Below are positions 1 through 64,000 of a stretch of 64,000 nt of DNA, piece after piece. Position 1 is the stretch's first letter; each line of letters begins with the position of its first letter. The stretch comes from Fervidicoccaceae archaeon. GTDB lineage: Archaea > Thermoproteota > Thermoprotei_A > Sulfolobales > Fervidicoccaceae. The notes beneath the pieces are model-generated. The model saw only the letters and a list, made by a program, of their open reading frames with translations. It searched no databases and was not told where the DNA came from. The stretch spans positions 1-64,000 of the forward strand of contig JAVYOA010000002.1 of the NCBI GenBank assembly GCA_038734945.1, in the 5' to 3' direction. The translations under genes were made by a program, and so were the position numbers.

Positions 1-600
1 CTGTGAAATTGGACAATCAGCTATAGCATTTTTTCTGAATCCCATATTTGCCCCACCTAGAAGTGCCGAGAGAATTGTTCTTCCATTGCATTCTTTATTT
101 CCCCCCAGCCCTGAGACTGAAATCCATTCACAGTAGTTTTTATACTCAGGGAGAGGCTTTCTATGGATTGAACTTCTTGCAATGGAGTTGTCATAGAAGA
201 ACTCATCTTTCAATTCAATACCTGCTTCGGATACGATAGCTCTATATACAATACCTGAGGCTCCACCAGCCTCTGGGTACAGATGGAAAAAATCCCTATA
301 TTTTTCTATCCAATCTTTTGAAGCTACTGCATCGTCGTCGAGAAAGAGAATTAATTCTTCGTTCTTGCATGCTCCTATTCCAATCTCATAGGCAAGAGCA
401 AAATTACCCTCCTTTTGAAAGATTATTTCATAGTTTAGACCAGCAGCATGCTTCTCAATAACTTTTTCGCTCTCATCCCCAGATGGCTTTACAACGAAAA
501 CAACTTTATCAGGAGGAATGGTTTGCTGTTTTAGCGATCCTATAGAATATGGGAGGGCCCATGCCCTTCTATATGTAGCAATCACAACACAGATTTTCAT
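1..600 (-). CDS. Family 2 glycosyltransferase, 3' end outside window
   Basis: This reading frame is open from an ATG at 600 down to base 1 and has no stop, so the C-terminus lies outside the window. The N-terminus has the GT-A fold start (KICVVIATYRRA), followed near residue 92 by LILFLDDDAVAS, the Asp-rich metal and nucleotide-sugar site of GT2 enzymes. GGANMGFRKNAI near residue 187 matches the acceptor-side segment of this family. Family knowledge suggests transfer of a sugar from an activated donor, probably for surface glycan or protein glycosylation; donor and acceptor cannot be read. No gene follows upstream for more than 1 kb, so it seems to be the first gene of its transcription unit. 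Confidence 0.85.
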   Translation of the reverse strand, partial: MKICVVIATYRRAWALPYSIGSLKQQTIPPDKVVFVVKPSGDESEKVIEKHAAGLNYEIIFQKEGNFALAYEIGIGACKNEELILFLDDDAVASKDWIEKYRDFFHLYPEAGGASGIVYRAIVSEAGIELKDEFFYDNSIARSSIHRKPLPEYKNYCEWISVSGLGGNKECNGRTILSALLGGANMGFRKNAIADCPISQ

Positions 601-1965
601 GGAAATCATCCTTTACATCTTATTTGTTTTTAACAAGCCCGTTTTAATTTAAAAATGATAAGCCTCTCAAGTATATTTTTATAAAATTCAACACGGAATC
701 CCTTCAGGATGGATAGCAATAGATGATAAATTATTATCACCAAGCACATGCATTCAGTGAGGTTATGCGTAAAATTTTCTTTTTCACCTAGCTGAAATCC
801 TCTGTTAAAGCAAAAATTCAGAAATAAGATATAATCACAGCTATAATATAATACCTCGCTATTATAGAGCTCAGGTTTAAGAAAATTAATTTCTAGCTTT
901 GGTTTTTTCAAATATAGCTTTGTAGAGCTCTCTTATTTTTAAATATTAAATATGCTAAGCTTTTTCACTGCTTTTTTATCTAAGGCTTCATTACAGCTTA
1001 GAGAACTGTCTCGAAGTTTTCCATCATTATGCTGTTCCATACATTACTTTAGGAATAAATTTTCTCTGATGCTGGTTTCAGCTCTACTCCTATTTAATCA
1101 ATTTTCATTTTTATTCTCGGTTTTAAGATGCACAAAATGAAGGAAAAGAGCACAGCTCGAATTAAAAGAAAAAAATTTAGCCATATGAGCTTAGCAGCGA
1201 ATTTTTTACTGCTTAATGCACGAAACAGTTCATCGATGGATGTACTTTGCAGTACACTGCAAAAATTTTATTATAAAAATCATCTATTGCATATTCATTT
1301 CGAGAAGTAGGCTGTAACTGTAAAGCATAAATTTTTACGTGCTACTCCTTATTTCTTCGAGCCAAAAAGAGTGATAATGCATATAGCTCCTATGTTGAAA
1401 GAGTAGGGCTAAGAAAAAAGGAGTATTTCTGAACAAGCAATATGTTTCAAAGATATAAACAAATCATAGTATTTTCCTCTTTTCTCTTTATTTTCATGGG
1501 AAGTAGCTGCATCTTAGTATTGAGCTGCTTTTAATGCAGAGGAAGCTCTTTCCTTACTGTCATGAAAAATATGCTTTTTTCATCCCTTCAAAGTATACAT
1601 AAAAGAAACAGCTTTCCTAAATTCATAGAAAAGATGGTGCTCTCATTCAGTATTTGGATTCTCTGCATAGAGCATGATGCTTAGCTATTATGCTCTTATT
1701 TGTTTGAAAAAATCTCTCTGGGAGCGTCCTCTCTCTTATAATGTCTCCAGGATCTCTATTCTAGAGTGGAGGTGCTTGGCATAGACGAGTTCAATCGGCT
1801 CGGACGCGAAAAATCTCCCGACAAGCGGGAGGGAGTTTTGAAGAGGTTAAATCAACCGCCGGTGTTTTTAATCTCCAGTTAAATACACCAGTTCTCAAGC
1901 TTGAATAAATGGGCAATTGCCTCGGATGTTTTGATGACCCCCCTACCCCCCTTTACCCGGATTTT
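601..1965. other. Gene-poor region with no convincing coding sequence
   Basis: About 1.37 kb without a gene I can defend. The short open frames at 630-911 (minus), 952-1140 and 1128-1310 (plus) have Phe/Ile/Lys-rich composition typical of random AT-rich DNA, no recognisable domain and no ribosome binding site. The DNA is AT-rich up to about 1730 and then becomes clearly more GC-rich between about 1760 and 1860. This may be the debris of decayed genes or an inactivated mobile element, but I see no ends, target duplications or transposase motif to prove that. Confidence 0.6.
1762..1860. other. GC-rich, hairpin-bearing stretch of unknown nature
   Basis: A local rise in GC content inside AT-rich intergenic DNA. 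It contains a perfect 6-bp hairpin at 1815-1831 (CTCCCG, loop ACAAG, CGGGAG) and a weaker one around 1785-1802 (CGAG/CTCG). GC-rich islands in otherwise AT-rich hyperthermophile spacers are often structured RNAs, but the right end of an IS200/IS605-type element could look similar. I do not see C/D boxes, a tRNA T-arm or a clear protein motif here. Confidence 0.25.
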
Positions 1966-2865
1966 CTATAGCATGTGGTAGACAAGGAGAACAATGGGTA
2001 GGCTCACTACTGTGAGGAGAAATGATGAGGATGCAACGAAGTCTGGCCTCCAGTTGTATCTCATTGCCATAACAGTGTTCAGACTGGCTGGAGGCATGAA
2101 TGATAGAATGATTACCTCGTTTCTGTAGAGGTGGGGAAGAGAGAAGAAAGACAGAAGGAGCAAGTTGACTGCTGGATTTAGAATGAACTTGAAGACAGTG
2201 GTAGCAATCACTTCACTTTTGTACTTCTTTATTGGCTCGGGATCCATGCGGAGTGCCAAGCCTGTTGCAAATATGGAAAGATAGGAGAGAAAGGATGGAA
2301 CCCAGAAGAAATATGTTGATATGTATGAGGACAGTTCTGGAGAAGTATAGTGAATGAACAGACCGATGGCCATTCCAATTATTACGGGATTCTTGAGAAA
2401 TGCTAACAAATAGAAATTCCCCCTTCCCATGAGGTCAGGAACTAGTATGACGAGAACAAAGGCCACGAATCCAAAGTAAATGGACATTGTAGCATCTCCA
2501 TATAGGGAAAAGAGCACGGGAAAGCCAACAAACAGGTTGTTCTGAATTGTGCTGTTTAGTATTACTCCCCTCTCTATGCTCTTTTCATCAGCTATTTTCA
2601 GCACCTTTACTATTACCCATACTATTATGATGAGAAGCGTAGATGATGCTAGAGGAAGAACTAAGTCCTTCGACAGACCTCTCGATGAGAAAGTATCTAT
2701 GAAGGTGAGAGGCACGAGAAGCCAGTAGATGAAGCTTATGAGTCCTTTGGAGAATTTTTCGAACCAGCTCCTGCTAGAGAAGTAGGCCCTGAATATGGAG
2801 CCGAGAATCATTAGAGAGAAGAGGAGCGAGATCGCTAGAGCAGCCTCCATCATCTCACCTAGCAC
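1966..2865 (-). CDS. AEC-family (auxin efflux carrier-like) permease
   Basis: A 299-residue, very hydrophobic protein with about ten predicted membrane segments, the usual size of the AEC family. The C-terminal half shows family-typical features: a Pro-containing helix break (SFMPPASLNTVMAMRY) followed by a last hydrophobic helix. AEC proteins are secondary transporters; prokaryotic members move malate or other organic anions, but the substrate is not readable from sequence. The frame begins MLGEMMEAALAIS; either the first ATG or the MM pair could be the real start. It stands alone, upstream of and in the same direction as nothing else close by. Confidence 0.85.
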   Translation of the reverse strand: MLGEMMEAALAISLLFSLMILGSIFRAYFSSRSWFEKFSKGLISFIYWLLVPLTFIDTFSSRGLSKDLVLPLASSTLLIIIVWVIVKVLKIADEKSIERGVILNSTIQNNLFVGFPVLFSLYGDATMSIYFGFVAFVLVILVPDLMGRGNFYLLAFLKNPVIIGMAIGLFIHYTSPELSSYISTYFFWVPSFLSYLSIFATGLALRMDPEPIKKYKSEVIATTVFKFILNPAVNLLLLSFFSLPHLYRNEVIILSFMPPASLNTVMAMRYNWRPDFVASSSFLLTVVSLPIVLLVYHML

Positions 2866-2948
2866 TGCATTTCTCTGCTATCTGCTAGGGCAAAGGAGCT
2901 AATAAAGAGGAGTTCAGGAAGCAAAATGGTTCCTCAGCTCTAAAAATG

Positions 2949-3818
2949 CTAGAGCTTGACGCCATGAGGAAGCTTTATTACAAAAACGCTCTCGGCATCT
3001 CCTTTAGATGTGCATCTTACTTCTTCTATGGCATCATCATTGAGTTTAATTCCCAGCAACTGCTCAAGGAATCCCTTGTAAACTCCTCTCTGATGCTCAC
3101 CGCAGTCCTTTATTCCATTTTCTCTGAGTATTTCTTCCTCAATCAGCCTGTCAAACGATACTCTTATGTATATCCCCTCACTATCCTCAAAGACCTCTGT
3201 TGATTTGAGGTGGAGGAATCCCTTCAATTCTCCCTGAGAATGCAGAATTTCTAGACAAGCTCTTATTCCATAGGGTAAGCAGTCCCTCTTCATTTCCTCC
3301 CCCAGTGTTCTTCCAAAGAGCTCACCAATCTTGTTTACAAGCATCTTGCCAAATGCATCTCCATACTCCTTTCTTGGTAGAACGAAGAGCCCCAGAAGAT
3401 TCTCATAGCTGAAAAGAACTACGTTTTTCCTCCTAGCATCATATAGTGAGTAGATGTTGTGGTCTACTATGTATCCATTCCTCAGTGGGAAGACATAGTA
3501 GTATTTATCTATGAGGTTGCTTTTGCTCATGCTCTGGAGAGCTTGATTTAGATGGATCTCGAAAGTACCTCTGTCAGTGCTGAACTCAATTATGGCTGTC
3601 CAGAGATATTCGCTGCTGTCCATTTCCTTCTGAATGTTCAGATAGAGGATAAGAGCTCCAAGGGGATTCAGCTTGTTGGCGAGATACTCTATTACCTGCT
3701 CCTTTGGCTTGTTGGACCAGAAAACCAGCTTGACTGACTTCTCTGGATTTTCCATTTTGGCGTAGAGTGGAATGAAGCGAAGCAATTTCATTTCTCTCTC
3801 GTTTGCCATTGTTAACAT
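2949..3818 (-). CDS. Archaeal protein with C-terminal V4R-like domain
   Basis: A soluble 289-residue protein. The last 50 residues resemble the V4R (4-vinyl reductase-type) ligand-binding domain: RGVYKGFLEQLLGI followed by EVRCTSKGDAESVFVI, matching the family pattern of an aromatic-Gly-helix, a Glu, then Cys-x(2-3)-Gly-x-x-hydrophobic strand. The N-terminal 150 residues alternate strands and helices and might be a sensory or ACT-like domain, but I cannot assign it. V4R domains bind small hydrophobic molecules or metals and occur in regulators. No partner gene overlaps it; HMG-CoA reductase lies upstream in the same direction with an 85-bp gap, so co-transcription is possible but unproven. 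Confidence 0.5.
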   Translation of the reverse strand: MLTMANEREMKLLRFIPLYAKMENPEKSVKLVFWSNKPKEQVIEYLANKLNPLGALILYLNIQKEMDSSEYLWTAIIEFSTDRGTFEIHLNQALQSMSKSNLIDKYYYVFPLRNGYIVDHNIYSLYDARRKNVVLFSYENLLGLFVLPRKEYGDAFGKMLVNKIGELFGRTLGEEMKRDCLPYGIRACLEILHSQGELKGFLHLKSTEVFEDSEGIYIRVSFDRLIEEEILRENGIKDCGEHQRGVYKGFLEQLLGIKLNDDAIEEVRCTSKGDAESVFVIKLPHGVKL

Positions 3819-3903
3819 CCATATTGATATTTGTTTTAGAAATCATATAAAAAAATTCCTTTTTGTAAAATTTCAAGTAAATATTATATAGAGTATTACT
3901 TAT

Positions 3904-5199
3904 TTAGGATTTTCCGCTTCCTCCAGCTCTTAGGGAGTCAAGCAGCTCCTTTGCCCTCTTGTAGGTAATGTTTCCTTCCTTCTCCAAAATTTCCGCGATT
4001 TTCTCTGCCTCCTCATATGTTGCTCCTGCCATAACAGCGAGGCTCTTTGCATGAAGCCTCATGTGCCCCCTCTGTATGCCCTCGGTCACAAGGGCCTTGA
4101 GAGCAGCGAGGTTCTGTGCCAGCCCAACTGCCCCCATTATTTCTGCCAGCTCTCTGGAAGAATTGACTCCAAGGATCTTTAAGGAGAGCCTTGCCATCGG
4201 ATGCACCCTCACAGTTCCTCCAACAGTTCCAACTGCTAGCGGCATTTCCAGAACTCCGACGAGATCCCCCTCTGGGGTTGCCTCCCATCTGGAGAGGGGG
4301 AGGTACTTTCCAGTTCTCGATGCATATGCGTGTGCTCCCGCCTCTATTGCCCTGTGGTCTTGACCTGTTGCGAGAGCAACTGCTATGACCCCATTCATTA
4401 TTCCCTTATTGTGGGTAGCAGCTCTATAGGGATCTGCAAATGCTATTGATGATGCCCACTCGATTCTCTCAACCACCTCTCTTCCACCAATTTCCTCTGC
4501 TCTGATATAGCCTCTAACTCTTACAAGTCTTTTGTCAGCTAGGTTGCTCAGGATTCTAAGAACAGCCCTCCCTCCCGTCAGATCTTCCAGCAATGGGGAT
4601 ACTTTTTCAGCCATTGTATTGACAGCATTGGCACCCATGGCATCCCTCACATCAACGAGGAGATGAACCGTTAGCACCTTCCCCTTCTCGGTTTCAAGAA
4701 CTCTGACCTCAATGTCCTTCGCTCCTCCTCCAAGAGAAGTAAGAACCTGATCTGCTGAGTTTGCCAGGTCCAAGATTTCCTTCTTCCTCTCGAGAAGGAT
4801 AACCGCTTTGTGCTCTGGATTGCTCACGTTTATGAGGTGTATTTGGCCTATCATTATTGGCTCGGTTGAAATTGACCTTATGCCCTCTCCTTCCCTCATT
4901 AGTCTAGCAGCATTGGATGCTGCTGCTACGACGCTTGGCTCCTCTATTACCATTGGAATCAAATGCTCCCTGCCGTTTATTCTGAAGTTCGGCGCAATTG
5001 CATATGCATAGGACATTGCACTGATAGCGTTCTCTATCATTGTCTCTGCTACTTTGCTGTCCATGGAGCCCCATTTTCTCAGCAGCTCGACCTCCTCATC
5101 GGAGAGATTGGAGAATTCTCTGACTATTCTGAGCCTTTCTTCCTGGGTGAGCTTGTGAAATCCCTGTATCCTGGATGATTTACCAGTCAGTGCACTCAT
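3904..5199 (-). CDS. hmgA: Hydroxymethylglutaryl-CoA reductase, class II
   Basis: A 431-residue enzyme converting HMG-CoA to mevalonate, the committed step to archaeal isoprenoid lipids (or the reverse reaction in degradative relatives). The catalytic residues known from Pseudomonas mevalonii can all be placed: Glu in EEPSVVAAAS (86/87), Lys265 in HNKG, Asp281 in GQDHRAIEAG, and His383 in HMRLHAK. The cofactor loop is DAMGAN at 186-191. Length, the ENAI-type substrate loop and the C-terminal flap containing the His show it is class II, not the class I type found in many archaea including Sulfolobales. An ATG at 5199 fits the family start (IQGFHKLTQEER follows). Nothing else of the mevalonate pathway is in the window. 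Confidence 0.93.
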   Translation of the reverse strand: MSALTGKSSRIQGFHKLTQEERLRIVREFSNLSDEEVELLRKWGSMDSKVAETMIENAISAMSYAYAIAPNFRINGREHLIPMVIEEPSVVAAASNAARLMREGEGIRSISTEPIMIGQIHLINVSNPEHKAVILLERKKEILDLANSADQVLTSLGGGAKDIEVRVLETEKGKVLTVHLLVDVRDAMGANAVNTMAEKVSPLLEDLTGGRAVLRILSNLADKRLVRVRGYIRAEEIGGREVVERIEWASSIAFADPYRAATHNKGIMNGVIAVALATGQDHRAIEAGAHAYASRTGKYLPLSRWEATPEGDLVGVLEMPLAVGTVGGTVRVHPMARLSLKILGVNSSRELAEIMGAVGLAQNLAALKALVTEGIQRGHMRLHAKSLAVMAGATYEEAEKIAEILEKEGNITYKRAKELLDSLRAGGSGKS

Positions 5200-5315
5200 T
5201 CAGCACCATCTCATGACAACTTTTGGAGACTAAATCAGTTGTATTTGCTTTTTCAATGTCATCCATATAAATTGATTTTCCGTTGAAGGTGAATTGATTC
5301 TATGAAGGAAAAAGG

Positions 5316-6656
5316 CTATTTCTTTTTTCGAGAGAGGAAATCCTCAATTACATCCTTGAGAGTGGGCCTTCCAATTTCCTGAAGCTCGTAAGTAACTCTG
5401 ACATGGGGCTTGTTTATCTTTAGTATTCTTCCAAGGTTCACTGGAGTTGCTATGATAACGAGGTCAGCATCTGAGGCATTTACGGTTTCTTCGAGCTCTT
5501 TTATCTGCTGCTCTCCATAGCCCATTGCTGGAAGTATGCCTTTGAGGTGAGGATACTGCTCAAAAGTTCTCTTTATGCTTCCCACGGCAAATGGCTTTGG
5601 ATCAACTATCTCTCCCGCTCCAAATTTTCTCGCAGCAACATAGCCTGCACCGAAGTTCATTCCTCCATGCGTCAGGCTTGGGCCGTCCTCTATTATTAGG
5701 ACTCTCTTCCCCCTAATCATTTCATAGTTCTCAGCGAAGATCGGAGATGCTGCTTCAATGACGATTGCTCTTGAATTGTATTTCCTAATGTTCTCTCTGA
5801 CGAGCTCAATCCTCTCGAGGCCAGCACTATCAATTTTGTTTATTACTATGACATCTGCACTTCGGAAGCACGTTTCTCCAGGATGGTATGTGAGCTCGTG
5901 GCCTGCTCTGAGGGGGTCTGCTACTGCTATCCAGAGATCGGGTTTTATGAAGGGAAAGTCGTTGTTCCCTCCATCCCATATTATGATGTCGCTCTCGCTC
6001 TCAGCCATCCGCAATATTTTCTCGTAGTCCACCCCAGCATAGACAACGTTTCCCCTCAAGATGTGGGGCTCGTACTCCTCTCTTTCCTCTATTGTTACCT
6101 TTGCCTCGTCAAGATCCTTTAGGCTGGAGAACCTCTGCACAGCTTGATTCCTCAGATCCCCATACGGCATGGGATGCCTTATTACTGCTACTTTATATCC
6201 AAATTCCTTAAGAATTTGGGCTACTTTCCTCGAGGTCTGGCTCTTTCCGCTTCCAGTTCTAACTGCTGTTACAGCTATGACAGGCTTCGATGACTTGAGC
6301 ATTACGCTCTTCGGTCCAAGAAGCCAGAAGTCGGCGCCGTGCTTGTGGGCGATTGAAGCTAAGTGCATGACATGCTCATGAGATACATCGGAATATGAAA
6401 AGACAACTATGTCCACGCTGAAGGCATCCAGGATTTCCTCGAGCCTCTCTTCTGGATAAATTGGAATCCCATTTGGATATAGTGGTCCGGCTAGCTCAGG
6501 AGGATATGTCCTGTTCTCTATTCCAGGAATCTGCGTGGATGTGAATGCCACGACTCTGTACTGAGGATTGTTTCTGAAGAAAACGTTGAAGTTATGGAAA
6601 TCTCTCCCGGCTGCTCCTAGTATGACGACGTTTCTTCTCTCGGTCAAGGGAAACAC
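5316..6656 (-). CDS. CpgS-like P-loop protein (cyclic 2,3-diphosphoglycerate synthetase family)
   Basis: A 446-residue protein with an N-terminal nucleotide-binding fold (VVILGAAGRDFHNF, residues 10-23) and a second P-loop domain with TGSGKS at 134-139, then DGGNNDFPF as the probable Walker B region and NKID as a GTPase-like base motif. This arrangement matches the cyclic 2,3-diphosphoglycerate synthetase family first known from Methanothermus. In methanogens the product is a thermoprotective solute; whether crenarchaeal homologues make it is not established, so the activity is an inference from family. The start is GTG at 6656 or TTG at 6647, the latter better spaced from a GGGTG element. 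It is divergent from the aminotransferase gene. Confidence 0.72.
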   Translation of the reverse strand: MFPLTERRNVVILGAAGRDFHNFNVFFRNNPQYRVVAFTSTQIPGIENRTYPPELAGPLYPNGIPIYPEERLEEILDAFSVDIVVFSYSDVSHEHVMHLASIAHKHGADFWLLGPKSVMLKSSKPVIAVTAVRTGSGKSQTSRKVAQILKEFGYKVAVIRHPMPYGDLRNQAVQRFSSLKDLDEAKVTIEEREEYEPHILRGNVVYAGVDYEKILRMAESESDIIIWDGGNNDFPFIKPDLWIAVADPLRAGHELTYHPGETCFRSADVIVINKIDSAGLERIELVRENIRKYNSRAIVIEAASPIFAENYEMIRGKRVLIIEDGPSLTHGGMNFGAGYVAARKFGAGEIVDPKPFAVGSIKRTFEQYPHLKGILPAMGYGEQQIKELEETVNASDADLVIIATPVNLGRILKINKPHVRVTYELQEIGRPTLKDVIEDFLSRKKK

Positions 6657-6775
6657 CCAAAGGAGCTTTTAAGGTTAAAGACTGACATTTAATGTTAAAC
6701 TATAATTTTAAATATTAATTTTTCGTTATCAATATATGCATTTTCATGATTTAAAAGTAATTTAATGTGATCAAA

Positions 6776-8074
6776 ATGGGGGAGAAGAGCCAGAGCATAA
6801 TAGAAAGGAGCAAGAAGGTTCTTGATTCTCTAACACAGGATGTTGATGTGCTTCCTCTTGTCCCTGATAGAGGAGAGGGAGTGCATCTTTGGGATGTAGA
6901 TGGGAGGAAATATCTTGACTTCTCAAGCGGCTATGCAGTTGTCAGTCTTGGACATGCTAATCAGAAAGTTGTGGATGCTATAATAAAGCAGGCTAGAAAG
7001 CTCGTTCACTATCCTGTGGCAGACTTCTATCATGAGCTAGCTGCTGAGGTTGCTGAGAAGCTCTCTTCAACTTGCCCAGGAGGAGGGGAGAAGAAGGTAG
7101 TTTACACGAACAGCGGAGCAGAGGCAAATGAGGCAGCAATAAAGCTTGCTAGGTCTTCAACGAGGAGGGGGAGGATCCTTGCTTTCTATGGGGCATTTCA
7201 TGGAAGGACTATGGGAGCTCTTTCCCTGACTGCCAGCAAGGCTGTGCAGCAAATGGGCTTCTTCCCAACAATGCCTGGGGTCGTTCACGCACCTTTTCCG
7301 AATCCCTTCAGGAATATTTGGAAGATTAACGGCTACGAGGACCCTGGAGAGCTGGTGAGCAGAGCAATAAGCTACATTGAGGATGTTATATTTAGGGCAT
7401 ATCCTCCGGATGAGTTTGCTGCTGTATTCATAGAGCCAATACAGGGAGAAGGAGGATATGTTGTCCCTCCACACACGTTCTTCCAGGAGCTATTCAAGCT
7501 GGCAAGAAAGCATGGAATACTTATCATGGATGACGAGGTTCAGATGGGGATGGGAAGGACTGGAAAGATGTGGGCAATAGAGAACTTCAATGTCATACCA
7601 GATGCCATTCAATTCGGCAAGGCAATAGCTAATGGAATCCCTCTGGGAGGAGTCATACATAGAGGGGATTTCACGTTCAGGCAGATGGGACAGCACTCCT
7701 CAACATTTGGAGGGAATCTCCTTGCTCTCAGCGCAGCTAGTGTTGTCATAGATGAGACATTGAAGCTGCTGCCGAATGTGGAGAGGGTGGGAAAGCATCT
7801 AGGTAGAAGGCTAACAGAGCTCATGGATGAGTTTGAGATAATAGGGGATGCGAGGGGGATAGGGCTTGCAAGAGCTATAGAGATAGTTAAGGGGGATGGT
7901 TCAAATTCCCCTGACCCGAGAAAGAGAGATGATATAATAAGGGAGGCTCTGAGAAGAGGACTTATACTAATAGGATGCGGGGAGTCCTCAATAAGGATTG
8001 TCCCTCCAATCAATGTGGATATTGAAACGATAGATAGAGGTATTGATATTCTGAGGGATTCACTCAGAGCCTGA
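6776..8074 (+). CDS. Class III PLP-dependent aminotransferase (GABA/ornithine aminotransferase-like)
   Basis: A protein of about 432 residues with all marks of class III aminotransferases: TNSGAEANEAAIKLAR (phosphate binding, near 114), YGAFHGRTMG (cofactor stacking, near 140), the Asp of DDEVQMGMGRTG near 253 that holds the pyridine nitrogen, and the Schiff-base Lys of QFGKAIANGIPLGG near 282. Archaeal relatives include 4-aminobutyrate and ornithine aminotransferases and a broad-specificity amino acid racemase, so the substrate cannot be fixed. I prefer ATG 6776 over an in-frame GTG at 6767 because GTGAT just upstream can act as ribosome binding site. An Nramp gene follows after 61 bp. Confidence 0.85.
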   Translation: MGEKSQSIIERSKKVLDSLTQDVDVLPLVPDRGEGVHLWDVDGRKYLDFSSGYAVVSLGHANQKVVDAIIKQARKLVHYPVADFYHELAAEVAEKLSSTCPGGGEKKVVYTNSGAEANEAAIKLARSSTRRGRILAFYGAFHGRTMGALSLTASKAVQQMGFFPTMPGVVHAPFPNPFRNIWKINGYEDPGELVSRAISYIEDVIFRAYPPDEFAAVFIEPIQGEGGYVVPPHTFFQELFKLARKHGILIMDDEVQMGMGRTGKMWAIENFNVIPDAIQFGKAIANGIPLGGVIHRGDFTFRQMGQHSSTFGGNLLALSAASVVIDETLKLLPNVERVGKHLGRRLTELMDEFEIIGDARGIGLARAIEIVKGDGSNSPDPRKRDDIIREALRRGLILIGCGESSIRIVPPINVDIETIDRGIDILRDSLRA

Positions 8075-8135
8075 AGCTTTTTTAAAAGCTTCACGTACTT
8101 GCCTCATATATATAAGGAGACTACTCCTAATTTTT

Positions 8136-9383
8136 TTGATTCCTCATAAGGGGAGAGTATTGCTGAGAAGAGGAAGTCAGCTGAAGAGATTGCTCGTAAT
8201 AGGTCCTGCTACAGTAGTTGCAGTAGCCTACATAGACCCTGGAAATTTTGGAGCGAACATTCAGGCAGGATCGAAATACGGGCTCTCTCTCCTCTGGGTC
8301 GTGTGGCTGTCAGGAGCAATGGCTGTAATGTTTCAGTACATTTCTGGGAAGATAGGAATAGTTTCTGGGGCGGGACTCACAGATATTGCAATGGGTCAAA
8401 TGAAGAGGAGAAGAATGAAGCTTCTCTACTTCATTGGCCTTTTTATAGCAATTCTAGCAACGGATATGGCCGAGTTCATAGGGATGGCTGTCGGTCTCCA
8501 CCTCCTTTTCAAGATCCCGCTAACAGCCTCTGCTTTTCTCTCAGTCGTGGATGTTCTGATACTGTTCTTCCTAACAGAGGATTTGGGAAAAATGGAGGTT
8601 CTGATAGCAGGCCTGGTTGGAGTAGTTGGGCTAAGCTATCTTGTGGAGCTGGCAATAGTTCATGCAAGCCCAATGGAGATAGCTATGCATTCTTTTGTCC
8701 CTTCATTGAAGGGGGGAGCTATGGCGCTCACGGCAGTGAGCATAATTGGAGCGACAGTAATGCCTCATGCAGTGATTCTGCATTCATATTTGTCTGCTGA
8801 AAGGCTAGTGAGGGAGGGATGGGAAAGGGATAGAGAGCTCAAGCATCATTTGAAGGAGACTGTGATAAATTTGGGAGGAGCGAGCCTGGTGAACGCAGCT
8901 ATACAGATAATGAGCTATTATGCCTACTATAAGAATGGACTGAACGATATTGTTAGCCTGGACAATGCCTACTATACGCTGATTCCGTTCTTCGGTTCAG
9001 TTGCCTCCACCATATTTGCAGTTGCCCTCTTTGCCTCAGGCTTGAGCTCATCTATGGTGAGCGTACTGGCTGGAGTGAAGATTGTGGAGAGCTATTTTGG
9101 AGCTCCAACAAAGCAGTGGAAGGTCAGGCTAACGCTCAGGCTGATAAACATGGTTCCCTTTCTAATAGCAGTGTACGCTGGCTTCAGCACCATGGAGCTC
9201 CTGGTATATACCCAGGCTATTCTCTCCTTTACTCTTCCACTGGTCCTCTTTCCTCTCACATTCATTGGAAGAAGTGAGGGGATAATGGGAGAGAGAAAGA
9301 TAGGCAGAGCTCTTTTCTATCTATCTCTCATCTCCTCCATTTTCATATTGCTCATTAATTTTGCTATTCCCTTCTATGGGTGA
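8136..9383 (+). CDS. Nramp-family divalent metal ion transporter
   Basis: A 415-residue membrane protein with about eleven helices. The two Nramp signature segments are intact: DPGN in the first helix (AYIDPGNFGANIQAG, near residue 32) and MPHAVILHS in helix 6, whose Met, Asp and Asn side chains bind Mn2+ or Fe2+ in structurally known members. It should import Mn2+/Fe2+ with protons. No ATG is available near the start; TTG at 8136 or TTG at 8160 (close behind AGGGGAGA) are the candidates. The stop overlaps the end of the convergent helicase gene by 10 bp. Confidence 0.92.
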   Translation: MIPHKGRVLLRRGSQLKRLLVIGPATVVAVAYIDPGNFGANIQAGSKYGLSLLWVVWLSGAMAVMFQYISGKIGIVSGAGLTDIAMGQMKRRRMKLLYFIGLFIAILATDMAEFIGMAVGLHLLFKIPLTASAFLSVVDVLILFFLTEDLGKMEVLIAGLVGVVGLSYLVELAIVHASPMEIAMHSFVPSLKGGAMALTAVSIIGATVMPHAVILHSYLSAERLVREGWERDRELKHHLKETVINLGGASLVNAAIQIMSYYAYYKNGLNDIVSLDNAYYTLIPFFGSVASTIFAVALFASGLSSSMVSVLAGVKIVESYFGAPTKQWKVRLTLRLINMVPFLIAVYAGFSTMELLVYTQAILSFTLPLVLFPLTFIGRSEGIMGERKIGRALFYLSLISSIFILLINFAIPFYG

Positions 9384-12300
9384 TTTTCCTCTGGCAGGGT
9401 TGATGAATGAAGATATGCAAGGTAAAGAGCTATGGCTCTCAGCTTCATATATGCCTCTATTTTCTGCTCCTCATCGCTGAGCAGCTTCGAATATTCTCCC
9501 TTTTTTATCTTCTGAACTATTTCGAGGACGCTTTCGAGGGATGCTTCAGAAAGGGTATTGCCATAGATGCTCTTTGCGAGGGCCATGTAGGGCTCAAGGC
9601 TTGGCGGGGAGATTGCTCTCTCAATCTGCTTCATGACATCTATTCCAGACCTCTCTGCTGTCTGGGGAAGTCTTCTGAGACCCATGGAGAGAAGCGCTTT
9701 TCCAATGCTCTCGGATGGGATGAGAAGCTTGAACTCTCCATAGCTGATCATGTCCTCAAGCTCGTTTTCATATCTCTTCAGAGCTTCGTCAGGCTTCAAT
9801 CCGGGGGCTATTGGTGTTATGCTTGCATGCGCCTCGGCGCTCTCTCCATCGAAGTAAGACATTGCTACTAGATAGAGAAAAGGCCTTTCTCCACCCTCTA
9901 CGGGCTCAATTAGGGCATCGAGAGAGACGATCTTCAGATCCCTGGAAGGCCTCGGTATCCTCGCAAGGCTTCCTGATATGAGCACCTCCATTGTCCTGCC
10001 CTGGTTCAAGTACTCGAGTATCTTTTCGGCATACTGCTTCACGGAGTCCCAGTCGAAGCCAAGCTCAATGAAATCTGCATAGGCTAGCTCATCTATCTCG
10101 TTGAGGAGGATCATGTCGAGGTCATCTGGTACGTAATTTCTCACCTTCTCCTTGAATGAGAGCCAGTCAAAGTTCTCTATGAAACCAGCACTAGCACTCT
10201 CATGGAGATCGAACATCTTCTTTCCTCCAACAGTGACTATTCCATATTCTAGAAGATTCAACGGTATGCTCTCTGCTCTTCTAAGCACTATAATAATGAG
10301 GGCTAGACCCAGCCGGATCAGTCTCTCATCAAGCCGTTCATCAACTTCGTAGATGTAGCCATATGTGAAATCTGAGTATCTGCCATGAACCTCTACGGGA
10401 ACCTCTATGGGCCTCTTGCTTCGAGAGATAATCGTTTTTCCCTTTACAGTGAAGACTTTTGGTTTGGATGATGAGGCTATCCATAGGACCTTATCTGGAA
10501 TCTTTACCAGCTGGCCAAAGCCATTTCTTGGAGGATAGACGGTTAAGACAACTCTAGAGGTTAAAAATCCGTGGGAAAGATCCTTCATGAAGGAGGGCTC
10601 TTCCCCCCATCTGTACTTAGTCTCCATGTATTCTTCCATGGCCCTAGCAAAGGACTCATCCTCCCAGAAGTTCACGTCCTTGATCCTCTTCTCAATGACT
10701 GCTGTTACCCCCCTTCCCTTCTCTATTATTCTGTGCGAATATACAATGGAATCATTTGAGTAGTCGAAGCATCCTCTTTGAAAGAGCTCAACGAGGTCGC
10801 AGAAGCCTATTGGCTCAAGCAGTCTCAATCCCTTCTCTTCCTCAATTGCTCTCTTTATTCCATATGGAAGGGAGAACTCATAGAAGTTCATTCTTTTCCA
10901 TATGTACTCTAGTCTCTTTCTGTTCAGACCTCTCTCTCCTATGATTCCAGCCCTTCTCAGAGCCTCCTCTTCAAGCTCAGTTAGCTCATTTTTCCTGTAC
11001 CAGGTTGTCATGAGCTTAACGATTCCGGTGAAGAGCTTCTGGTAGAGGTTCCTTGGATTAACCATAGTTTTCTCCAGAGGAAGCGATAGCCATTTATCGA
11101 GAGCGTCAAAGCCTCTCGACAGGAGCTCCCTGTCCCAGCTTCCAAACGGAATAATTACTGTCTCGGTGAATGGTATTCCAGCCCTCCTTCCCTTTCTCCC
11201 CTCTCTCTGCTTGAACTCCCTAACGCTGTCTGGAAGACCGACGTGAACTATTCTAATTACCTTTCCAATGTCAATTCCCTGGGATAGGGTCCTAGGAGAA
11301 ATAATTATTTTCATCTCGCCCTTTCTGGCCTTCTCCTCTATTTCTTTTCTTCTCTCCTTAGATATGAGGTGGTGATGGGTTGAGACGCGCAGATCGCTAT
11401 CCCCCAGCCTCATCCTGAGAGTCCTTCCTATCTCCTCAGCCCTGTTTATGCTCCTGGTGAAAACGATTGTCAAGCCATCATCATCCAGGTATCTCTGGAG
11501 TATCTCAACGATGTCCAGACCAATTGATGGCACGGGAACTCCGAGGGCCTCAATGTAGCTCAGCACCTTGTAGGATCTCTCCTCGAAGGCCTCAAAGCTC
11601 TCAAGGGCCTCAGCTATTTCTTTTTCTTCCCTTATCCCGCTCTCCCTCATCTTCTTAAAGATCTCGCCCCTCTTCTTTCTTAGCTCCTCCCAAATAGCTC
11701 TTAGGTTCTTCCCCATCACTACATGCACTCTGTTCTCAACGTGGAATGCCTCTCCTCTTACAATTTTGTAGCCTCTGCCTGTAATGCTCTTCAAATACTC
11801 CCCGAGCTCATCAGGATTCGATAGGGTGGCTGTCAGAATGGCAATTTGTGGTTTCTCCTCGGCAGAATCTGAAATCAGCTGCAGCATTCCGAGAAGGAGG
11901 CTAATGCTCCTCGGATCATAGAAGTCGAATTCGTCGAGCACAATGAGGTTGACTGAGCTGAAGAAAGGCTCGAGAAGGCTCTTGTCCCTCTCTATCATGT
12001 ACTTCTTGAGCTCGCTCATGAGATAGGAAGGATTTGTCAGAAGTATGCTGCTTCTAGCTATTTTCCTTCTTATTCCTCCTGTTCCCTCAGCCTTTCTGAT
12101 CTCCTCTTTCGTTGGGGAATCCAGCCTCAGTACCTCGACTGAAAATGTTTTGGCATAGGATGATATTCTCTTTATTTGGTCCTCCGCTAGAGCAAGCGTA
12201 GGGTACATTACTATTGCCTTGAAGTTTCTTCTCTGAGCAGACATCCTGAGCGCTGGAAGGGCCCATGCCTCAGTTTTTCCTGAGCCAGTTCCAGAGATCA

Positions 12301-12535
12301 TGATGAGATTCATACCGGAAGACAGAGCATCAATGGCTTCCAGCTGGTGCTCATAGGGGTTTGCTGATGCCAGCCTTCTGGAAATTTCATCGCTTCCGTT
12401 TGAGAGCTCTGGAAAGAGATCTGAGAAAGAGGAAGCTATCCTTCTGGGCTCAACTGGAGGATCTATTCTCGTTATTAACGTGTAGCCGTCTGCCTCCAGA
12501 GATGCTCTGGAATCCAGAACCTTCATAATTTCCAT
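9374..12535 (-). CDS. Large superfamily 2 DEAD/DEAH-like helicase
   Basis: About 1053 residues. Motif I GTGSGKT is at about 82-88, motif II DEFD at about 201-204, motif III TATLS, then motif IV-VI segments FTRSINRAEEIGR, SQGIDIGKV and QREGRKGR. The DEFD box and QREGRKGR are unusual variants of DEAH/DEVH and QRxGRxGR. The C-terminal half (over 400 residues) has no domain I recognise. I start it at ATG 12535, not at the longer open frame, because GAGGAGG lies 8 nt upstream and because the longer form would overlap the agmatinase-family gene. Family knowledge says ATP-driven DNA or RNA unwinding; it lacks the winged-helix order that would mark Lhr or Hel308 to my eye. Confidence 0.8.
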   Translation of the reverse strand: MEIMKVLDSRASLEADGYTLITRIDPPVEPRRIASSFSDLFPELSNGSDEISRRLASANPYEHQLEAIDALSSGMNLIMISGTGSGKTEAWALPALRMSAQRRNFKAIVMYPTLALAEDQIKRISSYAKTFSVEVLRLDSPTKEEIRKAEGTGGIRRKIARSSILLTNPSYLMSELKKYMIERDKSLLEPFFSSVNLIVLDEFDFYDPRSISLLLGMLQLISDSAEEKPQIAILTATLSNPDELGEYLKSITGRGYKIVRGEAFHVENRVHVVMGKNLRAIWEELRKKRGEIFKKMRESGIREEKEIAEALESFEAFEERSYKVLSYIEALGVPVPSIGLDIVEILQRYLDDDGLTIVFTRSINRAEEIGRTLRMRLGDSDLRVSTHHHLISKERRKEIEEKARKGEMKIIISPRTLSQGIDIGKVIRIVHVGLPDSVREFKQREGRKGRRAGIPFTETVIIPFGSWDRELLSRGFDALDKWLSLPLEKTMVNPRNLYQKLFTGIVKLMTTWYRKNELTELEEEALRRAGIIGERGLNRKRLEYIWKRMNFYEFSLPYGIKRAIEEEKGLRLLEPIGFCDLVELFQRGCFDYSNDSIVYSHRIIEKGRGVTAVIEKRIKDVNFWEDESFARAMEEYMETKYRWGEEPSFMKDLSHGFLTSRVVLTVYPPRNGFGQLVKIPDKVLWIASSSKPKVFTVKGKTIISRSKRPIEVPVEVHGRYSDFTYGYIYEVDERLDERLIRLGLALIIIVLRRAESIPLNLLEYGIVTVGGKKMFDLHESASAGFIENFDWLSFKEKVRNYVPDDLDMILLNEIDELAYADFIELGFDWDSVKQYAEKILEYLNQGRTMEVLISGSLARIPRPSRDLKIVSLDALIEPVEGGERPFLYLVAMSYFDGESAEAHASITPIAPGLKPDEALKRYENELEDMISYGEFKLLIPSESIGKALLSMGLRRLPQTAERSGIDVMKQIERAISPPSLEPYMALAKSIYGNTLSEASLESVLEIVQKIKKGEYSKLLSDEEQKIEAYMKLRAIALYLAYLHSSTLPEENHP

Positions 12536-12593
12536 GAAAGTGGCCTCCTCTTTATTAACTATAAAACAGGGATTTAAATGCAGGAGGTTTGTC

Positions 12594-13490
12594 ATGAGCT
12601 GGAGGCTGAGGCTGGAGAGGGGAAAAACCTTTGCCAACTTCTCATCTTCAAGAGATAGAACAAAGATAAGCATCATCGGAGCTCCTCTTGATATATCGAA
12701 CTCGCATGCTCCTGGGACAATGTATGCTCCTGACGAGATAAGAAAAATAGCTGAGAGCCTAGAATGGTATTCCTTCATTTCTGAGAGAGATCTAACTGAG
12801 TTTGGTCTGCATGATGAGGGGAACCTCGTTCTCTATCCAGGAGAAATTGGAAAAAGCATTGATCTCATATCCGAGGCCCTCTCTGATTTGAGAGGAGAGG
12901 GAAGGATACCTTTTTTGCTTGGTGGAGAGCACACTGTGAGCATAGCTTCTTCGAGAATTGTTTCTGGGGATTGTCTGGTAATAGTTTTCGATGCCCATCT
13001 TGACTTAAGGGATGAATATCTGGGTTCCTATGTGAATCACGCAACTGCTATGAGGAGGCTGTGGGAGCGATCAGGATCTCCAAAGTTCGCATTTATTGGA
13101 ACCAGGGCTGTCTCTCCAGAGGAGCTGGAGTTTGCAAGGAAGGAGGGGATGGAAATATTCACAAGCAGGACTATATGGAAGTATGGATCATCGGAGGCCG
13201 TGAAGAGGATAAATAGGATGATCGAGGAAGCGAAATGCGTTTACATATCATTTGACATGGATGTAGTAGATCCAGGCTTTGCTCCAGGTGTTGGTACCCC
13301 GGAGCCCCTAGGGCTAGAGCCAAATGCTGTTGCAGGAATGCTTGTATCATTGGTTGGGGAAAAGCTAATTGGGTTCGATATGGTCGAGGTCAATCCCATG
13401 AGAGACTGCGGAGAGGCAACAAGCGCTCTGGCTGCAAAGCTAATAATAGAAGCTATAATTAAGTATGAGATCAGCAGGAAAGCTAAATAG
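12594..13490 (+). CDS. speB: Agmatinase/arginase family ureohydrolase
   Basis: A 298-residue enzyme with the three binuclear manganese motifs in order: GGEHTVS, DAHLDLRDEY (DAHxD) and SFDMDVVDPGFAPGVGTPEP (SxDxDxxDPxxxPGxGTP). Most archaeal members are agmatinases giving putrescine and urea, which fits polyamine synthesis in thermophiles, but arginase or formiminoglutamase activity cannot be excluded. ATG at 12594 is chosen since AGGAGGT sits 6 nt upstream; a longer frame from 12534 has no such signal. Only 58 bp separate it from the divergent helicase start, so both promoters share that gap. Its last 8 bp overlap the convergent rpo12 gene. Confidence 0.88.
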   Translation: MSWRLRLERGKTFANFSSSRDRTKISIIGAPLDISNSHAPGTMYAPDEIRKIAESLEWYSFISERDLTEFGLHDEGNLVLYPGEIGKSIDLISEALSDLRGEGRIPFLLGGEHTVSIASSRIVSGDCLVIVFDAHLDLRDEYLGSYVNHATAMRRLWERSGSPKFAFIGTRAVSPEELEFARKEGMEIFTSRTIWKYGSSEAVKRINRMIEEAKCVYISFDMDVVDPGFAPGVGTPEPLGLEPNAVAGMLVSLVGEKLIGFDMVEVNPMRDCGEATSALAAKLIIEAIIKYEISRKAK

Positions 13491-13644
13491 CCTTGATCCT
13501 CTTTACATATGGCTTTCTCACTTTATATACAATTTTGCTTCCGCAGTAAACACACTTTATGCTATGAAGCAGCTCGAAGTCCTGAGGCTTCAATTCCTTC
13601 CCGCATCTGGCACACACGTAAATAACTTCTCCTCTTGCCGGCAC
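13483..13644 (-). CDS. rpo12: DNA-directed RNA polymerase subunit Rpo12 (RpoP)
   Basis: A tiny zinc-ribbon protein: CARCGKEL then CVYCGSKIVYKVRKPYVKRIKAI. The CxxC pair, the YCG..I.YKVR strand and the C-terminal VKR.KAI tail are diagnostic of archaeal and eukaryotic RPB12-type subunits, which help assemble the Rpo3/Rpo10/Rpo11 platform. A GTG at 13644 gives 53 residues, near the usual size of about 48; a TTG at 13677 would add 11 residues (LYLWWSILEE-like) that are not typical of the family. The gene overlaps the end of the agmatinase-family gene tail to tail. Confidence 0.85.
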   Translation of the reverse strand: MPARGEVIYVCARCGKELKPQDFELLHSIKCVYCGSKIVYKVRKPYVKRIKAI

Positions 13645-13754
13645 TTCCTCCAAAATAGACCACCATAGATAAAGCAAGCATGAGGAATAATAAATCTGAT
13701 TGTTTGAAGAAATTTTTTTATTTTGAATGATAGAGCATAGAACAGTGATGCATC

Positions 13755-15698
13755 TTGGGACTTACTATTGAGGACCTGGATAAATTGGTTCTTGTTTCCG
13801 ATCCAAAGCTCTCTCCTGACTCGAAATTTATAGCATTTGTTGTGACCAAGCCCTCAGTGAAAGATGATAGATACAGCTCATCAATATGGCTGTACAGTCT
13901 AGAGGATGACTCGAGCTTTCCATTAACGGATGGTCCAAGCGATTTCTCTCCCTCATGGAGCCCAGATGGTAGGTTCTTGAGCTTTGTGAGGAGGGTGGAA
14001 CAGCAGGACTCAACATTCTTCGAGCTTAGAATTGCTGACATGAAGCACAATGCTCAGCAGAGAGCGCTTCTGAGAACAGAGAAGGGGATATGGGGGGTGA
14101 GATGGAGCAGAGATGGAAGGGAAATAATGTTTCTCAGCAGTAAGGGAGAGATTGAGAAGGATGTGAAGCACATAGAGGACATACCCATATGGTTCAATGG
14201 AAAGGGCTTCACGTATAACATAAAGTCAAGGGTATTCATAGCAGACGTATCTTCCGGAAACTACAGAGAAGTTGAAATCAGCGAGAAGGAAGATATATCT
14301 CAGGCTGAATGGCATCCCAGCGGGAGGAAGATCGTTTATTTATCATCTTCCGATAGTTCAAGGCCGTACATATCAGATCTTCACATCTTCGATCTGGAAA
14401 GCAAGATGGATGAGAAGATAACCAAAAGCGATATGTCTATAGAGGATTTTGATTTGAATATGGCAGGAACGAAAGCAGTGATAAGGGGGCTGGATCTATC
14501 GAGGGGGCTAGCTGGACACAACAGGCTATGGCTCGTTGATCTAAGAAATGGAGAGATGGAGGAGATTTCTCTTCCTGATAAAGATGTGTCCAATTCAATG
14601 AACTCGGATGTGAGGGGGCCGAGCAGTGGAAAGAAGCTGCAGTGGATCGGCGAATATATTTACTTTCCACTCATGAATGGATACAGAGCATCTCTTTACA
14701 GGTGGAACGAAAGCGATGGATTCTCTCCTCTTGTGGAAGGAGAGTTCACTGTAGAAGATTATTCCGTGGGAAAAAATGTTGTTGCCCTGACAGTGATGAG
14801 CTCGACTGAGCTCCCTGAGCTCTTTCTCCTGAGGAATGAAGAGCTGAGGAAGCTTACATCCTTCAATGATTCCCTATTGAGGCAGGCAAAGCTGACCAGG
14901 CCTGAGAAGTTCGCTGTGAAGGCAAGTGATGGAGAACAGATAGATGCATTTATTTTGAAGCCATCTTCATTCGAACCTGGCAGGAAGTATCCGGCCATTT
15001 TGTATATTCATGGAGGTCCAGCAACAGCATATGGAGAGTCATTCATTCACGAGTTTCACGTCCTCTCTAATGAGGGTTTTGTGGTCATCTATTCTAACCC
15101 AAGGGGGAGCTCGGGATATTCAGAGAGCTTCAGAGATATAAGGGGAAGCTATGGAACTAGAGACTTCCAGGATATAATGGAGGTTCTGGATGAAGCATTG
15201 AGAAGGTATGATTTCATCGATTCCCAGAGGCTAGGAGTAGCTGGTGGAAGCTATGGAGGATTCATGACCAACTGGATAATTACTCATACCGATAGATTCA
15301 GGGCAGCTGTTACCCAGAGATCAATAAGCAATTGGATAAGCTTCTACGGCACTTCGGATATAGGGTTCTACTTTGCCGAAGATCAAATACTTGGAAGGCT
15401 GGGTAAGAGGCTGTGGGAAGAGGGATCCTTTCAGAAGCTGTGGGATGCCTCTCCTCTCAAATATGCTGGTAATATCTCGACTCCAACGCTAATACTGCAC
15501 TCAGATGAGGACTATAGATGCTGGCTTGATCAAGCAATACAGCTGTTCACAGCTATTAAGCTGAGAGGTGTTCCTACGCGGCTCGTGATTTTTCCAAGAG
15601 AGAACCACGATCTCTCAAGGAGCGGAAAGCCAAAACATAGAGTGGAGAGGCTGAAGGAAATAGTGCAGTGGTTCAATAAGTATCTCAAGATGCCCTGA
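13755..15698 (+). CDS. Acylaminoacyl-peptidase-like S9 serine peptidase
   Basis: A 647-residue two-domain peptidase. The N-terminal half has WD40/propeller-like repeats (LSPDSKFIAFVV, FSPSWSPDGRFLSFV, GVRWSRDGREIMFLSS, WHPSGRKIVYLSS). The C-terminal alpha/beta hydrolase carries the triad: Ser499 in GGSYGG, Asp584 or Asp586 in HSDEDYRCW, and His618 in ENHDLSR. HGGP near 420 forms the oxyanion hole. The propeller restricts entry to short peptides; archaeal relatives release acylated or free N-terminal residues. No signal peptide is seen, so it should be cytoplasmic. Start TTG 13755 is the only one that preserves the first conserved strand; there is no clear ribosome binding site, suggesting a leaderless transcript. 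Confidence 0.9.
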   Translation: MGLTIEDLDKLVLVSDPKLSPDSKFIAFVVTKPSVKDDRYSSSIWLYSLEDDSSFPLTDGPSDFSPSWSPDGRFLSFVRRVEQQDSTFFELRIADMKHNAQQRALLRTEKGIWGVRWSRDGREIMFLSSKGEIEKDVKHIEDIPIWFNGKGFTYNIKSRVFIADVSSGNYREVEISEKEDISQAEWHPSGRKIVYLSSSDSSRPYISDLHIFDLESKMDEKITKSDMSIEDFDLNMAGTKAVIRGLDLSRGLAGHNRLWLVDLRNGEMEEISLPDKDVSNSMNSDVRGPSSGKKLQWIGEYIYFPLMNGYRASLYRWNESDGFSPLVEGEFTVEDYSVGKNVVALTVMSSTELPELFLLRNEELRKLTSFNDSLLRQAKLTRPEKFAVKASDGEQIDAFILKPSSFEPGRKYPAILYIHGGPATAYGESFIHEFHVLSNEGFVVIYSNPRGSSGYSESFRDIRGSYGTRDFQDIMEVLDEALRRYDFIDSQRLGVAGGSYGGFMTNWIITHTDRFRAAVTQRSISNWISFYGTSDIGFYFAEDQILGRLGKRLWEEGSFQKLWDASPLKYAGNISTPTLILHSDEDYRCWLDQAIQLFTAIKLRGVPTRLVIFPRENHDLSRSGKPKHRVERLKEIVQWFNKYLKMP

Positions 15699-15702
15699 GA
15701 TG

Positions 15703-16191
15703 CTATTTTTTCCCTTCATCTATTAGCTTTCTAAGGAGATCGTCGTGTCTCAGCTCATCCTCTCCAATTAGCATCAGCACTTTTGCTATTTCTCCGCGAC
15801 TCTCCTCGGAAAGGATTCTAGAAATGGAGGAAACCATGGCCTCCTCGTAGATTTTTCTCTCGACTGATGAAGTGCACTCAAGAAGCTCCTCGAGTTCCTT
15901 TTCATCTATTCTTTCTATATTCGATATTCTCTCTCTGAGCTCGCTGTTGAGCTTAATGACATCTCTGTACATTTCTCCGAGAAGCTCTGAGCACAGCTCT
16001 GGGTTCTCAGATTGCTCTTCTCCAGCTAGTCTGGAATAAATTAGATAGTGCTTCAGCGTGTCGAGTGATATGAATAGAATTGTTCCTCTCTCTTTGCTAT
16101 CCTCCATTTTTGAATAGAGGTCGTCATATAGCTTGTAAGTCTCCTTTTCCATATATGCGAGACAGCTGAGAACTTCCTTGATTTTCTCCAT
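15703..16191 (-). CDS. Ferritin-like (rubrerythrin-fold) protein
   Basis: A 162-residue, almost entirely helical protein. Possible di-iron ligands are visible in four helices: Glu in AYMEKETYKLYDDL (helix 1), His in LDTLKHYLIY (helix 2), Glu in SSVERKIYEEAM (helix 3) and the ExxxH of GEDELRHDDLLRKL (helix 4). That spacing fits the ferritin-like superfamily; it lacks a C-terminal rubredoxin domain. Such proteins store iron or reduce peroxide, but substrate is not inferable. It converges with the peptidase gene, 4 bp apart. Confidence 0.6.
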   Translation of the reverse strand: MEKIKEVLSCLAYMEKETYKLYDDLYSKMEDSKERGTILFISLDTLKHYLIYSRLAGEEQSENPELCSELLGEMYRDVIKLNSELRERISNIERIDEKELEELLECTSSVERKIYEEAMVSSISRILSEESRGEIAKVLMLIGEDELRHDDLLRKLIDEGKK

Positions 16192-16581
16192 ACATACTCA
16201 CTCCGAAATATTATGAAATATTCTAATACATAATTTTTTCCTAAAGTTCCTCAAATTAAGGAGATTTGCGTCGAGATTTTCAACCAGCTCTGCAGCTTCA
16301 ATGCAAAATAGGAGAAATGTTGTCTTTAAAGAATAAAAAGCTAGCTCAATATCCGCTTTCTTGCAAATAAACAACCGATTTGCTTCTACAAGACTTGAAG
16401 AGCGCCCATGACCTCATGCAGAGTGTCTGGCAGCTGCAGTGAATCGTAGAGCAGAAAGCATGTAGCAAACGAATGTGCTTGATATTGAAAAATTTTCTAT
16501 ATACTTCAATTTTATTCTTTTTAAAAAGTATTACGGTATGGATCTTCTCTCCTTAATGCTTGCGAGCTCCTTTTGCTAGGA
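16192..16581. other. Intergenic stretch, no gene seen
   Basis: About 390 bp of AT-rich spacer. I see no coding frame with a recognisable motif, no tRNA arm and no C/D boxes. It may hold the promoter of the ferritin-like gene at its left end. Together with the truncated TauE gene beside it, this could be the scar of a deletion or rearrangement. Confidence 0.5.
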
Positions 16582-17052
16582 TCAGAAACCAACTAAAGAA
16601 AAAATTCTGTATAAAGTCATAACAACGATTAATAGCCCAAACAGCTTTTTCAGTAGAATGGATGGCACATACTTGGAAGTTATCCTAGCACCAGCATATG
16701 AAGCTATTGTAGAGGTAATGAGCAGTATAGCTGTCAATTGGAGATCCATGCTAATATTCCCCAGCCTTGGTATTAGTGCTGAAAAAGAGGGGGGACAGAC
16801 AGCAACAGCATTTATTCCAGCTGCTTTCTTCGGCTCAAGGCCAGCAATAATCAAAGTTGGCATAAGCAGAAATCCTGGCCCAACGCCAAGAAATCCTGCA
16901 AGTATAGAGATGGGAACTGCTAAGATAAGTGCTAGTTTATATCTCTCTTTACTTGCAGTGGCTTTAACTGGCTTGAATAACCTGTAGGCAAGATAGAGGA
17001 CTGAAGCAAAGTAGATAAACCACACATAGAGCTGCGGAACTTTTAATACCAA
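16582..17052 (-). pseudogene. 5'-truncated TauE/SafE-family permease remnant
   Basis: TauE/SafE (DUF81) permeases are usually about 250-300 residues made of two homologous four-helix repeats. Here only the tail of repeat 1 (APIGSILVLKVPQLYVWF) and a complete repeat 2 (GFLGVGPGFLLMPTLIIAGL, then INAVAVCPPSFSALI and GARITSKYVPSILLKKLF) remain. Reading upstream in frame, the coding sense continues past the nominal TTG start as VTTLSAPIGS and then hits a TAG near 17086; repeat 1 is missing and no fragment of it is recognisable in other frames before 17150. So the gene has lost its first half. A functional half-size protein is conceivable but there is no good start signal. Confidence 0.65.
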
Positions 17053-17153
17053 TATAGAGCCTATGGGTGCTGAAAGAGTTGTAACTAGCTATTAGGTGAT
17101 TCTCTCTCATTCTAATTTTTTTCATGCATTGAATAATGAAAAAAGAGGAGATT

Positions 17154-17405
17154 TTATTGGGATTTCTTGAGCTCCTCTATTCTGGAGTCTATGTCCTTTA
17201 GGACAAAGTCAGTTATGTATTTTCTCAGGTCCTCTAGATATCTGAGCTCCTCCTCTTTTGAGAAGAAGCCTCCAGCATAGGTTGGAGTGTACCGGAATGG
17301 CAGGCCATAGCACCATCCTCTGCCATACCAATATCCAGGTCTTTCCCATGGAGGAAGATCTGACCAAGGACCGTTTCCAGGATATAATCCTCTTCTCCAC
17401 CACAT
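17154..17405 (-). CDS. Small Gly/Trp/Pro-rich protein next to a DUF134 regulator
   Basis: About 83 residues starting at ATG 17405 (MWWRRGLYPGNGPWSDLPPW), with GGTGAT just upstream. The first half is rich in Gly, Pro, Trp and Tyr; the second half is a charged helix (EEELRYLEDLRKYITDFVLKDIDSRIEELKKS). This two-part layout is like the DUF5320-type small proteins that often neighbour DUF134 regulators and dinitrogenase iron-molybdenum cofactor-like proteins. No function is known to me. It follows the DUF134 gene in the same direction and is probably co-transcribed. Confidence 0.55.
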   Translation of the reverse strand: MWWRRGLYPGNGPWSDLPPWERPGYWYGRGWCYGLPFRYTPTYAGGFFSKEEELRYLEDLRKYITDFVLKDIDSRIEELKKSQ

Positions 17406-17439
17406 TTTTTGATCACCAATTTTGAAATATGTTTCAGAA

Positions 17440-17799
17440 TTAATAAGCTTTTTGGTCGTTTTTTTCCTCCAAATTTCCTCCTTTTTTTGAAACAAGTTTT
17501 ATTGGCTTTCCAAAAAATAGAGCATCAGCAAGCTTCATTCTGCATGATTCCAATATACGCCAGAAAGTGGCCTTTGAGACTCCCATAATATTTGCTGCCT
17601 GATCCGTGGAGAGACCGTCAAGATGTATTAGCTTGAGAGCTTCTATCTCATAATCATAGATTTCAACAATGTTCTTTTGCTCTATCCCAACTGAGCCTTT
17701 CACTGGGAGAAAGATCAGTTCCTCCACTTCTAGTCTAGATCTCACTTCTATGGGAGGCCTTCCCCTGCAGCCGCGGCGGCCCTGCATCCATCTTGGCAT
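17440..17799 (-). CDS. DUF134/UPF0251 helix-turn-helix regulator
   Basis: A 119-residue protein with the DUF134 plan: MPR start with a basic Cys/Arg-rich tail (MPRWMQGRRGCRGRPP), a Glu-rich linker, then a sigma-70 region 4-like helix-turn-helix IYDYEIEALKLIHLDGLSTDQAANIMGVSKATFWRILES, given here by its landmarks: IEALKLI, LSTDQAANIMGVSKATFWRI. Members are thought to be DNA-binding regulators. The last part (SKKGGNLEEKNDQKAY) overlaps the leader of the next gene. Confidence 0.8.
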   Translation of the reverse strand: MPRWMQGRRGCRGRPPIEVRSRLEVEELIFLPVKGSVGIEQKNIVEIYDYEIEALKLIHLDGLSTDQAANIMGVSKATFWRILESCRMKLADALFFGKPIKLVSKKGGNLEEKNDQKAY

Positions 17800-17874
17800 G
17801 ATGATTATTTCCCTAATAATAATAAGGCGAAGGGATTATTATTGCATTTGCTTATGCTCCTTATGCTAAAGAAA

Positions 17875-19434
17875 TCAGAAGTTGGGGTTTCGGCTCTGCT
17901 GGAGTGGTGCTTGTGCTGACTGAGCTGCCTTCTCCCTCATTCTGAGTGAAGGCAGCTGTTTGGCTATGCTGTTCACTTTTCTCTCCACATACCACATGAA
18001 AAATTCAAGGAGTCCTCTAAGGGGTAAATATGCGGGAGATCTCAGATATGATTTCTCAAGTATTTGCTTCCCCCAATAGATGGAGTGCTGATAGGTCTTG
18101 TAGAGAATCTGCATATGAAGTTCGCTCATCATCTCTCTTCTGTAGAAATCTCTGTCCTTGAGTGCCCCCATTGGCACGAACATCATGGGCACTATGAGGC
18201 TCCTATATTGCTTGAGCTTGTCCAAGAGCTCAAGCGTCTGAATTAAATCATTTTCGGTTTCCTCTGGCAGCCCAATAATGAGGGTAACTGCAGGTATTAT
18301 GCTGCTCTCATGCATTATTTTGAAGGCCTCCTCAACTGTTTCATGCCATCTCTCAACTGGGTATGGAGCTGATTTTGCAGGCATTATTTTCTTAGCAAGC
18401 TCAATTCCTCCAGTTTCAAGGCCTACCTCAACACCAAGAAAGTCCTGCTTCTCCTTTATCATTTCCATCAGCTTCGTTATTAGCTTGTATTTTTCCTCTG
18501 AGTATCTAATTGCTGCGAGGCTGGCATGACTCCAAGCAATATTCTCAACATGCTTGAGAGCCATTTTATGAAGCTGAATGAGGGGATCCTCTCTTGGCTT
18601 AACCCCATCAGATCCGTAGAGAAGCACATCTTCGCTGTGAAGCAGCCCTATATTCACGCCATACTTCACGTTGACTAGAATTTCCCTCTCGATTTTTTCC
18701 AGAGGAATGTGCCTCAGAGGTCTAAGAGTAACGCTGCAGAATCTGCACCCTCTTGGACATCCCCTCATGATCTCAACAAGCCCATTTACGCTTGGCCTAA
18801 CTATTTCAGGTATCTCATCAATTGAGGGAACATCTTTTATTCCCGCATAGAGATAGCTGGGAAGCTCCTCGTTGTTCAGGGCTTTTCTAACAAGGCTTCC
18901 AATTAGCTTTTCGGATTCTCCCTCGAAAACCGTGTCTACTCCCCACTTCTTCCACTTTTCCACCTCATAAAGCCACTGCCATGCTGCTGGCCCCCCCACA
19001 ATTATCTTTGCACCATTCTTCTTCATTTTTCTCACAGGCTCGCTTTCCATAAGTCTGATGAAGCTGATTCTGTTTATAGGCTCCTTTCCTGTTATTAGCC
19101 ACCATTCATTGCTAGGAGGACCGTAGGCAAAGTAATCATGATGGCCAATGAGCAGAACCTTAGCCTCTTCTTCATATTTTTTCAGATAGTCAGGATCGAT
19201 TACTCTTGCATCTATCCCCTCCCTTATCAGAGCTGCCTCTACCTTTCTCAGTCCATAGGGAGCTTCCAGAGGCTCCCCATCCTTCATGATCTTCGGCTTG
19301 GGTGACGATATCCACAGCCAGAGCTTCTCAGGAAGAGCTATTGGTGGTCCGGTAGATACGAAGCCAAGGAATTCCTTTCTATGATGGTTGGACATCATAG
19401 TTCTATCTGTTGTTATAATGACATCAGCTTTCAC
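17875..19434 (-). CDS. B12-binding-domain radical SAM protein
   Basis: A 519-residue protein. Residues 60-210 form a Rossmann-like, cobalamin-binding-type domain (VLLIGHHDYFAYGPP, KIIVGGPAAWQWL, DTVFEGESEKLI). The radical SAM cluster motif CPRGCRFC has its cysteines at 226, 230 and 233, followed by a TIM-barrel half with ESDVLLYGSDG-like and GLPEETENDLIQTLEL (SAM binding) segments. Family members do radical methylations or thioether chemistry, mostly undefined in archaea. It overlaps the 123-residue gene upstream by 11 bp, so the two are almost surely translated together, with the MarR-like gene as a likely operon leader. Confidence 0.82.
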   Translation of the reverse strand: MKADVIITTDRTMMSNHHRKEFLGFVSTGPPIALPEKLWLWISSPKPKIMKDGEPLEAPYGLRKVEAALIREGIDARVIDPDYLKKYEEEAKVLLIGHHDYFAYGPPSNEWWLITGKEPINRISFIRLMESEPVRKMKKNGAKIIVGGPAAWQWLYEVEKWKKWGVDTVFEGESEKLIGSLVRKALNNEELPSYLYAGIKDVPSIDEIPEIVRPSVNGLVEIMRGCPRGCRFCSVTLRPLRHIPLEKIEREILVNVKYGVNIGLLHSEDVLLYGSDGVKPREDPLIQLHKMALKHVENIAWSHASLAAIRYSEEKYKLITKLMEMIKEKQDFLGVEVGLETGGIELAKKIMPAKSAPYPVERWHETVEEAFKIMHESSIIPAVTLIIGLPEETENDLIQTLELLDKLKQYRSLIVPMMFVPMGALKDRDFYRREMMSELHMQILYKTYQHSIYWGKQILEKSYLRSPAYLPLRGLLEFFMWYVERKVNSIAKQLPSLRMREKAAQSAQAPLQQSRNPNF

Positions 19435-19795
19435 TGCTGATCACCTCTCCATCAAAAATTCTTATGGGGAGAGAGCCGTCAGTTTTTATAGCCTCGAGAA
19501 TCCCAGAGGCAGCTCTCTCTAGGTAGAGAGAGTCGATCTCGTGTGAAGCTATAATATTTTTGAGGAGCTCTACGTCGAGCTTCTTGGTTATAATTGATAA
19601 TGTCACGCTGTGATTGATTGAGATTAGGGGGAGTGCTGAGATGACCTGATCTGGAGGATCCATATCGGAAAAGATGAAAAGTTTTAACCTGAAGTTCTTC
19701 CTTCTAGCGAGCTGAAGAAGCTCTGCTGCTGTGGCATGTGATATGCTCCTTCCGCTCGAAATGACGAGAGCAACTCTGAAGCAATCATTTTCCAA
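19424..19795 (-). CDS. Conserved-looking small protein of unknown function
   Basis: A 123-residue protein with alternating strands and helices (CFRVALVISSGRSI, FRLKLFIFSDMDPP, SVTLSIITKKLDVELL, LPIRIFDGEVISS), suggesting a small alpha/beta fold, perhaps DsrE- or Rossmann-like. I do not recognise the family. The 11-bp overlap with the radical SAM gene downstream is the strongest clue: it may deliver a substrate or partner that enzyme. Confidence 0.6.
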   Translation of the reverse strand: MENDCFRVALVISSGRSISHATAAELLQLARRKNFRLKLFIFSDMDPPDQVISALPLISINHSVTLSIITKKLDVELLKNIIASHEIDSLYLERAASGILEAIKTDGSLPIRIFDGEVISSES

Positions 19796-19810
19796 AAATC
19801 TCCCCTCAGC

Positions 19811-20182
19811 TTATTTGGTTTTCAAGATCTCATCCAACTGGCTGAGGATAGAGCTGAGCTCATCGTCTTTATGGGCAAACTGTAAAGCAACTGGCTGAAG
19901 GAATTCCCTGATCTCAGCAAGATGTTCCTTTATTATATTTGAAATAGCCCTCTCTTTCAGCTTGAACATAGTTTTTTTGTTCTCGCAGAACCTCTCCACT
20001 ATTTTCATGGCCTCAAGATTTTTCAGTGTTAGAGAGACATGTCCCTTTGCATATCCGCTCTTTTGGACAAGCTCTCCAAATGTTAATGGCTTCTGGCTCT
20101 TCAGCATTATCCCAAGTATTACTGCAGCAGACAAGGTAAAGCCAAGCTTGAGAAAAAGCCTTGTGAATTCTAGGTCACTCAT
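19811..20182 (-). CDS. MarR/GbsR-type winged helix regulator
   Basis: About 123 residues from ATG 20182 (MSDLEFTRLFLKLGFTLSAA). The centre is a winged helix: PLTFGELVQKSGYAKGHVSLTLKNLEAMKIVERF, with landmarks FGELVQKSG (helix 2), GHVSLTLKNLE (recognition helix) and a short wing KKTMFKL, then a coiled-coil C-terminus for dimerisation. A longer frame from 20230 would add residues not typical of the family. It lies 15 bp upstream of the small protein and radical SAM genes and could regulate that operon. Confidence 0.75.
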   Translation of the reverse strand: MSDLEFTRLFLKLGFTLSAAVILGIMLKSQKPLTFGELVQKSGYAKGHVSLTLKNLEAMKIVERFCENKKTMFKLKERAISNIIKEHLAEIREFLQPVALQFAHKDDELSSILSQLDEILKTK

Positions 20183-20248
20183 CGTGAAGACCTGTTCTAT
20201 TTGTTTTTCCTTTTTAAAACAATAATGCATTTTGCAAGATAAAAATTT

Positions 20249-20310
20249 TTGGCTCAGACCTCACACGGCTCAGCATTTCTTCTCAGAAATAGGTCGGTCA
20301 TCACTGCCAA
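20249..20310 (-). ncRNA. C/D box guide sRNA
   Basis: Read on the minus strand, this spacer has the full archaeal C/D sRNA plan in the right order: C box GTGATGA (20298-20304), an 11-nt guide CCGACCTATTT, D' box CTGA (20283-20286), a 6-nt spacer, C' box ATGCTGA (20270-20276, one change from consensus), a 12-nt guide GCCGTGTGAGGT, and D box CTGA (20254-20257). The ends pair as TTGGC/GCCAA, giving the usual terminal stem. Such RNAs direct fibrillarin to 2'-O-methylate rRNA or tRNA at the base paired five positions upstream of D or D'. I cannot name the targets without the rRNA sequences. Confidence 0.8.
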
Positions 20311-20346
20311 TCTTTTATCGGGTTCCTAGAAAATAGGCTTATTGCT

Positions 20347-21036
20347 CTATCTCATGAGGTACTGTGCTCTGAGCTTCACCTCTCCGTTGACGTAGTAGAA
20401 GACTCCCCTTCTAACTCCCTCTTTCACTACCTCCTCGATGTGGATTGGGGGATCTATTTCATATGATTTTTTGAATTCATTTTCTATTTCAGCTATGCTC
20501 CACTTTCTAGAAGCATCTGACTGAAGAATTTTCTTCACGAGGTTTACTGAATCCTCGTAGTAGTTCCATGGATACATGTACCAGTACCATTCTCTGACTT
20601 CCTCAGCATAGTAATCGGGCTTGTACTTCGATATTGTGCTTATATACTGCATAGCAGCTGTCCTCAGCTCAGCAGGTTTAGAATTCCTAATTATGTGCTC
20701 TCTAGCTACCTCTATGCTCTTTCCAGTATCACATATATCGTCTACAAGCAGTACTTTCTTTTTGGAGAGATCGGTATCGAAGCCATACTTGATTGTCGCA
20801 TTCTCCACATGAGCAGCTGTTTCAAGCCAATGCTCCACCTTTATTGATAGCAGATCTATTACGCCGAGATAGTCGCATAGAAGCCTTGCTGTAACAACTC
20901 CTCCTCTTGCAATTGCTACAATAACATCTGGGTTATAGCCATCAGATACAATCTTTTTGGCAAGCTCTTTGCTCCAGGAAACAACATCCTCCCACTTGAC
21001 AAGCTTTACGGGGATTCTCGGCAGTTCAATCACCAT
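20347..21036 (-). CDS. Phosphoribosyltransferase (xanthine/hypoxanthine type)
   Basis: About 229 residues from ATG 21036. The PRPP-binding loop VLLVDDICDTGKS is complete and is preceded by VIAIARGGVVTARLL, the substrate-side loop of type I phosphoribosyltransferases. The C-terminal extension (EVREWYWYMYPWNYYEDS) is like archaeal Gpt/Hpt-type purine salvage enzymes. Expected reaction: purine base plus PRPP to nucleoside monophosphate. A TATA-like AAAAAATGC/TTATT stretch lies about 25 nt before the start, so the message is probably leaderless. Confidence 0.83.
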   Translation of the reverse strand: MVIELPRIPVKLVKWEDVVSWSKELAKKIVSDGYNPDVIVAIARGGVVTARLLCDYLGVIDLLSIKVEHWLETAAHVENATIKYGFDTDLSKKKVLLVDDICDTGKSIEVAREHIIRNSKPAELRTAAMQYISTISKYKPDYYAEEVREWYWYMYPWNYYEDSVNLVKKILQSDASRKWSIAEIENEFKKSYEIDPPIHIEEVVKEGVRRGVFYYVNGEVKLRAQYLMR

Positions 21037-21215
21037 AAATAAAAAGGAATAAGCATTTTTTATTTCTATTCTTTCGCTTTTCAATCCGAAGAGGATTTTT
21101 GCCAATTAAAAAAATTGGATTTTCAATTTTAAAATTAGCATTCTCTCTTCATACATATCAAATAGCCAAGAACAGGCTTCTGAACTCAAGAATATTTTTT
21201 TAATGTGTTCTTGCT

Positions 21216-22073
21216 ATGAGATCTTGGGTGTTTTATTTGGAGAACTGGCTGAAAAAGGTGGAAAGCAGGGAGAGGAAGCTTGCTGATATAGCGATAATAG
21301 GAGGAAGCGGCTTGTATGATGCATCATTCCTTTCAGAGACAAGTGAGATCTGGATAAATACTCCATATGGCTCTCCAAGTGACTCAATAATTGTGGGAAA
21401 GATAGGGGAGAGGAATGTAGCATTTCTTCCCAGACATGGAAGAGGCCACAGGATCCCTCCACATAAAATTAACTACAGAGCCAACATGTGGGCTCTAAAG
21501 ACCATTGGAGTGAAGCTGGTAATATCTGTGAGCGCCGTTGGAAGCTTGAGAGAAGACTATAGGCCAGGCGACCTGGCTGTTCCAGATCAATTCATTGATA
21601 TGACGAAGAGGAGAGAATATACCTATTTCGATGGTCCAAGGGTGGCCCATGTTAGCATGGCAAGGCCATTCTGTGAGTATCTCAGAGGAGAGCTTCTCAT
21701 GGCTGGAAAGAGGGAAAACGTGAGAATGCATGGTGGAGGGACTTATGTGTGCATAGAGGGACCTAGATTCAGCACAGTGGCTGAAAGCAAAATATTCAAG
21801 GATGTTTTCAAGGCAGATCTCATAGGCATGACGCTGGTTCCAGAAGTAAATCTGGCATGTGAGCTTGAGATGTGCTATGCTACCTTGGCCATGATAACTG
21901 ACTATGATGTGTGGGCAGAGAGACCTGTTACAGCAGAGGAGGTCTCAAGGGTAATGGCAGAGAATGTTGAGAAGGCTAAGAGGATTGTCTATTCTGTAAT
22001 ACCGAATTTAAGGACTGAGCTAAAAGAGGATGAATGCAGTTGCTGCAGGAGCCTGGACACAGCTCTTCTCTGA
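21216..22073 (+). CDS. mtnP: S-methyl-5'-thioadenosine phosphorylase
   Basis: A 285-residue purine nucleoside phosphorylase-fold enzyme. Motifs: IGGSGLYD (phosphate loop), [18 protein letters not shown] (phosphate and ribose contacts), [15 protein letters not shown], then [12 protein letters not shown] and IGMTLVPEV (purine and methylthioribose pocket), and DYDVW. It cleaves methylthioadenosine from polyamine synthesis to adenine and methylthioribose-1-phosphate. The C-terminus has a Cys-rich tail DECSCCRSL; a C-terminal CxC, reported to form stabilising disulfides in hyperthermophile homologues, is present. It overlaps the SIS-like gene by 40 bp. Confidence 0.92.
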
Positions 22074-22960
22074 ATAGGGAGCAGCTTTTGACGGAAGTTG
22101 AAGGAATAATCCGAATAGCAGAAAGGGCAGGAGAAAAGATAGGAGGCTTCCTGAAAGAAGAAGCAGCCATAATATATAGTGGTATGGGATATCCAGGCGC
22201 ATATGTTCTGAAGAGCTATATGCAGGTACTGAGATGGGGAAATGCTCCGAAGCTGATGAATGCTGGCGAGTTTCTATTCAGTTTCATGCCATATTCCGAG
22301 GGAAAAATAAGAGCAATATATTTCATGGGAAGCATTAGAGAGAGAAGCCTGGCTTTAGCAGTTGCAGAAGGAGTCAGGGTGATGGGAGGAGAGATCATAG
22401 TTGTTACTCCGTTTCCCAATGATCCAATTATTAGAGGGAAAATTGGAGAGAGCAGCTTAGTCTCAGTGGAAGGCTCAAGAGATCCCCTTCTCTCCGAAAT
22501 CATCGCATCTGCCTTCGCTGGCATGATGAGTGCCGAGATGTCTGGTAGAAAGGAAGATATGAGAATTGTAAGATTGAGAAATGAGCTTAGATCATTGGCG
22601 GAGGTCTATCCCGATATAATTGAACAGAGCTGCCCAGACCTGAAAAAATTTTCGGATGAGAGGAGCAAAATAGATGTGCTATTTTCATCATCACTCTCTC
22701 CTCCAGCAAATCTGATTTGGTACAAGCTGGTTTCAATGGGAAAGGATTCAAGGCTCTTAGAAGTTGATGCCTCCTTGCCTATAGCTGAAAAGCTCTGGCC
22801 AGCTATTGTTCTTTATACGTCTGTTGAGGAAGGTGGAATGAAAGAATTGCTATATAGGCTGAGGACTATGAAAAATGAGGGAAAAATGATCCGTTTCAAT
22901 ACAGATCCGCTTACTGCGCAGATATATGCTTCTTTTCTGTCAAGATGCTTTATTCAGTAG
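22034..22960 (+). CDS. SIS-like (sugar isomerase fold) protein
   Basis: A 308-residue protein beginning inside the end of mtn[38 protein letters not shown] resembles a SIS domain (Gly-rich first loop, helix, then the Ala-x-Glu-Phe segment of sugar-phosphate binding); landmarks are [14 protein letters not shown] and [10 protein letters not shown] second, weaker half with [19 protein letters not shown] suggests duplicated SIS domains, as in phosphosugar isomerases. Substrate is not readable. The 40-bp overlap with mtnP hints at a role in using the methylthioribose-1-phosphate product, but this is inference. Confidence 0.5.
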
Positions 22961-23997
22961 AGGCTCTTCACAATCCCAAGAGTTCTATCTGTTTTCTCTA
23001 TGCTCCTTTTCCCATCGCTCTCCAGCTCCATGGCAGCTCTAATAGCATCGATGTTTTCAGGAACAACTATGCTCTCATTTGCTGTTCCCCAAATGAGATA
23101 GAGTTCATTTTCCTCGGCCTTCATAAGGTCAAGCCATACAGGGACCTCGTATAGGTCTCCTCTGGTTCTGTTGAGATCTCTTGATAGCTCGAAGATGCTG
23201 TTCAGTCCAGCAACTCCGTCTGATGCTTTTACAAACACAACTCTCGGTTCGTCTCTCAATACATCTATGGCATCATTAAGCTCTATCCTCTTGTCAAACT
23301 CAAGCATCCCCATGTGCATGTGAAACAGATTATGGCTGCCCTTGACAGCTATTGTGAAGATGTTAAGTCCATCAACAACAGTTCTCGCATCTTCTCCATG
23401 ATGGCTTGGCACCTTGGTCTCAGGCACAACAGTGTTTATGGCTCCGCTCTCATGGCTTTCCCAAACGTCTACTGCTCTTCTCACTATTGTGACCCTTGCC
23501 TTTTTTACTCCAAGCTTTTCATGAAGCCCTCCAACAACTCTGGAGATCGCAGTTGTATTGCAGCTCACTACCCTTATGAACTGCTTTCCGATAGCTTTTT
23601 CGTAGTTTCTCTGAGCAACGAAGCTGACATCGGCTATGTTTGCTTTCTCTCCTCCTTGAAAAATTGCCTTTACCCCATATTTTTTATATAGATTTTCCTT
23701 GTTTTTGTATCCAATGTCCTTTGGAGTAGCATCCACAACTATATCTACGCTTCCGGATCGGATAAGCTCTTCAACTGTTCCTTCTAAGGGTAATCCAGAA
23801 GCTTTCATTTTAGGTAGGGCTTCCTGCGTAGCAGCATATATTCTGTATCCTTTTTTAACGGCAAGCCTAATTCTCCAGTCTGATGATACATCTCCGATTC
23901 CAATTAATGTCATATCATCCTGAGCTGAAACTGCATCTGCAACTCTCTTTCCAATAACGCCATAGCCCATAACAAGAACTCTTGCTTTCCCCTTCAT
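22954..23997 (-). CDS. gap: Archaeal glyceraldehyde-3-phosphate dehydrogenase
   Basis: A 347-residue phosphorylating GAPDH of the archaeal (type II) class. The Rossmann motif GYGVIGKR is at 11-18, and the catalytic Cys146 lies in VVSCNTTAISR; a conserved His and Arg-containing region follows (VRRAVDVWESHESG). Archaeal members use NADP or NAD and serve mainly gluconeogenesis, since glycolytic flux usually runs through GAPOR or GAPN. It is convergent with the SIS-like gene (7-bp overlap) and divergent from the proteasome beta gene. Confidence 0.94.
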   Translation of the reverse strand: MKGKARVLVMGYGVIGKRVADAVSAQDDMTLIGIGDVSSDWRIRLAVKKGYRIYAATQEALPKMKASGLPLEGTVEELIRSGSVDIVVDATPKDIGYKNKENLYKKYGVKAIFQGGEKANIADVSFVAQRNYEKAIGKQFIRVVSCNTTAISRVVGGLHEKLGVKKARVTIVRRAVDVWESHESGAINTVVPETKVPSHHGEDARTVVDGLNIFTIAVKGSHNLFHMHMGMLEFDKRIELNDAIDVLRDEPRVVFVKASDGVAGLNSIFELSRDLNRTRGDLYEVPVWLDLMKAEENELYLIWGTANESIVVPENIDAIRAAMELESDGKRSIEKTDRTLGIVKSLY

Positions 23998-24141
23998 GTT
24001 TCAACACGGAAAAAATTAGTATCTTATCTTATTTATTTCTTTAGAGAGAATGAGCAGTGGAACTTGAAAATTGAAAATGAGAAAAATTATTATGAGGATT
24101 TAATTAGGGTAATTTGATCACGTTAACATGTGGGGAAAAAC

Positions 24142-24741
24142 ATGAGTGAACAGCCATTTCAGGGAGCAACGGTTGTAGGTATAAAGTTCAGCAATGGAGT
24201 GGTAATAGCTGGAGAGAGAAGAATGACATATGGAAGCTACATACAAAGCTCGAATGTCAAGAAAGTATTTTTGATCAATGAGAGAATGGCCATTGGGGCA
24301 GCAGGGACTATAGGGGATCTGCAGAATATTATAAGGTTGCTTAGGGAGGAAATAAGGTACTATGAGGGGGAAACAAAGAACAGGATGAAGGTTAGAAGCG
24401 CTGCAAAGCTGCTTTCGAATATACTATATTCCCTCAAGATTTTTCCTGCTATGGCAGAGTTCGTAGTCGGAGGCATTGAGGATGACTCTCCAGTACTGGC
24501 AGTTCTTGATCCTGTCGGTTCAGTTCTAGAGGATGACTTTGTTGCTGTGGGGAGCGGTGGAAGCATTGGAATAGGAATAATTGAAGAGCTTTACAAACCT
24601 GGAATGAGCGAAAATGAAGCCATAGAACTTGCAGTAAGAGCAGTTAAGCAGGGAATAAGGAGAGATGCTCTTTCTGGAGGAGATATCGATTACGTTGTGA
24701 TAACTAGGGAGAAAAGCTATGAGGGGAAAGCTAGAATTTAG
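24142..24741 (+). CDS. psmB: Proteasome beta subunit lacking the catalytic threonine
   Basis: A 20S core beta subunit of about 199 residues; ATG 24142 is preferred to GTG 24130 because GTGGGG lies 6 nt upstream. Alignment without gaps to other archaeal beta subunits puts FQGATVVGIKF where they have a Gly-Thr-Thr-Thr-Val-Gly-Ile processing site, so the residue in the Thr1 position is Ala. The other catalytic positions are kept: Glu at 17 (AGERRMT), Lys at 33 (SNVKKVF), the Ser of GSGGSIG and the Asp of RRDALSGG. It should therefore assemble but neither self-process nor cleave peptides; an active partner beta must be elsewhere. Confidence 0.9.
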   Translation: MSEQPFQGATVVGIKFSNGVVIAGERRMTYGSYIQSSNVKKVFLINERMAIGAAGTIGDLQNIIRLLREEIRYYEGETKNRMKVRSAAKLLSNILYSLKIFPAMAEFVVGGIEDDSPVLAVLDPVGSVLEDDFVAVGSGGSIGIGIIEELYKPGMSENEAIELAVRAVKQGIRRDALSGGDIDYVVITREKSYEGKARI

Positions 24742-24750
24742 TGTGGGAAA

Positions 24751-25392
24751 ATGCGATTTTTATTTGAGAAAGCAGCTAGAGCCCAGGAGGGGATGGCAGA
24801 GCTCATAGAGGAAAGAGACACGCTGAAAAACGAGCCTAGAAATGTTCTTGGGCTTGATGCTTCCTATTCTGGGAAACTAGTTTCTGCTGCTGCTGTTCTA
24901 TACAACATTGCGAAGAAGAGGGTTGAGCAGTACTCGGTTGCTATCATGAGGGTTAAGCTGCCATACGTTCCTGGCTTTCTGGGATTCAGGGAGATCCCTG
25001 CATTCATGGCTGCATTGAAGCAAATAGATTTGAATTCCGTTGATCTAATAATAGTTGATGGTCATGGAAGATTTCATCCGAGAATGGCTGGCTCAGCATC
25101 TCACATTTCACTTGCTGTTGGGAAGCCAACAATCGGTGTTGCTAAAAGTGCTTTGAAGGCTGATAGAATTGATAATAAGATAATTTATATGAGGGGAAGA
25201 CCTGTTGGAATGATTTTAGATGAGCCAGAGGGTTCGAGGAAACTGTATGTAAGCGTTGGAGGGGGCCTGAGTCTGGAGAGAAGCTATTATTTAATAAAGA
25301 AGCTCAGAAAAGGGAAAGGTCTTCCTTCGCCATTGGAATTTGCTGATCAACTTAGCAGGAGGGCTCTGAAAGATGCTCTATCGGGAGGCTAA
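24751..25392 (+). CDS. nfi: Endonuclease V
   Basis: A 213-residue nuclease. The endonuclease V signatures are present: LGLDASYSGK (first metal Asp), YVPGFLGFREIP (base-recognition wedge with PYVPG), VDGHGRFHPRMAGSASH (second metal Asp and the RMAG loop), and IGVAKS. It nicks DNA or RNA one base 3' of inosine, so it handles deaminated adenine, which is frequent at high temperature. It starts 9 bp after psmB and its stop overlaps the ribK start by 20 bp. Confidence 0.92.
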   Translation: MRFLFEKAARAQEGMAELIEERDTLKNEPRNVLGLDASYSGKLVSAAAVLYNIAKKRVEQYSVAIMRVKLPYVPGFLGFREIPAFMAALKQIDLNSVDLIIVDGHGRFHPRMAGSASHISLAVGKPTIGVAKSALKADRIDNKIIYMRGRPVGMILDEPEGSRKLYVSVGGGLSLERSYYLIKKLRKGKGLPSPLEFADQLSRRALKDALSGG

Positions 25393-26056
25393 AAAAGTTC
25401 TCTTCATTGCTCTGGCTTTTGGCGGGAAGAGAAGAGTCAGAATAGTTCAGCAGGCCTTGGCTTCCAGGATGGGGATGAGCCAGCAATCTGTCTCTAGGCT
25501 TCTGAAAATTCTTGAGGAGGAGGGATACATAATGAGATCAGTGAAAGGAAGGGGAGAGTTCATCGAGATAACTGAGAAGGGCCTCTCCGCTATGGAGGAG
25601 CTGTACGGATATATATCAAGGCTCATGAGTGAGGAGGCTAATATCGTAATTCTGGAGGGAAAAGTTGTAAGTGGACTGGGAGAAGGCCAGTATTACATGA
25701 AGCTTCCCTACTATAGGAATAAAATAGGTGAAATTTTGGGTTTCGATCCTTATCCTGGGACCCTGAATGTTCAGCTTGATGGTGAGTCATCTATTAAAAG
25801 GCTGGTCCTAACCAGGAGCAACGGACTTAGAATAGAAGGATACAGGAATAAGGAGAGATTCTACGGAGGAGCAACCCTTTTCAAGTCCAAGATAAATGGA
25901 TATGAGAAGGCTGCTATAATTATTCCAGATAGAACCAGTCATCCGAAAGATGTTATAGAAGTTATAGCTCCTGTATATCTTAGAGGGGAGCTTGGATTGA
26001 ATGATGGAGACAGGGTTGTCTTGGAGGTTAGCCTAGAAAGTGGTGTGAATGAATGA
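25373..26056 (+). CDS. ribK: CTP-dependent riboflavin kinase with N-terminal HTH
   Basis: A 227-residue two-domain protein. Residues 1-85 form a winged helix (SRMGMSQQSVSRLLKILEEEGYI, then a wing RGEFIEIT). Residues 95-220 are the DUF120 kinase: EGKVVSGLGEGQYYMKLPYY, GFDPYPGTLNVQL, and KINGYEKAAIIIPDRTSH. Archaeal RibK makes FMN using CTP rather than ATP. The HTH fusion suggests it may also act as a regulator of flavin genes (RbkR-type). It overlaps both neighbours (20 bp with nfi, 4 bp with the rhomboid gene), which implies translational coupling. Confidence 0.92.
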   Translation: MLYREAKKVLFIALAFGGKRRVRIVQQALASRMGMSQQSVSRLLKILEEEGYIMRSVKGRGEFIEITEKGLSAMEELYGYISRLMSEEANIVILEGKVVSGLGEGQYYMKLPYYRNKIGEILGFDPYPGTLNVQLDGESSIKRLVLTRSNGLRIEGYRNKERFYGGATLFKSKINGYEKAAIIIPDRTSHPKDVIEVIAPVYLRGELGLNDGDRVVLEVSLESGVNE

Positions 26057-26814
26057 TACCAACGGGAGATGAGAATATAGAAATCGAGAGACCTGTGGTC
26101 AATGAGCTTCTAATCGTGATAAACACAGCTGTATTCATTGTGACATATTTCTTTCCTGGCTATATTCTACCAGGAGCAACATCTATAGATGATATAATTA
26201 ACGTTTATGGGTTCAAGCCGTACTTTCTGATAAAGGGAGAAGATCTATGGACGATCTTTACCGCAATGTTCATTCATACAGGCTTTTTGCATATAATGGG
26301 CAACATGCTCTATTTGTACATTTTCGGAGATAATGTTGAGGCAGCAATGGGGAAAGCGAGATACTTTCTCTTCTATATTTGCTCGGGAATTGGTGCAGTT
26401 GTCTTTCACGTTTTGAGCGTTGCTGTTTCAACATCTCTCTCTCCGGCCACTTCATACGGTCCCCTGTACAACCCCTGGCTGATTCCAGCTGTAGGGGCTA
26501 GCGGAGCTATAAGTGGAGTCTTGGGGGCATATTTGATAATGTATCCTGCAGGAAGTGTTAGGGCTCTGGGCCTCTGGTTCGTTATTCCGGTCTTATTTAG
26601 GATACCTGCCATTGCTTTCATTGGTTTTTGGTTTGTCTATCAGCTTATTCTTGCAGTGGTATCTCTTTCAGGCCCCTATGTTGGAATTGCCTTTTGGGCT
26701 CATGTGGGAGGATTCATCACGGGCATTGCGCTTGTACCAATATTTGCGAGCAGAGAGAGGATTAGGACACTGAGAATCCTTGCTGAAATGAGAAGGACAC
26801 CTGCTTTTGAGTGA
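26053..26814 (+). CDS. Rhomboid-family intramembrane serine protease
   Basis: A 253-residue membrane protein with six to seven predicted helices. The catalytic dyad is visible as Ser150 in GASGAISG and His217 in FWAHVGGF, and the HTGFLHIMGNMLYL segment (near 75-88) is the helix 2 signature. Rhomboids cut membrane-anchored substrates within or next to the bilayer. Its ATG overlaps the ribK stop (ATGA). Confidence 0.92.
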   Translation: MIPTGDENIEIERPVVNELLIVINTAVFIVTYFFPGYILPGATSIDDIINVYGFKPYFLIKGEDLWTIFTAMFIHTGFLHIMGNMLYLYIFGDNVEAAMGKARYFLFYICSGIGAVVFHVLSVAVSTSLSPATSYGPLYNPWLIPAVGASGAISGVLGAYLIMYPAGSVRALGLWFVIPVLFRIPAIAFIGFWFVYQLILAVVSLSGPYVGIAFWAHVGGFITGIALVPIFASRERIRTLRILAEMRRTPAFE

Positions 26815-26829
26815 GGTGATTGCAGTTCA

Positions 26830-27666
26830 ATGGAGAGAAGAAAGAGAAGTGCGCTAATATATATCCTTGCTTTTTCCTTCCTAGGTGGTGCCTTTAAAAT
26901 ATATGGAGGAATTGTTTACAATTCAAAGTCGGTCCTGGTTGATGCTCTTACATCGGTGGCAAATTACATATCGCTGGTTCTAACTGTTTTGTTCATAAAG
27001 AAGAGCTTTGAACCGCCAGACAAAGATCATCACTTTGGACACTATAGGCTGAAATTTGGAGGATCCATTTTTACCTTGATGACTTATTCCTTTGTTGCTG
27101 GAATAGCACTTATGGAAGTTATCTCTCCTCACCCATATGAAATTTCTCCAGGAGCACCGGTCATGGCAGCTATAGGATTATCGTTCTATTTGATTTCAAT
27201 TGAGCTTTCGAGGAGAAGCGGAGATGATCCTTTGATTTACTACTCAAAGTTCACGTTCAGTGAGATCATAGAGGGGGTGACGGTCATATTCTCCTCTTTG
27301 CTGGGGGTGTTCTATAGCTATATTATTGATTATCTAGGATCCGTCGTTCTCACAGGCTATATATTATATGAGCTTTCAATGTCATTCAGAGAGCTGATTT
27401 TGAGGATAAGCGACCTAGCTCCACCGGAAGGAGTTGTCGATGATATAAAGAGGAGATTCATTGAGAGAGGTGTTGAAATAGAAGATATAAAGATGAGGTA
27501 TGTTGATGAGAAAAAGCTGGAAGGTCACCTCACGCTTATTGGAGATGATAAAACTAGAGAGGAAATGGAAAAGATTGTTGATGAGGCAAAAAGGGAAGTA
27601 TTGGAGAAGTATGAAGCAGATCTCTTTGTCGAGATAAAGGAAAAAAGAAAAGGAAGAAAAGATTAG
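26830..27666 (+). CDS. Cation diffusion facilitator (CDF)-like transporter
   Basis: A 278-residue protein with about five to six helices and a cytoplasmic C-terminal ferredoxin-like domain ending in a Lys-rich tail. VDALTSVANYISLVL matches helix 2 with its metal-site Asp, and DHHFGHYRLKFGG is the HxFGxGR-type loop. In helix 5 the usual HxxxD metal pair is not evident; the aligned segment reads FSEIIEGVTVIFSS with acidic residues only. Metal (Zn, Mn, Fe) or substrate therefore stays open. GAGGTGAT precedes the ATG. Confidence 0.8.
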   Translation: MERRKRSALIYILAFSFLGGAFKIYGGIVYNSKSVLVDALTSVANYISLVLTVLFIKKSFEPPDKDHHFGHYRLKFGGSIFTLMTYSFVAGIALMEVISPHPYEISPGAPVMAAIGLSFYLISIELSRRSGDDPLIYYSKFTFSEIIEGVTVIFSSLLGVFYSYIIDYLGSVVLTGYILYELSMSFRELILRISDLAPPEGVVDDIKRRFIERGVEIEDIKMRYVDEKKLEGHLTLIGDDKTREEMEKIVDEAKREVLEKYEADLFVEIKEKRKGRKD

Positions 27667-27673
27667 GAGCCCT

Positions 27674-28282
27674 CTAAAGTATTGGAGCCCATTGGGCAAA
27701 TAACTTGAGGTGCTGAGGTACTGAGTTAGCAGATATATAAGCTGCCAGCAGTCCTGTCAGCACGAGCAGAGCAGCTTCCAATATAAGCAGTCCTCTATTT
27801 ACCTTTCCCCTGTCAAGCTGATATGAGGCAAAGTAGAACAGAACTGATGATAATCCTGCTCCTCCGTAGAGGAGAAACAGTGCCAGAGGCTCCTTCGTCA
27901 TGTTGTTGGCATAGCCCACAGCTCCATAGTATATTGTTACTATTCCGAAGACAAGAGCGAGAAATCCGATATATTCTAGTTTGTAGTTGTACTTGATGCT
28001 TATAGCCAAAGCAATCAGCCCTACTCCAAGAAGAGGATAGAGGTCATAGAATAGAATATTGTAGCTCCCTGGAAGAGGCCACAGCAAATTGCCAAATATT
28101 CCGGAAACTGCTATGTAGATTCCCAGCAGAAGAATGGGAATGTATAATGGCTTCAATTCCTTCATTATTTCTTCATATGTCGTATGAAGCATTGAGATTT
28201 TTGCAAAAGCATAGCCTATTAGTATGAAGGCTCCAGCCATGGCGAAGAGCTGTGCTGTTAGGGGATCTATGAACAGTGCCAT
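27674..28282 (-). CDS. DUF981-type archaeal membrane protein
   Basis: About 202 residues with six predicted helices. It begins MALFIDPLTAQLFAMAGAF, a start typical of the archaeal DUF981 family, and has conserved NNMTKEP and YGGAGLS segments. I know of no established function. I start at ATG 28282, since GGGGTGA lies 5 nt before it; the longer frame to 28330 lacks such a signal. It converges with the CDF gene. Confidence 0.7.
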   Translation of the reverse strand: MALFIDPLTAQLFAMAGAFILIGYAFAKISMLHTTYEEIMKELKPLYIPILLLGIYIAVSGIFGNLLWPLPGSYNILFYDLYPLLGVGLIALAISIKYNYKLEYIGFLALVFGIVTIYYGAVGYANNMTKEPLALFLLYGGAGLSSVLFYFASYQLDRGKVNRGLLILEAALLVLTGLLAAYISANSVPQHLKLFAQWAPIL

Positions 28283-28562
28283 TTTTTCACCCCAATTTTT
28301 CGAAAAGTACCTTAAGGAAATAATTTTCACGTATATACGGAAAATTTCTTAAAAAAACTAAAATTAATTAAACAAAGAAATTACTTAGCTCTTCTTCCCG
28401 GATCTTTAGCACTTTTGATTTGCCCTGGGACGTCGTGCTGAAAGAAAGTTAAAATAGAGCTCAGGAATTATTTGAAGGCGGTTGAGTTTCTCAGCTATTG
28501 AGTTTGCTGTAGAATATTTGGTTTTACAGTTTGTTTTTCCTTTAAAACTTATTCTTGAATAT

Positions 28563-30083
28563 TTAAACTTTGGCATTGCATTTGTCTTGTTTGCTCAATT
28601 TATTCACAAGCTGACTTTTATAGAAAGATCTGCTTCCTGTAAGAAAATAGCTCATAGAAGCGGAAACAACTGTGGGAATTATGTAGCTCGGACCCATAGT
28701 TTCAGCAACCAGAGTTATACTTGCCAAGAGGGACTTGCTCGTTGCAGCTACTACTGCAGCCATTGATAGTATGACATACAAAGCAGGAGGCTGAAGGTTA
28801 AAAATTTGTGCGTAAATTAGTCCAAGTACCCCCCCAACATAAAGCGATGGAATGAATAGCCCTCCGTTTCCACCGAAATTCATTGTTATGCTTGTGGCTA
28901 CAATTTTTAGAATTAAAAGCGCGATCAAATTTGTCAAAGTTAGTTTTCCTAATTCGGCTATGGAGATTTTATGAATGAAATCATAGCCTACCCCAAGCAC
29001 TTCAGGGTAAAAAAAGCCTATGATACCGAGAATTAATCCGGCATTTATTGTCATAAGCAGCATTGGAACTCTGCTGGAAACCCATTTGCTTATGGTGTTT
29101 AATATTTCAAATACTTCCATGAATGCAAAAGCGACTACTGCCGAGAGGATCCCTAGAAAAACTGCATGCATAAGGGTGGAAAGAGTTGGTTTAATAAATA
29201 TTGGAGTTGGAAAAATTGTTTCTGTTCCAAGAGTTATAGCGGAAATAAAATAGGCAGAAACAGAGGCAATAGATGCAGGGATAAAAACCTCGGCTTCTAT
29301 GTCTTTCTTGTAAGGTATTTCAAGGGCAAGCAATATCCCCGTCAATGGAGCTTTAAAGATTGCTGAAAATCCTGCTGCTGCTCCAGACAGAAACAGTGTT
29401 TTCACGTCTTTTTCATCCAACCTAAGCCTTCTAACAATAAACGAAGAGAGCCCTCCACCCAACAAAAGGCTTGGTCCCTCTAATCCAGCGCTTCCACCAA
29501 AACCCATGGTTATCACAGAGGCTAAAGTTTTGCTTAATGTATCTCTCAAGCTAACAAAGCCGCTTTTGAAATGATATCTTTCAATTAAAAGTTCTGTTCC
29601 GCAGCCACTCTCTTTATCTTCCGCCAAAAGTCTTACAGTTAAATATCCTCCGAGAAGGGCAATGATTGTTGAAACTAGGAGAAATGAAGAATTCCAGCTT
29701 ATAATAATAAATGATAAATAGTTTAGCAATTTGTAAGTGTAGAAAAGGAGGAATATGGCTAAGCCTATTACTGAACCTAAGATTAAGGGGAGCAACCAAT
29801 ACTTTGCTACTTCAAAAAATCTTTCGCTGCGCAGCTTCTTAAATTCCTCTTTAACGGCAAGTAAGTACTTGAGTAGCTTAGCACGGATTAGGTTGAAATA
29901 TTCGCCTTCCTCATGCTGGATAGAATTTTCAGCTTTCTTAACAACAAACCTAGTAAATGAGATGCCAGTCCTCTCAGCATGTCGCTGCAAGCTCCCGAGC
30001 ATCTTCAAAATGAGATAGTATGCATAGAACACTCGATCCTTAATTTTGCGCCTCTTACCTCTATCAGGTTTCATCGCAATCAT
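28563..30083 (-). CDS. ClC-family chloride channel/antiporter
   Basis: About 506 residues. Family loops are present in order: KESGCGTELLIERYH (GSGIPE region, altered), GFGGSAGLEGPSLLLGG (GxEGP), and NFGGNGGLFIPSLYVGG (GxFxP), with MSYF at the end supplying a possible Tyr anion ligand. An unusual N-terminal segment of about 90 charged residues precedes the first helix. There is no C-terminal CBS pair. ClC proteins move Cl- passively or exchange it for H+; the Glu of GLEGP is the gating glutamate. ATG 30083 or 30074 are both possible starts. Confidence 0.88.
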   Translation of the reverse strand: MIAMKPDRGKRRKIKDRVFYAYYLILKMLGSLQRHAERTGISFTRFVVKKAENSIQHEEGEYFNLIRAKLLKYLLAVKEEFKKLRSERFFEVAKYWLLPLILGSVIGLAIFLLFYTYKLLNYLSFIIISWNSSFLLVSTIIALLGGYLTVRLLAEDKESGCGTELLIERYHFKSGFVSLRDTLSKTLASVITMGFGGSAGLEGPSLLLGGGLSSFIVRRLRLDEKDVKTLFLSGAAAGFSAIFKAPLTGILLALEIPYKKDIEAEVFIPASIASVSAYFISAITLGTETIFPTPIFIKPTLSTLMHAVFLGILSAVVAFAFMEVFEILNTISKWVSSRVPMLLMTINAGLILGIIGFFYPEVLGVGYDFIHKISIAELGKLTLTNLIALLILKIVATSITMNFGGNGGLFIPSLYVGGVLGLIYAQIFNLQPPALYVILSMAAVVAATSKSLLASITLVAETMGPSYIIPTVVSASMSYFLTGSRSFYKSQLVNKLSKQDKCNAKV

Positions 30084-30131
30084 GAACAAGAAAATAATAA
30101 TACAAGTATTTATAATTTAACAGTGAATCAG

Positions 30132-30216
30132 TGCGGGGGGTGGGATTTGAACCCACGCAGGACTACTCCATCGGAGCCTCAGTCCGACCCCTTTGACCAT
30201 GCTCGGGCACCCCCGC
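30132..30216 (-). tRNA. tRNA-Leu(GAG)
   Basis: An 85-nt class II tRNA on the minus strand. The acceptor GCGGGGG pairs fully with CCCCCGC, followed by A73; the anticodon stem TCGGA/TCCGA closes loop CTGAGGC, giving anticodon GAG; the T-arm is GTGGG-TTCAAAT-CCCAC; a variable arm of about 13 nt fits leucine. No intron and no encoded CCA. It sits between the ClC gene and the cytochrome bd genes. Confidence 0.96.
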
Positions 30217-30326
30217 TCTATTTGTATATCGTGAAATATGGTTTTATATTGATTTCTCAATCATTTGTTATGAGACTTGGCAGATTTAAAAAATTGCCTT
30301 TCATTTAGGTTTTGATAATAAAAAAG

Positions 30327-31418
30327 TTATAGAACGAATCTTTTTATCATAGCATAATAAATAGCTATGGAAAATACTGCTATCGAAAGCGCTAGGAAAA
30401 CAGATATTGTTAGGATTGCTGGAAACACGCTCTGTATGCTCATGAGCGGATTTGCCAGGCTCTCGATGCTTATTCCACTGCTGCCCAGAACGACCATGTA
30501 TGGATAGCGAGATCCGTCATTCATGAACTCTCCTGTTATTGCTACAGCTATGGCAAGAATACCTATATATTTTCCATATGATGGAATGGTATTTGCTCCC
30601 AGTCTCCTCATTAAATGAATTGAGGCCGCTAGAAGAACTGCAAAAAGAAAGAGCTTTACTGCTAGAACTGGCATGAATTCTCCCGAAGTTATGCTATTAG
30701 CTATATACTGAGCATTATTGGATAGAATTAGATAGTAGGCAGTTCCTGCTATTGGCTGGAGCAGGAGGAATATAGTCGCAAAGAGTAGAGCTTTTCTGGA
30801 CCATAGTACATCTCTATCCATTATCATGATTGCTGCAACCATGAATGCTCCTACAGAAACAGCTGCTATTACTGTATGAGCATAGAGTCCCCAGAAAACG
30901 GGATCTGTATATGCATAAAGCAATGATGGCTGCGTTCCCTGAAGAAGAGCTGCTACTGATCTTGGAGAGGTAATTTCGGCGAATATTGTTCTGAATCCAA
31001 ACGGAATTCCAAAGCCAGACAGACCCATAATGAATCCGATTATGCTGTGGAGCTTTGGACTTACCTTCCCCCATGTGTACCAAAATATTGCTATTGAAGG
31101 AACTCTTATCATTATGCTAGCAATTGATATAGCAAGGGGACCAAACAATGCGCTGGCAGCTATTGCAGTTAGGGATGGGAAGAATCCTGCTAGGAATACA
31201 GTTATCACGGTTCCCCATACACCCGAGAAGAGCTCCGTTACAACCAGCAGCCTAAATGCTCTTCTGGCAAATGCCTCTAGATTTTGATCTTTTCTAGCAT
31301 AGGAAAGATATCTGTAGACGGCTACTATAATACCTACTCCGAGCGTAGTGGTTACAAAGCCTATATGTACAATAACAGCTATTCCAAGAAGGAGAAACTC
31401 GATAAATCCTGGAGTCAT
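30327..31418 (-). CDS. CydA' - CydA-paralogous second subunit of archaeal bd oxidase
   Basis: A 363-residue membrane protein of about nine helices. It is related to CydA rather than to CydB: AVIVHIGFVTTTLGVG (His18) and GLYAHTVIAAVSVG (His181) match the two CydA heme-ligand helices. The quinol-binding Q-loop and the GRxPW segment are absent. Archaea with such a CydA-CydA' pair have been described in the literature as a distinct branch of the bd oxygen reductase superfamily. It follows CydA with a 4-bp overlap (ATGA), and a GAGGTGA ribosome site lies inside the end of cydA. Exact partition of hemes between the subunits cannot be read here. Confidence 0.8.
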   Translation of the reverse strand: MTPGFIEFLLLGIAVIVHIGFVTTTLGVGIIVAVYRYLSYARKDQNLEAFARRAFRLLVVTELFSGVWGTVITVFLAGFFPSLTAIAASALFGPLAISIASIMIRVPSIAIFWYTWGKVSPKLHSIIGFIMGLSGFGIPFGFRTIFAEITSPRSVAALLQGTQPSLLYAYTDPVFWGLYAHTVIAAVSVGAFMVAAIMIMDRDVLWSRKALLFATIFLLLQPIAGTAYYLILSNNAQYIANSITSGEFMPVLAVKLFLFAVLLAASIHLMRRLGANTIPSYGKYIGILAIAVAITGEFMNDGSRYPYMVVLGSSGISIESLANPLMSIQSVFPAILTISVFLALSIAVFSIAIYYAMIKRFVL

Positions 31419-33043
31419 GAGTTCTCACCTCTTATTTTATTTAATAGCTCCCTGAAGTATTCTGAGACCTTGTCTGCGTTGAGAGCTACGTAGGCCATAG
31501 CAGCCAGACCAAGGATGTTAACAGACAGTATTATCAAAAATGCAATCAGCAGAAAAGACAGAGAATATGCAGTTGGCACAGTTGTTGCTAGCTCGCTTGG
31601 ATAGAGAAGACCGTATACTGTCCATGGCTTTCTTCCAACCTCTCTTACATACCATCCTAGAACCGATGCGGTAGCTGCTCCAAGAGCTATGAGGACTGCC
31701 AAAATCAAAATGGTCCTCTCCTTTCTGCCACCGAGCAACTTATCTATTGCTCTGGAGATAGGAGAGATCAGCGGTATTCTGTAGAGGAGGCCTGCTAAAG
31801 CTAATGAGGAAAGAAGAGCGAGTATTCCTCCAGCTATCTTAGTATAGTAGAGCACATTTATTGTTGGCAAGATTGACAAGTCAACGCTAAGATCTTGCTT
31901 ACAGACATCAGCTGCTGTTATGTTGAGAACTCTAGAAAGATTTTCATCCGATAGCTCTATATTTAGTAAGCCTGCAATTTGCTTAATGCTCTGAGCAGTT
32001 AAGTTATATTGTGAAGCGATTTGAGATAGGGTTTTGTTTCCCAGCAATTCGCATGAATTCTCATAATCTTTTATACCCATTATGGGATGGTTCGGATTTC
32101 CATAGGCAAGTAGGCTGACCAATGGATTGCTAATTTGCTCTACAGCTCCTTCCATCATTGAAAATTTTGTTGGATTGTATTCAACTACGGATGTTCCCAT
32201 TAGATGGCCGAACAAAGTTGGTTGAAGGATCATTAGAACTAGAAAAGGAATGAAGAAGGATGCGAGTATTTTCACATATCTATCATCTTTTGTTTTATAA
32301 TATCTGTAGGACCATGCTAATATGGCAATGGAAGTCCCTATTATGATGGCTGCTGTGATGTTGTGTATGGAAGACGAGATGTTGTATGGATTTTTGAGGG
32401 CAATGTAAGGATCTGTTATTAATATGCCAACTTTCTGAGCGGCAATTGGGTCTTGTAATACTGATTGAAGTGGCAACCCTGTTGCCAGCATTATGATTTT
32501 GACTGCAAGCAGCTTTGAAGGATCCATTGCTGCTGGACCGTAGTCGGGCATGAATGGATATATGCTTTCAGCAAGGTTGCCTGTTCCCCATGGAGAAACA
32601 AGCCAAGAATTTACTGAGGTAATCAGTATTCCAGAAAGAATAGCAAACGCCCAGTATGATAGTATTATCGTTAGGCTCTTTTTTGCAGAGAATTTTCCTA
32701 GGGTTACATAGAACAATATCAGAAGAGCTACCTCCATTACAAATGCTATGAGTTCCGCTGCCAATGGAGCAAATGCCGATGTGGCTATAGCAACAAGGGT
32801 TCCAGACCATATTTGAACTAGGCCGAATTCAACTAATGTTCCGGTAATAGCTCCAAGAGCGAAATTAATCATCAGTATAATTGTCGTAATTCTGGCAGCT
32901 CTCAGTAAAGACTCGTCACCAGTCCTGCTATATTTATAAAGAAGGGAAGCAATTGCAAGAGGAAAGCCAAGGGTTATTGAAACTGATATTGCATGAAAGT
33001 ATATTCCTGTAGCAGAGAGATCGAGGAGACCAGCAATCTGCAT
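31415..33043 (-). CDS. cydA: Cytochrome bd-type quinol oxidase subunit I
   Basis: About 542 residues from ATG 33043 (AAGGTGA sits 5 nt upstream). Residues that can be placed against E. coli CydA: His17 and His227 (heme ligands), Lys293 and Glu298 in the Q-loop segment TKFSMMEG, and GWYVREVGRKPW at about 463-474, the hallmark of CydA. The heme b558 methionine is not clear: the aligned helix reads YYTKIAGG. The Q-loop region carries an insertion of about 80 residues. The complex oxidises quinol and reduces oxygen at the membrane, with high oxygen affinity in known members, fitting a microaerobic lifestyle. No CydB or cydDC genes are near. Confidence 0.88.
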   Translation of the reverse strand: MQIAGLLDLSATGIYFHAISVSITLGFPLAIASLLYKYSRTGDESLLRAARITTIILMINFALGAITGTLVEFGLVQIWSGTLVAIATSAFAPLAAELIAFVMEVALLILFYVTLGKFSAKKSLTIILSYWAFAILSGILITSVNSWLVSPWGTGNLAESIYPFMPDYGPAAMDPSKLLAVKIIMLATGLPLQSVLQDPIAAQKVGILITDPYIALKNPYNISSSIHNITAAIIIGTSIAILAWSYRYYKTKDDRYVKILASFFIPFLVLMILQPTLFGHLMGTSVVEYNPTKFSMMEGAVEQISNPLVSLLAYGNPNHPIMGIKDYENSCELLGNKTLSQIASQYNLTAQSIKQIAGLLNIELSDENLSRVLNITAADVCKQDLSVDLSILPTINVLYYTKIAGGILALLSSLALAGLLYRIPLISPISRAIDKLLGGRKERTILILAVLIALGAATASVLGWYVREVGRKPWTVYGLLYPSELATTVPTAYSLSFLLIAFLIILSVNILGLAAMAYVALNADKVSEYFRELLNKIRGENS

Positions 33044-33297
33044 TGAATTCACCTTCTTTATAAAATCAAGTCTATTGATATAAAAAATTTACTCATAGAA
33101 AAATGAAATATTACAAAGTTATTTATTTATTCGGATATTTCGCTATTTTTTATGAGAGAGTTTTATTAAAGAGCGGTTCGTTTAAAGTTGAGCATCCACA
33201 TAAAGGGAGCTGTAAAAAGTATTAATAAGTTATCTTTTAAATATAAATTAATAAAATTACTTAAAAAATTGTTATTTTGTTTTACTATTTTGGAAAA

Positions 33298-33310
33298 GTT
33301 TTTATATATC
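33298..33310 (+). promoter_or_regulatory. Putative TATA box of the DAACS symporter gene
   Basis: GTTTTTATATATC lies about 38 nt before the ATG at 33343, inside an AT-rich spacer. With the usual archaeal spacing of 25-27 nt, transcription would begin near 33331-33334, leaving a very short leader. Confidence 0.5.
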
Positions 33311-33342
33311 ATGTTTAATAAACTTAGAAATTGGGATAGATT

Positions 33343-34557
33343 ATGGTTGCTTGGAAAAAATATGCATTGATCCTTGCTATAGCGGTTGGGTTTATCATAG
33401 GGATAGCTGTTGGATTTGCCTACGGAAAATCAGCAGGTGTCCTGAAGCCTCTTGGCGACTTCTTCATTAGATTGATGAGAATGATTGTGACTCCTTTAGT
33501 CATAATTACCATATCCGCAGCAGTAGCTTCGATTGCTGATCTAAGAAAGCTTGGAAAGCTGGTTTTAGGGACCTTCTTCTTCTTTATTTTGCTTTCTGCT
33601 ATCGCTGCTACTTTAATGCTGTCTGCTGCCCTTGTATTTAAGCCTGGAGCAGGCGTTGGGCTAAAACCCCCTGCTGGATATACCCCGCCAACTCCTCCTA
33701 GCGTAGTTGATATATTGTTGAATTTAGTTCCAACTGATTTTGGTAATATATTGAACGTTTCAGGTCTGCTTCAGGCAATAGTGTTCTCCATTTTGCTTGG
33801 ATTGGCAGTTAGCCTCGCTGGAGATAGAGGAAGGCCAGTAGCTGAAGCTCTTAATAGACTATCGGAAATTATGATCAAGTATGTTTCTATTATTATGTGG
33901 TATGCTCCAATCGGAGTATTCGGCTATGCTGCCTATGTGATAGGAACGTATGGAACCGGCATACTGGAGGCATATGGAAGATTGCTGCTTGTTGACTACA
34001 CGTTCAGCTTGCTTTTCTTCTTCGTTGGATACACGATAGTTACCTGGGCATCTGGTATAAATCCGCTTGTATATTGGAGGGCAATAATAGAACCAGCAAT
34101 AGTAGCCTTCACTACTAGAAGCAGTGCAGTTGCACTCCCAGTTAACTTCAGAGCAGCAAAGAGAATTGGAGTTCCTGACTATGTAGCTCAACTGGTGCTG
34201 CCTACTGGAGCTACATGCCACATGGATGGGACAGCAATGTACCAAGTTCTATCGACAATTTTCATAGCGCAGGTCTATGGCCTTGCAGTTGCCCCTGCCT
34301 TGTACCCAACCATAGTTTTGGTGGGAACTTTGGCAGCTGTTGCCACAGCAGCAGTTCCTGGAGGAGGATTGCTAATGCTTGCTATGACTGTAGGAGCAGC
34401 TGGAATGCCGCTAGAGGGTATAGCTTTGATTACAGCCATAGATCCTCTTCTGGATATGCTGAGAACAATGATAAATGCGGAAGGCGATGTGGCTGTATCC
34501 ACGTTGATGAGCAGAATAATGGAAGGTCCCAGATGGTGGGAGAAAACAAAAACCTAA
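33343..34557 (+). CDS. Dicarboxylate/amino acid:cation symporter (GltP/GltPh family)
   Basis: A 404-residue transporter of the DAACS family. Landmarks: MRMIVTPLVIITI in the first half, the reentrant hairpin HP1 region TRSSAVALPVN (serine-rich tip), the PTGATCHMDGTAMYQ segment (NMDGT motif with Asn replaced by His) in TM7, HP2 near VPGGGLL, and IDPLLDMLRTMINAEGD in TM8 with the Asp and Arg that contact the substrate. It takes up aspartate, glutamate or C4 acids with Na+ or H+. The change of Asn to His in NMDGT, a cation-binding motif, suggests proton rather than sodium coupling, but that is inference. Confidence 0.92.
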   Translation: MVAWKKYALILAIAVGFIIGIAVGFAYGKSAGVLKPLGDFFIRLMRMIVTPLVIITISAAVASIADLRKLGKLVLGTFFFFILLSAIAATLMLSAALVFKPGAGVGLKPPAGYTPPTPPSVVDILLNLVPTDFGNILNVSGLLQAIVFSILLGLAVSLAGDRGRPVAEALNRLSEIMIKYVSIIMWYAPIGVFGYAAYVIGTYGTGILEAYGRLLLVDYTFSLLFFFVGYTIVTWASGINPLVYWRAIIEPAIVAFTTRSSAVALPVNFRAAKRIGVPDYVAQLVLPTGATCHMDGTAMYQVLSTIFIAQVYGLAVAPALYPTIVLVGTLAAVATAAVPGGGLLMLAMTVGAAGMPLEGIALITAIDPLLDMLRTMINAEGDVAVSTLMSRIMEGPRWWEKTKT

Positions 34558-34647
34558 TATTTTTTTAATTCTTCCTTTTTAAAAATACGAAGAGCTGAGG
34601 AACAAAAATAACATTTTAAAACCGCTTGTTCATTACTTTACTTTGTT

Positions 34648-34742
<95 letters not shown>

Positions 34743-34758
34743 TCGTTTCATAGAAAAG

Positions 34759-35007
34759 GTGAAAGAAATGTCTGAATACAAGGGAAAGAAGAGGCCGATC
34801 GATGTAATCAAGATTTCAGATGCTGAAATACCAATAACGGAAGATCTATTGAAGATACTGAAAAAATATGTGATGACCCAGATGACACTTGAGGAACTTG
34901 CTAGAGAGCTTGGTCTGGAAAGTTGGGAGAAGGCATATGAGTTCATCAAAGCCGTGCCTGCCTGGCTGATATGGACTCCGTTCACGATGTGGGAAATAAC
35001 AGAGTGA
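34759..35007 (+). CDS. Small conserved-looking archaeal protein, function unknown
   Basis: An 82-residue, mainly helical protein, or 79 residues if the second Met is used. A helix-turn-helix-like segment TQMTLEELARELGLESWEKAYEFIKAV is followed by a Trp-rich end PAWLIWTPFTMWEIT. Similar short proteins lie next to DNA repair genes in some crenarchaea, but I cannot name the family. It overlaps the endonuclease III frame by 37 bp, which speaks for co-expression. Confidence 0.6.
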   Translation: MKEMSEYKGKKRPIDVIKISDAEIPITEDLLKILKKYVMTQMTLEELARELGLESWEKAYEFIKAVPAWLIWTPFTMWEITE

Positions 35008-35699
35008 TTTTTGACTTGGTAGTTGACGGCAAAGGTGGAGGCTATCTGTCATCGCTATCAGAAGCTTTGAAAAAGTATGAAATTCCCAAGGAGAGCGCTT
35101 TCATTGTTTTTAATGTCATCCAGAAGCACCCGAACAATCCTTTTATTACGCTAGTCAGCATCATTCTTTCCCAGAACACCAGTGACAGAAATGCTATGCT
35201 AGCTCTTGAGAGGATGGAAAAATACGGAATGACATCGCCGGAGGCTATATTGAAAGCTGGATACCAAAAAGTACTTGAAGCTGTTTATCCGTCCGGAATG
35301 GGCAAAATAAAAGCGAGAAGAATTCTTAACATATCCCAAATTGTCTTAGAAAATGGGGATTTTCTGGAAAAGGTCTGCGAGTTGGGGGAAAAAGGAAAAG
35401 AGCTTCTAATGCAGCTTGAAGGCGTTGGTTTAAAGACGGCAGATGTCTTCATGATTTCCTATTGCAATTATCCTTCATTTCCAGTCGATAGGCACATTGC
35501 TAGAATTACGGAGAGAATTGTTGGAAGAAAGATGAAGTATGAGGAAATTTCGAATTTTTGGAAGGAGAAATTGGGAGCATCTGACTATAAAATAGCGCAC
35601 ATGAAGCTGATAGCTATTGGAAGGGATATTTGCAGAAAAAGAAACCCGAAGTGCGGAATGTGCCCGCTCAGGGAATTCTGTGCTTCGAAGAGGGGGTGA
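34971..35699 (+). CDS. nth: Endonuclease III-family DNA glycosylase/AP lyase
   Basis: Up to 242 residues. The helix-hairpin-helix LEGVGLKTADVF carries catalytic Lys155, the FPVDRHIARI loop carries Asp173, and four cysteines at 221, 228, 231 and 237 give the C-x6-C-x2-C-x5-C iron-sulfur motif. The enzyme removes oxidised pyrimidines (or mismatched T/U in some archaeal relatives) and cuts the abasic site. The ATG at 34971 overlaps the preceding small gene; a GTG at 35004 is an alternative. Confidence 0.93.
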   Translation: MDSVHDVGNNRVIFDLVVDGKGGGYLSSLSEALKKYEIPKESAFIVFNVIQKHPNNPFITLVSIILSQNTSDRNAMLALERMEKYGMTSPEAILKAGYQKVLEAVYPSGMGKIKARRILNISQIVLENGDFLEKVCELGEKGKELLMQLEGVGLKTADVFMISYCNYPSFPVDRHIARITERIVGRKMKYEEISNFWKEKLGASDYKIAHMKLIAIGRDICRKRNPKCGMCPLREFCASKRG

Positions 35700-36231
35700 A
35701 AGTCACATAGAGGAAATCAGAGGTATTCTAATAACAACAAGAACAAACAGAGAGAGAAGTGCAGAAAATGAGCTTGGAAGCTTGCTAATAAGCAGAGGAA
35801 TACCCTTCAGGATGGGGGCCGAGCTTGGTAATGGAGCAGTCCTCTTTTCAACAGAATTTCCATTTAAAGCATATAGGGCAGTAATTTCTTCTCTGCTCTC
35901 TGAACCGATGAGAGTTTATCCTCTTGTTAAGCTGAAGGACCTGGAGAGAATTCTATCATTGGTGAAAATAGATAAGATGAGATGCTATTTGAGGAAAAAA
36001 ATGGAAATCTGCAATGATATTGAGAATTATGCAAGGAAAATAATTGTAGGTAAGAATTTGGATAATACTCAGAGCTCTCTACATGTGATGCTGCACATAC
36101 AGGGATTGGGAGTATTTTATGGATATTCCCCCATTCCAAGAGATTGTGAGAGGTACGAAATGATTTTAAAGATGAGCAACCTTCGGGGATTCTGTTCTTC
36201 ATATGCAGATAAAGTATCAGCCTTGCTGTAA
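35680..36231 (+). CDS. THUMP-like RNA-binding protein (Tan1-like), tentative
   Basis: About 183 residues from GTG 35680. IRGILITTRTNRERSAENELGSLLISRG, by landmarks ILITTRTNRERSAENEL, resembles the opening strand-helix of THUMP domains, and VMLHIQGLGVFYGYSP could be a later strand. Tan1-type THUMP proteins help acetylate cytidine in tRNA. The assignment rests on pattern resemblance only. No ATG is available; the frame overlaps the end of nth by 20 bp, so translational coupling is likely. Confidence 0.4.
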   Translation: MLRRGGESHIEEIRGILITTRTNRERSAENELGSLLISRGIPFRMGAELGNGAVLFSTEFPFKAYRAVISSLLSEPMRVYPLVKLKDLERILSLVKIDKMRCYLRKKMEICNDIENYARKIIVGKNLDNTQSSLHVMLHIQGLGVFYGYSPIPRDCERYEMILKMSNLRGFCSSYADKVSALL

Positions 36232-36268
36232 AGAGGAGAAATGGCGGCGGGGCCCCGCTCTTGAAAAG

Positions 36269-36333
36269 TAGCGGGGGGTGGATTCGAACCACCGACCTCG
36301 GGGTTCCTCCGAGGCCTCAGGCCCCTTATGAGC
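36269..36333 (-). tRNA. 3' half of a trans-split initiator tRNA-Met(CAU)
   Basis: Minus strand. It encodes bases 31-73 of the initiator tRNA: G31, loop CTCATA, a 22-nt intron (36305-36326), A38, anticodon-stem strand CCCCG, variable loop AGGTC, T-arm GGTGG-TTCGAAT-CCACC, and acceptor strand CCCCGCT with A73. The matching 5' acceptor, D-arm and CGGG are missing here and are found at 38731-38761. A leader at 36334-36361 contains GGCGGTAGCCC, exactly complementary to the trailer of the 5' half. A TATA-like TTTTAA at 36381-36386 would start transcription right at that leader. Confidence 0.88.
36305..36326 (-). other. Canonical 37/38 intron inside the 3' tRNA half
   Basis: 22 nt between A37 and A38. 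The BHB is regular: core CTCA/GGAG with one A-G mismatch, bulges TAA and GAA each cut after their second base, and an internal hairpin GGGGCC-TGA-GGCCTC. Removing it gives the invariant initiator loop CTCATAA above the CCCCG strand. Confidence 0.82.
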
Positions 36334-36361
36334 TTCGCGGGTTCGGGGCTACCGCCACTGC
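36334..36361 (-). promoter_or_regulatory. Leader of the 3' tRNA half, pairs with the 5' half trailer
   Basis: Read on the minus strand it runs from about the predicted start site to the AA just before G31. GGCGGTAGCCCCGAACC (36340-36356) pairs with 38763-38780 over 16 pairs with one mismatch and one bulged T. CGCG (36336-36339) makes the 4-bp BHB core with bases 25-28 of the 5' half. Confidence 0.85.
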
Positions 36362-36393
36362 TTTATATGCATGGAAAGGATTAAAAGGTTTTA

Positions 36394-36900
36394 CTATTTG
36401 AGAACTGTGTCATTCAAAACAGATTCAGCCCATTTCCTTCCATAGAACCTTGAGACTTCCTCGAAATTTTCCTCTACGAAAATCCTGAGGGCTTTTCTGC
36501 TCAGGACATCTGCTGCTTCGTTGTTCTCCCTTGGAATCCACTCGATTTTATATGACTTGAAATTTCTGAGAAGATTGATAGATTTGTTGTAAAGGGGGAT
36601 CAGCCTGGGTGCCTTTACTCTGTATTTGCCAATGAGTTGCTTGATTACGAGCTGGGAGTCTCCTCTTATGGTAATATCTTTTTCAGAAAGATCGCTTTCA
36701 ATAATTAGCTCCAGCCCTCTTATCAGAGCTGTGTACTCAGCAACGTTGTTTGAAACATTGTCTCCTCTAAATCCAGCACCTACAATTCCAAATTCTTCTT
36801 TCAGAACCTTTTTATTCTCGAAGATGACAACGCCGTATGTAGCTATCCCTCCAGGATTGATAGGCTCACACAGACCATCAAAATATAAAAGGAGACCCAA
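36394..36900 (-). CDS. rnhA: Ribonuclease HI-like protein
   Basis: A 168-residue RNase H fold protein with the four acidic active-site residues in order: Asp8 (YFDGLCEP), Glu55 (NVAEYTAL), Asp81 (RGDSQLVI) and Asp131 (ENNEAADVLS). It hydrolyses the RNA strand of RNA-DNA hybrids, or acts on double-stranded RNA as in some archaeal members. It lies 11 bp downstream of the nitrilase gene and just upstream of the tRNA 3' half, all on the minus strand. Confidence 0.9.
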   Translation of the reverse strand: MGLLLYFDGLCEPINPGGIATYGVVIFENKKVLKEEFGIVGAGFRGDNVSNNVAEYTALIRGLELIIESDLSEKDITIRGDSQLVIKQLIGKYRVKAPRLIPLYNKSINLLRNFKSYKIEWIPRENNEAADVLSRKALRIFVEENFEEVSRFYGRKWAESVLNDTVLK

Positions 36901-36911
36901 GCATTTCCACC

Positions 36912-37733
36912 TTAGAGCTTATAAACCGCAGTGTTTCTCTGCTTCAGCATGGGCAGCTTCCTTCTCACTTCTTCTATTTCGGAAACTTCTATGGTGATTT
37001 CTCTGTATTTTTCCCCTACACCAAGATCGTATATTACTTCTCCCATTGGACCTATGATGGTACTTCTTCCTGTAAAATTCTTTCCATACTGATTTACTAT
37101 AGCTAAGAATATTGTGTTCTCATGCGCTCTGGCCCTCCCCAATACATGCAGAATTTCTTCCTTCATGTCTCCCCTATACCAACCAGAAGGAACGATCACG
37201 AGCTCAGCACCTCCTAGGGCATAAGTTCTGAATAGTTCTGGAAACCTTATGTCATAGCATATTGCTACTGAGATTTTCGTGCCTTTCAGCTCGATTATTG
37301 AAGATGGTGCGTTTCCCGGAAGCATGAATTCGGATTCTCTATAGTCGTAAGCATCAAAGAGATGAGCTTTTCTATATCTCAGCAGAATTTCTCCTTTTGG
37401 ACTGAAAATCACTGCTTCATTATAGACCTTTGGTTTAGAGGCAGGAGTGAAGAGCGTTGCTAAGATGTGGACGCCTAGTTTGCTTGCCAATTCTTTTAGT
37501 GAAGAAGCAAAAGCTCCATCCAATTCTTCTGCCATCATATATATTCTATCTGGTTCATCTCCTGTAGGATTGTACATGAAATACTCTGGAGTAATAATGA
37601 GATCTGCTTCCCTCAAGTTTATTATATTATTCAACTTTTCTATGTTTTTTGCCTTATCCTTAGTGCTTTCCATCTGTACTATGCCAAGAGTTATACTTCT
37701 ATTTTTCATTTTTATTCCCCGAGGAATGTTCAA
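36912..37733 (-). CDS. Carbon-nitrogen hydrolase (nitrilase superfamily)
   Basis: Up to 273 residues; ATG at residue 9 (MKNRSITLGIVQ) may be the real start. The Glu-Lys-Cys triad is visible: Glu50 (IITPEYF), Lys122 (RYRKAHLF) and Cys159 (AICYDIRFPE). The family includes omega-amidase, N-carbamoyl hydrolases and deaminated glutathione amidase, so the substrate amide cannot be fixed. It is cytoplasmic and probably co-transcribed with rnhA. Confidence 0.9.
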   Translation of the reverse strand: MNIPRGIKMKNRSITLGIVQMESTKDKAKNIEKLNNIINLREADLIITPEYFMYNPTGDEPDRIYMMAEELDGAFASSLKELASKLGVHILATLFTPASKPKVYNEAVIFSPKGEILLRYRKAHLFDAYDYRESEFMLPGNAPSSIIELKGTKISVAICYDIRFPELFRTYALGGAELVIVPSGWYRGDMKEEILHVLGRARAHENTIFLAIVNQYGKNFTGRSTIIGPMGEVIYDLGVGEKYREITIEVSEIEEVRRKLPMLKQRNTAVYKL

Positions 37734-37927
37734 AGCTTATTTTTAATTTGATCACTAAGAAAAAATCCTCGAGAATGTATAAATATTATTTGGAAAGCAT
37801 GGAGTCTGATGTCCTCTCTCTCATAAAATATGAAACTTTTAGGTTGTAAATAAGCTAGTAGGGAAATACTTATTATTCCCATCCGATAGAGAAAAAGTTG
37901 TCATAACATAAACGGAAGGTATGAATT

Positions 37928-38389
37928 TTGAACGAAGAAAACGAATCTGAAAGAAATGTAACAAAAAAAGTTATGGAGCTAAAACAAGGCGAAAGCTCCA
38001 TAACAATAAAGGGAAGGGTTCTTGAAGCAAACGAACCAAAAACCATAGAAACGAAGAAAGGGACAAGAACAATAAGTGAGGCAGTTCTAGGCGACGAAAC
38101 TGGTAGAGTGAAGATGACATTGTGGGGAGATAAGGCAGGAAGCATTGAGGAAGGACAGGCTGTGAAGATAACGAACGCATGGACCACTGGATATAGAGGG
38201 AAGGTTCAACTGAATGTTGGGGCTAGCTCAGAAATAACTCAAATTGGAGATGAAGAAGTTCCCAATGCTGAGGAGATCCCCGAATCAGAGCCAGCAGCTC
38301 CTATGGAAGAGAGGAGGGGAGGCTTTGATAGGAGAGGAGGAAGGCGAGATTACAGACAAGGCGGTGGCTTCAGAAGAAGAGAATGGTGA
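37928..38389 (+). CDS. ssb: Single-stranded DNA-binding protein, crenarchaeal SSB type
   Basis: A 153-residue protein with one OB fold (ITIKGRVLEANEPKTIETKKGTR, by landmarks VLEANEPKTIETKKG; AVLGDETGRVKMTLWGDKAG; AWTTGYRGKVQLNVG) followed by an acidic linker and a Gly/Arg-rich tail GGFDRRGGRRDYRQGGG. This layout is that of the Sulfolobus SSB, which coats single-stranded DNA and uses its tail for partners. The start is TTG 37928, because an in-frame TGA lies just before it. It leads a short cluster with the PqqD-like gene. Confidence 0.92.
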   Translation: MNEENESERNVTKKVMELKQGESSITIKGRVLEANEPKTIETKKGTRTISEAVLGDETGRVKMTLWGDKAGSIEEGQAVKITNAWTTGYRGKVQLNVGASSEITQIGDEEVPNAEEIPESEPAAPMEERRGGFDRRGGRRDYRQGGGFRRREW

Positions 38390-38397
38390 GCTGCTAA

Positions 38398-38682
38398 ATG
38401 AGCTATGCGGAAATAAAGGAAAAGAGATTTATGAGAAAGGGAGAAGAAGCAGGAACGAATAACGAGAACTTCTACATTACAGATGAATCTAATGTAACCT
38501 ATGAGCTATCTGCAGCTGTCTATTATGTCTGGAAGCTTGCTGATGGTATCAAGACAGTTGAGGAAATAGTTAAGCAAGCCAGTTCTGAGCTGAATATGCC
38601 AGAAGAAGAGCTTCAAGAACCAATAGCTGTTATCATGCTCAAGCTGCTCGAAAATAATCTTGTTTCAGAAAGCCTTGAATAA
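38398..38682 (+). CDS. PqqD-like small protein (RiPP recognition element fold)
   Basis: 94 residues. FYITDESNVTYELSAAVYYVWKLADGIKTVEEIV, by landmarks YELSAAVYYVWKLADG, fits the PqqD pattern in which a short winged helix follows ELS..A..iW.l.DG..t..ei. In bacteria PqqD-type domains bind precursor peptides for radical SAM enzymes. No radical SAM gene or peptide is next to it; it begins 8 bp after ssb, and in several crenarchaea such free-standing domains exist without known role. Confidence 0.65.
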   Translation: MSYAEIKEKRFMRKGEEAGTNNENFYITDESNVTYELSAAVYYVWKLADGIKTVEEIVKQASSELNMPEEELQEPIAVIMLKLLENNLVSESLE

Positions 38683-38730
38683 AAATATATAAAAACCCTT
38701 GGCCTAATTTTTTTATTGGCGGGGAAAAAA

Positions 38731-38761
38731 AGCGGGGTAGGGCAGCCAGGTAGCCCGCGGG
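38731..38761 (+). tRNA. 5' half of a trans-split initiator tRNA-Met(CAU)
   Basis: Encodes bases 1-30: acceptor strand AGCGGGG, TA, D-arm GGGC-AGCCAGGTA-GCCC, G26 and CGGG (27-30). A at position 1, and the CGGG start of the anticodon stem, are features of initiator tRNA. The sequence does not continue into an anticodon loop; instead a trailer complementary to the leader of the 3' half (36334-36361) follows. Joined to that half, it completes acceptor AGCGGGG/CCCCGCT and anticodon stem CGGGG/CCCCG. A TATA-like AATATATAAAAA lies at 38682-38693. Confidence 0.88.
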
Positions 38762-38792
38762 AGGTGCGTGGGCTACCGCCCTATGATTTTTT
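38762..38792 (+). promoter_or_regulatory. Trailer of the 5' tRNA half and T-rich terminator
   Basis: GGGCTACCGCC at 38770-38780 is the exact reverse complement of 36346-36356. With GGTGCG before it, it forms the long helix that holds both halves together for splicing. TTTTTT at 38787-38792 is a good archaeal terminator, which supports a short separate transcript ending here. Confidence 0.82.
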
Positions 38793-38809
38793 CCAAAAAC
38801 AGAAAAAAT

Positions 38810-39061
38810 CTAGAGCTTCTGAACTCTTATAGCTCCAACCGGACAAGATCCGGCTGCTTGTACGGCGCATTCATAGAGATCCTCGGGTATTTCTCCTTCT
38901 GAAAGTGAATCCGTCAAGTTAGTGGAGTACTTATCCACAACTCTGTTTTTGCCGTTATCGCTTCCAAGAACGAATACTTGCGGACATACTGTGGGAGCTA
39001 CACCACATGCTATGCATGTATCTCTGTCAACTGTTACCTTTACTTTTGCCATTGAGTTCAC
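38810..39061 (-). CDS. Single-cluster ferredoxin with an altered cysteine motif
   Basis: An 83-residue ferredoxin. CIACGVAPTVCPQVF is the first cluster segment; the usual pattern of single-cluster archaeal ferredoxins is C-x2-C/D-x2-C-x3-C-P, but here the third Cys is Ala (A in GVAPTV). The distal Cys is present in GSCPVGAI, and a further Cys lies in YECAVQAAG. So one expected cluster ligand is missing; the cluster might be 3Fe-4S or use the CP cysteine. It should be a low-potential electron carrier. Start at the first or second Met. Confidence 0.85.
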   Translation of the reverse strand: MNSMAKVKVTVDRDTCIACGVAPTVCPQVFVLGSDNGKNRVVDKYSTNLTDSLSEGEIPEDLYECAVQAAGSCPVGAIRVQKL

Positions 39062-39238
39062 CCAGATTATTTTTAAACTCGTTATATTTAAATATGCAAC
39101 AATTGTTCCGAAAGTTCACATTTAAAAGTAATATCTTTCTTAGAAAAGGGATTTTTGGAAAGAGATCTATTTTGAATTGATTTGGCAAACGAGTCTCTAG
39201 CATAAAGTATTTAAATAGAATATAGTTGCAGAGAAGAG

Positions 39239-39967
39239 CTATTTGTTGAATAGAGTATTCTCAAGATTTTTCAAGAATTTTATGTCTCCAGCTGTCGATA
39301 TAATGACGCCGCTAACAAGATCTTCTATTTTATCTAGCACATTCTTAACGGTTGAAGCATCATAGCTCGGCTGGGAAATTCTCTCTATTATGCTCAAGTT
39401 CTTCTCTGTTTTTATTATGATATATGGATAAAGCTCTATCTTCAATTCTCTGCCTCTTTCAGAAATTCTCTCGAGCTTTTCAATTTCTTCCATAGTCATT
39501 CTGAGGATCAGGAATTTTTTGAAGCCCAGTGATAGTCTCTCCAAAATTTTTTGCTCATCATATCTCATGCTTATAATTGCTCCCAGCTTTTTTTCCAATT
39601 TGTAGTTTTTTGCCAGGGATAGGGCCTCTTCGGTAGTTATCTGGCTTTTAAATCCTCTCTCATCCTTCTCACCGGAAGTAACAAAAACGGCATCAATCCC
39701 AGTTAGATTAGCTGCCGAAACAAGTGAAATGAAGGAAATTGGGTTGAGATCGCTCAGCCTAATATGAGAAAATATTTCAGCTTTGGGACACTGTTGCTTT
39801 AAAATGCTGCCTATGACAATGGAGTTTGCTGAGGGGATGCTGAGTGGAGATTCAGGAATGTCCACTCCTGAGAAGATTGATTTCTCCTCACATATGAGAG
39901 AGTTTGCCTGCTTTAGTCTCTTTTCCTCCTTTCCTAGCTCAAATGATAATTCGGCAAAAAGCTTCAA
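39239..39967 (-). CDS. Methylenetetrahydrofolate reductase-like (MetF-fold) protein
   Basis: A 242-residue TIM-barrel-like protein. FELGKEEKRLKQAN at the start mimics the FE.sPP strand of MetF, IFSHIRLSDLNPISFISLVSAANLTGIDAVFVTSGE (landmarks HIRLSDLN and GIDAVFVTSG) corresponds to the H.t.r..N...l.....a...Gi.nil.l.GD stretch. It is shorter than bacterial MetF and several cofactor residues are hard to place. Its location beside two MetE-type genes suggests supply of a methyl group, on folate or the archaeal pterin, for methionine synthesis. Confidence 0.6.
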   Translation of the reverse strand: MKLFAELSFELGKEEKRLKQANSLICEEKSIFSGVDIPESPLSIPSANSIVIGSILKQQCPKAEIFSHIRLSDLNPISFISLVSAANLTGIDAVFVTSGEKDERGFKSQITTEEALSLAKNYKLEKKLGAIISMRYDEQKILERLSLGFKKFLILRMTMEEIEKLERISERGRELKIELYPYIIIKTEKNLSIIERISQPSYDASTVKNVLDKIEDLVSGVIISTAGDIKFLKNLENTLFNK

Positions 39968-40095
39968 AACTCCTTCACCTTTTCCTGTAATGTGCTACAC
40001 GTTTTTTGTGTAAGAAAGTATAGATATGAAATGCTTAAAAAGCTCATTATATAAGATACTAAGACTCAAGCAAGGAGGTCATTGAGGTAAAAGAA

Positions 40096-41079
40096 ATGAA
40101 GGTTGTTCTTAGCTTTTCCGGCTCATTTCCAAGAGACGAGGGTGTCGCAAAAATTCATTCTATGAGAAAATCAGGCGAAATAGATGATACATCATTCATT
40201 GACAAAATAGCAACAAAGGAGCTGAAGCTGTTGAATTTGCTTGAAGCTCTTGGCTTCTCGCAGAGCACTGATGGAATGCTATGGTCGGATGATATAATCA
40301 ATCCAGTTGTTTCCATGTCAAATGTAGGAGTTAATGGACTAGTAAGATTCTTCGATAACAATTTCTTTCTAAGAGCCCCCATTGTTAAAGAAAGTATATC
40401 GTTCAGGGAGGGAGAATATATTAATTGGATAATAAAGATCAGAGAAAAATTGAAAGAAAAGAACAAATTAGAGCTCAAAGTTGCATTTCCCGGTCCAGCT
40501 ACACTTTCTCTCTTCTCTCAGAATAGCTTCTATCCTTCAAGCAAAGATCTAGTAATTGCTTGGGGAGAGAGCTTCCTCTTTCCCTTGATAGAGAGGTTGA
40601 AAAAGGAGGGATTTTCCACATTTGAGATTCATGAGCCAGCCATGACAAGCAGGAGAACTAGCAGAGAAATGAAGCAGGCTGCTTCTGAGGAATTATCGAA
40701 TTTGTTTGAAAATTTCAAGACGAGCAACTTCATTTTACTAACTTACTTCGACCTCAGTTTGAGAGATTGGAATACTCTTCTGAAGGTCGTGCGACCAAAC
40801 TCAATATTAGGCATAGATCTTCATGTTAGAAATTCGCGGAAGGCTGTAGAAGCTCTCTCCGAAATTGGAGAAAAGAGAATTTACATGGGTGCTCTGAATT
40901 CTAGAAATCCGATTAGAGAGAGAGCCTCATTTATCAAGAAATGGATCTTCAGAGCTCGGGACCTTGGCTTCAATGAAATTTTTGTAGGAAACAACGCACC
41001 TATGGACTTTATACCTCCAAAGTGGGCGATCAGCAAGCTAAGAAAGCTTTCAAATGTGGTTTCAGGGATGAGGTGGTAG
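40096..41079 (+). CDS. MetE-type TIM-barrel protein (first of a pair)
   Basis: A 327-residue relative of cobalamin-independent methionine synthase. AFPGPATLSLFS and FSTFEIHEPAMTSRR correspond to GP.t...l and the I.EPAL strand, and GIDLHVRNSRKAVEAL to a later strand. The zinc-binding Cys residues of the catalytic barrel are absent, so this may be the structural partner, like the N-terminal barrel of two-domain MetE, or a related methyltransferase. The ATG is 2 codons behind a GAGGTAAAAG element. The next gene begins only 2 bp after its stop. Confidence 0.7.
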   Translation: MKVVLSFSGSFPRDEGVAKIHSMRKSGEIDDTSFIDKIATKELKLLNLLEALGFSQSTDGMLWSDDIINPVVSMSNVGVNGLVRFFDNNFFLRAPIVKESISFREGEYINWIIKIREKLKEKNKLELKVAFPGPATLSLFSQNSFYPSSKDLVIAWGESFLFPLIERLKKEGFSTFEIHEPAMTSRRTSREMKQAASEELSNLFENFKTSNFILLTYFDLSLRDWNTLLKVVRPNSILGIDLHVRNSRKAVEALSEIGEKRIYMGALNSRNPIRERASFIKKWIFRARDLGFNEIFVGNNAPMDFIPPKWAISKLRKLSNVVSGMRW

Positions 41080-41081
41080 AA

Positions 41082-42101
41082 ATGGTGGAACTTCCTATTT
41101 TACCCATTTCTGTCATTGGTTCCTATCCAAAGCCAAAATGGCTGAGAGAGAGCATTAAGTTGAGGAAGGCAGGAAAAATAGAGGATTCCCATATGGAGGA
41201 AGCATATAGGGATGCAGTTTCCTCCGTAGTTAGAGAGCAAGAGCTGCTGGGAGTTGATATACCATCAGATGGGGAAATGAGAAGGGAGGAAATGGTAGAA
41301 TATTTTGCTGAAAGAATTGAAGGGTTCAAGTTCTTCGGAAACGTCAGAGTGTGGGGAAATAACTATTTCAGGAAGCCTGGAATTGTGGGTCCATTGAAAT
41401 GGAAGGGGCCTATGACAGTTGAGGAATATAAGCTTCTCAGAGAAGTCTCAACAGCAAAGGCTGTAAAGATTCCCATAACTGGACCTTATACCATAGCAGA
41501 TTGGTCCTACATAATATATTATAGGAGCAAGGAAGAAGCAACCTTCGAGTTAGCTAAAATTATTAACAGAGAGCTTAAGGAGTTAGAGGGAGCAGGAGCA
41601 ACATTTGTGCAAATAGATGAGCCCGCCCTAACAACACATCCTGATGAAATGGAGTGGGCAGTGGAAGCTATAAATGAGGCCGTTAGAGGAATTAACATGA
41701 AGATAGGCCTTCATGTTTGCTATTCTGATTACAGAATATTGAAACCGTTTTATGATCGATTGAAAGTATCTCAATTTGCCCTCGAGTTTGCAAATAGAGG
41801 ATTCAGCGATCTTGAAGTTGTAGAGGGACTAGGGGTGGAGCTCGGCTTTGGAGTTGTAGATGTTCATAGCAGAAGAGTAGAATCTCCAGAGGAGGTTGAA
41901 GCCGCTATAATGAAGGTACTGAAGTATGTGAAGCCTGAATGCCTCTACATTAATCCTGATTGTGGACTCAAGCTTCTACCTAGGAGCATAGCTAGAGAGA
42001 AGCTGAAGTCTATTAAGCTAGGTACTGATAGAGTTAGAAGGAAGTTAGCAGAGAATGGGAATGAAAAAACTATACTGACAAATACCCCGAAATGCCAATG
42101 A
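41082..42101 (+). CDS. metE: Methionine synthase, archaeal MetE-core type
   Basis: About 339 residues from ATG 41082. It matches the catalytic C-terminal barrel of MetE: GSYPKPKWLR at the start, IPSDGEMRREEMVEYF, ITGPYTIADWSY, IDEPAL, and the zinc ligands His and Cys in GLHVCYSD plus Cys in INPDCGLK. It transfers a methyl group to homocysteine; short archaeal forms are thought to use donors other than polyglutamyl-folate, for example a corrinoid protein. It forms a tight pair with the upstream barrel gene and is near the MetF-like gene. Confidence 0.85.
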   Translation: MVELPILPISVIGSYPKPKWLRESIKLRKAGKIEDSHMEEAYRDAVSSVVREQELLGVDIPSDGEMRREEMVEYFAERIEGFKFFGNVRVWGNNYFRKPGIVGPLKWKGPMTVEEYKLLREVSTAKAVKIPITGPYTIADWSYIIYYRSKEEATFELAKIINRELKELEGAGATFVQIDEPALTTHPDEMEWAVEAINEAVRGINMKIGLHVCYSDYRILKPFYDRLKVSQFALEFANRGFSDLEVVEGLGVELGFGVVDVHSRRVESPEEVEAAIMKVLKYVKPECLYINPDCGLKLLPRSIAREKLKSIKLGTDRVRRKLAENGNEKTILTNTPKCQ

Positions 42102-42103
42102 TT

Positions 42104-42952
42104 TCATAGAATGGAATGCTTGGTCAGCTCTGATAGCTTAGCCATTCCCTCCCCATACTTTATTTTTCCAATGTAGAACTCTCCATTGTTTATTGGTATC
42201 CAGGAGGAAATATCATCATCATAATAGTAGTCGATTGCAGTAGAAGATGAAACGATCAAGCTGTTTCTCTCGTTCTTCAAGTATAGCCTGTAATAAGGTG
42301 CATGATCAGCATTTATAAAATAGCTTCCGAATAGAACCTGGATCTCTCCCTCTGCTATTAGAACTGCTATTAAATTCAGAGCTGACTTCACGTATTCTTT
42401 ATATCTTTTGATTGTACTTATATCGAAACTTTTCCCCAATTCCGTTGAGAGAGACTGACCTAGCATGAATGTATCGCTGTATCTATTAGCAACACCTTCT
42501 GGAACCAATGAGCCTATTTCTGAAACCAATCGCTCTTTGTCAACTGAGCCGTTGTGAGCTATTATGAGCTTTTCTCCTGTCCTAGTCGAGAACTCGAATG
42601 GCTGAACGTTGAATATGCTGACTTCTGTATCAGGAGAAGCTGCCCTCGCATGAATTAGATCAATGATGAATGGCTTGAAGTATTCAGAGTCGACGGAATT
42701 GCCGGGTATTATTTCAGGCTTCTTCACATAAATTGGGTGCATGTGCTTAATTATCGAATATGAGATGTTTCCGCTATCCAAGTATAAGGTTGCTCTTCCC
42801 CATCCATGCTTGTGTGAGGAGCCCTTAGGACCAAATATTCTCTTGGCATATGGATCATAATATGCAGAAGAAACAAGTGCACTCACCATTTTCTCATAGG
42901 TATTTATAGAATGAGTAGATGGCATTCCCATCATTGCTAGCATTCTGCACAT
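42104..42952 (-). CDS. Class II glutamine amidotransferase domain protein
   Basis: A 282-residue protein starting MCRMLAMMG, which after Met removal exposes Cys2 as the N-terminal nucleophile. GRATLYLDSG, LIHARAASP and IIAHNGSVDKERL follow as the usual glutaminase strands (Arg for glutamine binding, then HNG). There is no synthetase domain, so it must deliver ammonia to a separate enzyme or be a stand-alone hydrolase, as in the GlxB/YafJ group. Convergent with metE. Confidence 0.88.
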   Translation of the reverse strand: MCRMLAMMGMPSTHSINTYEKMVSALVSSAYYDPYAKRIFGPKGSSHKHGWGRATLYLDSGNISYSIIKHMHPIYVKKPEIIPGNSVDSEYFKPFIIDLIHARAASPDTEVSIFNVQPFEFSTRTGEKLIIAHNGSVDKERLVSEIGSLVPEGVANRYSDTFMLGQSLSTELGKSFDISTIKRYKEYVKSALNLIAVLIAEGEIQVLFGSYFINADHAPYYRLYLKNERNSLIVSSSTAIDYYYDDDISSWIPINNGEFYIGKIKYGEGMAKLSELTKHSIL

Positions 42953-43065
42953 TTTAATGTTACCTCACTTCAACTGGAGTACGATTCTAAATTAGCTTTT
43001 CTCCTTTTTTTGATTTTGCTCGGGATCTTGCTTATTAATCCAGTATTCAGAATCTCTAACGTTGA

Positions 43066-43674
43066 ATGGTGCTAAACATGCAGATCTCTCAGGATTCAAT
43101 CATCCCTATTGTAGTCCAGCTTTATGCTGTGATGAATCCTCTTGTGGCGATTCCAAAGTTCCTGGAAGTAGTTGAATCAACTGAGGGAAGCTTTTTCAGA
43201 ATGGTTAATAGAGTATTTTTTGCCATATTATTACTTACGACTCTGTTCGTTTTAGGTGGAAACTATATTTTGAGCATTTTTGGAATTAGTCTTTCCAGCT
43301 TGAAGATTGCAGGGGGCATAATACTTCTGTCGGTTGCCATTGATACGCTGATAACGGGACATAAGCCCGAAAAGGTGGAAACAGGAGATCTGATCGTGGT
43401 TCCAATTGCTACCCCTCTAATAGTTGGTCCTGGGACAATGACTACTTTGATACTCCTCAGTGGGCTGAAAGGAATAGCAGCCACACTGCTATCCTCCTTC
43501 TTAGCATGCTTTCTAGTATACCTCACTCTATTGGCATCAACCTTCCTATCAAGATTACTGGGTCCTACATTTGTGAATGGATTGGGAAAGTTCATGTCGC
43601 TGATAATTGCTTCATTTGCTATAGAGATGCTATTGGGTGGACTGCAGAGCTATTTTCCCAAATTTTTTCAATAG
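43066..43674 (+). CDS. MarC-family membrane protein
   Basis: A 202-residue protein with six helices. NPLVAIPKFLEVVES and PIATPLIVGPGTMTTLILLS are the two inverted-repeat signatures of the MarC/UPF0056 family. The family was once linked to multidrug resistance, but its role is not established. ATG 43066 or 43078 may be the start. Confidence 0.88.
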   Translation: MVLNMQISQDSIIPIVVQLYAVMNPLVAIPKFLEVVESTEGSFFRMVNRVFFAILLLTTLFVLGGNYILSIFGISLSSLKIAGGIILLSVAIDTLITGHKPEKVETGDLIVVPIATPLIVGPGTMTTLILLSGLKGIAATLLSSFLACFLVYLTLLASTFLSRLLGPTFVNGLGKFMSLIIASFAIEMLLGGLQSYFPKFFQ

Positions 43675-43769
43675 TACTTGGTGAAGTTGGAAAATAATTT
43701 ATTTATGCGAGTAGAAATTGAAAAAGCTAAATATAACTTAAATTGAACATAAAGAGATGATGATGACCG

Positions 43770-44426
43770 TTGAGGGAAGAAAAAGGTTGTGTGGGGAGTA
43801 TTTGCTGTCGATATATTCGCAGTGAAGAAAGCATAGAGAAGAATTACTTAGTTCTCCTCCATGGATATACGTTCAATAGCTTAGTTTGGAAAGAAATTGG
43901 ACTTCTGCAGAAATTGGAAGAGGAGAGAATTCCATTTTTCGCACTTGACATGCCATATGCTACAAGAAGCGAATGCACTAGAAGAACTACAGATGCGCTA
44001 ATGAACTTAACCTTTTTGGAGGATTCCATTGAGAAGCATCTGGGAGGAGTAGGTGCACCAATATTATTGGGTGCCAGCATGGGAGGCTATTTTGCTATCC
44101 TGTATGCTGAGGAGAGACCTGCTAGGGGGCTTATTCTTGTTGGTCCGGTTGGAACTGAGGAGGAAAAGGTGAGAATGAAAATCGGCAAAATCGATAGTCC
44201 AGTATATATAATACTCGGAGACAAAGATACAATAATTGATTTTGAATCGATAAAATCCTTTGCTTCTCTCGCAAAGAGATCGAAAATTGTTATTTATGAA
44301 TCCTCAGGACATCCTGCCTATCTCTATCAGAAAGACAGATTCATTAAGGATGTAATTTCCTTCTATAGAAAGAACAGCTATAGAGAGAGCTCAGCTGCTG
44401 AGAGATCTGAAGATTTCTTCCCTTAG
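43770..44426 (+). CDS. Alpha/beta hydrolase
   Basis: A 218-residue hydrolase. LVLLHGYTFNS gives the oxyanion segment, GASMGGYF the nucleophile elbow (Ser), ILGDKDTIIDF the Asp, and YESSGHPAY the His. The lack of a lid insertion is like small esterase or thioesterase relatives, but the substrate is unknown. The start is TTG 43770 in a GATGATGATGACC context. Its 3' end overlaps hypC on the opposite strand by 36 bp. Confidence 0.85.
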   Translation: MREEKGCVGSICCRYIRSEESIEKNYLVLLHGYTFNSLVWKEIGLLQKLEEERIPFFALDMPYATRSECTRRTTDALMNLTFLEDSIEKHLGGVGAPILLGASMGGYFAILYAEERPARGLILVGPVGTEEEKVRMKIGKIDSPVYIILGDKDTIIDFESIKSFASLAKRSKIVIYESSGHPAYLYQKDRFIKDVISFYRKNSYRESSAAERSEDFFP

Positions 44427-44609
44427 CTTGTAGTCCTCCTCGGATGCCTTGGATATTATCACACCAGCATGCACTACAACATAATCCCCAACCTCTACAT
44501 CCTCAAACGAAGCATCGGCTTGTACAATGGCTCCTCCTCCTATGTCCACCTTTGCGATCTTCTCCTTTTCATCCTTGCTGATAACCCTGCCTATTATTCC
44601 AAGACACAT
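44391..44609 (-). CDS. hypC: Hydrogenase maturation chaperone HypC
   Basis: A 72-residue protein starting MCLGIIGRV; Cys2 is essential in HypC, where with HypD it carries the Fe(CN)2CO group and delivers it to the hydrogenase large subunit. AKVDIGGGAIVQADASF and DYVVVHAGVIISK complete the OB fold. It lies 12 bp after hypE. Confidence 0.95.
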   Translation of the reverse strand: MCLGIIGRVISKDEKEKIAKVDIGGGAIVQADASFEDVEVGDYVVVHAGVIISKASEEDYKLREEIFRSLSS

Positions 44610-44621
44610 CTTTGTTCCACC

Positions 44622-45653
44622 TCAGCATATTCTCGGCACAATAATTCCGGAAGGGGGATCCAGAATCCTGAGCCCCCCTATTCTAGTTCTAAGCAGGACT
44701 TCGCTTCCCTTCCCAGTAACTTCTCCTATGATTTCAGCTTCCGGGAATCCGCTCCTTCTCATCTCCTCTAGGAAGATCTCCGCTATCGAGGATTCTACAG
44801 CTATCACTGCTCTACCCTCACTTGCAAGTGAAAGAGGATCTATTCCGAGCAAATCCGAAATGCCTTTTACCCATGGTTTAATGGGAATCTTTTCCTCCAT
44901 GACCACGATTCTCACTCCATTCAGCTCTGACCAATCGTTTAAAACCATTGAGAGCCCCCCTCTTGTTGGATCTCTAGCAGCGTGCACAAAGCTTCCGAAT
45001 TTTTCAAATAGGGGGAGCAGGCTCATAAGAGGAAGAACGTCGCTCTTAGCATCCTCATTCAGCTCAAGGCCAAACTGATGTGCAGCTATCACAGCACCGT
45101 GTTCACCAATGCCTCCAGTCAATATGATTTTGTCCCCTATTTTTATTCTGTCATCAGTGATGGGTCTCTTTGTCAATCCTATTCCTGCTGTAGTTATTGT
45201 AAATCCGGAAATTTGACCTCTAGGCATTACTTTGAAATCTCCTCCAACAATCGCTACTCCAAGAGATTTGCTCTCTCTTATCATATCATCAGCAGCCTTT
45301 TTGAGGAGATCTATTTCAGTTCCTTCCTCTGCTACTATGGCATCGAGTATGGCTAGTGGGGTAGCACCAGAAACCACCAAATCGTTCACTGTTCCATCCA
45401 CAGCTAGCTTTCCAATGCTGCCACCTTTGAAAAAGATTGGCTGTATTGTAAAAGAATCTATTGTTATAGCTAAATAGAGATCTTCATTGATCCTTATGAA
45501 GCCTGAATCATCCATTATATCTAGGCCGATTATTCCTTTGGTTCTCCATGTTTTTGCAAGGGATATTGCCTCAGAAAGCAGATCTCTCACTAGTTTTTCT
45601 GTTTCTATGCCACCTGCTCCATCTGCCAGCGTGATATTTGATTTCTTCAGCAT
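44622..45653 (-). CDS. hypE: Hydrogenase maturation protein HypE
   Basis: About 343 residues from ATG 45653 (MLKKSNITLADGAGG). ADGAGGIETEKLV and VGGDFKVM are PurM-type ATP-binding segments. The C-terminus ends in IIVPRIC; that last Cys accepts the carbamoyl group from HypF and is dehydrated to thiocyanate, the source of the cyanide ligands. It is divergent from hypD across about 70 bp. Confidence 0.95.
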   Translation of the reverse strand: MLKKSNITLADGAGGIETEKLVRDLLSEAISLAKTWRTKGIIGLDIMDDSGFIRINEDLYLAITIDSFTIQPIFFKGGSIGKLAVDGTVNDLVVSGATPLAILDAIVAEEGTEIDLLKKAADDMIRESKSLGVAIVGGDFKVMPRGQISGFTITTAGIGLTKRPITDDRIKIGDKIILTGGIGEHGAVIAAHQFGLELNEDAKSDVLPLMSLLPLFEKFGSFVHAARDPTRGGLSMVLNDWSELNGVRIVVMEEKIPIKPWVKGISDLLGIDPLSLASEGRAVIAVESSIAEIFLEEMRRSGFPEAEIIGEVTGKGSEVLLRTRIGGLRILDPPSGIIVPRIC

Positions 45654-45723
45654 GATTCTACTCCTCAAAATACACAAGAAAAATTAGGCTATACTCGTTA
45701 AAAAATCAAATGTGTGAGGAGCT

Positions 45724-46791
45724 TTGCTGGAAAGCGCTCTAAGCGAGATTCGAAAAATTGCTGAAAAATTGGGAAAAACCAAGATAATGAGCTTTTGTGG
45801 CACACATGAGCACACTATCGCTTCGAGCGGATTGAGAGCTGTTTTACCGGGCGAAGTGGAGCTAATACCTGGGCCAGGATGTCCTGTTTGCGTTACACCT
45901 GCCAGCATAGTTGATGAAGCCATAAGGCTTTCTTTGGAAGGAGTTGAAGTAATAACTTTTGGGGATGCTTTCAGGCTTCCCGGAAAAAAATGGATTAAAA
46001 GCGATTTTCCAAAGAGCCTGATGGAAGCGAAGCAGAGAGGAGGATATGTAAGAGTAATATATTCTCCATTGGAAGCGATAATAAATAGGAGCAGAGAGAG
46101 CGTTTTCCTTGCTATTGGTTTCGAGACAACTGTTCCTGCTACTGTGTCACTTTTGGAAAGAAAAAATAATGTTAAAATATTGAGCGCTCATAGGCTAACT
46201 CCCCCAGTCATGAAATACACGCTTGAAAAGCACGGTAGAGGGGGCTTAAGGGGAATAATAGCGCCTGGACATGTTTCCGCAATAGTTGGAGCAAAGGCAT
46301 GGGAGTTTCTTCCAAGGGACTATGGTATCGCAACTGTTGTTTCCGGCTTTGAGCCAGAAGATGTTTTAATATCCATTCTTGAACTGCTCAGGATGATTGA
46401 GAGGGACGCCCCTTCCCTGAAAAATACGTACAAGAGAGTGGTCAAATATGAGGGAAATTTGGAAGCTCAGAGAGCCATTGAAAAGTGGTTTGAGATATCC
46501 GATGCATCTTGGAGAGGTTTTGGAGTTATTCCAAACAGCGGTCTTGTCCTGAGGGAAAAGTGGAAAGACCTTGATGCTATGTGGCAGTATGGAATTAGAG
46601 CTGATAGAGATTCTGGCAGCGATAACCCTCCAGGATGCAAGTGCGCTGAAGTAACTCTTGGCATGAGCTTTCCAACTAGTTGTCCCCTCTTCATGAAAAC
46701 GTGCGTTCCCGAAAATCCATATGGACCATGCATGGTCAGCACTGAGGGAACATGCTACATATGGGCGAGGATGCTTGGAAGAAGAAGCTAG
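45724..46791 (+). CDS. hypD: Hydrogenase maturation protein HypD
   Basis: A 355-residue protein with MSFCGTHEHTIASSG, IPGPGCPVCVTP and GFETTVPAT, the three conserved HypD segments whose cysteines take part in ligand assembly, and the C-terminal cluster site GCKCAEVTLGMSFPTSCPLFMKTCVPENPYGPCMVS (by landmarks GCKCAEV, TSCPLF, YGPCMVS) binding a 4Fe-4S cluster. It starts with TTG 45724. Its end overlaps hypF by 17 bp or more. Confidence 0.95.
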   Translation: MLESALSEIRKIAEKLGKTKIMSFCGTHEHTIASSGLRAVLPGEVELIPGPGCPVCVTPASIVDEAIRLSLEGVEVITFGDAFRLPGKKWIKSDFPKSLMEAKQRGGYVRVIYSPLEAIINRSRESVFLAIGFETTVPATVSLLERKNNVKILSAHRLTPPVMKYTLEKHGRGGLRGIIAPGHVSAIVGAKAWEFLPRDYGIATVVSGFEPEDVLISILELLRMIERDAPSLKNTYKRVVKYEGNLEAQRAIEKWFEISDASWRGFGVIPNSGLVLREKWKDLDAMWQYGIRADRDSGSDNPPGCKCAEVTLGMSFPTSCPLFMKTCVPENPYGPCMVSTEGTCYIWARMLGRRS

Positions 46792-49090
46792 AAAAATCAT
46801 AGTTATAGGAATAGTTCAGGGAGTTGGCTTCAGGCCGTTCATATATAGATTGGCTAAGAGGCTTGGCTTGAATGGATATATAAGGAACTTGGGCGGAAGT
46901 GAAGTTGTGATCCATGCTGAAGGTGAATTGAATAGAATTCAAGAGCTTATACTGGCCATAGAGAGGAATCATCCTCCTAGGGCTGTGATTGAGAAAATAG
47001 AGGTAGAGGATGCAGAATTAGAGGGTTGGAAAGATTTCTTCATCCTTCCAAGCGAGGAGAGAAAGGAGGAGAAATCAGTAATACCTCCTGATATAGGGAT
47101 GTGCGATGAATGTCAGAGAGAGATCTTGGATCCATGCTCAAGATTCTATCGATACCCTTTTCACTCCTGTGTGAACTGCGGTCCTAGATATAGTATGATG
47201 ATTAAGCTTCCTTATGACAGAGAGAACACATCCATGTCACTCTTTCCACTATGTGAAAGATGCAGAAGTGAGTACGGAGATCCGAATAATGCTAGAAGAT
47301 TCTATGCTCAGGGAATTAGCTGTCCTATTTGTGGTCCTAAACTGAGCCTCCTCGATTCCTATGGAAGAAAAATCGACGTTGAGGATCCCATTCAAGAAGC
47401 TGCAAGCTTAATAAATGAAGGACATATAGTAGCTATAAAAGGCATAGGAGGATATCATATAGCAGTTCTGGCAACTTCCTCAGATGCTGTATCCAGGCTA
47501 AGAGAGAGAAAGAGGAGGATGAGAAAGCCTTTTGCCCTAATGGCAAGAGATATAGAAACTATTGAAAAAAATGCATACGTGGGAGAAATCGAGAGAGAAG
47601 AGCTTCTATCACCTTGGAGACCAATAGTTCTGCTAAGAAGGAAAGATGATAGCATAGTATCTCCAGAGGTCGCTCCAGGACTAAACACTTTGGGTTTCAT
47701 GCTTCCCTACTCACCTCTTCACTTTCTTCTGATGAGGGAAGTGAGAGATGGAATAGCTGTAATGACAAGTGCAAACATATCAGGAGAACCTACGTGCACT
47801 GATCTTTCATGTTTGCTTGAAAGTCTTGGAGACTCAATTGATTACGTTCTGGATCATGATAGGCCTGTATTCAATAGAGTAGACGACAGTGTGGTTAAAT
47901 TTGTTGATGGAGAAAAGGTCATCCTGAGAAGATCTAGGGGCTTTGCTCCTGCCTGGATTGAAGTTAAAATCGATTTCTTGAGGCCTGTAATAGCCCTGGG
48001 GGCATTTCTGAACAATGTTGGTGCAATCGCCTTTGATAACAAGGTCGTTCTAACGCAGCATATAGGAGACATGGACAGCTTCAGCTCGTTGCAGTTTCTA
48101 CTCTCTACAATAAATAGATTGAGCTCGTGGTATGGTATTCAGGGATCTCCATCAACAGTTGTCATGGATAAGCATCCAATGTATCCTCAAAACAGGCTCT
48201 ATAGAAATAGAATTCGCATGGAAATTATAGAAGAATTGAGAGTTCAGCATCACTGTGCCCATGCTCTTCAGGCTACAGATGGAGATTGGAATGATAGTCT
48301 TCTGGGATCGACGGCAATAGCGATTGATGGAACAGGCTATGGAGATGATGGTAATATTTGGGGAGGGGAAGTGCTGATGATAGAGAAAAGCGGATGTGAG
48401 AGAGTGGGTTCTCTCAGCGATTTCCCTCTAATTGGAGGGGATTTGGCGGTTAAGGAAGCAGTTAGGCCCCTGGCAGGGCTTCTTTTTTCCTATTTCGGAG
48501 AAGATGCCCGAGCATTGTTGAGGTCTTTCCGTCTAATGGAAAAAGAGTGGAAAGGCGATGGGGAGAAGTTGATTGATGTTCTAACAAACGGAAGATCTGT
48601 CTTTCCTAGTTCTTCAAGCTTAGGCAGGCTCCTTGACGCTCTCGGCTGTGCCCTTGGATTGAGATGCTATGCTGATTATGATGGGGAAATACCAATGATG
48701 ATCGAGGATTTTTCCTTGAATGGGAAAGATAGAGATGATATAGGCGTGAAAATAAGGAAGCAGGGATGTGAGAGAATCGATCTGGGCGAGGTTCTCTTAA
48801 AGCTCTCTGAGATAAAGGAAAGGGAGGAAGCAAGGGACTTTCTATACGCTCTTCAGCTTGAGCTTGGTAGAGCTTTAGGAAAAGTAGCTTCCAAATATTC
48901 TAGAAGTGGTATTGTTCTCCTTGGTGGGGGGGCTGCTGTGAACTCAATAATTACGAGAGGAATTAGGGAAGCAGTAAGCGAAGAGGGGCTCAGTTTGAGA
49001 TTTGGAAGAAAAGTTCCTCCTGGTGATGGAGGAATAGCTCTTGGTCAAATTATATATGCTGGGCTCAAGCAAAATGGAGTATTGGGTTAA
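46775..49090 (+). CDS. hypF: Carbamoyltransferase HypF
   Basis: About 771 residues. Domains in order: acylphosphatase (GIVQGVGFRPFIYRLA), paired zinc fingers (MCDECQREI, SCVNCGPRY, LCERCRSEY, SCPICGPKL), a YrdC-like domain that forms carbamoyl adenylate (KGIGGYHIAVLA, ANISG), and a Kae1/TobZ-like carbamoyltransferase domain (RVQHHCAHALQAT, AIDGTGYGDDGNIWGGE). It makes the carbamoyl group used for cyanide ligands of NiFe hydrogenase. The start is unclear: TTG 46775 precedes the first conserved strand; an in-frame ATG at 46721 lies deep within hypD. Confidence 0.94.
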   Translation: MEEEARKIIVIGIVQGVGFRPFIYRLAKRLGLNGYIRNLGGSEVVIHAEGELNRIQELILAIERNHPPRAVIEKIEVEDAELEGWKDFFILPSEERKEEKSVIPPDIGMCDECQREILDPCSRFYRYPFHSCVNCGPRYSMMIKLPYDRENTSMSLFPLCERCRSEYGDPNNARRFYAQGISCPICGPKLSLLDSYGRKIDVEDPIQEAASLINEGHIVAIKGIGGYHIAVLATSSDAVSRLRERKRRMRKPFALMARDIETIEKNAYVGEIEREELLSPWRPIVLLRRKDDSIVSPEVAPGLNTLGFMLPYSPLHFLLMREVRDGIAVMTSANISGEPTCTDLSCLLESLGDSIDYVLDHDRPVFNRVDDSVVKFVDGEKVILRRSRGFAPAWIEVKIDFLRPVIALGAFLNNVGAIAFDNKVVLTQHIGDMDSFSSLQFLLSTINRLSSWYGIQGSPSTVVMDKHPMYPQNRLYRNRIRMEIIEELRVQHHCAHALQATDGDWNDSLLGSTAIAIDGTGYGDDGNIWGGEVLMIEKSGCERVGSLSDFPLIGGDLAVKEAVRPLAGLLFSYFGEDARALLRSFRLMEKEWKGDGEKLIDVLTNGRSVFPSSSSLGRLLDALGCALGLRCYADYDGEIPMMIEDFSLNGKDRDDIGVKIRKQGCERIDLGEVLLKLSEIKEREEARDFLYALQLELGRALGKVASKYSRSGIVLLGGGAAVNSIITRGIREAVSEEGLSLRFGRKVPPGDGGIALGQIIYAGLKQNGVLG

Positions 49091-49092
49091 AT

Positions 49093-50472
49093 TTACCTCA
49101 CAGCTTTTGAGAGCCATTCTCCCTTTTTTGCCCATAAGTAGCCTCCGATTCCAGCGTATAAATTGCTTAAGGAAATAGCAATCCAAACTCCCAATTGACC
49201 GAGACCGAAAAGAAAGCCTAGTAGGCCGCTCAGTCCTATTCTAAAAACATAGAGTCTAATTATGGAAAGTATTGTGAAATTCAACGTGTGGCCAGATCCA
49301 GTGGCAAGGGCACTGCTGGTGAAAAAGAGCCCTAGAAATGGGAGTGAAGCAGCAAAAGCTATCATCAGAGAGGATCCCACTGAAGCAACAGCATCATCGT
49401 TTATAAATGCTCTTATGAGTGGTATTCTGAAGATTGAGATTAAAGTGGCTCCGATGAGGAGAGAGAGGAAAACGAACCTGTGGGCAATTGATGCAACCTT
49501 CTTTGCTCTCTCATATATTTCTGCTCCTATGGCTTGTGCTATCATTATAGATAATCCTCTATTTATTCCCCATGTGAACGATTGAACTATATCCAAAAGC
49601 CTCAGAGTGACGCCATACGCTGCTACTGCAGCATCCCCGAAATGTGCTACAATAGACATCATTATCAAGAAAGCTAAGTTTATAGTTATGTTCTGAATGA
49701 CAAGCGGAAAACCTACTTTATTAATTAGCTTGAAAATGTAGCTATTGGGAAACAGATCATCCTTGGACGGCTTCATCCCTCCTTTTTCTCTGAAGAGGAA
49801 AAGAAGCAATAGAGAAGCTTGAAATCCCCTTGCTATGTTCGAAGTTATGGCTGCCCCCTTTACTTCCAATCTTGGGAATCCGAATAAGCCGAAGATAAGG
49901 ATGGGGTCAAGAATCATGTTCAGGATGATGCTAGCTATATTGATTTTTGTTGGAGTTCGAGTGTCACCATATGAGTTCATTATGGATGTCAGGGAAAATG
50001 AAAGAAAGACGAGAGGAGTACCAAGGATGCTTAGCTTCATGTAAGAAACTGCAAAGGGATATACGTCCGATGGGGTATTCATAACGGAGATGATCCATGG
50101 AGTTGCCATGTAGACTGGGATCGAGACAAAAAGGCTTAGGATAAAGAGAAAGGTAATGCTGAAGCCTGACGATTTTGAAGCTCTTTGTAGGTCTCCCCCA
50201 CCAAAATATTGGGAGATTATTGTTGAGCCAGCAGTAGAATATGCCATTCCAATAGATTGAAAGAGCCAAATAACAGTCGAAGTTATTGTCGGGGCATCAA
50301 ACTGTTCAACTCCAAGCCTTCCAAGCCAGAGAGCATTGATTAAGTTATAAGCCATGTTTACATAGTTTGCTACAATTGCTGGCCATGATAGCCAAAGCAA
50401 GGTGTTCAGGGGAGATCCGTACAAGATCCTTGTTCTGTTCTCAAGCAGCTCCCTATTCTCCCCTTTCTCCAT
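49093..50472 (-). CDS. MATE-family efflux transporter
   Basis: A 459-residue protein with twelve helices in two related halves. WPAIVANYVNMAYNLINALWLGRLG is the typical first helix pair, and GSTIISQYFGGGD the loop after helix 3. MATE proteins export cationic compounds in exchange for Na+ or H+. It converges with hypF, leaving 2 bp. Confidence 0.9.
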   Translation of the reverse strand: MEKGENRELLENRTRILYGSPLNTLLWLSWPAIVANYVNMAYNLINALWLGRLGVEQFDAPTITSTVIWLFQSIGMAYSTAGSTIISQYFGGGDLQRASKSSGFSITFLFILSLFVSIPVYMATPWIISVMNTPSDVYPFAVSYMKLSILGTPLVFLSFSLTSIMNSYGDTRTPTKINIASIILNMILDPILIFGLFGFPRLEVKGAAITSNIARGFQASLLLLFLFREKGGMKPSKDDLFPNSYIFKLINKVGFPLVIQNITINLAFLIMMSIVAHFGDAAVAAYGVTLRLLDIVQSFTWGINRGLSIMIAQAIGAEIYERAKKVASIAHRFVFLSLLIGATLISIFRIPLIRAFINDDAVASVGSSLMIAFAASLPFLGLFFTSSALATGSGHTLNFTILSIIRLYVFRIGLSGLLGFLFGLGQLGVWIAISLSNLYAGIGGYLWAKKGEWLSKAVR

Positions 50473-50556
50473 CTGAACCTCGCGCCTTCATTTTTATTTT
50501 TTAATTTTTCCCTTGATTGGTTTAAAAATTAATTAGGGGTAAATGATCTTCTGCTA

Positions 50557-51114
50557 TTGGTGGTTTCTACTGTGAAATTGAAAGATGCTGTTGAAATTTC
50601 GTTGATCGCTGGAGGTTATGCGGCTTTAACTATAATGGTTGCTCCAATCGCGTACGGTCCTATTCAGGCCAGGATAAGCGATATTCTCCTGTCTTTGCCT
50701 TTTTCGAGGAGATTTGGATTGAAGGGAGTCATAGGATTAACTGTGGGAGCTTTTCTCTCTAACCTCGCTTCTCCCTATGGGGCATATGACATGGTTCTAG
50801 GAACGCTTGCAAATTTCACCTCATCACTGCTAGTATATGCCTCGAGAAAGTTACCATTCCCATTGAGGATATCTCTTGTTACAGGTATTGCTCTTGGGAT
50901 AGCTGCAGTAGATTTCATAATAGGATACGTCCTTCTTGGACTAATCTATCAGGTACCCCTGCTCTATGGTATGGGGGGTGTTGCTATAGGCGAGATCCTC
51001 ACATTTGGAATAGGGGGCTATTTACTAGCAACTGGGCTGGAAAAACGGTATGGAGAGGGAGCAGAGAGAAATGATTATGGAGCTAGCCAAAGTGAGGGTA
51101 AGGCTGAACGGTAG
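50557..51114 (+). CDS. QueT-like substrate-binding (S) component of an ECF transporter
   Basis: A 185-residue, six-helix protein. VAPIAYGPIQARISDILLSLPF is the QueT/DUF988 signature (YGpiQ.RisDil), the family predicted to take up queuosine precursors such as preQ1 or preQ0. Archaea need preQ0 for archaeosine in tRNA, so salvage is plausible. The next two genes encode an ATPase and a transmembrane partner; the overlap with the ATPase gene is 65 bp or, with a later ATG, less. Confidence 0.82.
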   Translation: MVVSTVKLKDAVEISLIAGGYAALTIMVAPIAYGPIQARISDILLSLPFSRRFGLKGVIGLTVGAFLSNLASPYGAYDMVLGTLANFTSSLLVYASRKLPFPLRISLVTGIALGIAAVDFIIGYVLLGLIYQVPLLYGMGGVAIGEILTFGIGGYLLATGLEKRYGEGAERNDYGASQSEGKAER

Positions 51115-51772
51115 AGAAGTGCTGAAAGATGTGTCTTTGAGGTTTGACCCAGGAATAACAGTTCTCCTAGGTGAGAATAGCAGTGGAAAGACAACACTGC
51201 TTAAGACAGCGGCTGGGCTAATTAGGCCAGAAAGTGGAACAATTTTCATTGACGGAAAGGACATAGGATTGATGAAACCTAAGGAAAGAGCAAGGCTAAT
51301 AGGTTATTGCTGGCAAAACCCCTACAGTGGATTCTTCGAGGAGAATGTGAAGAGAGAGGTGGAGTTTATACTGAAAAACATTGGAGCAGCAGGGAGGAGG
51401 GATGTTCTGGAAATTCTTGGGATAGAGAAGCTCATGACAAGAAATCCATTCAAGCTGAGTGGTGGAGAAGCTAGGAGGGTTTCTATTGCTAGCGTTATTG
51501 TGGCTGATCAGCCAATAATTCTCCTCGATGAACCATTCAATGAGATGGATCTGGATGGATATATATCTATTCTCAAGCTCTTGAATATGTTTAAAAATGA
51601 GGGAAAAACAGTTGTTGTTGCCCTTAACAATGCTTTGACGATCGATTCCATTCGTCCGGAGAAAGTAGTTGTTCTTAAGGAAGGGAAGGTTGTTTTAGCT
51701 AAAAAGTTTGGAGAAATAACAGAGGATGAGCTCGAAAGAAATAACATCGTAACGAGGAGAGCGATCAGTTGA
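51050..51772 (+). CDS. ECF transporter ATPase (EcfA-like)
   Basis: An ABC ATPase of up to 240 residues; MIMELAKVRVRL at residue 8 may be the start. Walker A is GENSSGKT, the Q-loop YCWQNPYSGFF has the ECF-like QNP, the signature is LSGGEARR, Walker B is IILLDEPF, and an Asn (ALNNA) sits where most ABC ATPases have the switch His. It energises the QueT-like importer. Only one ATPase gene is present, so a homodimer would be expected. Confidence 0.88.
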   Translation: MEREQREMIMELAKVRVRLNGREVLKDVSLRFDPGITVLLGENSSGKTTLLKTAAGLIRPESGTIFIDGKDIGLMKPKERARLIGYCWQNPYSGFFEENVKREVEFILKNIGAAGRRDVLEILGIEKLMTRNPFKLSGGEARRVSIASVIVADQPIILLDEPFNEMDLDGYISILKLLNMFKNEGKTVVVALNNALTIDSIRPEKVVVLKEGKVVLAKKFGEITEDELERNNIVTRRAIS

Positions 51773-52353
51773 ATCTAATAGAGGAGATAGTGAAGGCTAG
51801 AGAAGCGGGAACCGAGCTGAAAGGATTGAAGGCTAGCGTCTTGAAGGCTGCAATTTTGCTTTTATCTTTAATATCAATAGCTCTTCCTCATCAGCAAGAA
51901 ATTTCTATTGCTATAGCGATCTTATCTTCAGTTCTTCTTTCCGTTTCTGGTGCCTTCAGAGTTTTGCTAGGTGGTTACTTTCTGTTCTCCACGACTGTAA
52001 TTCCAATAGATGCTATAAGCTTAGCTTATGGTGGAAGCTTTTTCTCGATTCTGAGAGTCACTACATATACTCTCTCCACTATGCTCTCTCTAATTTTGTT
52101 CATTTCAACAACTGATAACAGTGATCTAGAGAGTCTATTTGGTAGGAGGAGAATCATTATATACACTTATTCTTCAATCTTTTACTTCATGAATTCTCTC
52201 AAAAATGTTGAGGATTCCTTTAAAAGCAGAGGATATGAAGCAAGGGTTAGAAATCCGTGGAGTTTCGTTCCTCTTCTCATATCCTATGTTTATTTCATCT
52301 TGGAAAAGATGGAGAGCGTTGCTGAGAGCATTGAAGCAAGAGGGGGAGATTAG
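51769..52353 (+). CDS. ECF transporter transmembrane (EcfT-like) protein
   Basis: A 194-residue protein with four to five helices, then two helices carrying the coupling motifs: FKSRGYEAR and SIEARGGD, versions of the Ala-Arg-Gly motifs that plug into EcfA. It overlaps the ATPase gene by 4 bp. With the two previous genes it completes an energy-coupling factor importer. Confidence 0.82.
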   Translation: MNLIEEIVKAREAGTELKGLKASVLKAAILLLSLISIALPHQQEISIAIAILSSVLLSVSGAFRVLLGGYFLFSTTVIPIDAISLAYGGSFFSILRVTTYTLSTMLSLILFISTTDNSDLESLFGRRRIIIYTYSSIFYFMNSLKNVEDSFKSRGYEARVRNPWSFVPLLISYVYFILEKMESVAESIEARGGD

Positions 52354-52364
52354 AGTTTTGTCTT

Positions 52365-52745
52365 TTACACATGCGATGATAATGCTCTTACTAGGTCTGC
52401 GATGAACACCTTGCTGTGCTTGTAGCAATTCAATAATCCTCTATATATCCTCTTGTGCTCTTGGTTCTTCACTCTGCATAGTGGGCAGGTCGAGGAAGTG
52501 TTCTCTTCATTAACGAGCTCCACCTTTATACCGTGCTCTTTTCCTACTTCGATCACTCTTCTCGCTAGACATTCCAATGTCCATGTATGAACCACTTCGA
52601 AGTTGACCTTGGAGGTTCTATTGCTGTTTTGAGATATGTATTTTTGATAGCAAAATAGAACTTTGAAATACCTTTCCTGTAATTTATAGAAAGGTTCATT
52701 CAAAAAAAGAATATGTGCGAAAGATGTTTTAAAGATTTTTTCCAA
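52365..52745 (-). pseudogene. C-terminal remnant of a TnpB (IS200/IS605 OrfB) protein
   Basis: Only about 125 residues remain of a protein normally near 400. ARRVIEVGKEHGIKVELVNEENTSSTCPLCRVK is the RuvC-adjacent TnpB end with the first zinc-finger pair (TCPLC); the second pair is damaged to CYKH in LLNCYKHSKVFIADLVRA, where the Asp of the last RuvC motif (AD) is still visible. The N-terminal part has no TnpB motif and there is no full-length frame upstream. So this is a dead fragment of a former insertion element or domesticated nuclease. Confidence 0.75.
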
Positions 52746-52756
52746 AACATTTAGTA

Positions 52757-52996
52757 GTGAGAGTTATGTGCTTTGGATGCTGGGGATTTTGGCCATTTTG
52801 GGGAATGGGCATAGGAGGATTCTTCTTCCCAATGATGATGCTAATAGTATGGCTTCTTTTTATAGCAATTGGGATTGGGATCGTTGTCTATGTTATAAAG
52901 CGCATAGATCTATCAAGCAATGATAGGAAAAGATATGAGGAATTGAAAAAGAAGATAGAAGAGCTGGAAAAGAAGCTGGAGAGCTCCTCCCATTAA
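52757..52996 (+). CDS. Small membrane protein with C-terminal coiled coil
   Basis: About 76-79 residues: a Trp/Phe/Gly-rich start (MCFGCWGFWPFWG), one or two hydrophobic helices, and a charged helix DRKRYEELKKKIEELEKKLESS with heptad spacing. Similar short proteins are common in thermophiles and resemble SHOCT-type membrane anchors, but I assign no role. GTG 52757 or ATG 52766 are possible starts. Confidence 0.6.
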   Translation: MRVMCFGCWGFWPFWGMGIGGFFFPMMMLIVWLLFIAIGIGIVVYVIKRIDLSSNDRKRYEELKKKIEELEKKLESSSH

Positions 52997-53074
52997 TTTT
53001 TCCATTTTTTTAAAAATAAGCAGACTTCTTCGGAAAATATACTTTTATTTTCCTTCTCAGATATAGAGGTGCTT

Positions 53075-53150
53075 GGGCCCGTAGCCCAGCCAGGATTAAG
53101 GCACCGGCCTTCGGAGCCGGGGATCCCGGGTTCAAATCCCGGCGGGCCCG
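53075..53150 (+). tRNA. tRNA-Arg(TCG)
   Basis: A 76-nt tRNA: acceptor GGGCCCG/CGGGCCC with G73, D-arm starting GCCC, anticodon stem CCGGC/GCCGG with loop CTTCGGA (anticodon TCG), T-arm CCGGG-TTCAAAT-CCCGG. No intron and no encoded CCA. Confidence 0.96.
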
Positions 53151-53299
53151 TGGTAATTATTCCTTAGCTAAAAAATCATCATAATTGTTGACTTAAATCA
53201 AATATCCTTGAAGTGCTAATGCTCATAGCTTGTAATAGCTAATAGGTGTTTTTCAAAAATTAGCGCGAATGCCAATGCCATTTAATTATGCTTTTTCAA

Positions 53300-54133
53300 T
53301 TAACCTCCTATCTCCCTCGAAAACCCTGTTTCTTTTTTCTTTCTGCTTGCTAAATGAACACCCAGCAAAAAAACTAAGTAAAATGGGATTGCTAGCATGA
53401 ACATTGTTATTCCGGAGGGATCAGGGGTTATCACAGCAGCAATAAAGAGTATTGCTATGAAGATCAGTCTGGAATTATAGCCCTTGAGCTTTTCAGCGTC
53501 CACTACTCCAAATACGATGAGATAGTAGATGACAAGAGGGATCTCAAATATAGCTCCCGTAGTCAGTGTTATTCCTATTATGAAGGAGAGGAGTTTGGAA
53601 TAAGTCATGCTTATGAGGAAGTTCTCTGTAGGAGCTGGAGCTGCTTGTAGAAGAAGCATGATCTTCATAGTTATTGGAGCTAGAACGAAATATCCCAAAA
53701 GAGCTCCAAAAATAAATAGTCCTACTCCAGCTGCGGCTGCCCCCTTCATCCTTTCTCTCTCATTTGGGTATAGAGCTGGCTTCACATATTCATATATTTC
53801 ATATGCTATGAATGGAGAGGAGATAATCGCTGCAAACAAGAGAGATGTGTAAAGTATAACATTGAAGCCTTCAAATGGAGATGTGTATATTACAGTTACA
53901 TTGAATGTGTGACCATACCAAGTTACGTTGGAGGGGAGCACATAGCTGACCATGTCCTTTGATAGTTCAGCAACAATTGGTACGTAAGAATGTGATACAT
54001 CTATGGGAATGAATGTGATTATGATCCAAACGGATATGAAAAAAATGAGGATTTTCTTTAGTCTCTCTGAAAGCTCCTCGAGATGCTTTTCAATTGGCTG
54101 TTCACTTTGTTCAGTTCCTCCTTTCTTTCGCAT
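53300..54133 (-). CDS. tatC: Sec-independent protein translocase TatC
   Basis: A 277-residue protein with six helices. KHLEELSERLKKILI is the N-terminal cytoplasmic signature with the Glu used for twin-Arg recognition, and SPFEGFNVILYTSL plus FIAYEIYEYVKPALYPNERE are the classical TatC boxes. It receives folded proteins with RR signal peptides. It lies just downstream of tatA. Confidence 0.94.
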   Translation of the reverse strand: MRKKGGTEQSEQPIEKHLEELSERLKKILIFFISVWIIITFIPIDVSHSYVPIVAELSKDMVSYVLPSNVTWYGHTFNVTVIYTSPFEGFNVILYTSLLFAAIISSPFIAYEIYEYVKPALYPNERERMKGAAAAGVGLFIFGALLGYFVLAPITMKIMLLLQAAPAPTENFLISMTYSKLLSFIIGITLTTGAIFEIPLVIYYLIVFGVVDAEKLKGYNSRLIFIAILFIAAVITPDPSGITMFMLAIPFYLVFLLGVHLASRKKKETGFSREIGG

Positions 54134-54159
54134 TCTCTTCAGCCCAGAAATTCTGGCTG

Positions 54160-54465
54160 CTACTTTCCAATTTTCTCCTGTATTTTCTTCAGAATTTCTG
54201 CATCGCTTAGTCCATTAACATCTATGCCGAGCTTCTTTGCTATTTCAAGTATAATCTGCCTGTCACTTTCAGTTAGCGTTTGCTTAGAAGATATGGCAGA
54301 AATTTGCTTTTTCTCCTCATCAGTAGCTCCTGAAGCTGCCTTTCTGAACTCCCTTAGAGCTTCTCCAATAGATCTAGCTAGCTGCGGGAGCTTCGAGGGG
54401 CCCAGCAGTAACAAAGCAATTACCAGAATTGCTATTATCTCCGGTGTGCCAAGTGAACCTGGCAT
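54160..54465 (-). CDS. tatA: Twin-arginine translocase pore subunit TatA
   Basis: A 101-residue protein: one N-terminal helix PEIIAILVIALLLLGPSKLP (with LGPSKLP for the FGPKKLP hinge), an amphipathic helix LARSIGEALREFRKAASG, and a longer than usual C-terminal tail with a helical LTESDRQIILEIAKKLGI part. It is expected to multimerise with TatC. The tail is an extension compared with bacterial TatA. Confidence 0.92.
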   Translation of the reverse strand: MPGSLGTPEIIAILVIALLLLGPSKLPQLARSIGEALREFRKAASGATDEEKKQISAISSKQTLTESDRQIILEIAKKLGIDVNGLSDAEILKKIQEKIGK

Positions 54466-54623
54466 GTTTTTTCATCTCTGTTTAAAAATAACGAATAATA
54501 ATTAAATAAATTTAACTATTTAAATGGCTATCAGCCTGTTTTCCCACTTATAATAATTGAAAAATTTATATGAAAGGTCAAACATTAACTGAATAATAAG
54601 AAAAAATTTCAGGATGAAGCCTT

Positions 54624-56549
54624 ATGGGAAAAAGTATTTTTGAAAAAATTCTGACTGAGCATCTGGTGGAGGGAAAACCAGAACCAGGAGAAGAGGTATC
54701 AATAAAGATAGACCAAACACTGACACAGGATGCTACGGGAACAATGGCTTTCCTTGAATTTGAGGCCATAGGTATTCCCAGAATTAAGACGGAATTGAGC
54801 GTGAGCTATGTTGATCATAACATGCTTCAAATTGACTACCTGAACCCAGATGACCACCTCTATTTGCAGACAGCTGCAGCTAAATTTGGAGCATATTTCT
54901 CAAGGCCAGGTAATGGAATATGCCATCAGGTTCATCTGGAGAGGTTTGCAGCTCCTGGAAAGACCCTGCTAGGAAGCGACAGTCATACTCCTACAGCTGG
55001 AGGAATAGGTTCTTTGGCCATTGGAGCAGGAGGAATGGAAATAGCAGCAGCAATGGCAGGAGTTCCTTATACATTCAAGTACCCAAAGCTAGTTAAGGTG
55101 AATTTGAGAGGAAAGCTGAATGATTGGGTATCAGCAAAAGATGTTGTTTTAGAAATGCTCAGAAGACTCACAGTAAAAGGAGGTGTTGGAAAGGCATTCG
55201 AGTTCACTGGAGAGGGAGTAAGGTACCTAAGCGTTCCTGAAAGAGCTACAATAACAAATATGATGGTTGAGACAGGTGCTACTACGAGCATTTTCCCCAG
55301 TGATGAAATTACTAGGAAGTGGCTAGCAGCCCAGCAGAGAGAGGAGCAGTGGAAACCAATAGCCCCTGATCCTGATGCATACTATGATGAGGAAATCGAG
55401 CTTGATATGAGCGAGCTGGAACCCCTTGCTGCCTTGCCTCACTCTCCAGACAATGTTAAGCCAGTTGCTGAAGTAGAGGGCTATGAGATTGCTCAAGTAG
55501 CCATAGGCTCATGTACTAATTCTTCTCTGAGAGATATGAAAATTGTAGCAAATGCGCTGAAGGGAAAGAAAGTAGCAGAGAGCACATCGCTTCTCGTGAC
55601 GCCTGGCTCGAGACAAGTAGTTCTAAATTTAATAGCCAGCGGGGAATTCTACTATATTGTTGAGGCTGGAGGAAGAGTTCTGGAAAATGCATGTGGGCCC
55701 TGCATAGGAATGGGGGGAGCCCCTCCATCTGGCTCTCTGAGCGTCAGGACATATAATAGGAATTTCAAAGGAAGAAGTGGAACTGAGGATGCTGGTGTAA
55801 TATTGACTAGCCCTGAAACTGCTGTAGCAACAGCTATAACAGGGAAGCTAACTGATCCAAGAAGGCTCGGAAAGATGCCAGAAATAGTTATGCCGGAGAA
55901 GTTCATCGTTGATGATAGAATGATTATTCCTCCTCTTCCGCCATCTCAGGCACAAAGCGTCCAGATAAGAAGAGGACCAAATATAAGGCCGTTGCCCAAC
56001 TTCGATCCGCTTCCAAAGGAAGTTGAGGGAGAGGTTCTGATAAAGCTGGGAGACAATGTAACAACAGATGATATATTGCCAGCAGGAGCAAATGTCCTCC
56101 CTCTCAGGAGCAATATAGAGAGAATATCAAAGTTCATTTTCCATAGGCTCGATCCAAGCTTCTATGATAGAGCAGTTGAGAAAAAGGGAGGAATTATTGT
56201 TGGAGGAGAGAACTATGGACAGGGGTCAAGCAGAGAGCATGCAGCCATTGTTCCCAGGTATTTGGGAATAAGAGTAGTGATGGCAAGATCATTTGCTAGA
56301 ATACACAGGCAAAATCTAGTGAACTTTGGTGTAGTTCCACTGATCTTCACCAGTACTGAGGACTACAATTCTGTACAGAAGGGAGATAGAATTAGAATTG
56401 AGCTGGGTAAGCTCGAAAGTAGGGAAGTAAAAGCTCATCTAATAGGAAAAGAAAGGACAATTTCTCTGAAGCATGATCTCTCCGAGAAGGAGAGGGAAGT
56501 TATTTTGGCAGGGGGTCTCCTGCCGTGGATCAGATTGAATTTTTCTTAA
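54624..56549 (+). CDS. acnA: Aconitate hydratase
   Basis: A 641-residue iron-sulfur lyase. The cluster ligands are Cys297 (IGSCTNSS), Cys357 and Cys360 (CGPCIGMGG). GSDSHTPTAGGIG at 117-129 and the swivel-domain GGENYGQGSSREHAAI complete the active site. Length and single-chain structure fit full aconitases rather than split isopropylmalate isomerases. It interconverts citrate and isocitrate and leads an operon with isocitrate dehydrogenase (24 bp later). Confidence 0.93.
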   Translation: MGKSIFEKILTEHLVEGKPEPGEEVSIKIDQTLTQDATGTMAFLEFEAIGIPRIKTELSVSYVDHNMLQIDYLNPDDHLYLQTAAAKFGAYFSRPGNGICHQVHLERFAAPGKTLLGSDSHTPTAGGIGSLAIGAGGMEIAAAMAGVPYTFKYPKLVKVNLRGKLNDWVSAKDVVLEMLRRLTVKGGVGKAFEFTGEGVRYLSVPERATITNMMVETGATTSIFPSDEITRKWLAAQQREEQWKPIAPDPDAYYDEEIELDMSELEPLAALPHSPDNVKPVAEVEGYEIAQVAIGSCTNSSLRDMKIVANALKGKKVAESTSLLVTPGSRQVVLNLIASGEFYYIVEAGGRVLENACGPCIGMGGAPPSGSLSVRTYNRNFKGRSGTEDAGVILTSPETAVATAITGKLTDPRRLGKMPEIVMPEKFIVDDRMIIPPLPPSQAQSVQIRRGPNIRPLPNFDPLPKEVEGEVLIKLGDNVTTDDILPAGANVLPLRSNIERISKFIFHRLDPSFYDRAVEKKGGIIVGGENYGQGSSREHAAIVPRYLGIRVVMARSFARIHRQNLVNFGVVPLIFTSTEDYNSVQKGDRIRIELGKLESREVKAHLIGKERTISLKHDLSEKEREVILAGGLLPWIRLNFS

Positions 56550-56573
56550 TTAAAAAAAATCGGGTGAGTTTGA

Positions 56574-57803
56574 ATGGTTGACAGGTCCGAAATAGAAAAG
56601 GCAAAGGAGTATTTTGGGAAAATATTGGAAGAACAGCTTGCAAGGGCGGAGAAAATAAAGTCCTCCCAAGCAATTATAGATTTCACAAAGGTCAGACCAA
56701 TTGTTATAGGTGTTGCTGGAGGAGATGGTATAGGTCCAATTATAGTTAGTGAGGCAGAAAGGATCCTCAAGCATCTCCTTTCAGAGGAGATTGAAAAGGG
56801 AATTGTTGTATTCAAGGAGATTGAAGGCTTAACCATTGAGAATAGGGCACGAGTGATGAAAGCAGTACCAGATGAAGTTCTTGAGGAGATCAAGAAAACA
56901 CATGTCCTATTGAAGGGCCCCACCCATACTCCATCTCCGGGTGATCCCTGGCCCAATATTGAGAGCGCCAACGTTGCTCTGAGGAGGGAGCTCGATCTCT
57001 TTGCTAACGTGAGACCAGTTAAGAATCCCTTGCTGGGAATAGACTGGACATTCTTCAGGGAGAATACTGAGGGAGAATACATACTTGGGAGCATGGGAAT
57101 TGATATTGATGATGTATCAATAGATTTCAAAGTAATAACTGAGGCTGGCAGTGAGAGGATAATTAGGATGGCCTTTGACTATGCCAGGAAGACTGGGCTG
57201 AACAGAGTTTCCGTTATAACTAAGGCCAATGTTGTTAAAAAGACAGATGGAAGGTTCTACAGAGTTGCTGAAAGGGTTGCAAAAGAATATCCCGAAGTAA
57301 AATGGGATCACTGGTTCATTGACATATTCTCAGCCAAGCTCCTCGATCCTGAGAGAAGGAGTGACTTCAAAGTGATAGTGTCTCCAAATCTCTACGGCGA
57401 CATATTAACAGATGAGGCTGCACAGCTTCAAGGAGGTGTGGGAACAGCAGGGAGCGCTAACATTGGGGCAAGATATGCTATGTTTGAGGCAATTCATGGA
57501 ACAGCCCCTAGAATGGTGAAGGAGGGGAGAGCAATTTATGCCGATCCGGAGAGCATACTGAGGGCATCCGTTCTCATGTTGAAGCACATTGGGTTGAACG
57601 AGAAGGCTGAAATGCTGGATATGGCGCTCGACATATGCAGCATTTTCGAGAGAAAGATCGTTGTGACAGGAAGACCTGGAGGAGCCACGACAAGGCAATA
57701 TGGCGATTATGTGCTGAGCTGGATCGAAAACCCACATCTCAAGGAAGAATGGAAAAGGGCTTATGAGTCATTCATAGCAAAAGCGAGATCGGAGGGAAAA
57801 TAA
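56574..57803 (+). CDS. icd: Isocitrate dehydrogenase
   Basis: A 409-residue beta-decarboxylating dehydrogenase. Isocitrate-contact residues match IDH, not isopropylmalate dehydrogenase: Ser131, Asn133 and Arg137 in ESANVALRREL and Arg147 in FANVRPVK. GGDGIGP at 49-55, TKANVVKKTDGRF (Lys), SPNLYGDILTDEAA (metal Asp) and AIHGTAP (adenine) follow. It makes 2-oxoglutarate and NAD(P)H. Its stop directly abuts the start of the lyase gene. Confidence 0.9.
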   Translation: MVDRSEIEKAKEYFGKILEEQLARAEKIKSSQAIIDFTKVRPIVIGVAGGDGIGPIIVSEAERILKHLLSEEIEKGIVVFKEIEGLTIENRARVMKAVPDEVLEEIKKTHVLLKGPTHTPSPGDPWPNIESANVALRRELDLFANVRPVKNPLLGIDWTFFRENTEGEYILGSMGIDIDDVSIDFKVITEAGSERIIRMAFDYARKTGLNRVSVITKANVVKKTDGRFYRVAERVAKEYPEVKWDHWFIDIFSAKLLDPERRSDFKVIVSPNLYGDILTDEAAQLQGGVGTAGSANIGARYAMFEAIHGTAPRMVKEGRAIYADPESILRASVLMLKHIGLNEKAEMLDMALDICSIFERKIVVTGRPGGATTRQYGDYVLSWIENPHLKEEWKRAYESFIAKARSEGK

Positions 57804-58796
57804 ATGGTATACACTTCAAAGGGTAAACTATTTAGGGATGCTCTCCAGAGGCCTGGGCTGCTTTTCAGGCCGTGTGCCTATGATGCTCTCTCTGCTATAT
57901 TGATAGAAAGAGCTGGCTTTGAAGTTATAGGAACCACTGGCTATGGGATAGCAGCAAGTTTGATTGGACAGCCAGATATAGGGCTAGTAAGCTATGGAGA
58001 GATGGTGGAGAGAGTTAGAACAATAATAGCTGCAGTATCTAAGCCTGTTGATGTTGATGCAGACACAGGCTATGGAAATGCGCTCAATGTATATTGGGCC
58101 GTATACAATTTCTCTCTAATGGGTGCAGGAGGGGTCAGAATAGAAGACCAAGTTTGGCCAAAAAGATGCGGACACATGGCAGGGAAGCAGATAATAGCGA
58201 AGGACGAAATGGTTCAAAAGATCAAAGCTGCAGTCAAAGCAAAAAACGAGGTGGATCCTGAAATTGTTATTGGAGCCAGAACTGATGCGAGAAGCGTTGC
58301 TGGTCTGAGTGCAGTTATTGAGCGAGGAAAAGCCTATGCTGAGGCTGGAGCAGATTACGTATATGTTGAGGCTCCTCAGTCGCTTGAAGAGCTAAAGCTT
58401 ATTGTTAAGAGCATACCTGCTCCAATAGCTCTGAACATAATTCCTGGGGGGAGAACTCCACCGTTTACAGTTGAACAGCTGGAGGAGGCTGGAGTAAAAT
58501 ATCTTTCAATACCGATGATTGCCCTCTATCCAGCAACGAAAGCCATAATTGATGCTCTCAAGGTCTTCAGAGAAACGAAAGATCTCATGAAGCTAGCATC
58601 AATGGGAGTCAGCTGGAGCGAGTTCAATGAGATTGTGGGAATGAAAAAATGGAGGAGCATGGAGCTGGAGTTCTCAACGAAGGAAGATCTCATAGCAAGG
58701 TATGGAACTGACAATCTGGAAGAAATAATGAGAAGAGAAATGCTGGAAACTGAGTCAAAATGGAAGAAGTCAGAGAAGGGGAGCAACAGCACCTGA
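57804..58796 (+). CDS. Isocitrate lyase/PEP mutase family, methylisocitrate lyase-like
   Basis: A 330-residue TIM barrel. The catalytic loop WPKRCGH (Lys120, Cys122, His124) is the signature that separates isocitrate and methylisocitrate lyases from PEP mutases; DADTGYG at 85-91 binds metal. Length is that of PrpB (methylisocitrate lyase), whereas ordinary isocitrate lyases are over 420 residues. Its start immediately follows the icd stop, so the genes are co-translated. Depending on specificity it cleaves isocitrate to glyoxylate and succinate or methylisocitrate to pyruvate and succinate. Its end overlaps the prepilin peptidase gene by 27 bp. Confidence 0.85.
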   Translation: MVYTSKGKLFRDALQRPGLLFRPCAYDALSAILIERAGFEVIGTTGYGIAASLIGQPDIGLVSYGEMVERVRTIIAAVSKPVDVDADTGYGNALNVYWAVYNFSLMGAGGVRIEDQVWPKRCGHMAGKQIIAKDEMVQKIKAAVKAKNEVDPEIVIGARTDARSVAGLSAVIERGKAYAEAGADYVYVEAPQSLEELKLIVKSIPAPIALNIIPGGRTPPFTVEQLEEAGVKYLSIPMIALYPATKAIIDALKVFRETKDLMKLASMGVSWSEFNEIVGMKKWRSMELEFSTKEDLIARYGTDNLEEIMRREMLETESKWKKSEKGSNST

Positions 58797-59474
58797 AAAG
58801 AGCAAGAGAGAGAAGAATAAGTATCCAATAAAGATCCCTGTAGCGAGGGGGACTCCAAAGCTGGCAATGATGTAGGAGTCATCTATTTTGTATTTTTCTG
58901 GATAGAGGGGATCGATTTCCACATTAGCATGGAGCCTCCTAATGCTAGAAGAAACAAGAGGGAAATAGAATTTTTTCCTGAAAAATTCCTCCTTGCTCAT
59001 AACCTCTCCAAAAATGAAGTAGTAGGCCTTCCTCAAGCTCGTCATTCCAGATGTGAGGTTATTGAACAGCTGCTTTCTTCTAAAATTAATGATAATGTTC
59101 CTCATGATTATGAAAAGGGGGAGGAAGAAGGAAAAGGCAGTTGCAATGAAGCCAGGAAAAATTGGTATTCCGAAGAATAAGATTGGGAATGGATTAAGCA
59201 AAAATACATAGGATACAATGAAAGCATCACCTCTTCCCATGAGTCCAAGAGCTGAAAGCACGAATATCATTATGAAAGATATGAGGCCCACTGCAAGGTT
59301 AACTAGAGTTGGGAGGGGGTTTAACTCATAATATATGAAATTCACAGCTGCTGTTATAGGAATCATTAGATAGAAAGCCTTCGAGGATATTTCCCTTGTT
59401 TTCCAATCCTCATAGGATAAGTAAGAATAGTAAACTAGAGTAACAGCTAGAGAGATGAATATGAGCTGATTCAT
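58770..59474 (-). CDS. Archaeal type IV prepilin peptidase (PibD/FlaK type)
   Basis: A 234-residue membrane protein with about six helices and a cytoplasmic loop in the middle. The two catalytic aspartates of the A24 family are visible: Asp23 in YEDWKTREIS and Asp83 in MGRGDAF (GxGD). It cuts the class III signal peptides of archaeal pilins and archaellins. It is the most downstream gene of the pilus cluster. Confidence 0.88.
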   Translation of the reverse strand: MNQLIFISLAVTLVYYSYLSYEDWKTREISSKAFYLMIPITAAVNFIYYELNPLPTLVNLAVGLISFIMIFVLSALGLMGRGDAFIVSYVFLLNPFPILFFGIPIFPGFIATAFSFFLPLFIIMRNIIINFRRKQLFNNLTSGMTSLRKAYYFIFGEVMSKEEFFRKKFYFPLVSSSIRRLHANVEIDPLYPEKYKIDDSYIIASFGVPLATGIFIGYLFFSLLLFSGAVAPLL

Positions 59475-59483
59475 CTAACATCA

Positions 59484-59831
59484 CTATTGCCTATACATTG
59501 TTGCAAATATCTGCTTGTCTTCGCATGAGATCCCCAGAACTACTTTCAAGCTCTTTTCCGGAATTTCCAATTCCTTCGAGAATCCCATGATGCCATCGTC
59601 CAGAACCCATCCAATTTTGCCGAGCTCATGAATAACAGCTCTGTCTGAAGTGTTGCATTTCTCGGATACCGTTTTCAGCTCTCTCTCTAAAAAAGGATTC
59701 TGCTTGCTGATCAGCTCTGCAGCTGCATTTGCTTCTTTTTCTGTGACTGGATGAACGATCACAACTTCTACATTCATCTTCAATATGGTAGCGTTGAATC
59801 TTTTTATAAAGAATCTGCTCATATTCTCCAT
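59484..59831 (-). CDS. Unknown protein in type IV pilus cluster
   Basis: About 115 residues from ATG 59831, since AGGGAG lies 7 nt before it. Features: VEVVIVHPVTEKEANAAAELI, then SLKVVLGISCEDKQIF. No signal peptide or membrane helix, so cytoplasmic. I do not recognise it. It lies 10 bp after the pilin-like gene and 9 bp before the peptidase gene, so it belongs to the pilus operon. Confidence 0.6.
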   Translation of the reverse strand: MENMSRFFIKRFNATILKMNVEVVIVHPVTEKEANAAAELISKQNPFLERELKTVSEKCNTSDRAVIHELGKIGWVLDDGIMGFSKELEIPEKSLKVVLGISCEDKQIFATMYRQ

Positions 59832-59841
59832 ATATTTCTCC

Positions 59842-60438
59842 CTACAGATAATAATAGGCAAAGGCCCAGTATTTATTTTCTATTTGTATAAGGAAAACCA
59901 ACACTTCCTGATATTGACTGCTTGGTGAAACATTTATGAGTGTGAAGGGAGCTGATTGAAAGTCTATTTTGAAGAGCCCAATATTGCTGTTTCCCAGCCA
60001 CAGATCCAGAGAATAGTAAGAGGAATCAGATGAGTATATTGGCTGAATCATTATGCTTGAGCTTGGAACTCTGACAAGTGGAGGGAGAACCCACTGAGCG
60101 CTATCGCTTATGTTTATGTAGGGATTTCCTAGATAAGGTATTCTTATTGTATCCTGAGTGCTGTAGAGAAATGAGCTTCCTTTTACCCCCAAGATCAGCG
60201 CGTAAATTGTGGAATTGGATTTGTATGTTACTTGGTAGATGAAATATTCCTGAGAGGGGTCAGCAGAAATTTTCAACAAGTTAAGCTGAGTGGAGCTCTC
60301 GGATATCATGCTCTGGATCTGCTGCTGGTTCCTCAAATTAGATGTCGAGGACTGTGCATATATCCAAAGGGCAGCACTCATTCCGAGAACTGCTGCCACA
60401 AGAATTATTGTAGATATGAGCTCGCTAGATCCCCTCAT
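59842..60438 (-). CDS. Pilin-like protein, single N-terminal helix
   Basis: A 198-residue protein with a short charged start (MRGSS) followed by the hydrophobic helix ELISTIILVAAVLGMSAALWIYAQ, the layout of archaeal class III pilins with possible cleavage before the Glu. The rest is beta-rich with several N-x-S/T sites. Minor pilin or tip component is a fair guess. GGGGAT precedes the ATG. Confidence 0.65.
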   Translation of the reverse strand: MRGSSELISTIILVAAVLGMSAALWIYAQSSTSNLRNQQQIQSMISESSTQLNLLKISADPSQEYFIYQVTYKSNSTIYALILGVKGSSFLYSTQDTIRIPYLGNPYINISDSAQWVLPPLVRVPSSSIMIQPIYSSDSSYYSLDLWLGNSNIGLFKIDFQSAPFTLINVSPSSQYQEVLVFLIQIENKYWAFAYYYL

Positions 60439-60444
60439 TCGTTC

Positions 60445-62322
60445 TTATCCCCTCGCATATAGCTGAAAGCCTATGAACTCCAGACCAAGTGTAACTTCAT
60501 CGTTGTTCTTACCAGAACTACTATCGAATGTATATGGATCCCAAAAAGCCACTGCAACCATGTAGAGGTGAGGGATGTTGGGGACTCCAAGAGCCACGTT
60601 TATGGAAAATGAGGAAGTGCTCGGGGGCCATGTAGATTTCAGAGATGCTAGGTCCTGATATGTGAAGTTCTTCGAACTAACCACAGAATAGCTATTGTTC
60701 GCATCGAGAACCATGATTGAAAGCAGGGATCTATCAACAGCAGTTATTGTTTCGAGCTCATTGGCATCATAGACGCTATCGTGGAAGTATAGCGAAGCAA
60801 CAACATTCACTCCAAGGTACTGAGTACCATTTATGGCAACTTGTGAGAGAATGATAACGAATGGAGTTGTTGTGTAGTCAACTGCTACGTAGGTTGGATT
60901 TTGGTTTACAGTAGTTGTGTCTCCATTTAAGTATGTGTCTGCTATTGTATATCCAATTTTTTGATTTCCTCCACCAGTACTTTTGTATGAAAAAGAAAGA
61001 TCTTCAGTAGTGAAAATTAGCTCCGGATAACCATTTCCATCTGTGTCTGCTATTAAGAGGTATGGATCATATGTGCTTGGCTTTCCGGCAAGGGAGGTAT
61101 CTATTCCGTAAAACTTCACGCTGTTCGCTGTGCCCTCAAGAATAATGGTTGTTGCTGGAGTTATGGCATAAAGACCTATATTGCTATCTACTTCATCAAT
61201 GTTCCCGTAGTAGTATTTTCCTATTGCTTGAGTTCCATTTCTCCATGAATATGAAAAAGTTCCGCTGTACTGATTGTATGTGTAGTATTTAACTGAAATT
61301 TTTGTTGCATTGAGCCCATCTATCTTCACCCTCCACGCTGAATTATTAGCATTCCCATTGAGCCAGCTCGCCAGAAAATTATTGCTTCCAGAAGAGAGGA
61401 CCCACGAACTTGTGTAAGTTATGTTGAAATTGCATCCAGTAGAGCTTATATTGAAGTATCCCCTCCCGTCATCAAGCTTGTCGGCCTTGGCTGCTGCAAG
61501 AAGAATATTAAATACTGGATACTGCTGATTTCTGTTAGGGTCATTTTCCCATTCCGGCTGATACCCTATGTAAGCATTTCCAGTTAAGTTCAATCTTATT
61601 GAAATTGTCACATTATCGCATTGAGCGTAAAGCACCATAGGATAAGCTGTATTGGAGCTCAAAGAGTTAAGCCTGAATACACCTCCTGAGAGAGCTCCAC
61701 TTGAAATGAATGATCTTGTGGGAGTATTGATAAGGTTCAAGTCTATTTTTATTTTTCCACTGTTTATCTCGTCCTGCAAATTAGAGGTGAAAAATGTTAC
61801 TGGGTTCAAAAGATAGCTCGTTCCATACTGATAATTGTTGGTGAAAGAGGAAACGATGCTCTGGGTTTCCTGCACGTATGCTATGGCTCCATCAACAGTG
61901 ACCAAAGCTACTGGATAGTAGAGATACAGGGGAAATTTTAGCGTTATAGAGGAACCAGGGGAAATTGTTGTGTAAAGATCTCCTGTTAGGACACTCCCAG
62001 TGTATGAGGGAGAGAATTGAGAGAGAAAAGAAATTCCTGAGGAATTCATTGGAACCAAAATGAGATTGCCAGAGGAATTGAGAATCAAGTAAGATAATCT
62101 CTCAGCTGATGTGCCACCATTGTTTATTATAAGCGTTCCATCGGAGTAAAGGGTAAGCACCAGTGCCTTATTTATCCTGGTCATAGCGCTTCCAAGCATC
62201 TGATTTATGTTGGAAGCAAGACGCGTGGATGAAGTTATATAACTTTCCATGAGGGGGAATATAAGTGTTATGAGGATCACAACGAAAATTATTCCAGCTA
62301 TTATATTGGCACTTGATTTCAA
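60445..62322 (-). CDS. Large secreted pilin-like / surface protein
   Basis: A 625-residue protein. The N-terminal helix SANIIAGIIFVVILITLIFPLME follows a two-residue positive start, as in archaeal pilin-type signals, while the remaining 590 residues are Ser/Thr/Asn/Tyr-rich, beta-type, with about twenty potential N-glycosylation sites and no more helices. DTDGNGYPELIF resembles an FG-GAP or calcium-binding type repeat. It is far larger than common pilins. It lies between two pilin-like genes with 6 bp to the next, so a tip adhesin anchored by the pilin helix is plausible. Confidence 0.6.
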   Translation of the reverse strand: MKSSANIIAGIIFVVILITLIFPLMESYITSSTRLASNINQMLGSAMTRINKALVLTLYSDGTLIINNGGTSAERLSYLILNSSGNLILVPMNSSGISFLSQFSPSYTGSVLTGDLYTTISPGSSITLKFPLYLYYPVALVTVDGAIAYVQETQSIVSSFTNNYQYGTSYLLNPVTFFTSNLQDEINSGKIKIDLNLINTPTRSFISSGALSGGVFRLNSLSSNTAYPMVLYAQCDNVTISIRLNLTGNAYIGYQPEWENDPNRNQQYPVFNILLAAAKADKLDDGRGYFNISSTGCNFNITYTSSWVLSSGSNNFLASWLNGNANNSAWRVKIDGLNATKISVKYYTYNQYSGTFSYSWRNGTQAIGKYYYGNIDEVDSNIGLYAITPATTIILEGTANSVKFYGIDTSLAGKPSTYDPYLLIADTDGNGYPELIFTTEDLSFSYKSTGGGNQKIGYTIADTYLNGDTTTVNQNPTYVAVDYTTTPFVIILSQVAINGTQYLGVNVVASLYFHDSVYDANELETITAVDRSLLSIMVLDANNSYSVVSSKNFTYQDLASLKSTWPPSTSSFSINVALGVPNIPHLYMVAVAFWDPYTFDSSSGKNNDEVTLGLEFIGFQLYARG

Positions 62323-62377
62323 GGCTTCTTCCTCTAGTTATATATTTAAAAAAATATAAATTAAATTTAGCGCTGTT

Positions 62378-62821
62378 TCAGGAAACGACTGTGGGAGTTA
62401 ATTCAATGAAATAGCTTCCCCCAGCATCAGTATATACAGTTATCTTGTACGACTTTCCTGGAGGGAAGTTTCCTGAGGGGGTTATCGTCAAATAGATGTC
62501 ACTGCCAGCTTTCACTGTAATTGGAAGGCTTGTTGTAGTAGTTCCCAGAGCATATGTTCCGGCAATGTTTGTTGTATCTACTCTTACTGATATTATCTTA
62601 GAGTCAATGCTTCCCGCATTCTTTATATGTAAGTATATAACAGCATTACTTCCTGTTGAACTTACATTCATGTAGCTATCCGGCATTATCTGCAACTGCT
62701 CTCTTGAACCTGCTCCCCCTATCAGGCCTGACATCCACAGCGCCACTCCAACTGCTAGTGCTATAGTTACAGCCACTAGTATTACCGTTGCTATTATTGG
62801 TGAAATTGCCCTTTCCTTCAA
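62378..62821 (-). CDS. Archaeal type IV pilin (major pilin candidate)
   Basis: A 147-residue protein with a textbook start: MKERAISPIIATVILVAVTIALAVGVALW, by landmarks KERAISPIIATVIL; cleavage would follow the Arg or Ala ahead of ISP. The C-terminal domain is a small beta-fold with tandem Thr runs. Best candidate for the main fibre subunit. Confidence 0.85.
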   Translation of the reverse strand: MKERAISPIIATVILVAVTIALAVGVALWMSGLIGGAGSREQLQIMPDSYMNVSSTGSNAVIYLHIKNAGSIDSKIISVRVDTTNIAGTYALGTTTTSLPITVKAGSDIYLTITPSGNFPPGKSYKITVYTDAGGSYFIELTPTVVS

Positions 62822-62981
62822 GTTCTCACCTTTCTAAACTTATTCTAATTTAAATGGTAGGTTTAAAAAATGCCATGCGTATCATATTCTTTTTATATTT
62901 TTTGTCAATTTAATCATAATAAATTTATTTCTTTTCTTTCTTATCTAATCTTGTTTCTGATTGTAATATCTAATGTAACAT

Positions 62982-64000
62982 TCATCTTGGAATTGAAAAT
63001 AGAGGAATTAGCAAAATATTTATTGTTATGAGTGCTACTGCAACACTCGCAGCCGCCAAGATAGCAGAGTGCTTGAACCCGCCAGCCACTGATGTAGTTA
63101 CAGACTTTCCAACCAGCAGACCTGCTAACCAAGAATTCAGAATAAGGCTCAAGAGCAGCTGAAAGGTTAATGTAGAAAGGTATATTGGATTTATTGCCAT
63201 GGAAGATCCCACAGCACCTCCTGGACCCATAGGCTGCATTATGCTGATGGAGCTAACCATTAGATATATTATCATTACTGTTGACACTATGTTCAAAATC
63301 GATCCCAAGTATGGAAGAAAGGTATCGGTCCTCAGAGCTGATTTAAGCTGTGTCTCGAAGTCAGAGAGCCTTCTGCCATAAGAAGCTATTGTATCAAGAA
63401 GCTGCGGGGTTCCACCTCCATATTCTATAATATCAACTAGCATTCTCATTATTGTTCTCATGAACCAGTTCTTATATCCGAGAATTGCAAGCCTTACCGA
63501 TCTCTTTATGTTTAATCCTATTTGAAGAGATGCGGAGAGCTTTTTCAGCACTGGGTTAAAGCTACCATAGTCCCTTGAGCTAAGATAGATTATGCTCTTT
63601 TCTGGATTGAGTCCTGCTTTTCTTATCTCTGATAAATCTGTAAGGAAGGAGCCAAGGTATCTCACTACCCCTCTTTCCCTTGTATCTATCCTTTTCCATT
63701 CAAGCATTGGGGGTATTGATGCTGCAATGAAGAAAAAGCCAATAGCGGAAATTGCTATCGTCATGTTTGTTCTATCTGGAGTAATGAAGGCTTTGTAGCC
63801 TCCCATAGCCATCAATATGGAGAAAATGAGTGCTCCTGAGGGAACAGATATAAAAAGCGAAAGATACGGCTCCAGGTAGGATACGTGATATTTCGGTAAC
63901 GTTCCTCCAACAATCGCTATCATGAATATTGTCAACATGGGCATGAGTATAAAGTTGAACATTATTATCATTAGAGTGACATTTGTTGAAGTTCCAATGA
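62982..64000 (-). CDS. Type IV pilus platform protein (T2SSF/TadC/ArlJ-like), partial
   Basis: The frame stays open through base 64000, so the N-terminal part lies outside the window; ATG 63971 is only an internal Met. Visible: several long hydrophobic helices and a cytoplasmic T2SSF domain with VRYLGSFLTDLSEIRKAG, DIIEYGGGTPQLLDTIA and SDFETQLKSALRTDTFLPY. It should work with an assembly ATPase to extrude the pilins encoded downstream. Confidence 0.85.
   Translation of the reverse strand, partial: IGTSTNVTLMIIMFNFILMPMLTIFMIAIVGGTLPKYHVSYLEPYLSLFISVPSGALIFSILMAMGGYKAFITPDRTNMTIAISAIGFFFIAASIPPMLEWKRIDTRERGVVRYLGSFLTDLSEIRKAGLNPEKSIIYLSSRDYGSFNPVLKKLSASLQIGLNIKRSVRLAILGYKNWFMRTIMRMLVDIIEYGGGTPQLLDTIASYGRRLSDFETQLKSALRTDTFLPYLGSILNIVSTVMIIYLMVSSISIMQPMGPGGAVGSSMAINPIYLSTLTFQLLLSLILNSWLAGLLVGKSVTTSVAGGFKHSAILAAASVAVALITINILLIPLFSIPR

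What the first reader, a model, noticed from the sequence alone, without database searches (positions are those of the whole stretch)
36269..38792. Trans-split initiator tRNA-Met encoded by two half-genes on opposite strands 2.4 kb apart
Seen: 38731-38761 (+) gives bases 1-30 (AGCGGGG, D-arm, G, CGGG). 36269-36333 (-) gives bases 31-73 (G, CTCATA, intron, A, CCCCG, AGGTC, T-arm, CCCCGCT, A). Joined, all stems of an initiator tRNA pair perfectly, including A1:U72 and the three G-C pairs of the anticodon stem. The 5' trailer (38763-38780) and the 3' leader (36340-36356) form about 16 pairs with an unbroken 11-bp block. Next to it lies a canonical BHB: core CGCG/CGCG (38756-38759 with 36336-36339), bulges GGA and AAG each cut after base 2, splitting the tRNA exactly at 30/31. 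Known: split tRNAs occur in Nanoarchaeum, Caldivirga and some Desulfurococcales. If no intact copy exists, all translation initiation depends on this trans-splicing.
Basis: partly seen in the sequence, partly recalled or inferred. Interest (0 to 1): 0.95.

Follow-up and report, generated by a model that had tools for sequence, protein, structure and literature searches.

The report
Trans-split initiator tRNA in an archaeon
In this heat-loving-type archaeon the only copy of the tRNA that starts every protein is encoded as two separate half-genes whose RNAs must be joined, and in related species a homing-endonuclease-like gene sits exactly in the gap, which suggests how such split tRNA genes arise.

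Summary
Window 38731-38761 (+) and 36333-36269 (-, with a 22-nt intron at 37/38) encode tRNA-iMet positions 1-30 and 31-73. Joined, they give a perfect archaeal initiator tRNA; the 5' trailer and 3' leader form about 16 pairs next to a relaxed bulge-helix-bulge. No intact copy was found in the genome (1.34 Mb, 9 contigs, 99.95% complete); its two other CAU tRNAs are not initiators. A sister species has the same 5' half and trailer. Three sister genera have a contiguous gene with a cis intron at 30/31 and the same core, and gene order indicates that one inversion separated the halves. Two EndA subunits and RtcB are encoded. tRNA-Gln is split too (two 5' halves, one shared 3' half). The window lacks this gene, but its trailer resembles the 30/31 class, so its split may be the scar of such an element. 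Transcription and joining are not shown.

The parts
38731..38761 (+). iMet 5' exon, tRNA positions 1-30 (AGCGGGGTAGGGCAGCCAGGTAGCCCGCGGG)
   Evidence: sequence; (100% match, only place in genome)
38718..38730 (+). 5' leader; GGCGGGG (38718-38724) complementary to the 3' trailer
   Evidence: stem conserved in intact and split relatives
38762..38781 (+). 5'-half trailer AGGTGCGTGGGCTACCGCCC that pairs with the 3'-half leader
   Evidence: identical in G002
38756..38759 (+). bulge-helix core CGCG, 5' strand; bulge GGA 38760-38762, cut after 38761
   Evidence: same core in cis introns of G003, G006, G007
36327..36333 (-). iMet exon, positions 31-37 (G CTCATA, anticodon CAU)
   Evidence: sequence
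36305..36326 (-). cis intron at 37/38 inside the 3' half
   Evidence: sequence; intron also at 37/38 in G003, G006, G007
36269..36304 (-). iMet 3' exon, positions 38-73
36334..36357 (-). 3'-half leader: AA 36334-36335, core CGCG 36336-36339, pairing segment 36340-36357
36246..36252 (-). CCCCGCC in the 3' trailer, pairs with the 5' leader
36380..36393 (-). BRE/TATA-like TAAAACCTTTTAAT, predicted promoter of the 3' half (fits a start near the leader)
   Evidence: score 7.9, between the 95th (6.5) and 99th (8.6) percentile of best scores in 60-nt stretches of the window
38680..38693 (+). TATA-like TAAAAATATATAAA, predicted promoter of the 5' half
   Evidence: score 3.1, only about the 75th percentile; by eye a TATA box
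36394..36900 (-). RNase H-like gene between the halves
   Evidence: PF13456, PF00075
36912..37733 (-). carbon-nitrogen hydrolase (nitrilase-like) gene between the halves
   Evidence: PF00795
37928..38389 (+). ssb-like OB-fold gene, ancestral left neighbour of iMet
38398..38682 (+). PqqD-like gene, directly upstream of iMet here and in G003, G006, G007
34971..35699 (+). endonuclease III-type gene (nth); with 35617-36231 it forms the ancestral right flank of iMet, now next to the 3' half

Best explanation
The window encodes the genome's only initiator tRNA as two separately transcribed half-genes. The two RNAs anneal by the trailer/leader helix (about 16 pairs), the acceptor stem and probably the 7-bp leader/trailer stem. 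The EndA heterotetramer cuts at the relaxed BHB (after 38761 and before 36333), the 37/38 intron is removed in the same way, and RtcB joins the ends to give tRNA-iMet. Shown: the sequence anatomy, absence of an intact copy in the assembly, the machinery genes, conservation of the 5' part in a sister species, and gene order consistent with one inversion that broke a contiguous intron-bearing gene between the halves. Inferred: transcription from two promoters, joining, essentiality. The split probably shares its origin with the 30/31 class of homing-endonuclease-split iMet genes found in other families of the order; here the endonuclease gene is gone.
For: Halves are unique and perfect. Only two other CAU tRNAs, with G1:C72 and without the three G-C pairs, i.e. 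Ile2-like and elongator Met. Trailer/leader duplex far beyond chance. Contiguous orthologues with a 30/31 cis intron and identical core in three sister genera, with the same flanking genes in order ssb-pqqD-iMet-(X-nth). Same 5' half, trailer and neighbouring genes in sister species G002. EndA x2 and RtcB. Trailer/leader helix covaries between the window and split relatives: 99% of cells paired, 2 pairs changed on both sides, slid controls 33-48% paired. A second split tRNA system (Gln) in the same genome.
Against: No RNA evidence. Assembly has 9 contigs, so an intact copy in a gap cannot be wholly excluded. The 5' promoter scores only moderately. The G002 contig ends before the place where its 3' half is expected, so the complete split is seen in one genome of the genus only. 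The endonuclease descent rests on a shared 9-mer GGGCTACCG in the trailer (9-21 of 5,000 shuffles as long), most of which is also the reverse complement of the iMet D-arm and could be convergent.
Confidence: 0.93

Rival explanations
1. Misassembly: a normal contiguous gene was broken and flipped in the assembly.
For: Draft of 9 contigs; sister genera have a contiguous gene.
Against: A misassembly would not create a long complementary trailer and leader that are absent from the contiguous genes; a second species' assembly has the same 5' half, trailer, ferredoxin neighbour and the nitrilase near ssb.
Confidence: 0.02
2. The halves are remnants and an intact initiator tRNA lies in an assembly gap.
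For: Genome not closed.
Against: 99.95% complete; BLAST down to E 10 finds no third place with iMet identity; both halves keep every paired base, the splice core and the complementary tails.
Confidence: 0.04
3. Rival on origin only: the split arose by inversion inside an ordinary short 30/31 intron, with no homing endonuclease ever involved; tail complementarity was kept or re-evolved from the intron stem.
For: Short 30/31 introns with the same core exist in G003, G006, G007; gene order fits a single inversion; no LAGLIDADG match over the cut-off and no relative of the two endonuclease families in the genome.
Against: Window trailer shares GGGCTACCG with endonuclease-split loci in two other families and nothing longer than 4 nt with the cis introns examined.
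Confidence: 0.42

Closest known systems
Nanoarchaeum equitans split tRNA-iMet (and Glu, Gln, His, Lys)
   Same: Initiator tRNA from two genes; complementary tails; BHB at the junction; a shared 3' half for two isoacceptors (Glu there, Gln here) (PMC3218864 Table 1; PMC4090602)
   Different: There joined at 37/38 with halves far apart; here at 30/31, halves 2.4 kb apart, with a further intron at 37/38; a different phylum
Staphylothermus marinus / S. hellenicus split tRNA-Lys(CUU)
   Same: Join at 30/31, 31-nt 5' half, 43-nt 3' half, halves a few kb apart, same archaeal branch (PMC3218864)
   Different: Other tRNA; halves on the same strand; no homing endonuclease reported
Thermosphaera aggregans / Aeropyrum pernix split tRNA-Asp(GUC)
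   Same: Recent split of a contiguous gene by local rearrangement, seen by gene order (PMC3218864)
   Different: Join at 37/38; halves adjacent; agent of the split was unknown
Archaeal intron-encoded LAGLIDADG endonucleases (I-DmoI, I-Tsp061I)
   Same: Fold of the gene found between iMet halves in relatives matches these best
   Different: Those are encoded in introns (rRNA introns, by my knowledge) spliced in cis; here the gene lies between tRNA halves, antisense to the 5' half in the 30/31 class, twice with halves on opposite strands; absent from the window itself

Membership tests
Archaeal trans-split tRNA | Two halves encoded apart that jointly give one complete tRNA | tested here: met
Archaeal trans-split tRNA | Complementary 5'-half trailer and 3'-half leader | tested here: met
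   -30.9 kcal/mol, 0/20,000 shuffles; covariation with relatives
Archaeal trans-split tRNA | BHB or relaxed BHB at the junction | tested here: met
   CGCG core with GGA/AAG; one flanking helix missing, so relaxed
Archaeal trans-split tRNA | No intact copy of the tRNA gene | tested here: met
   limit: 9 contigs
Archaeal trans-split tRNA | Own promoter for each half | tested here: inconclusive
   3' half good, 5' half moderate
Archaeal trans-split tRNA | Two-subunit EndA and a ligase in the genome | tested here: met
   two PF01974 genes, one RtcB; assembly of the complex not testable
Archaeal trans-split tRNA | Both halves transcribed and joined in vivo | not testable with these tools
   needs RNA
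Archaeal initiator tRNA | A1:U72, CAU anticodon, three G-C pairs in the anticodon stem | tested here: met
   joined sequence
Homing-endonuclease-split iMet locus (described here in relatives) | LAGLIDADG-like gene between the halves | tested here: not met
   none between the halves and none of either family in the genome

The most novel reading that the evidence does not exclude
Split tRNA genes in this order are made and spread by homing endonucleases: two LAGLIDADG-like families live only between the halves of tRNA-iMet (one at 30/31, one at 37/38), copy the cut, its complementary tails and the endonuclease into intact genes, then decay, leaving a permanently trans-spliced essential tRNA such as the one in this window.
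Probability: 0.5. Interest if true: 0.93.

Novelty: new variant of a known kind. Interest (0 to 1): 0.85.

Why it matters
Whether split tRNAs are relics of early tRNA evolution or recent breakage has been argued for years, and the agent that splits them has been unknown (mobile or viral elements were suggested in PMC3218864). Here one essential tRNA is seen contiguous with a cis intron, split with an endonuclease gene in the gap, split with a decayed endonuclease, and split without one, across related genera. That makes a late origin and a concrete agent directly testable, and it shows an archaeon whose translation initiation seems to depend on RNA trans-splicing.

Tried and rejected
ARAGORN and Rfam do not find the split gene. 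A cis-spliced long transcript was rejected: the halves are on opposite strands. An endonuclease remnant in the window genome was sought and not found. Viral contigs gave only two weak relatives of the 30/31 endonuclease (30% identity over 133 residues), so no viral carrier is shown. A PDB sequence search with the endonuclease profile gave only chance hits; the fold search put I-Tsp061I and I-DmoI in the first 18 ranks (best E 1e-3). The single-sequence model of the 37/38 endonuclease was useless (pLDDT 37). The promoter motif learned from tRNA upstream regions is weak. Literature searches for homing endonucleases in archaeal tRNA genes or split tRNAs found no such report in the library held; subscription papers are not covered.

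Full report
WHAT IS THERE. The + strand at 38731-38761 reads AGCGGGG TA GGGC AGCCAGGTA GCCC G CGGG, followed by AGGTGCGTGGGCTACCGCCC. The - strand from 36362 reads AGCAGTGGCGGTAGCCCCGAACC CGCG AA | GCTCATA, a 22-nt intron, ACCCCG AGGTC GGTGG TTCGAAT CCACC CCCCGCT A. Joined, this is a complete initiator tRNA with A1:U72, CAU anticodon and a GGG:CCC run in the anticodon stem. In the whole genome (G000, 1.34 Mb, 9 contigs, 99.95% complete) BLAST finds these two pieces at 100% identity and nothing else with iMet identity down to E 10. The tRNA model finds 41 other tRNAs; two of them carry CAU (L001, L024), both with G1:C72 and other anticodon stems, i.e. tRNA-Ile2-like and elongator Met (assignment by knowledge of archaeal tRNAs).

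IS IT MORE THAN CHANCE. The trailer (38763-38781) and leader (36357-36340) form a -30.9 kcal/mol duplex with 11 unbroken pairs; none of 20,000 shuffled pairs reaches it, and in the window, both strands, the leader is the trailer's best partner after the trailer's own antisense. The core CGCG/CGCG with GGA and AAG beside it is exactly the core of the cis intron at 30/31 in sister genera. It is a relaxed BHB, because the helix on the tRNA side of the core does not form.

HISTORY FROM GENE ORDER. In three genera of the same family (G003, closed, 1,319,206 bp; G006; G007) iMet is one contiguous gene with introns at 30/31 and 37/38, G006 and G007 with a third in the T-loop. In G003 and G006 the neighbours are ssb, pqqD, iMet, then on the other strand X (homologue of 35617-36231), nth and a homologue of 34759-35007; in G007 ssb, pqqD, nth and the 34759 homologue are also near iMet. 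In the window the left block (ssb, pqqD, 5' half) and the right block (3' half, X, nth, 34759) are each intact, but the right block is inverted to the other side, with an RNase H-like and a nitrilase-like gene between. One inversion with a breakpoint between the halves explains this. The sister species G002 has the same 5' half and trailer, then the ferredoxin gene, and on the other side ssb and, one gene further, the nitrilase; its contig ends inside the nitrilase gene, before the expected place of its 3' half. Between the two species the trailer is identical to the end of the pairing segment and the sequence diverges two bases later. So the split is supported by two assemblies and is unlikely to be an assembly break.

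MACHINERY. Two tRNA-splicing endonuclease paralogues and one RtcB ligase are encoded. The genome also has tRNA-Gln in pieces: two 5' halves (anticodons UUG and CUG) on contigs C3 and C4 and one 3' half on C9, with tail duplexes of -36.7 and -35.8 kcal/mol (1 of 5,000 shuffles as good in each case) and only weak pairing between Gln and iMet tails. No intact Gln gene was called among the 41 tRNAs. Trans-splicing therefore seems to be routine in this cell. This resembles the shared Glu 3' half of N. equitans (PMC4090602).

THE GAP IN RELATIVES. A scan of named genomes for the 5' half and of the order showed iMet halves 1.3-1.6 kb apart in other families, and in most the gap holds one gene. Family HEN30 (about 360 aa) lies beside halves cut at 30/31, antisense to the 5' half wherever that half is on the contig, in nine genomes of four families at E <= 1e-15. 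In eight of them both halves are on the contig; in G185 only the 3' half is, the contig being cut. Family HEN37 lies between halves cut at 37/38, in sense, in nine genomes of three families; eight show both halves, G177 only the 5' half. All 18 matches to these families (leaving out one weak match in G114, E 8.6e-6) are thus beside a piece of iMet. Both carry LAGLIDADG-like motifs (below Pfam's cut-off), the two families are distantly related to each other (hhalign probability 95.9), and a model of HEN30 (pLDDT 79) matches archaeal intron-encoded endonucleases I-Tsp061I and I-DmoI in the first 18 ranks (E 1e-3 to 6e-2, so suggestive rather than strong). HEN30 is broken in three of nine genomes (G108, G185, G154), as expected for a homing element after fixation. 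In G016 and G154 the halves are on opposite strands, so joining in trans is required there too. In every locus with both tails these are complementary (-37.7 to -52.5 kcal/mol). G120, G108, G203, G016, G209 and G069 also have the T-loop cut with a gap of about 700-800 nt; in G108 that gap holds another LAGLIDADG_3 gene, a putative tri-split iMet.

LINK TO THE WINDOW. The window genome has neither family. Its trailer shares GGGCTACCG with HEN30 loci of two other families (9-21 of 5,000 shuffles as long), but at most 4 nt with the cis introns examined. In an alignment of five such loci with the window, 99% of cells in the proposed intermolecular helix pair, with two pairs changed on both sides, against 33-48% when slid. 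I therefore think that the split descends from an endonuclease-bearing one, by inheritance or transfer, with probability about 0.55; the caution is that most of the shared 9-mer is also complementary to the iMet D-arm.

VERDICT. The window feature by itself is a new member of a known kind (split tRNA; among the cases listed in PMC3218864 a split iMet is known only from N. equitans). The order-wide association with homing-endonuclease-like genes is what makes it a new variant; I found no report of it in the library searched. What is missing is RNA evidence.

Noticed in passing
G000 C3:24348-24362(-), C4:17898-17912(+), C9:274216-274249(-); loci L165, L166, L047: tRNA-Gln of the window's genome is split: two 5' halves (UUG, CUG) appear to share one 3' half.
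   Followed up: partly
window 38718-38724 (+) and 36246-36252 (-): Leader GGCGGGG and trailer CCCCGCC pair around the initiator tRNA; the stem is kept, with compensatory change to GGGGGGC/GCCCCCC in one family, in intact and split genes across much of the order. Its role is unknown to me.
   Followed up: partly
L167 and L168 (G120, G108): iMet T-loop is cut with a second gap between the pieces; in G108 a LAGLIDADG_3 gene lies in it: putative tri-split iMet with two endonuclease genes.
   Followed up: partly
L098-L101 (G004, G005): In another genus of the window's family the iMet gene is cut at 37/38; in G005 C58 the halves are 1.6 kb apart with an antisense PF01637 ATPase gene, not an endonuclease, between them.
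   Followed up: partly
window 38749-38756 and 38770-38777: The 5'-half trailer GGGCTACC is also the reverse complement of the D-arm GGTAGCCC, so the free 5' half could form a competing hairpin.
   Followed up: no
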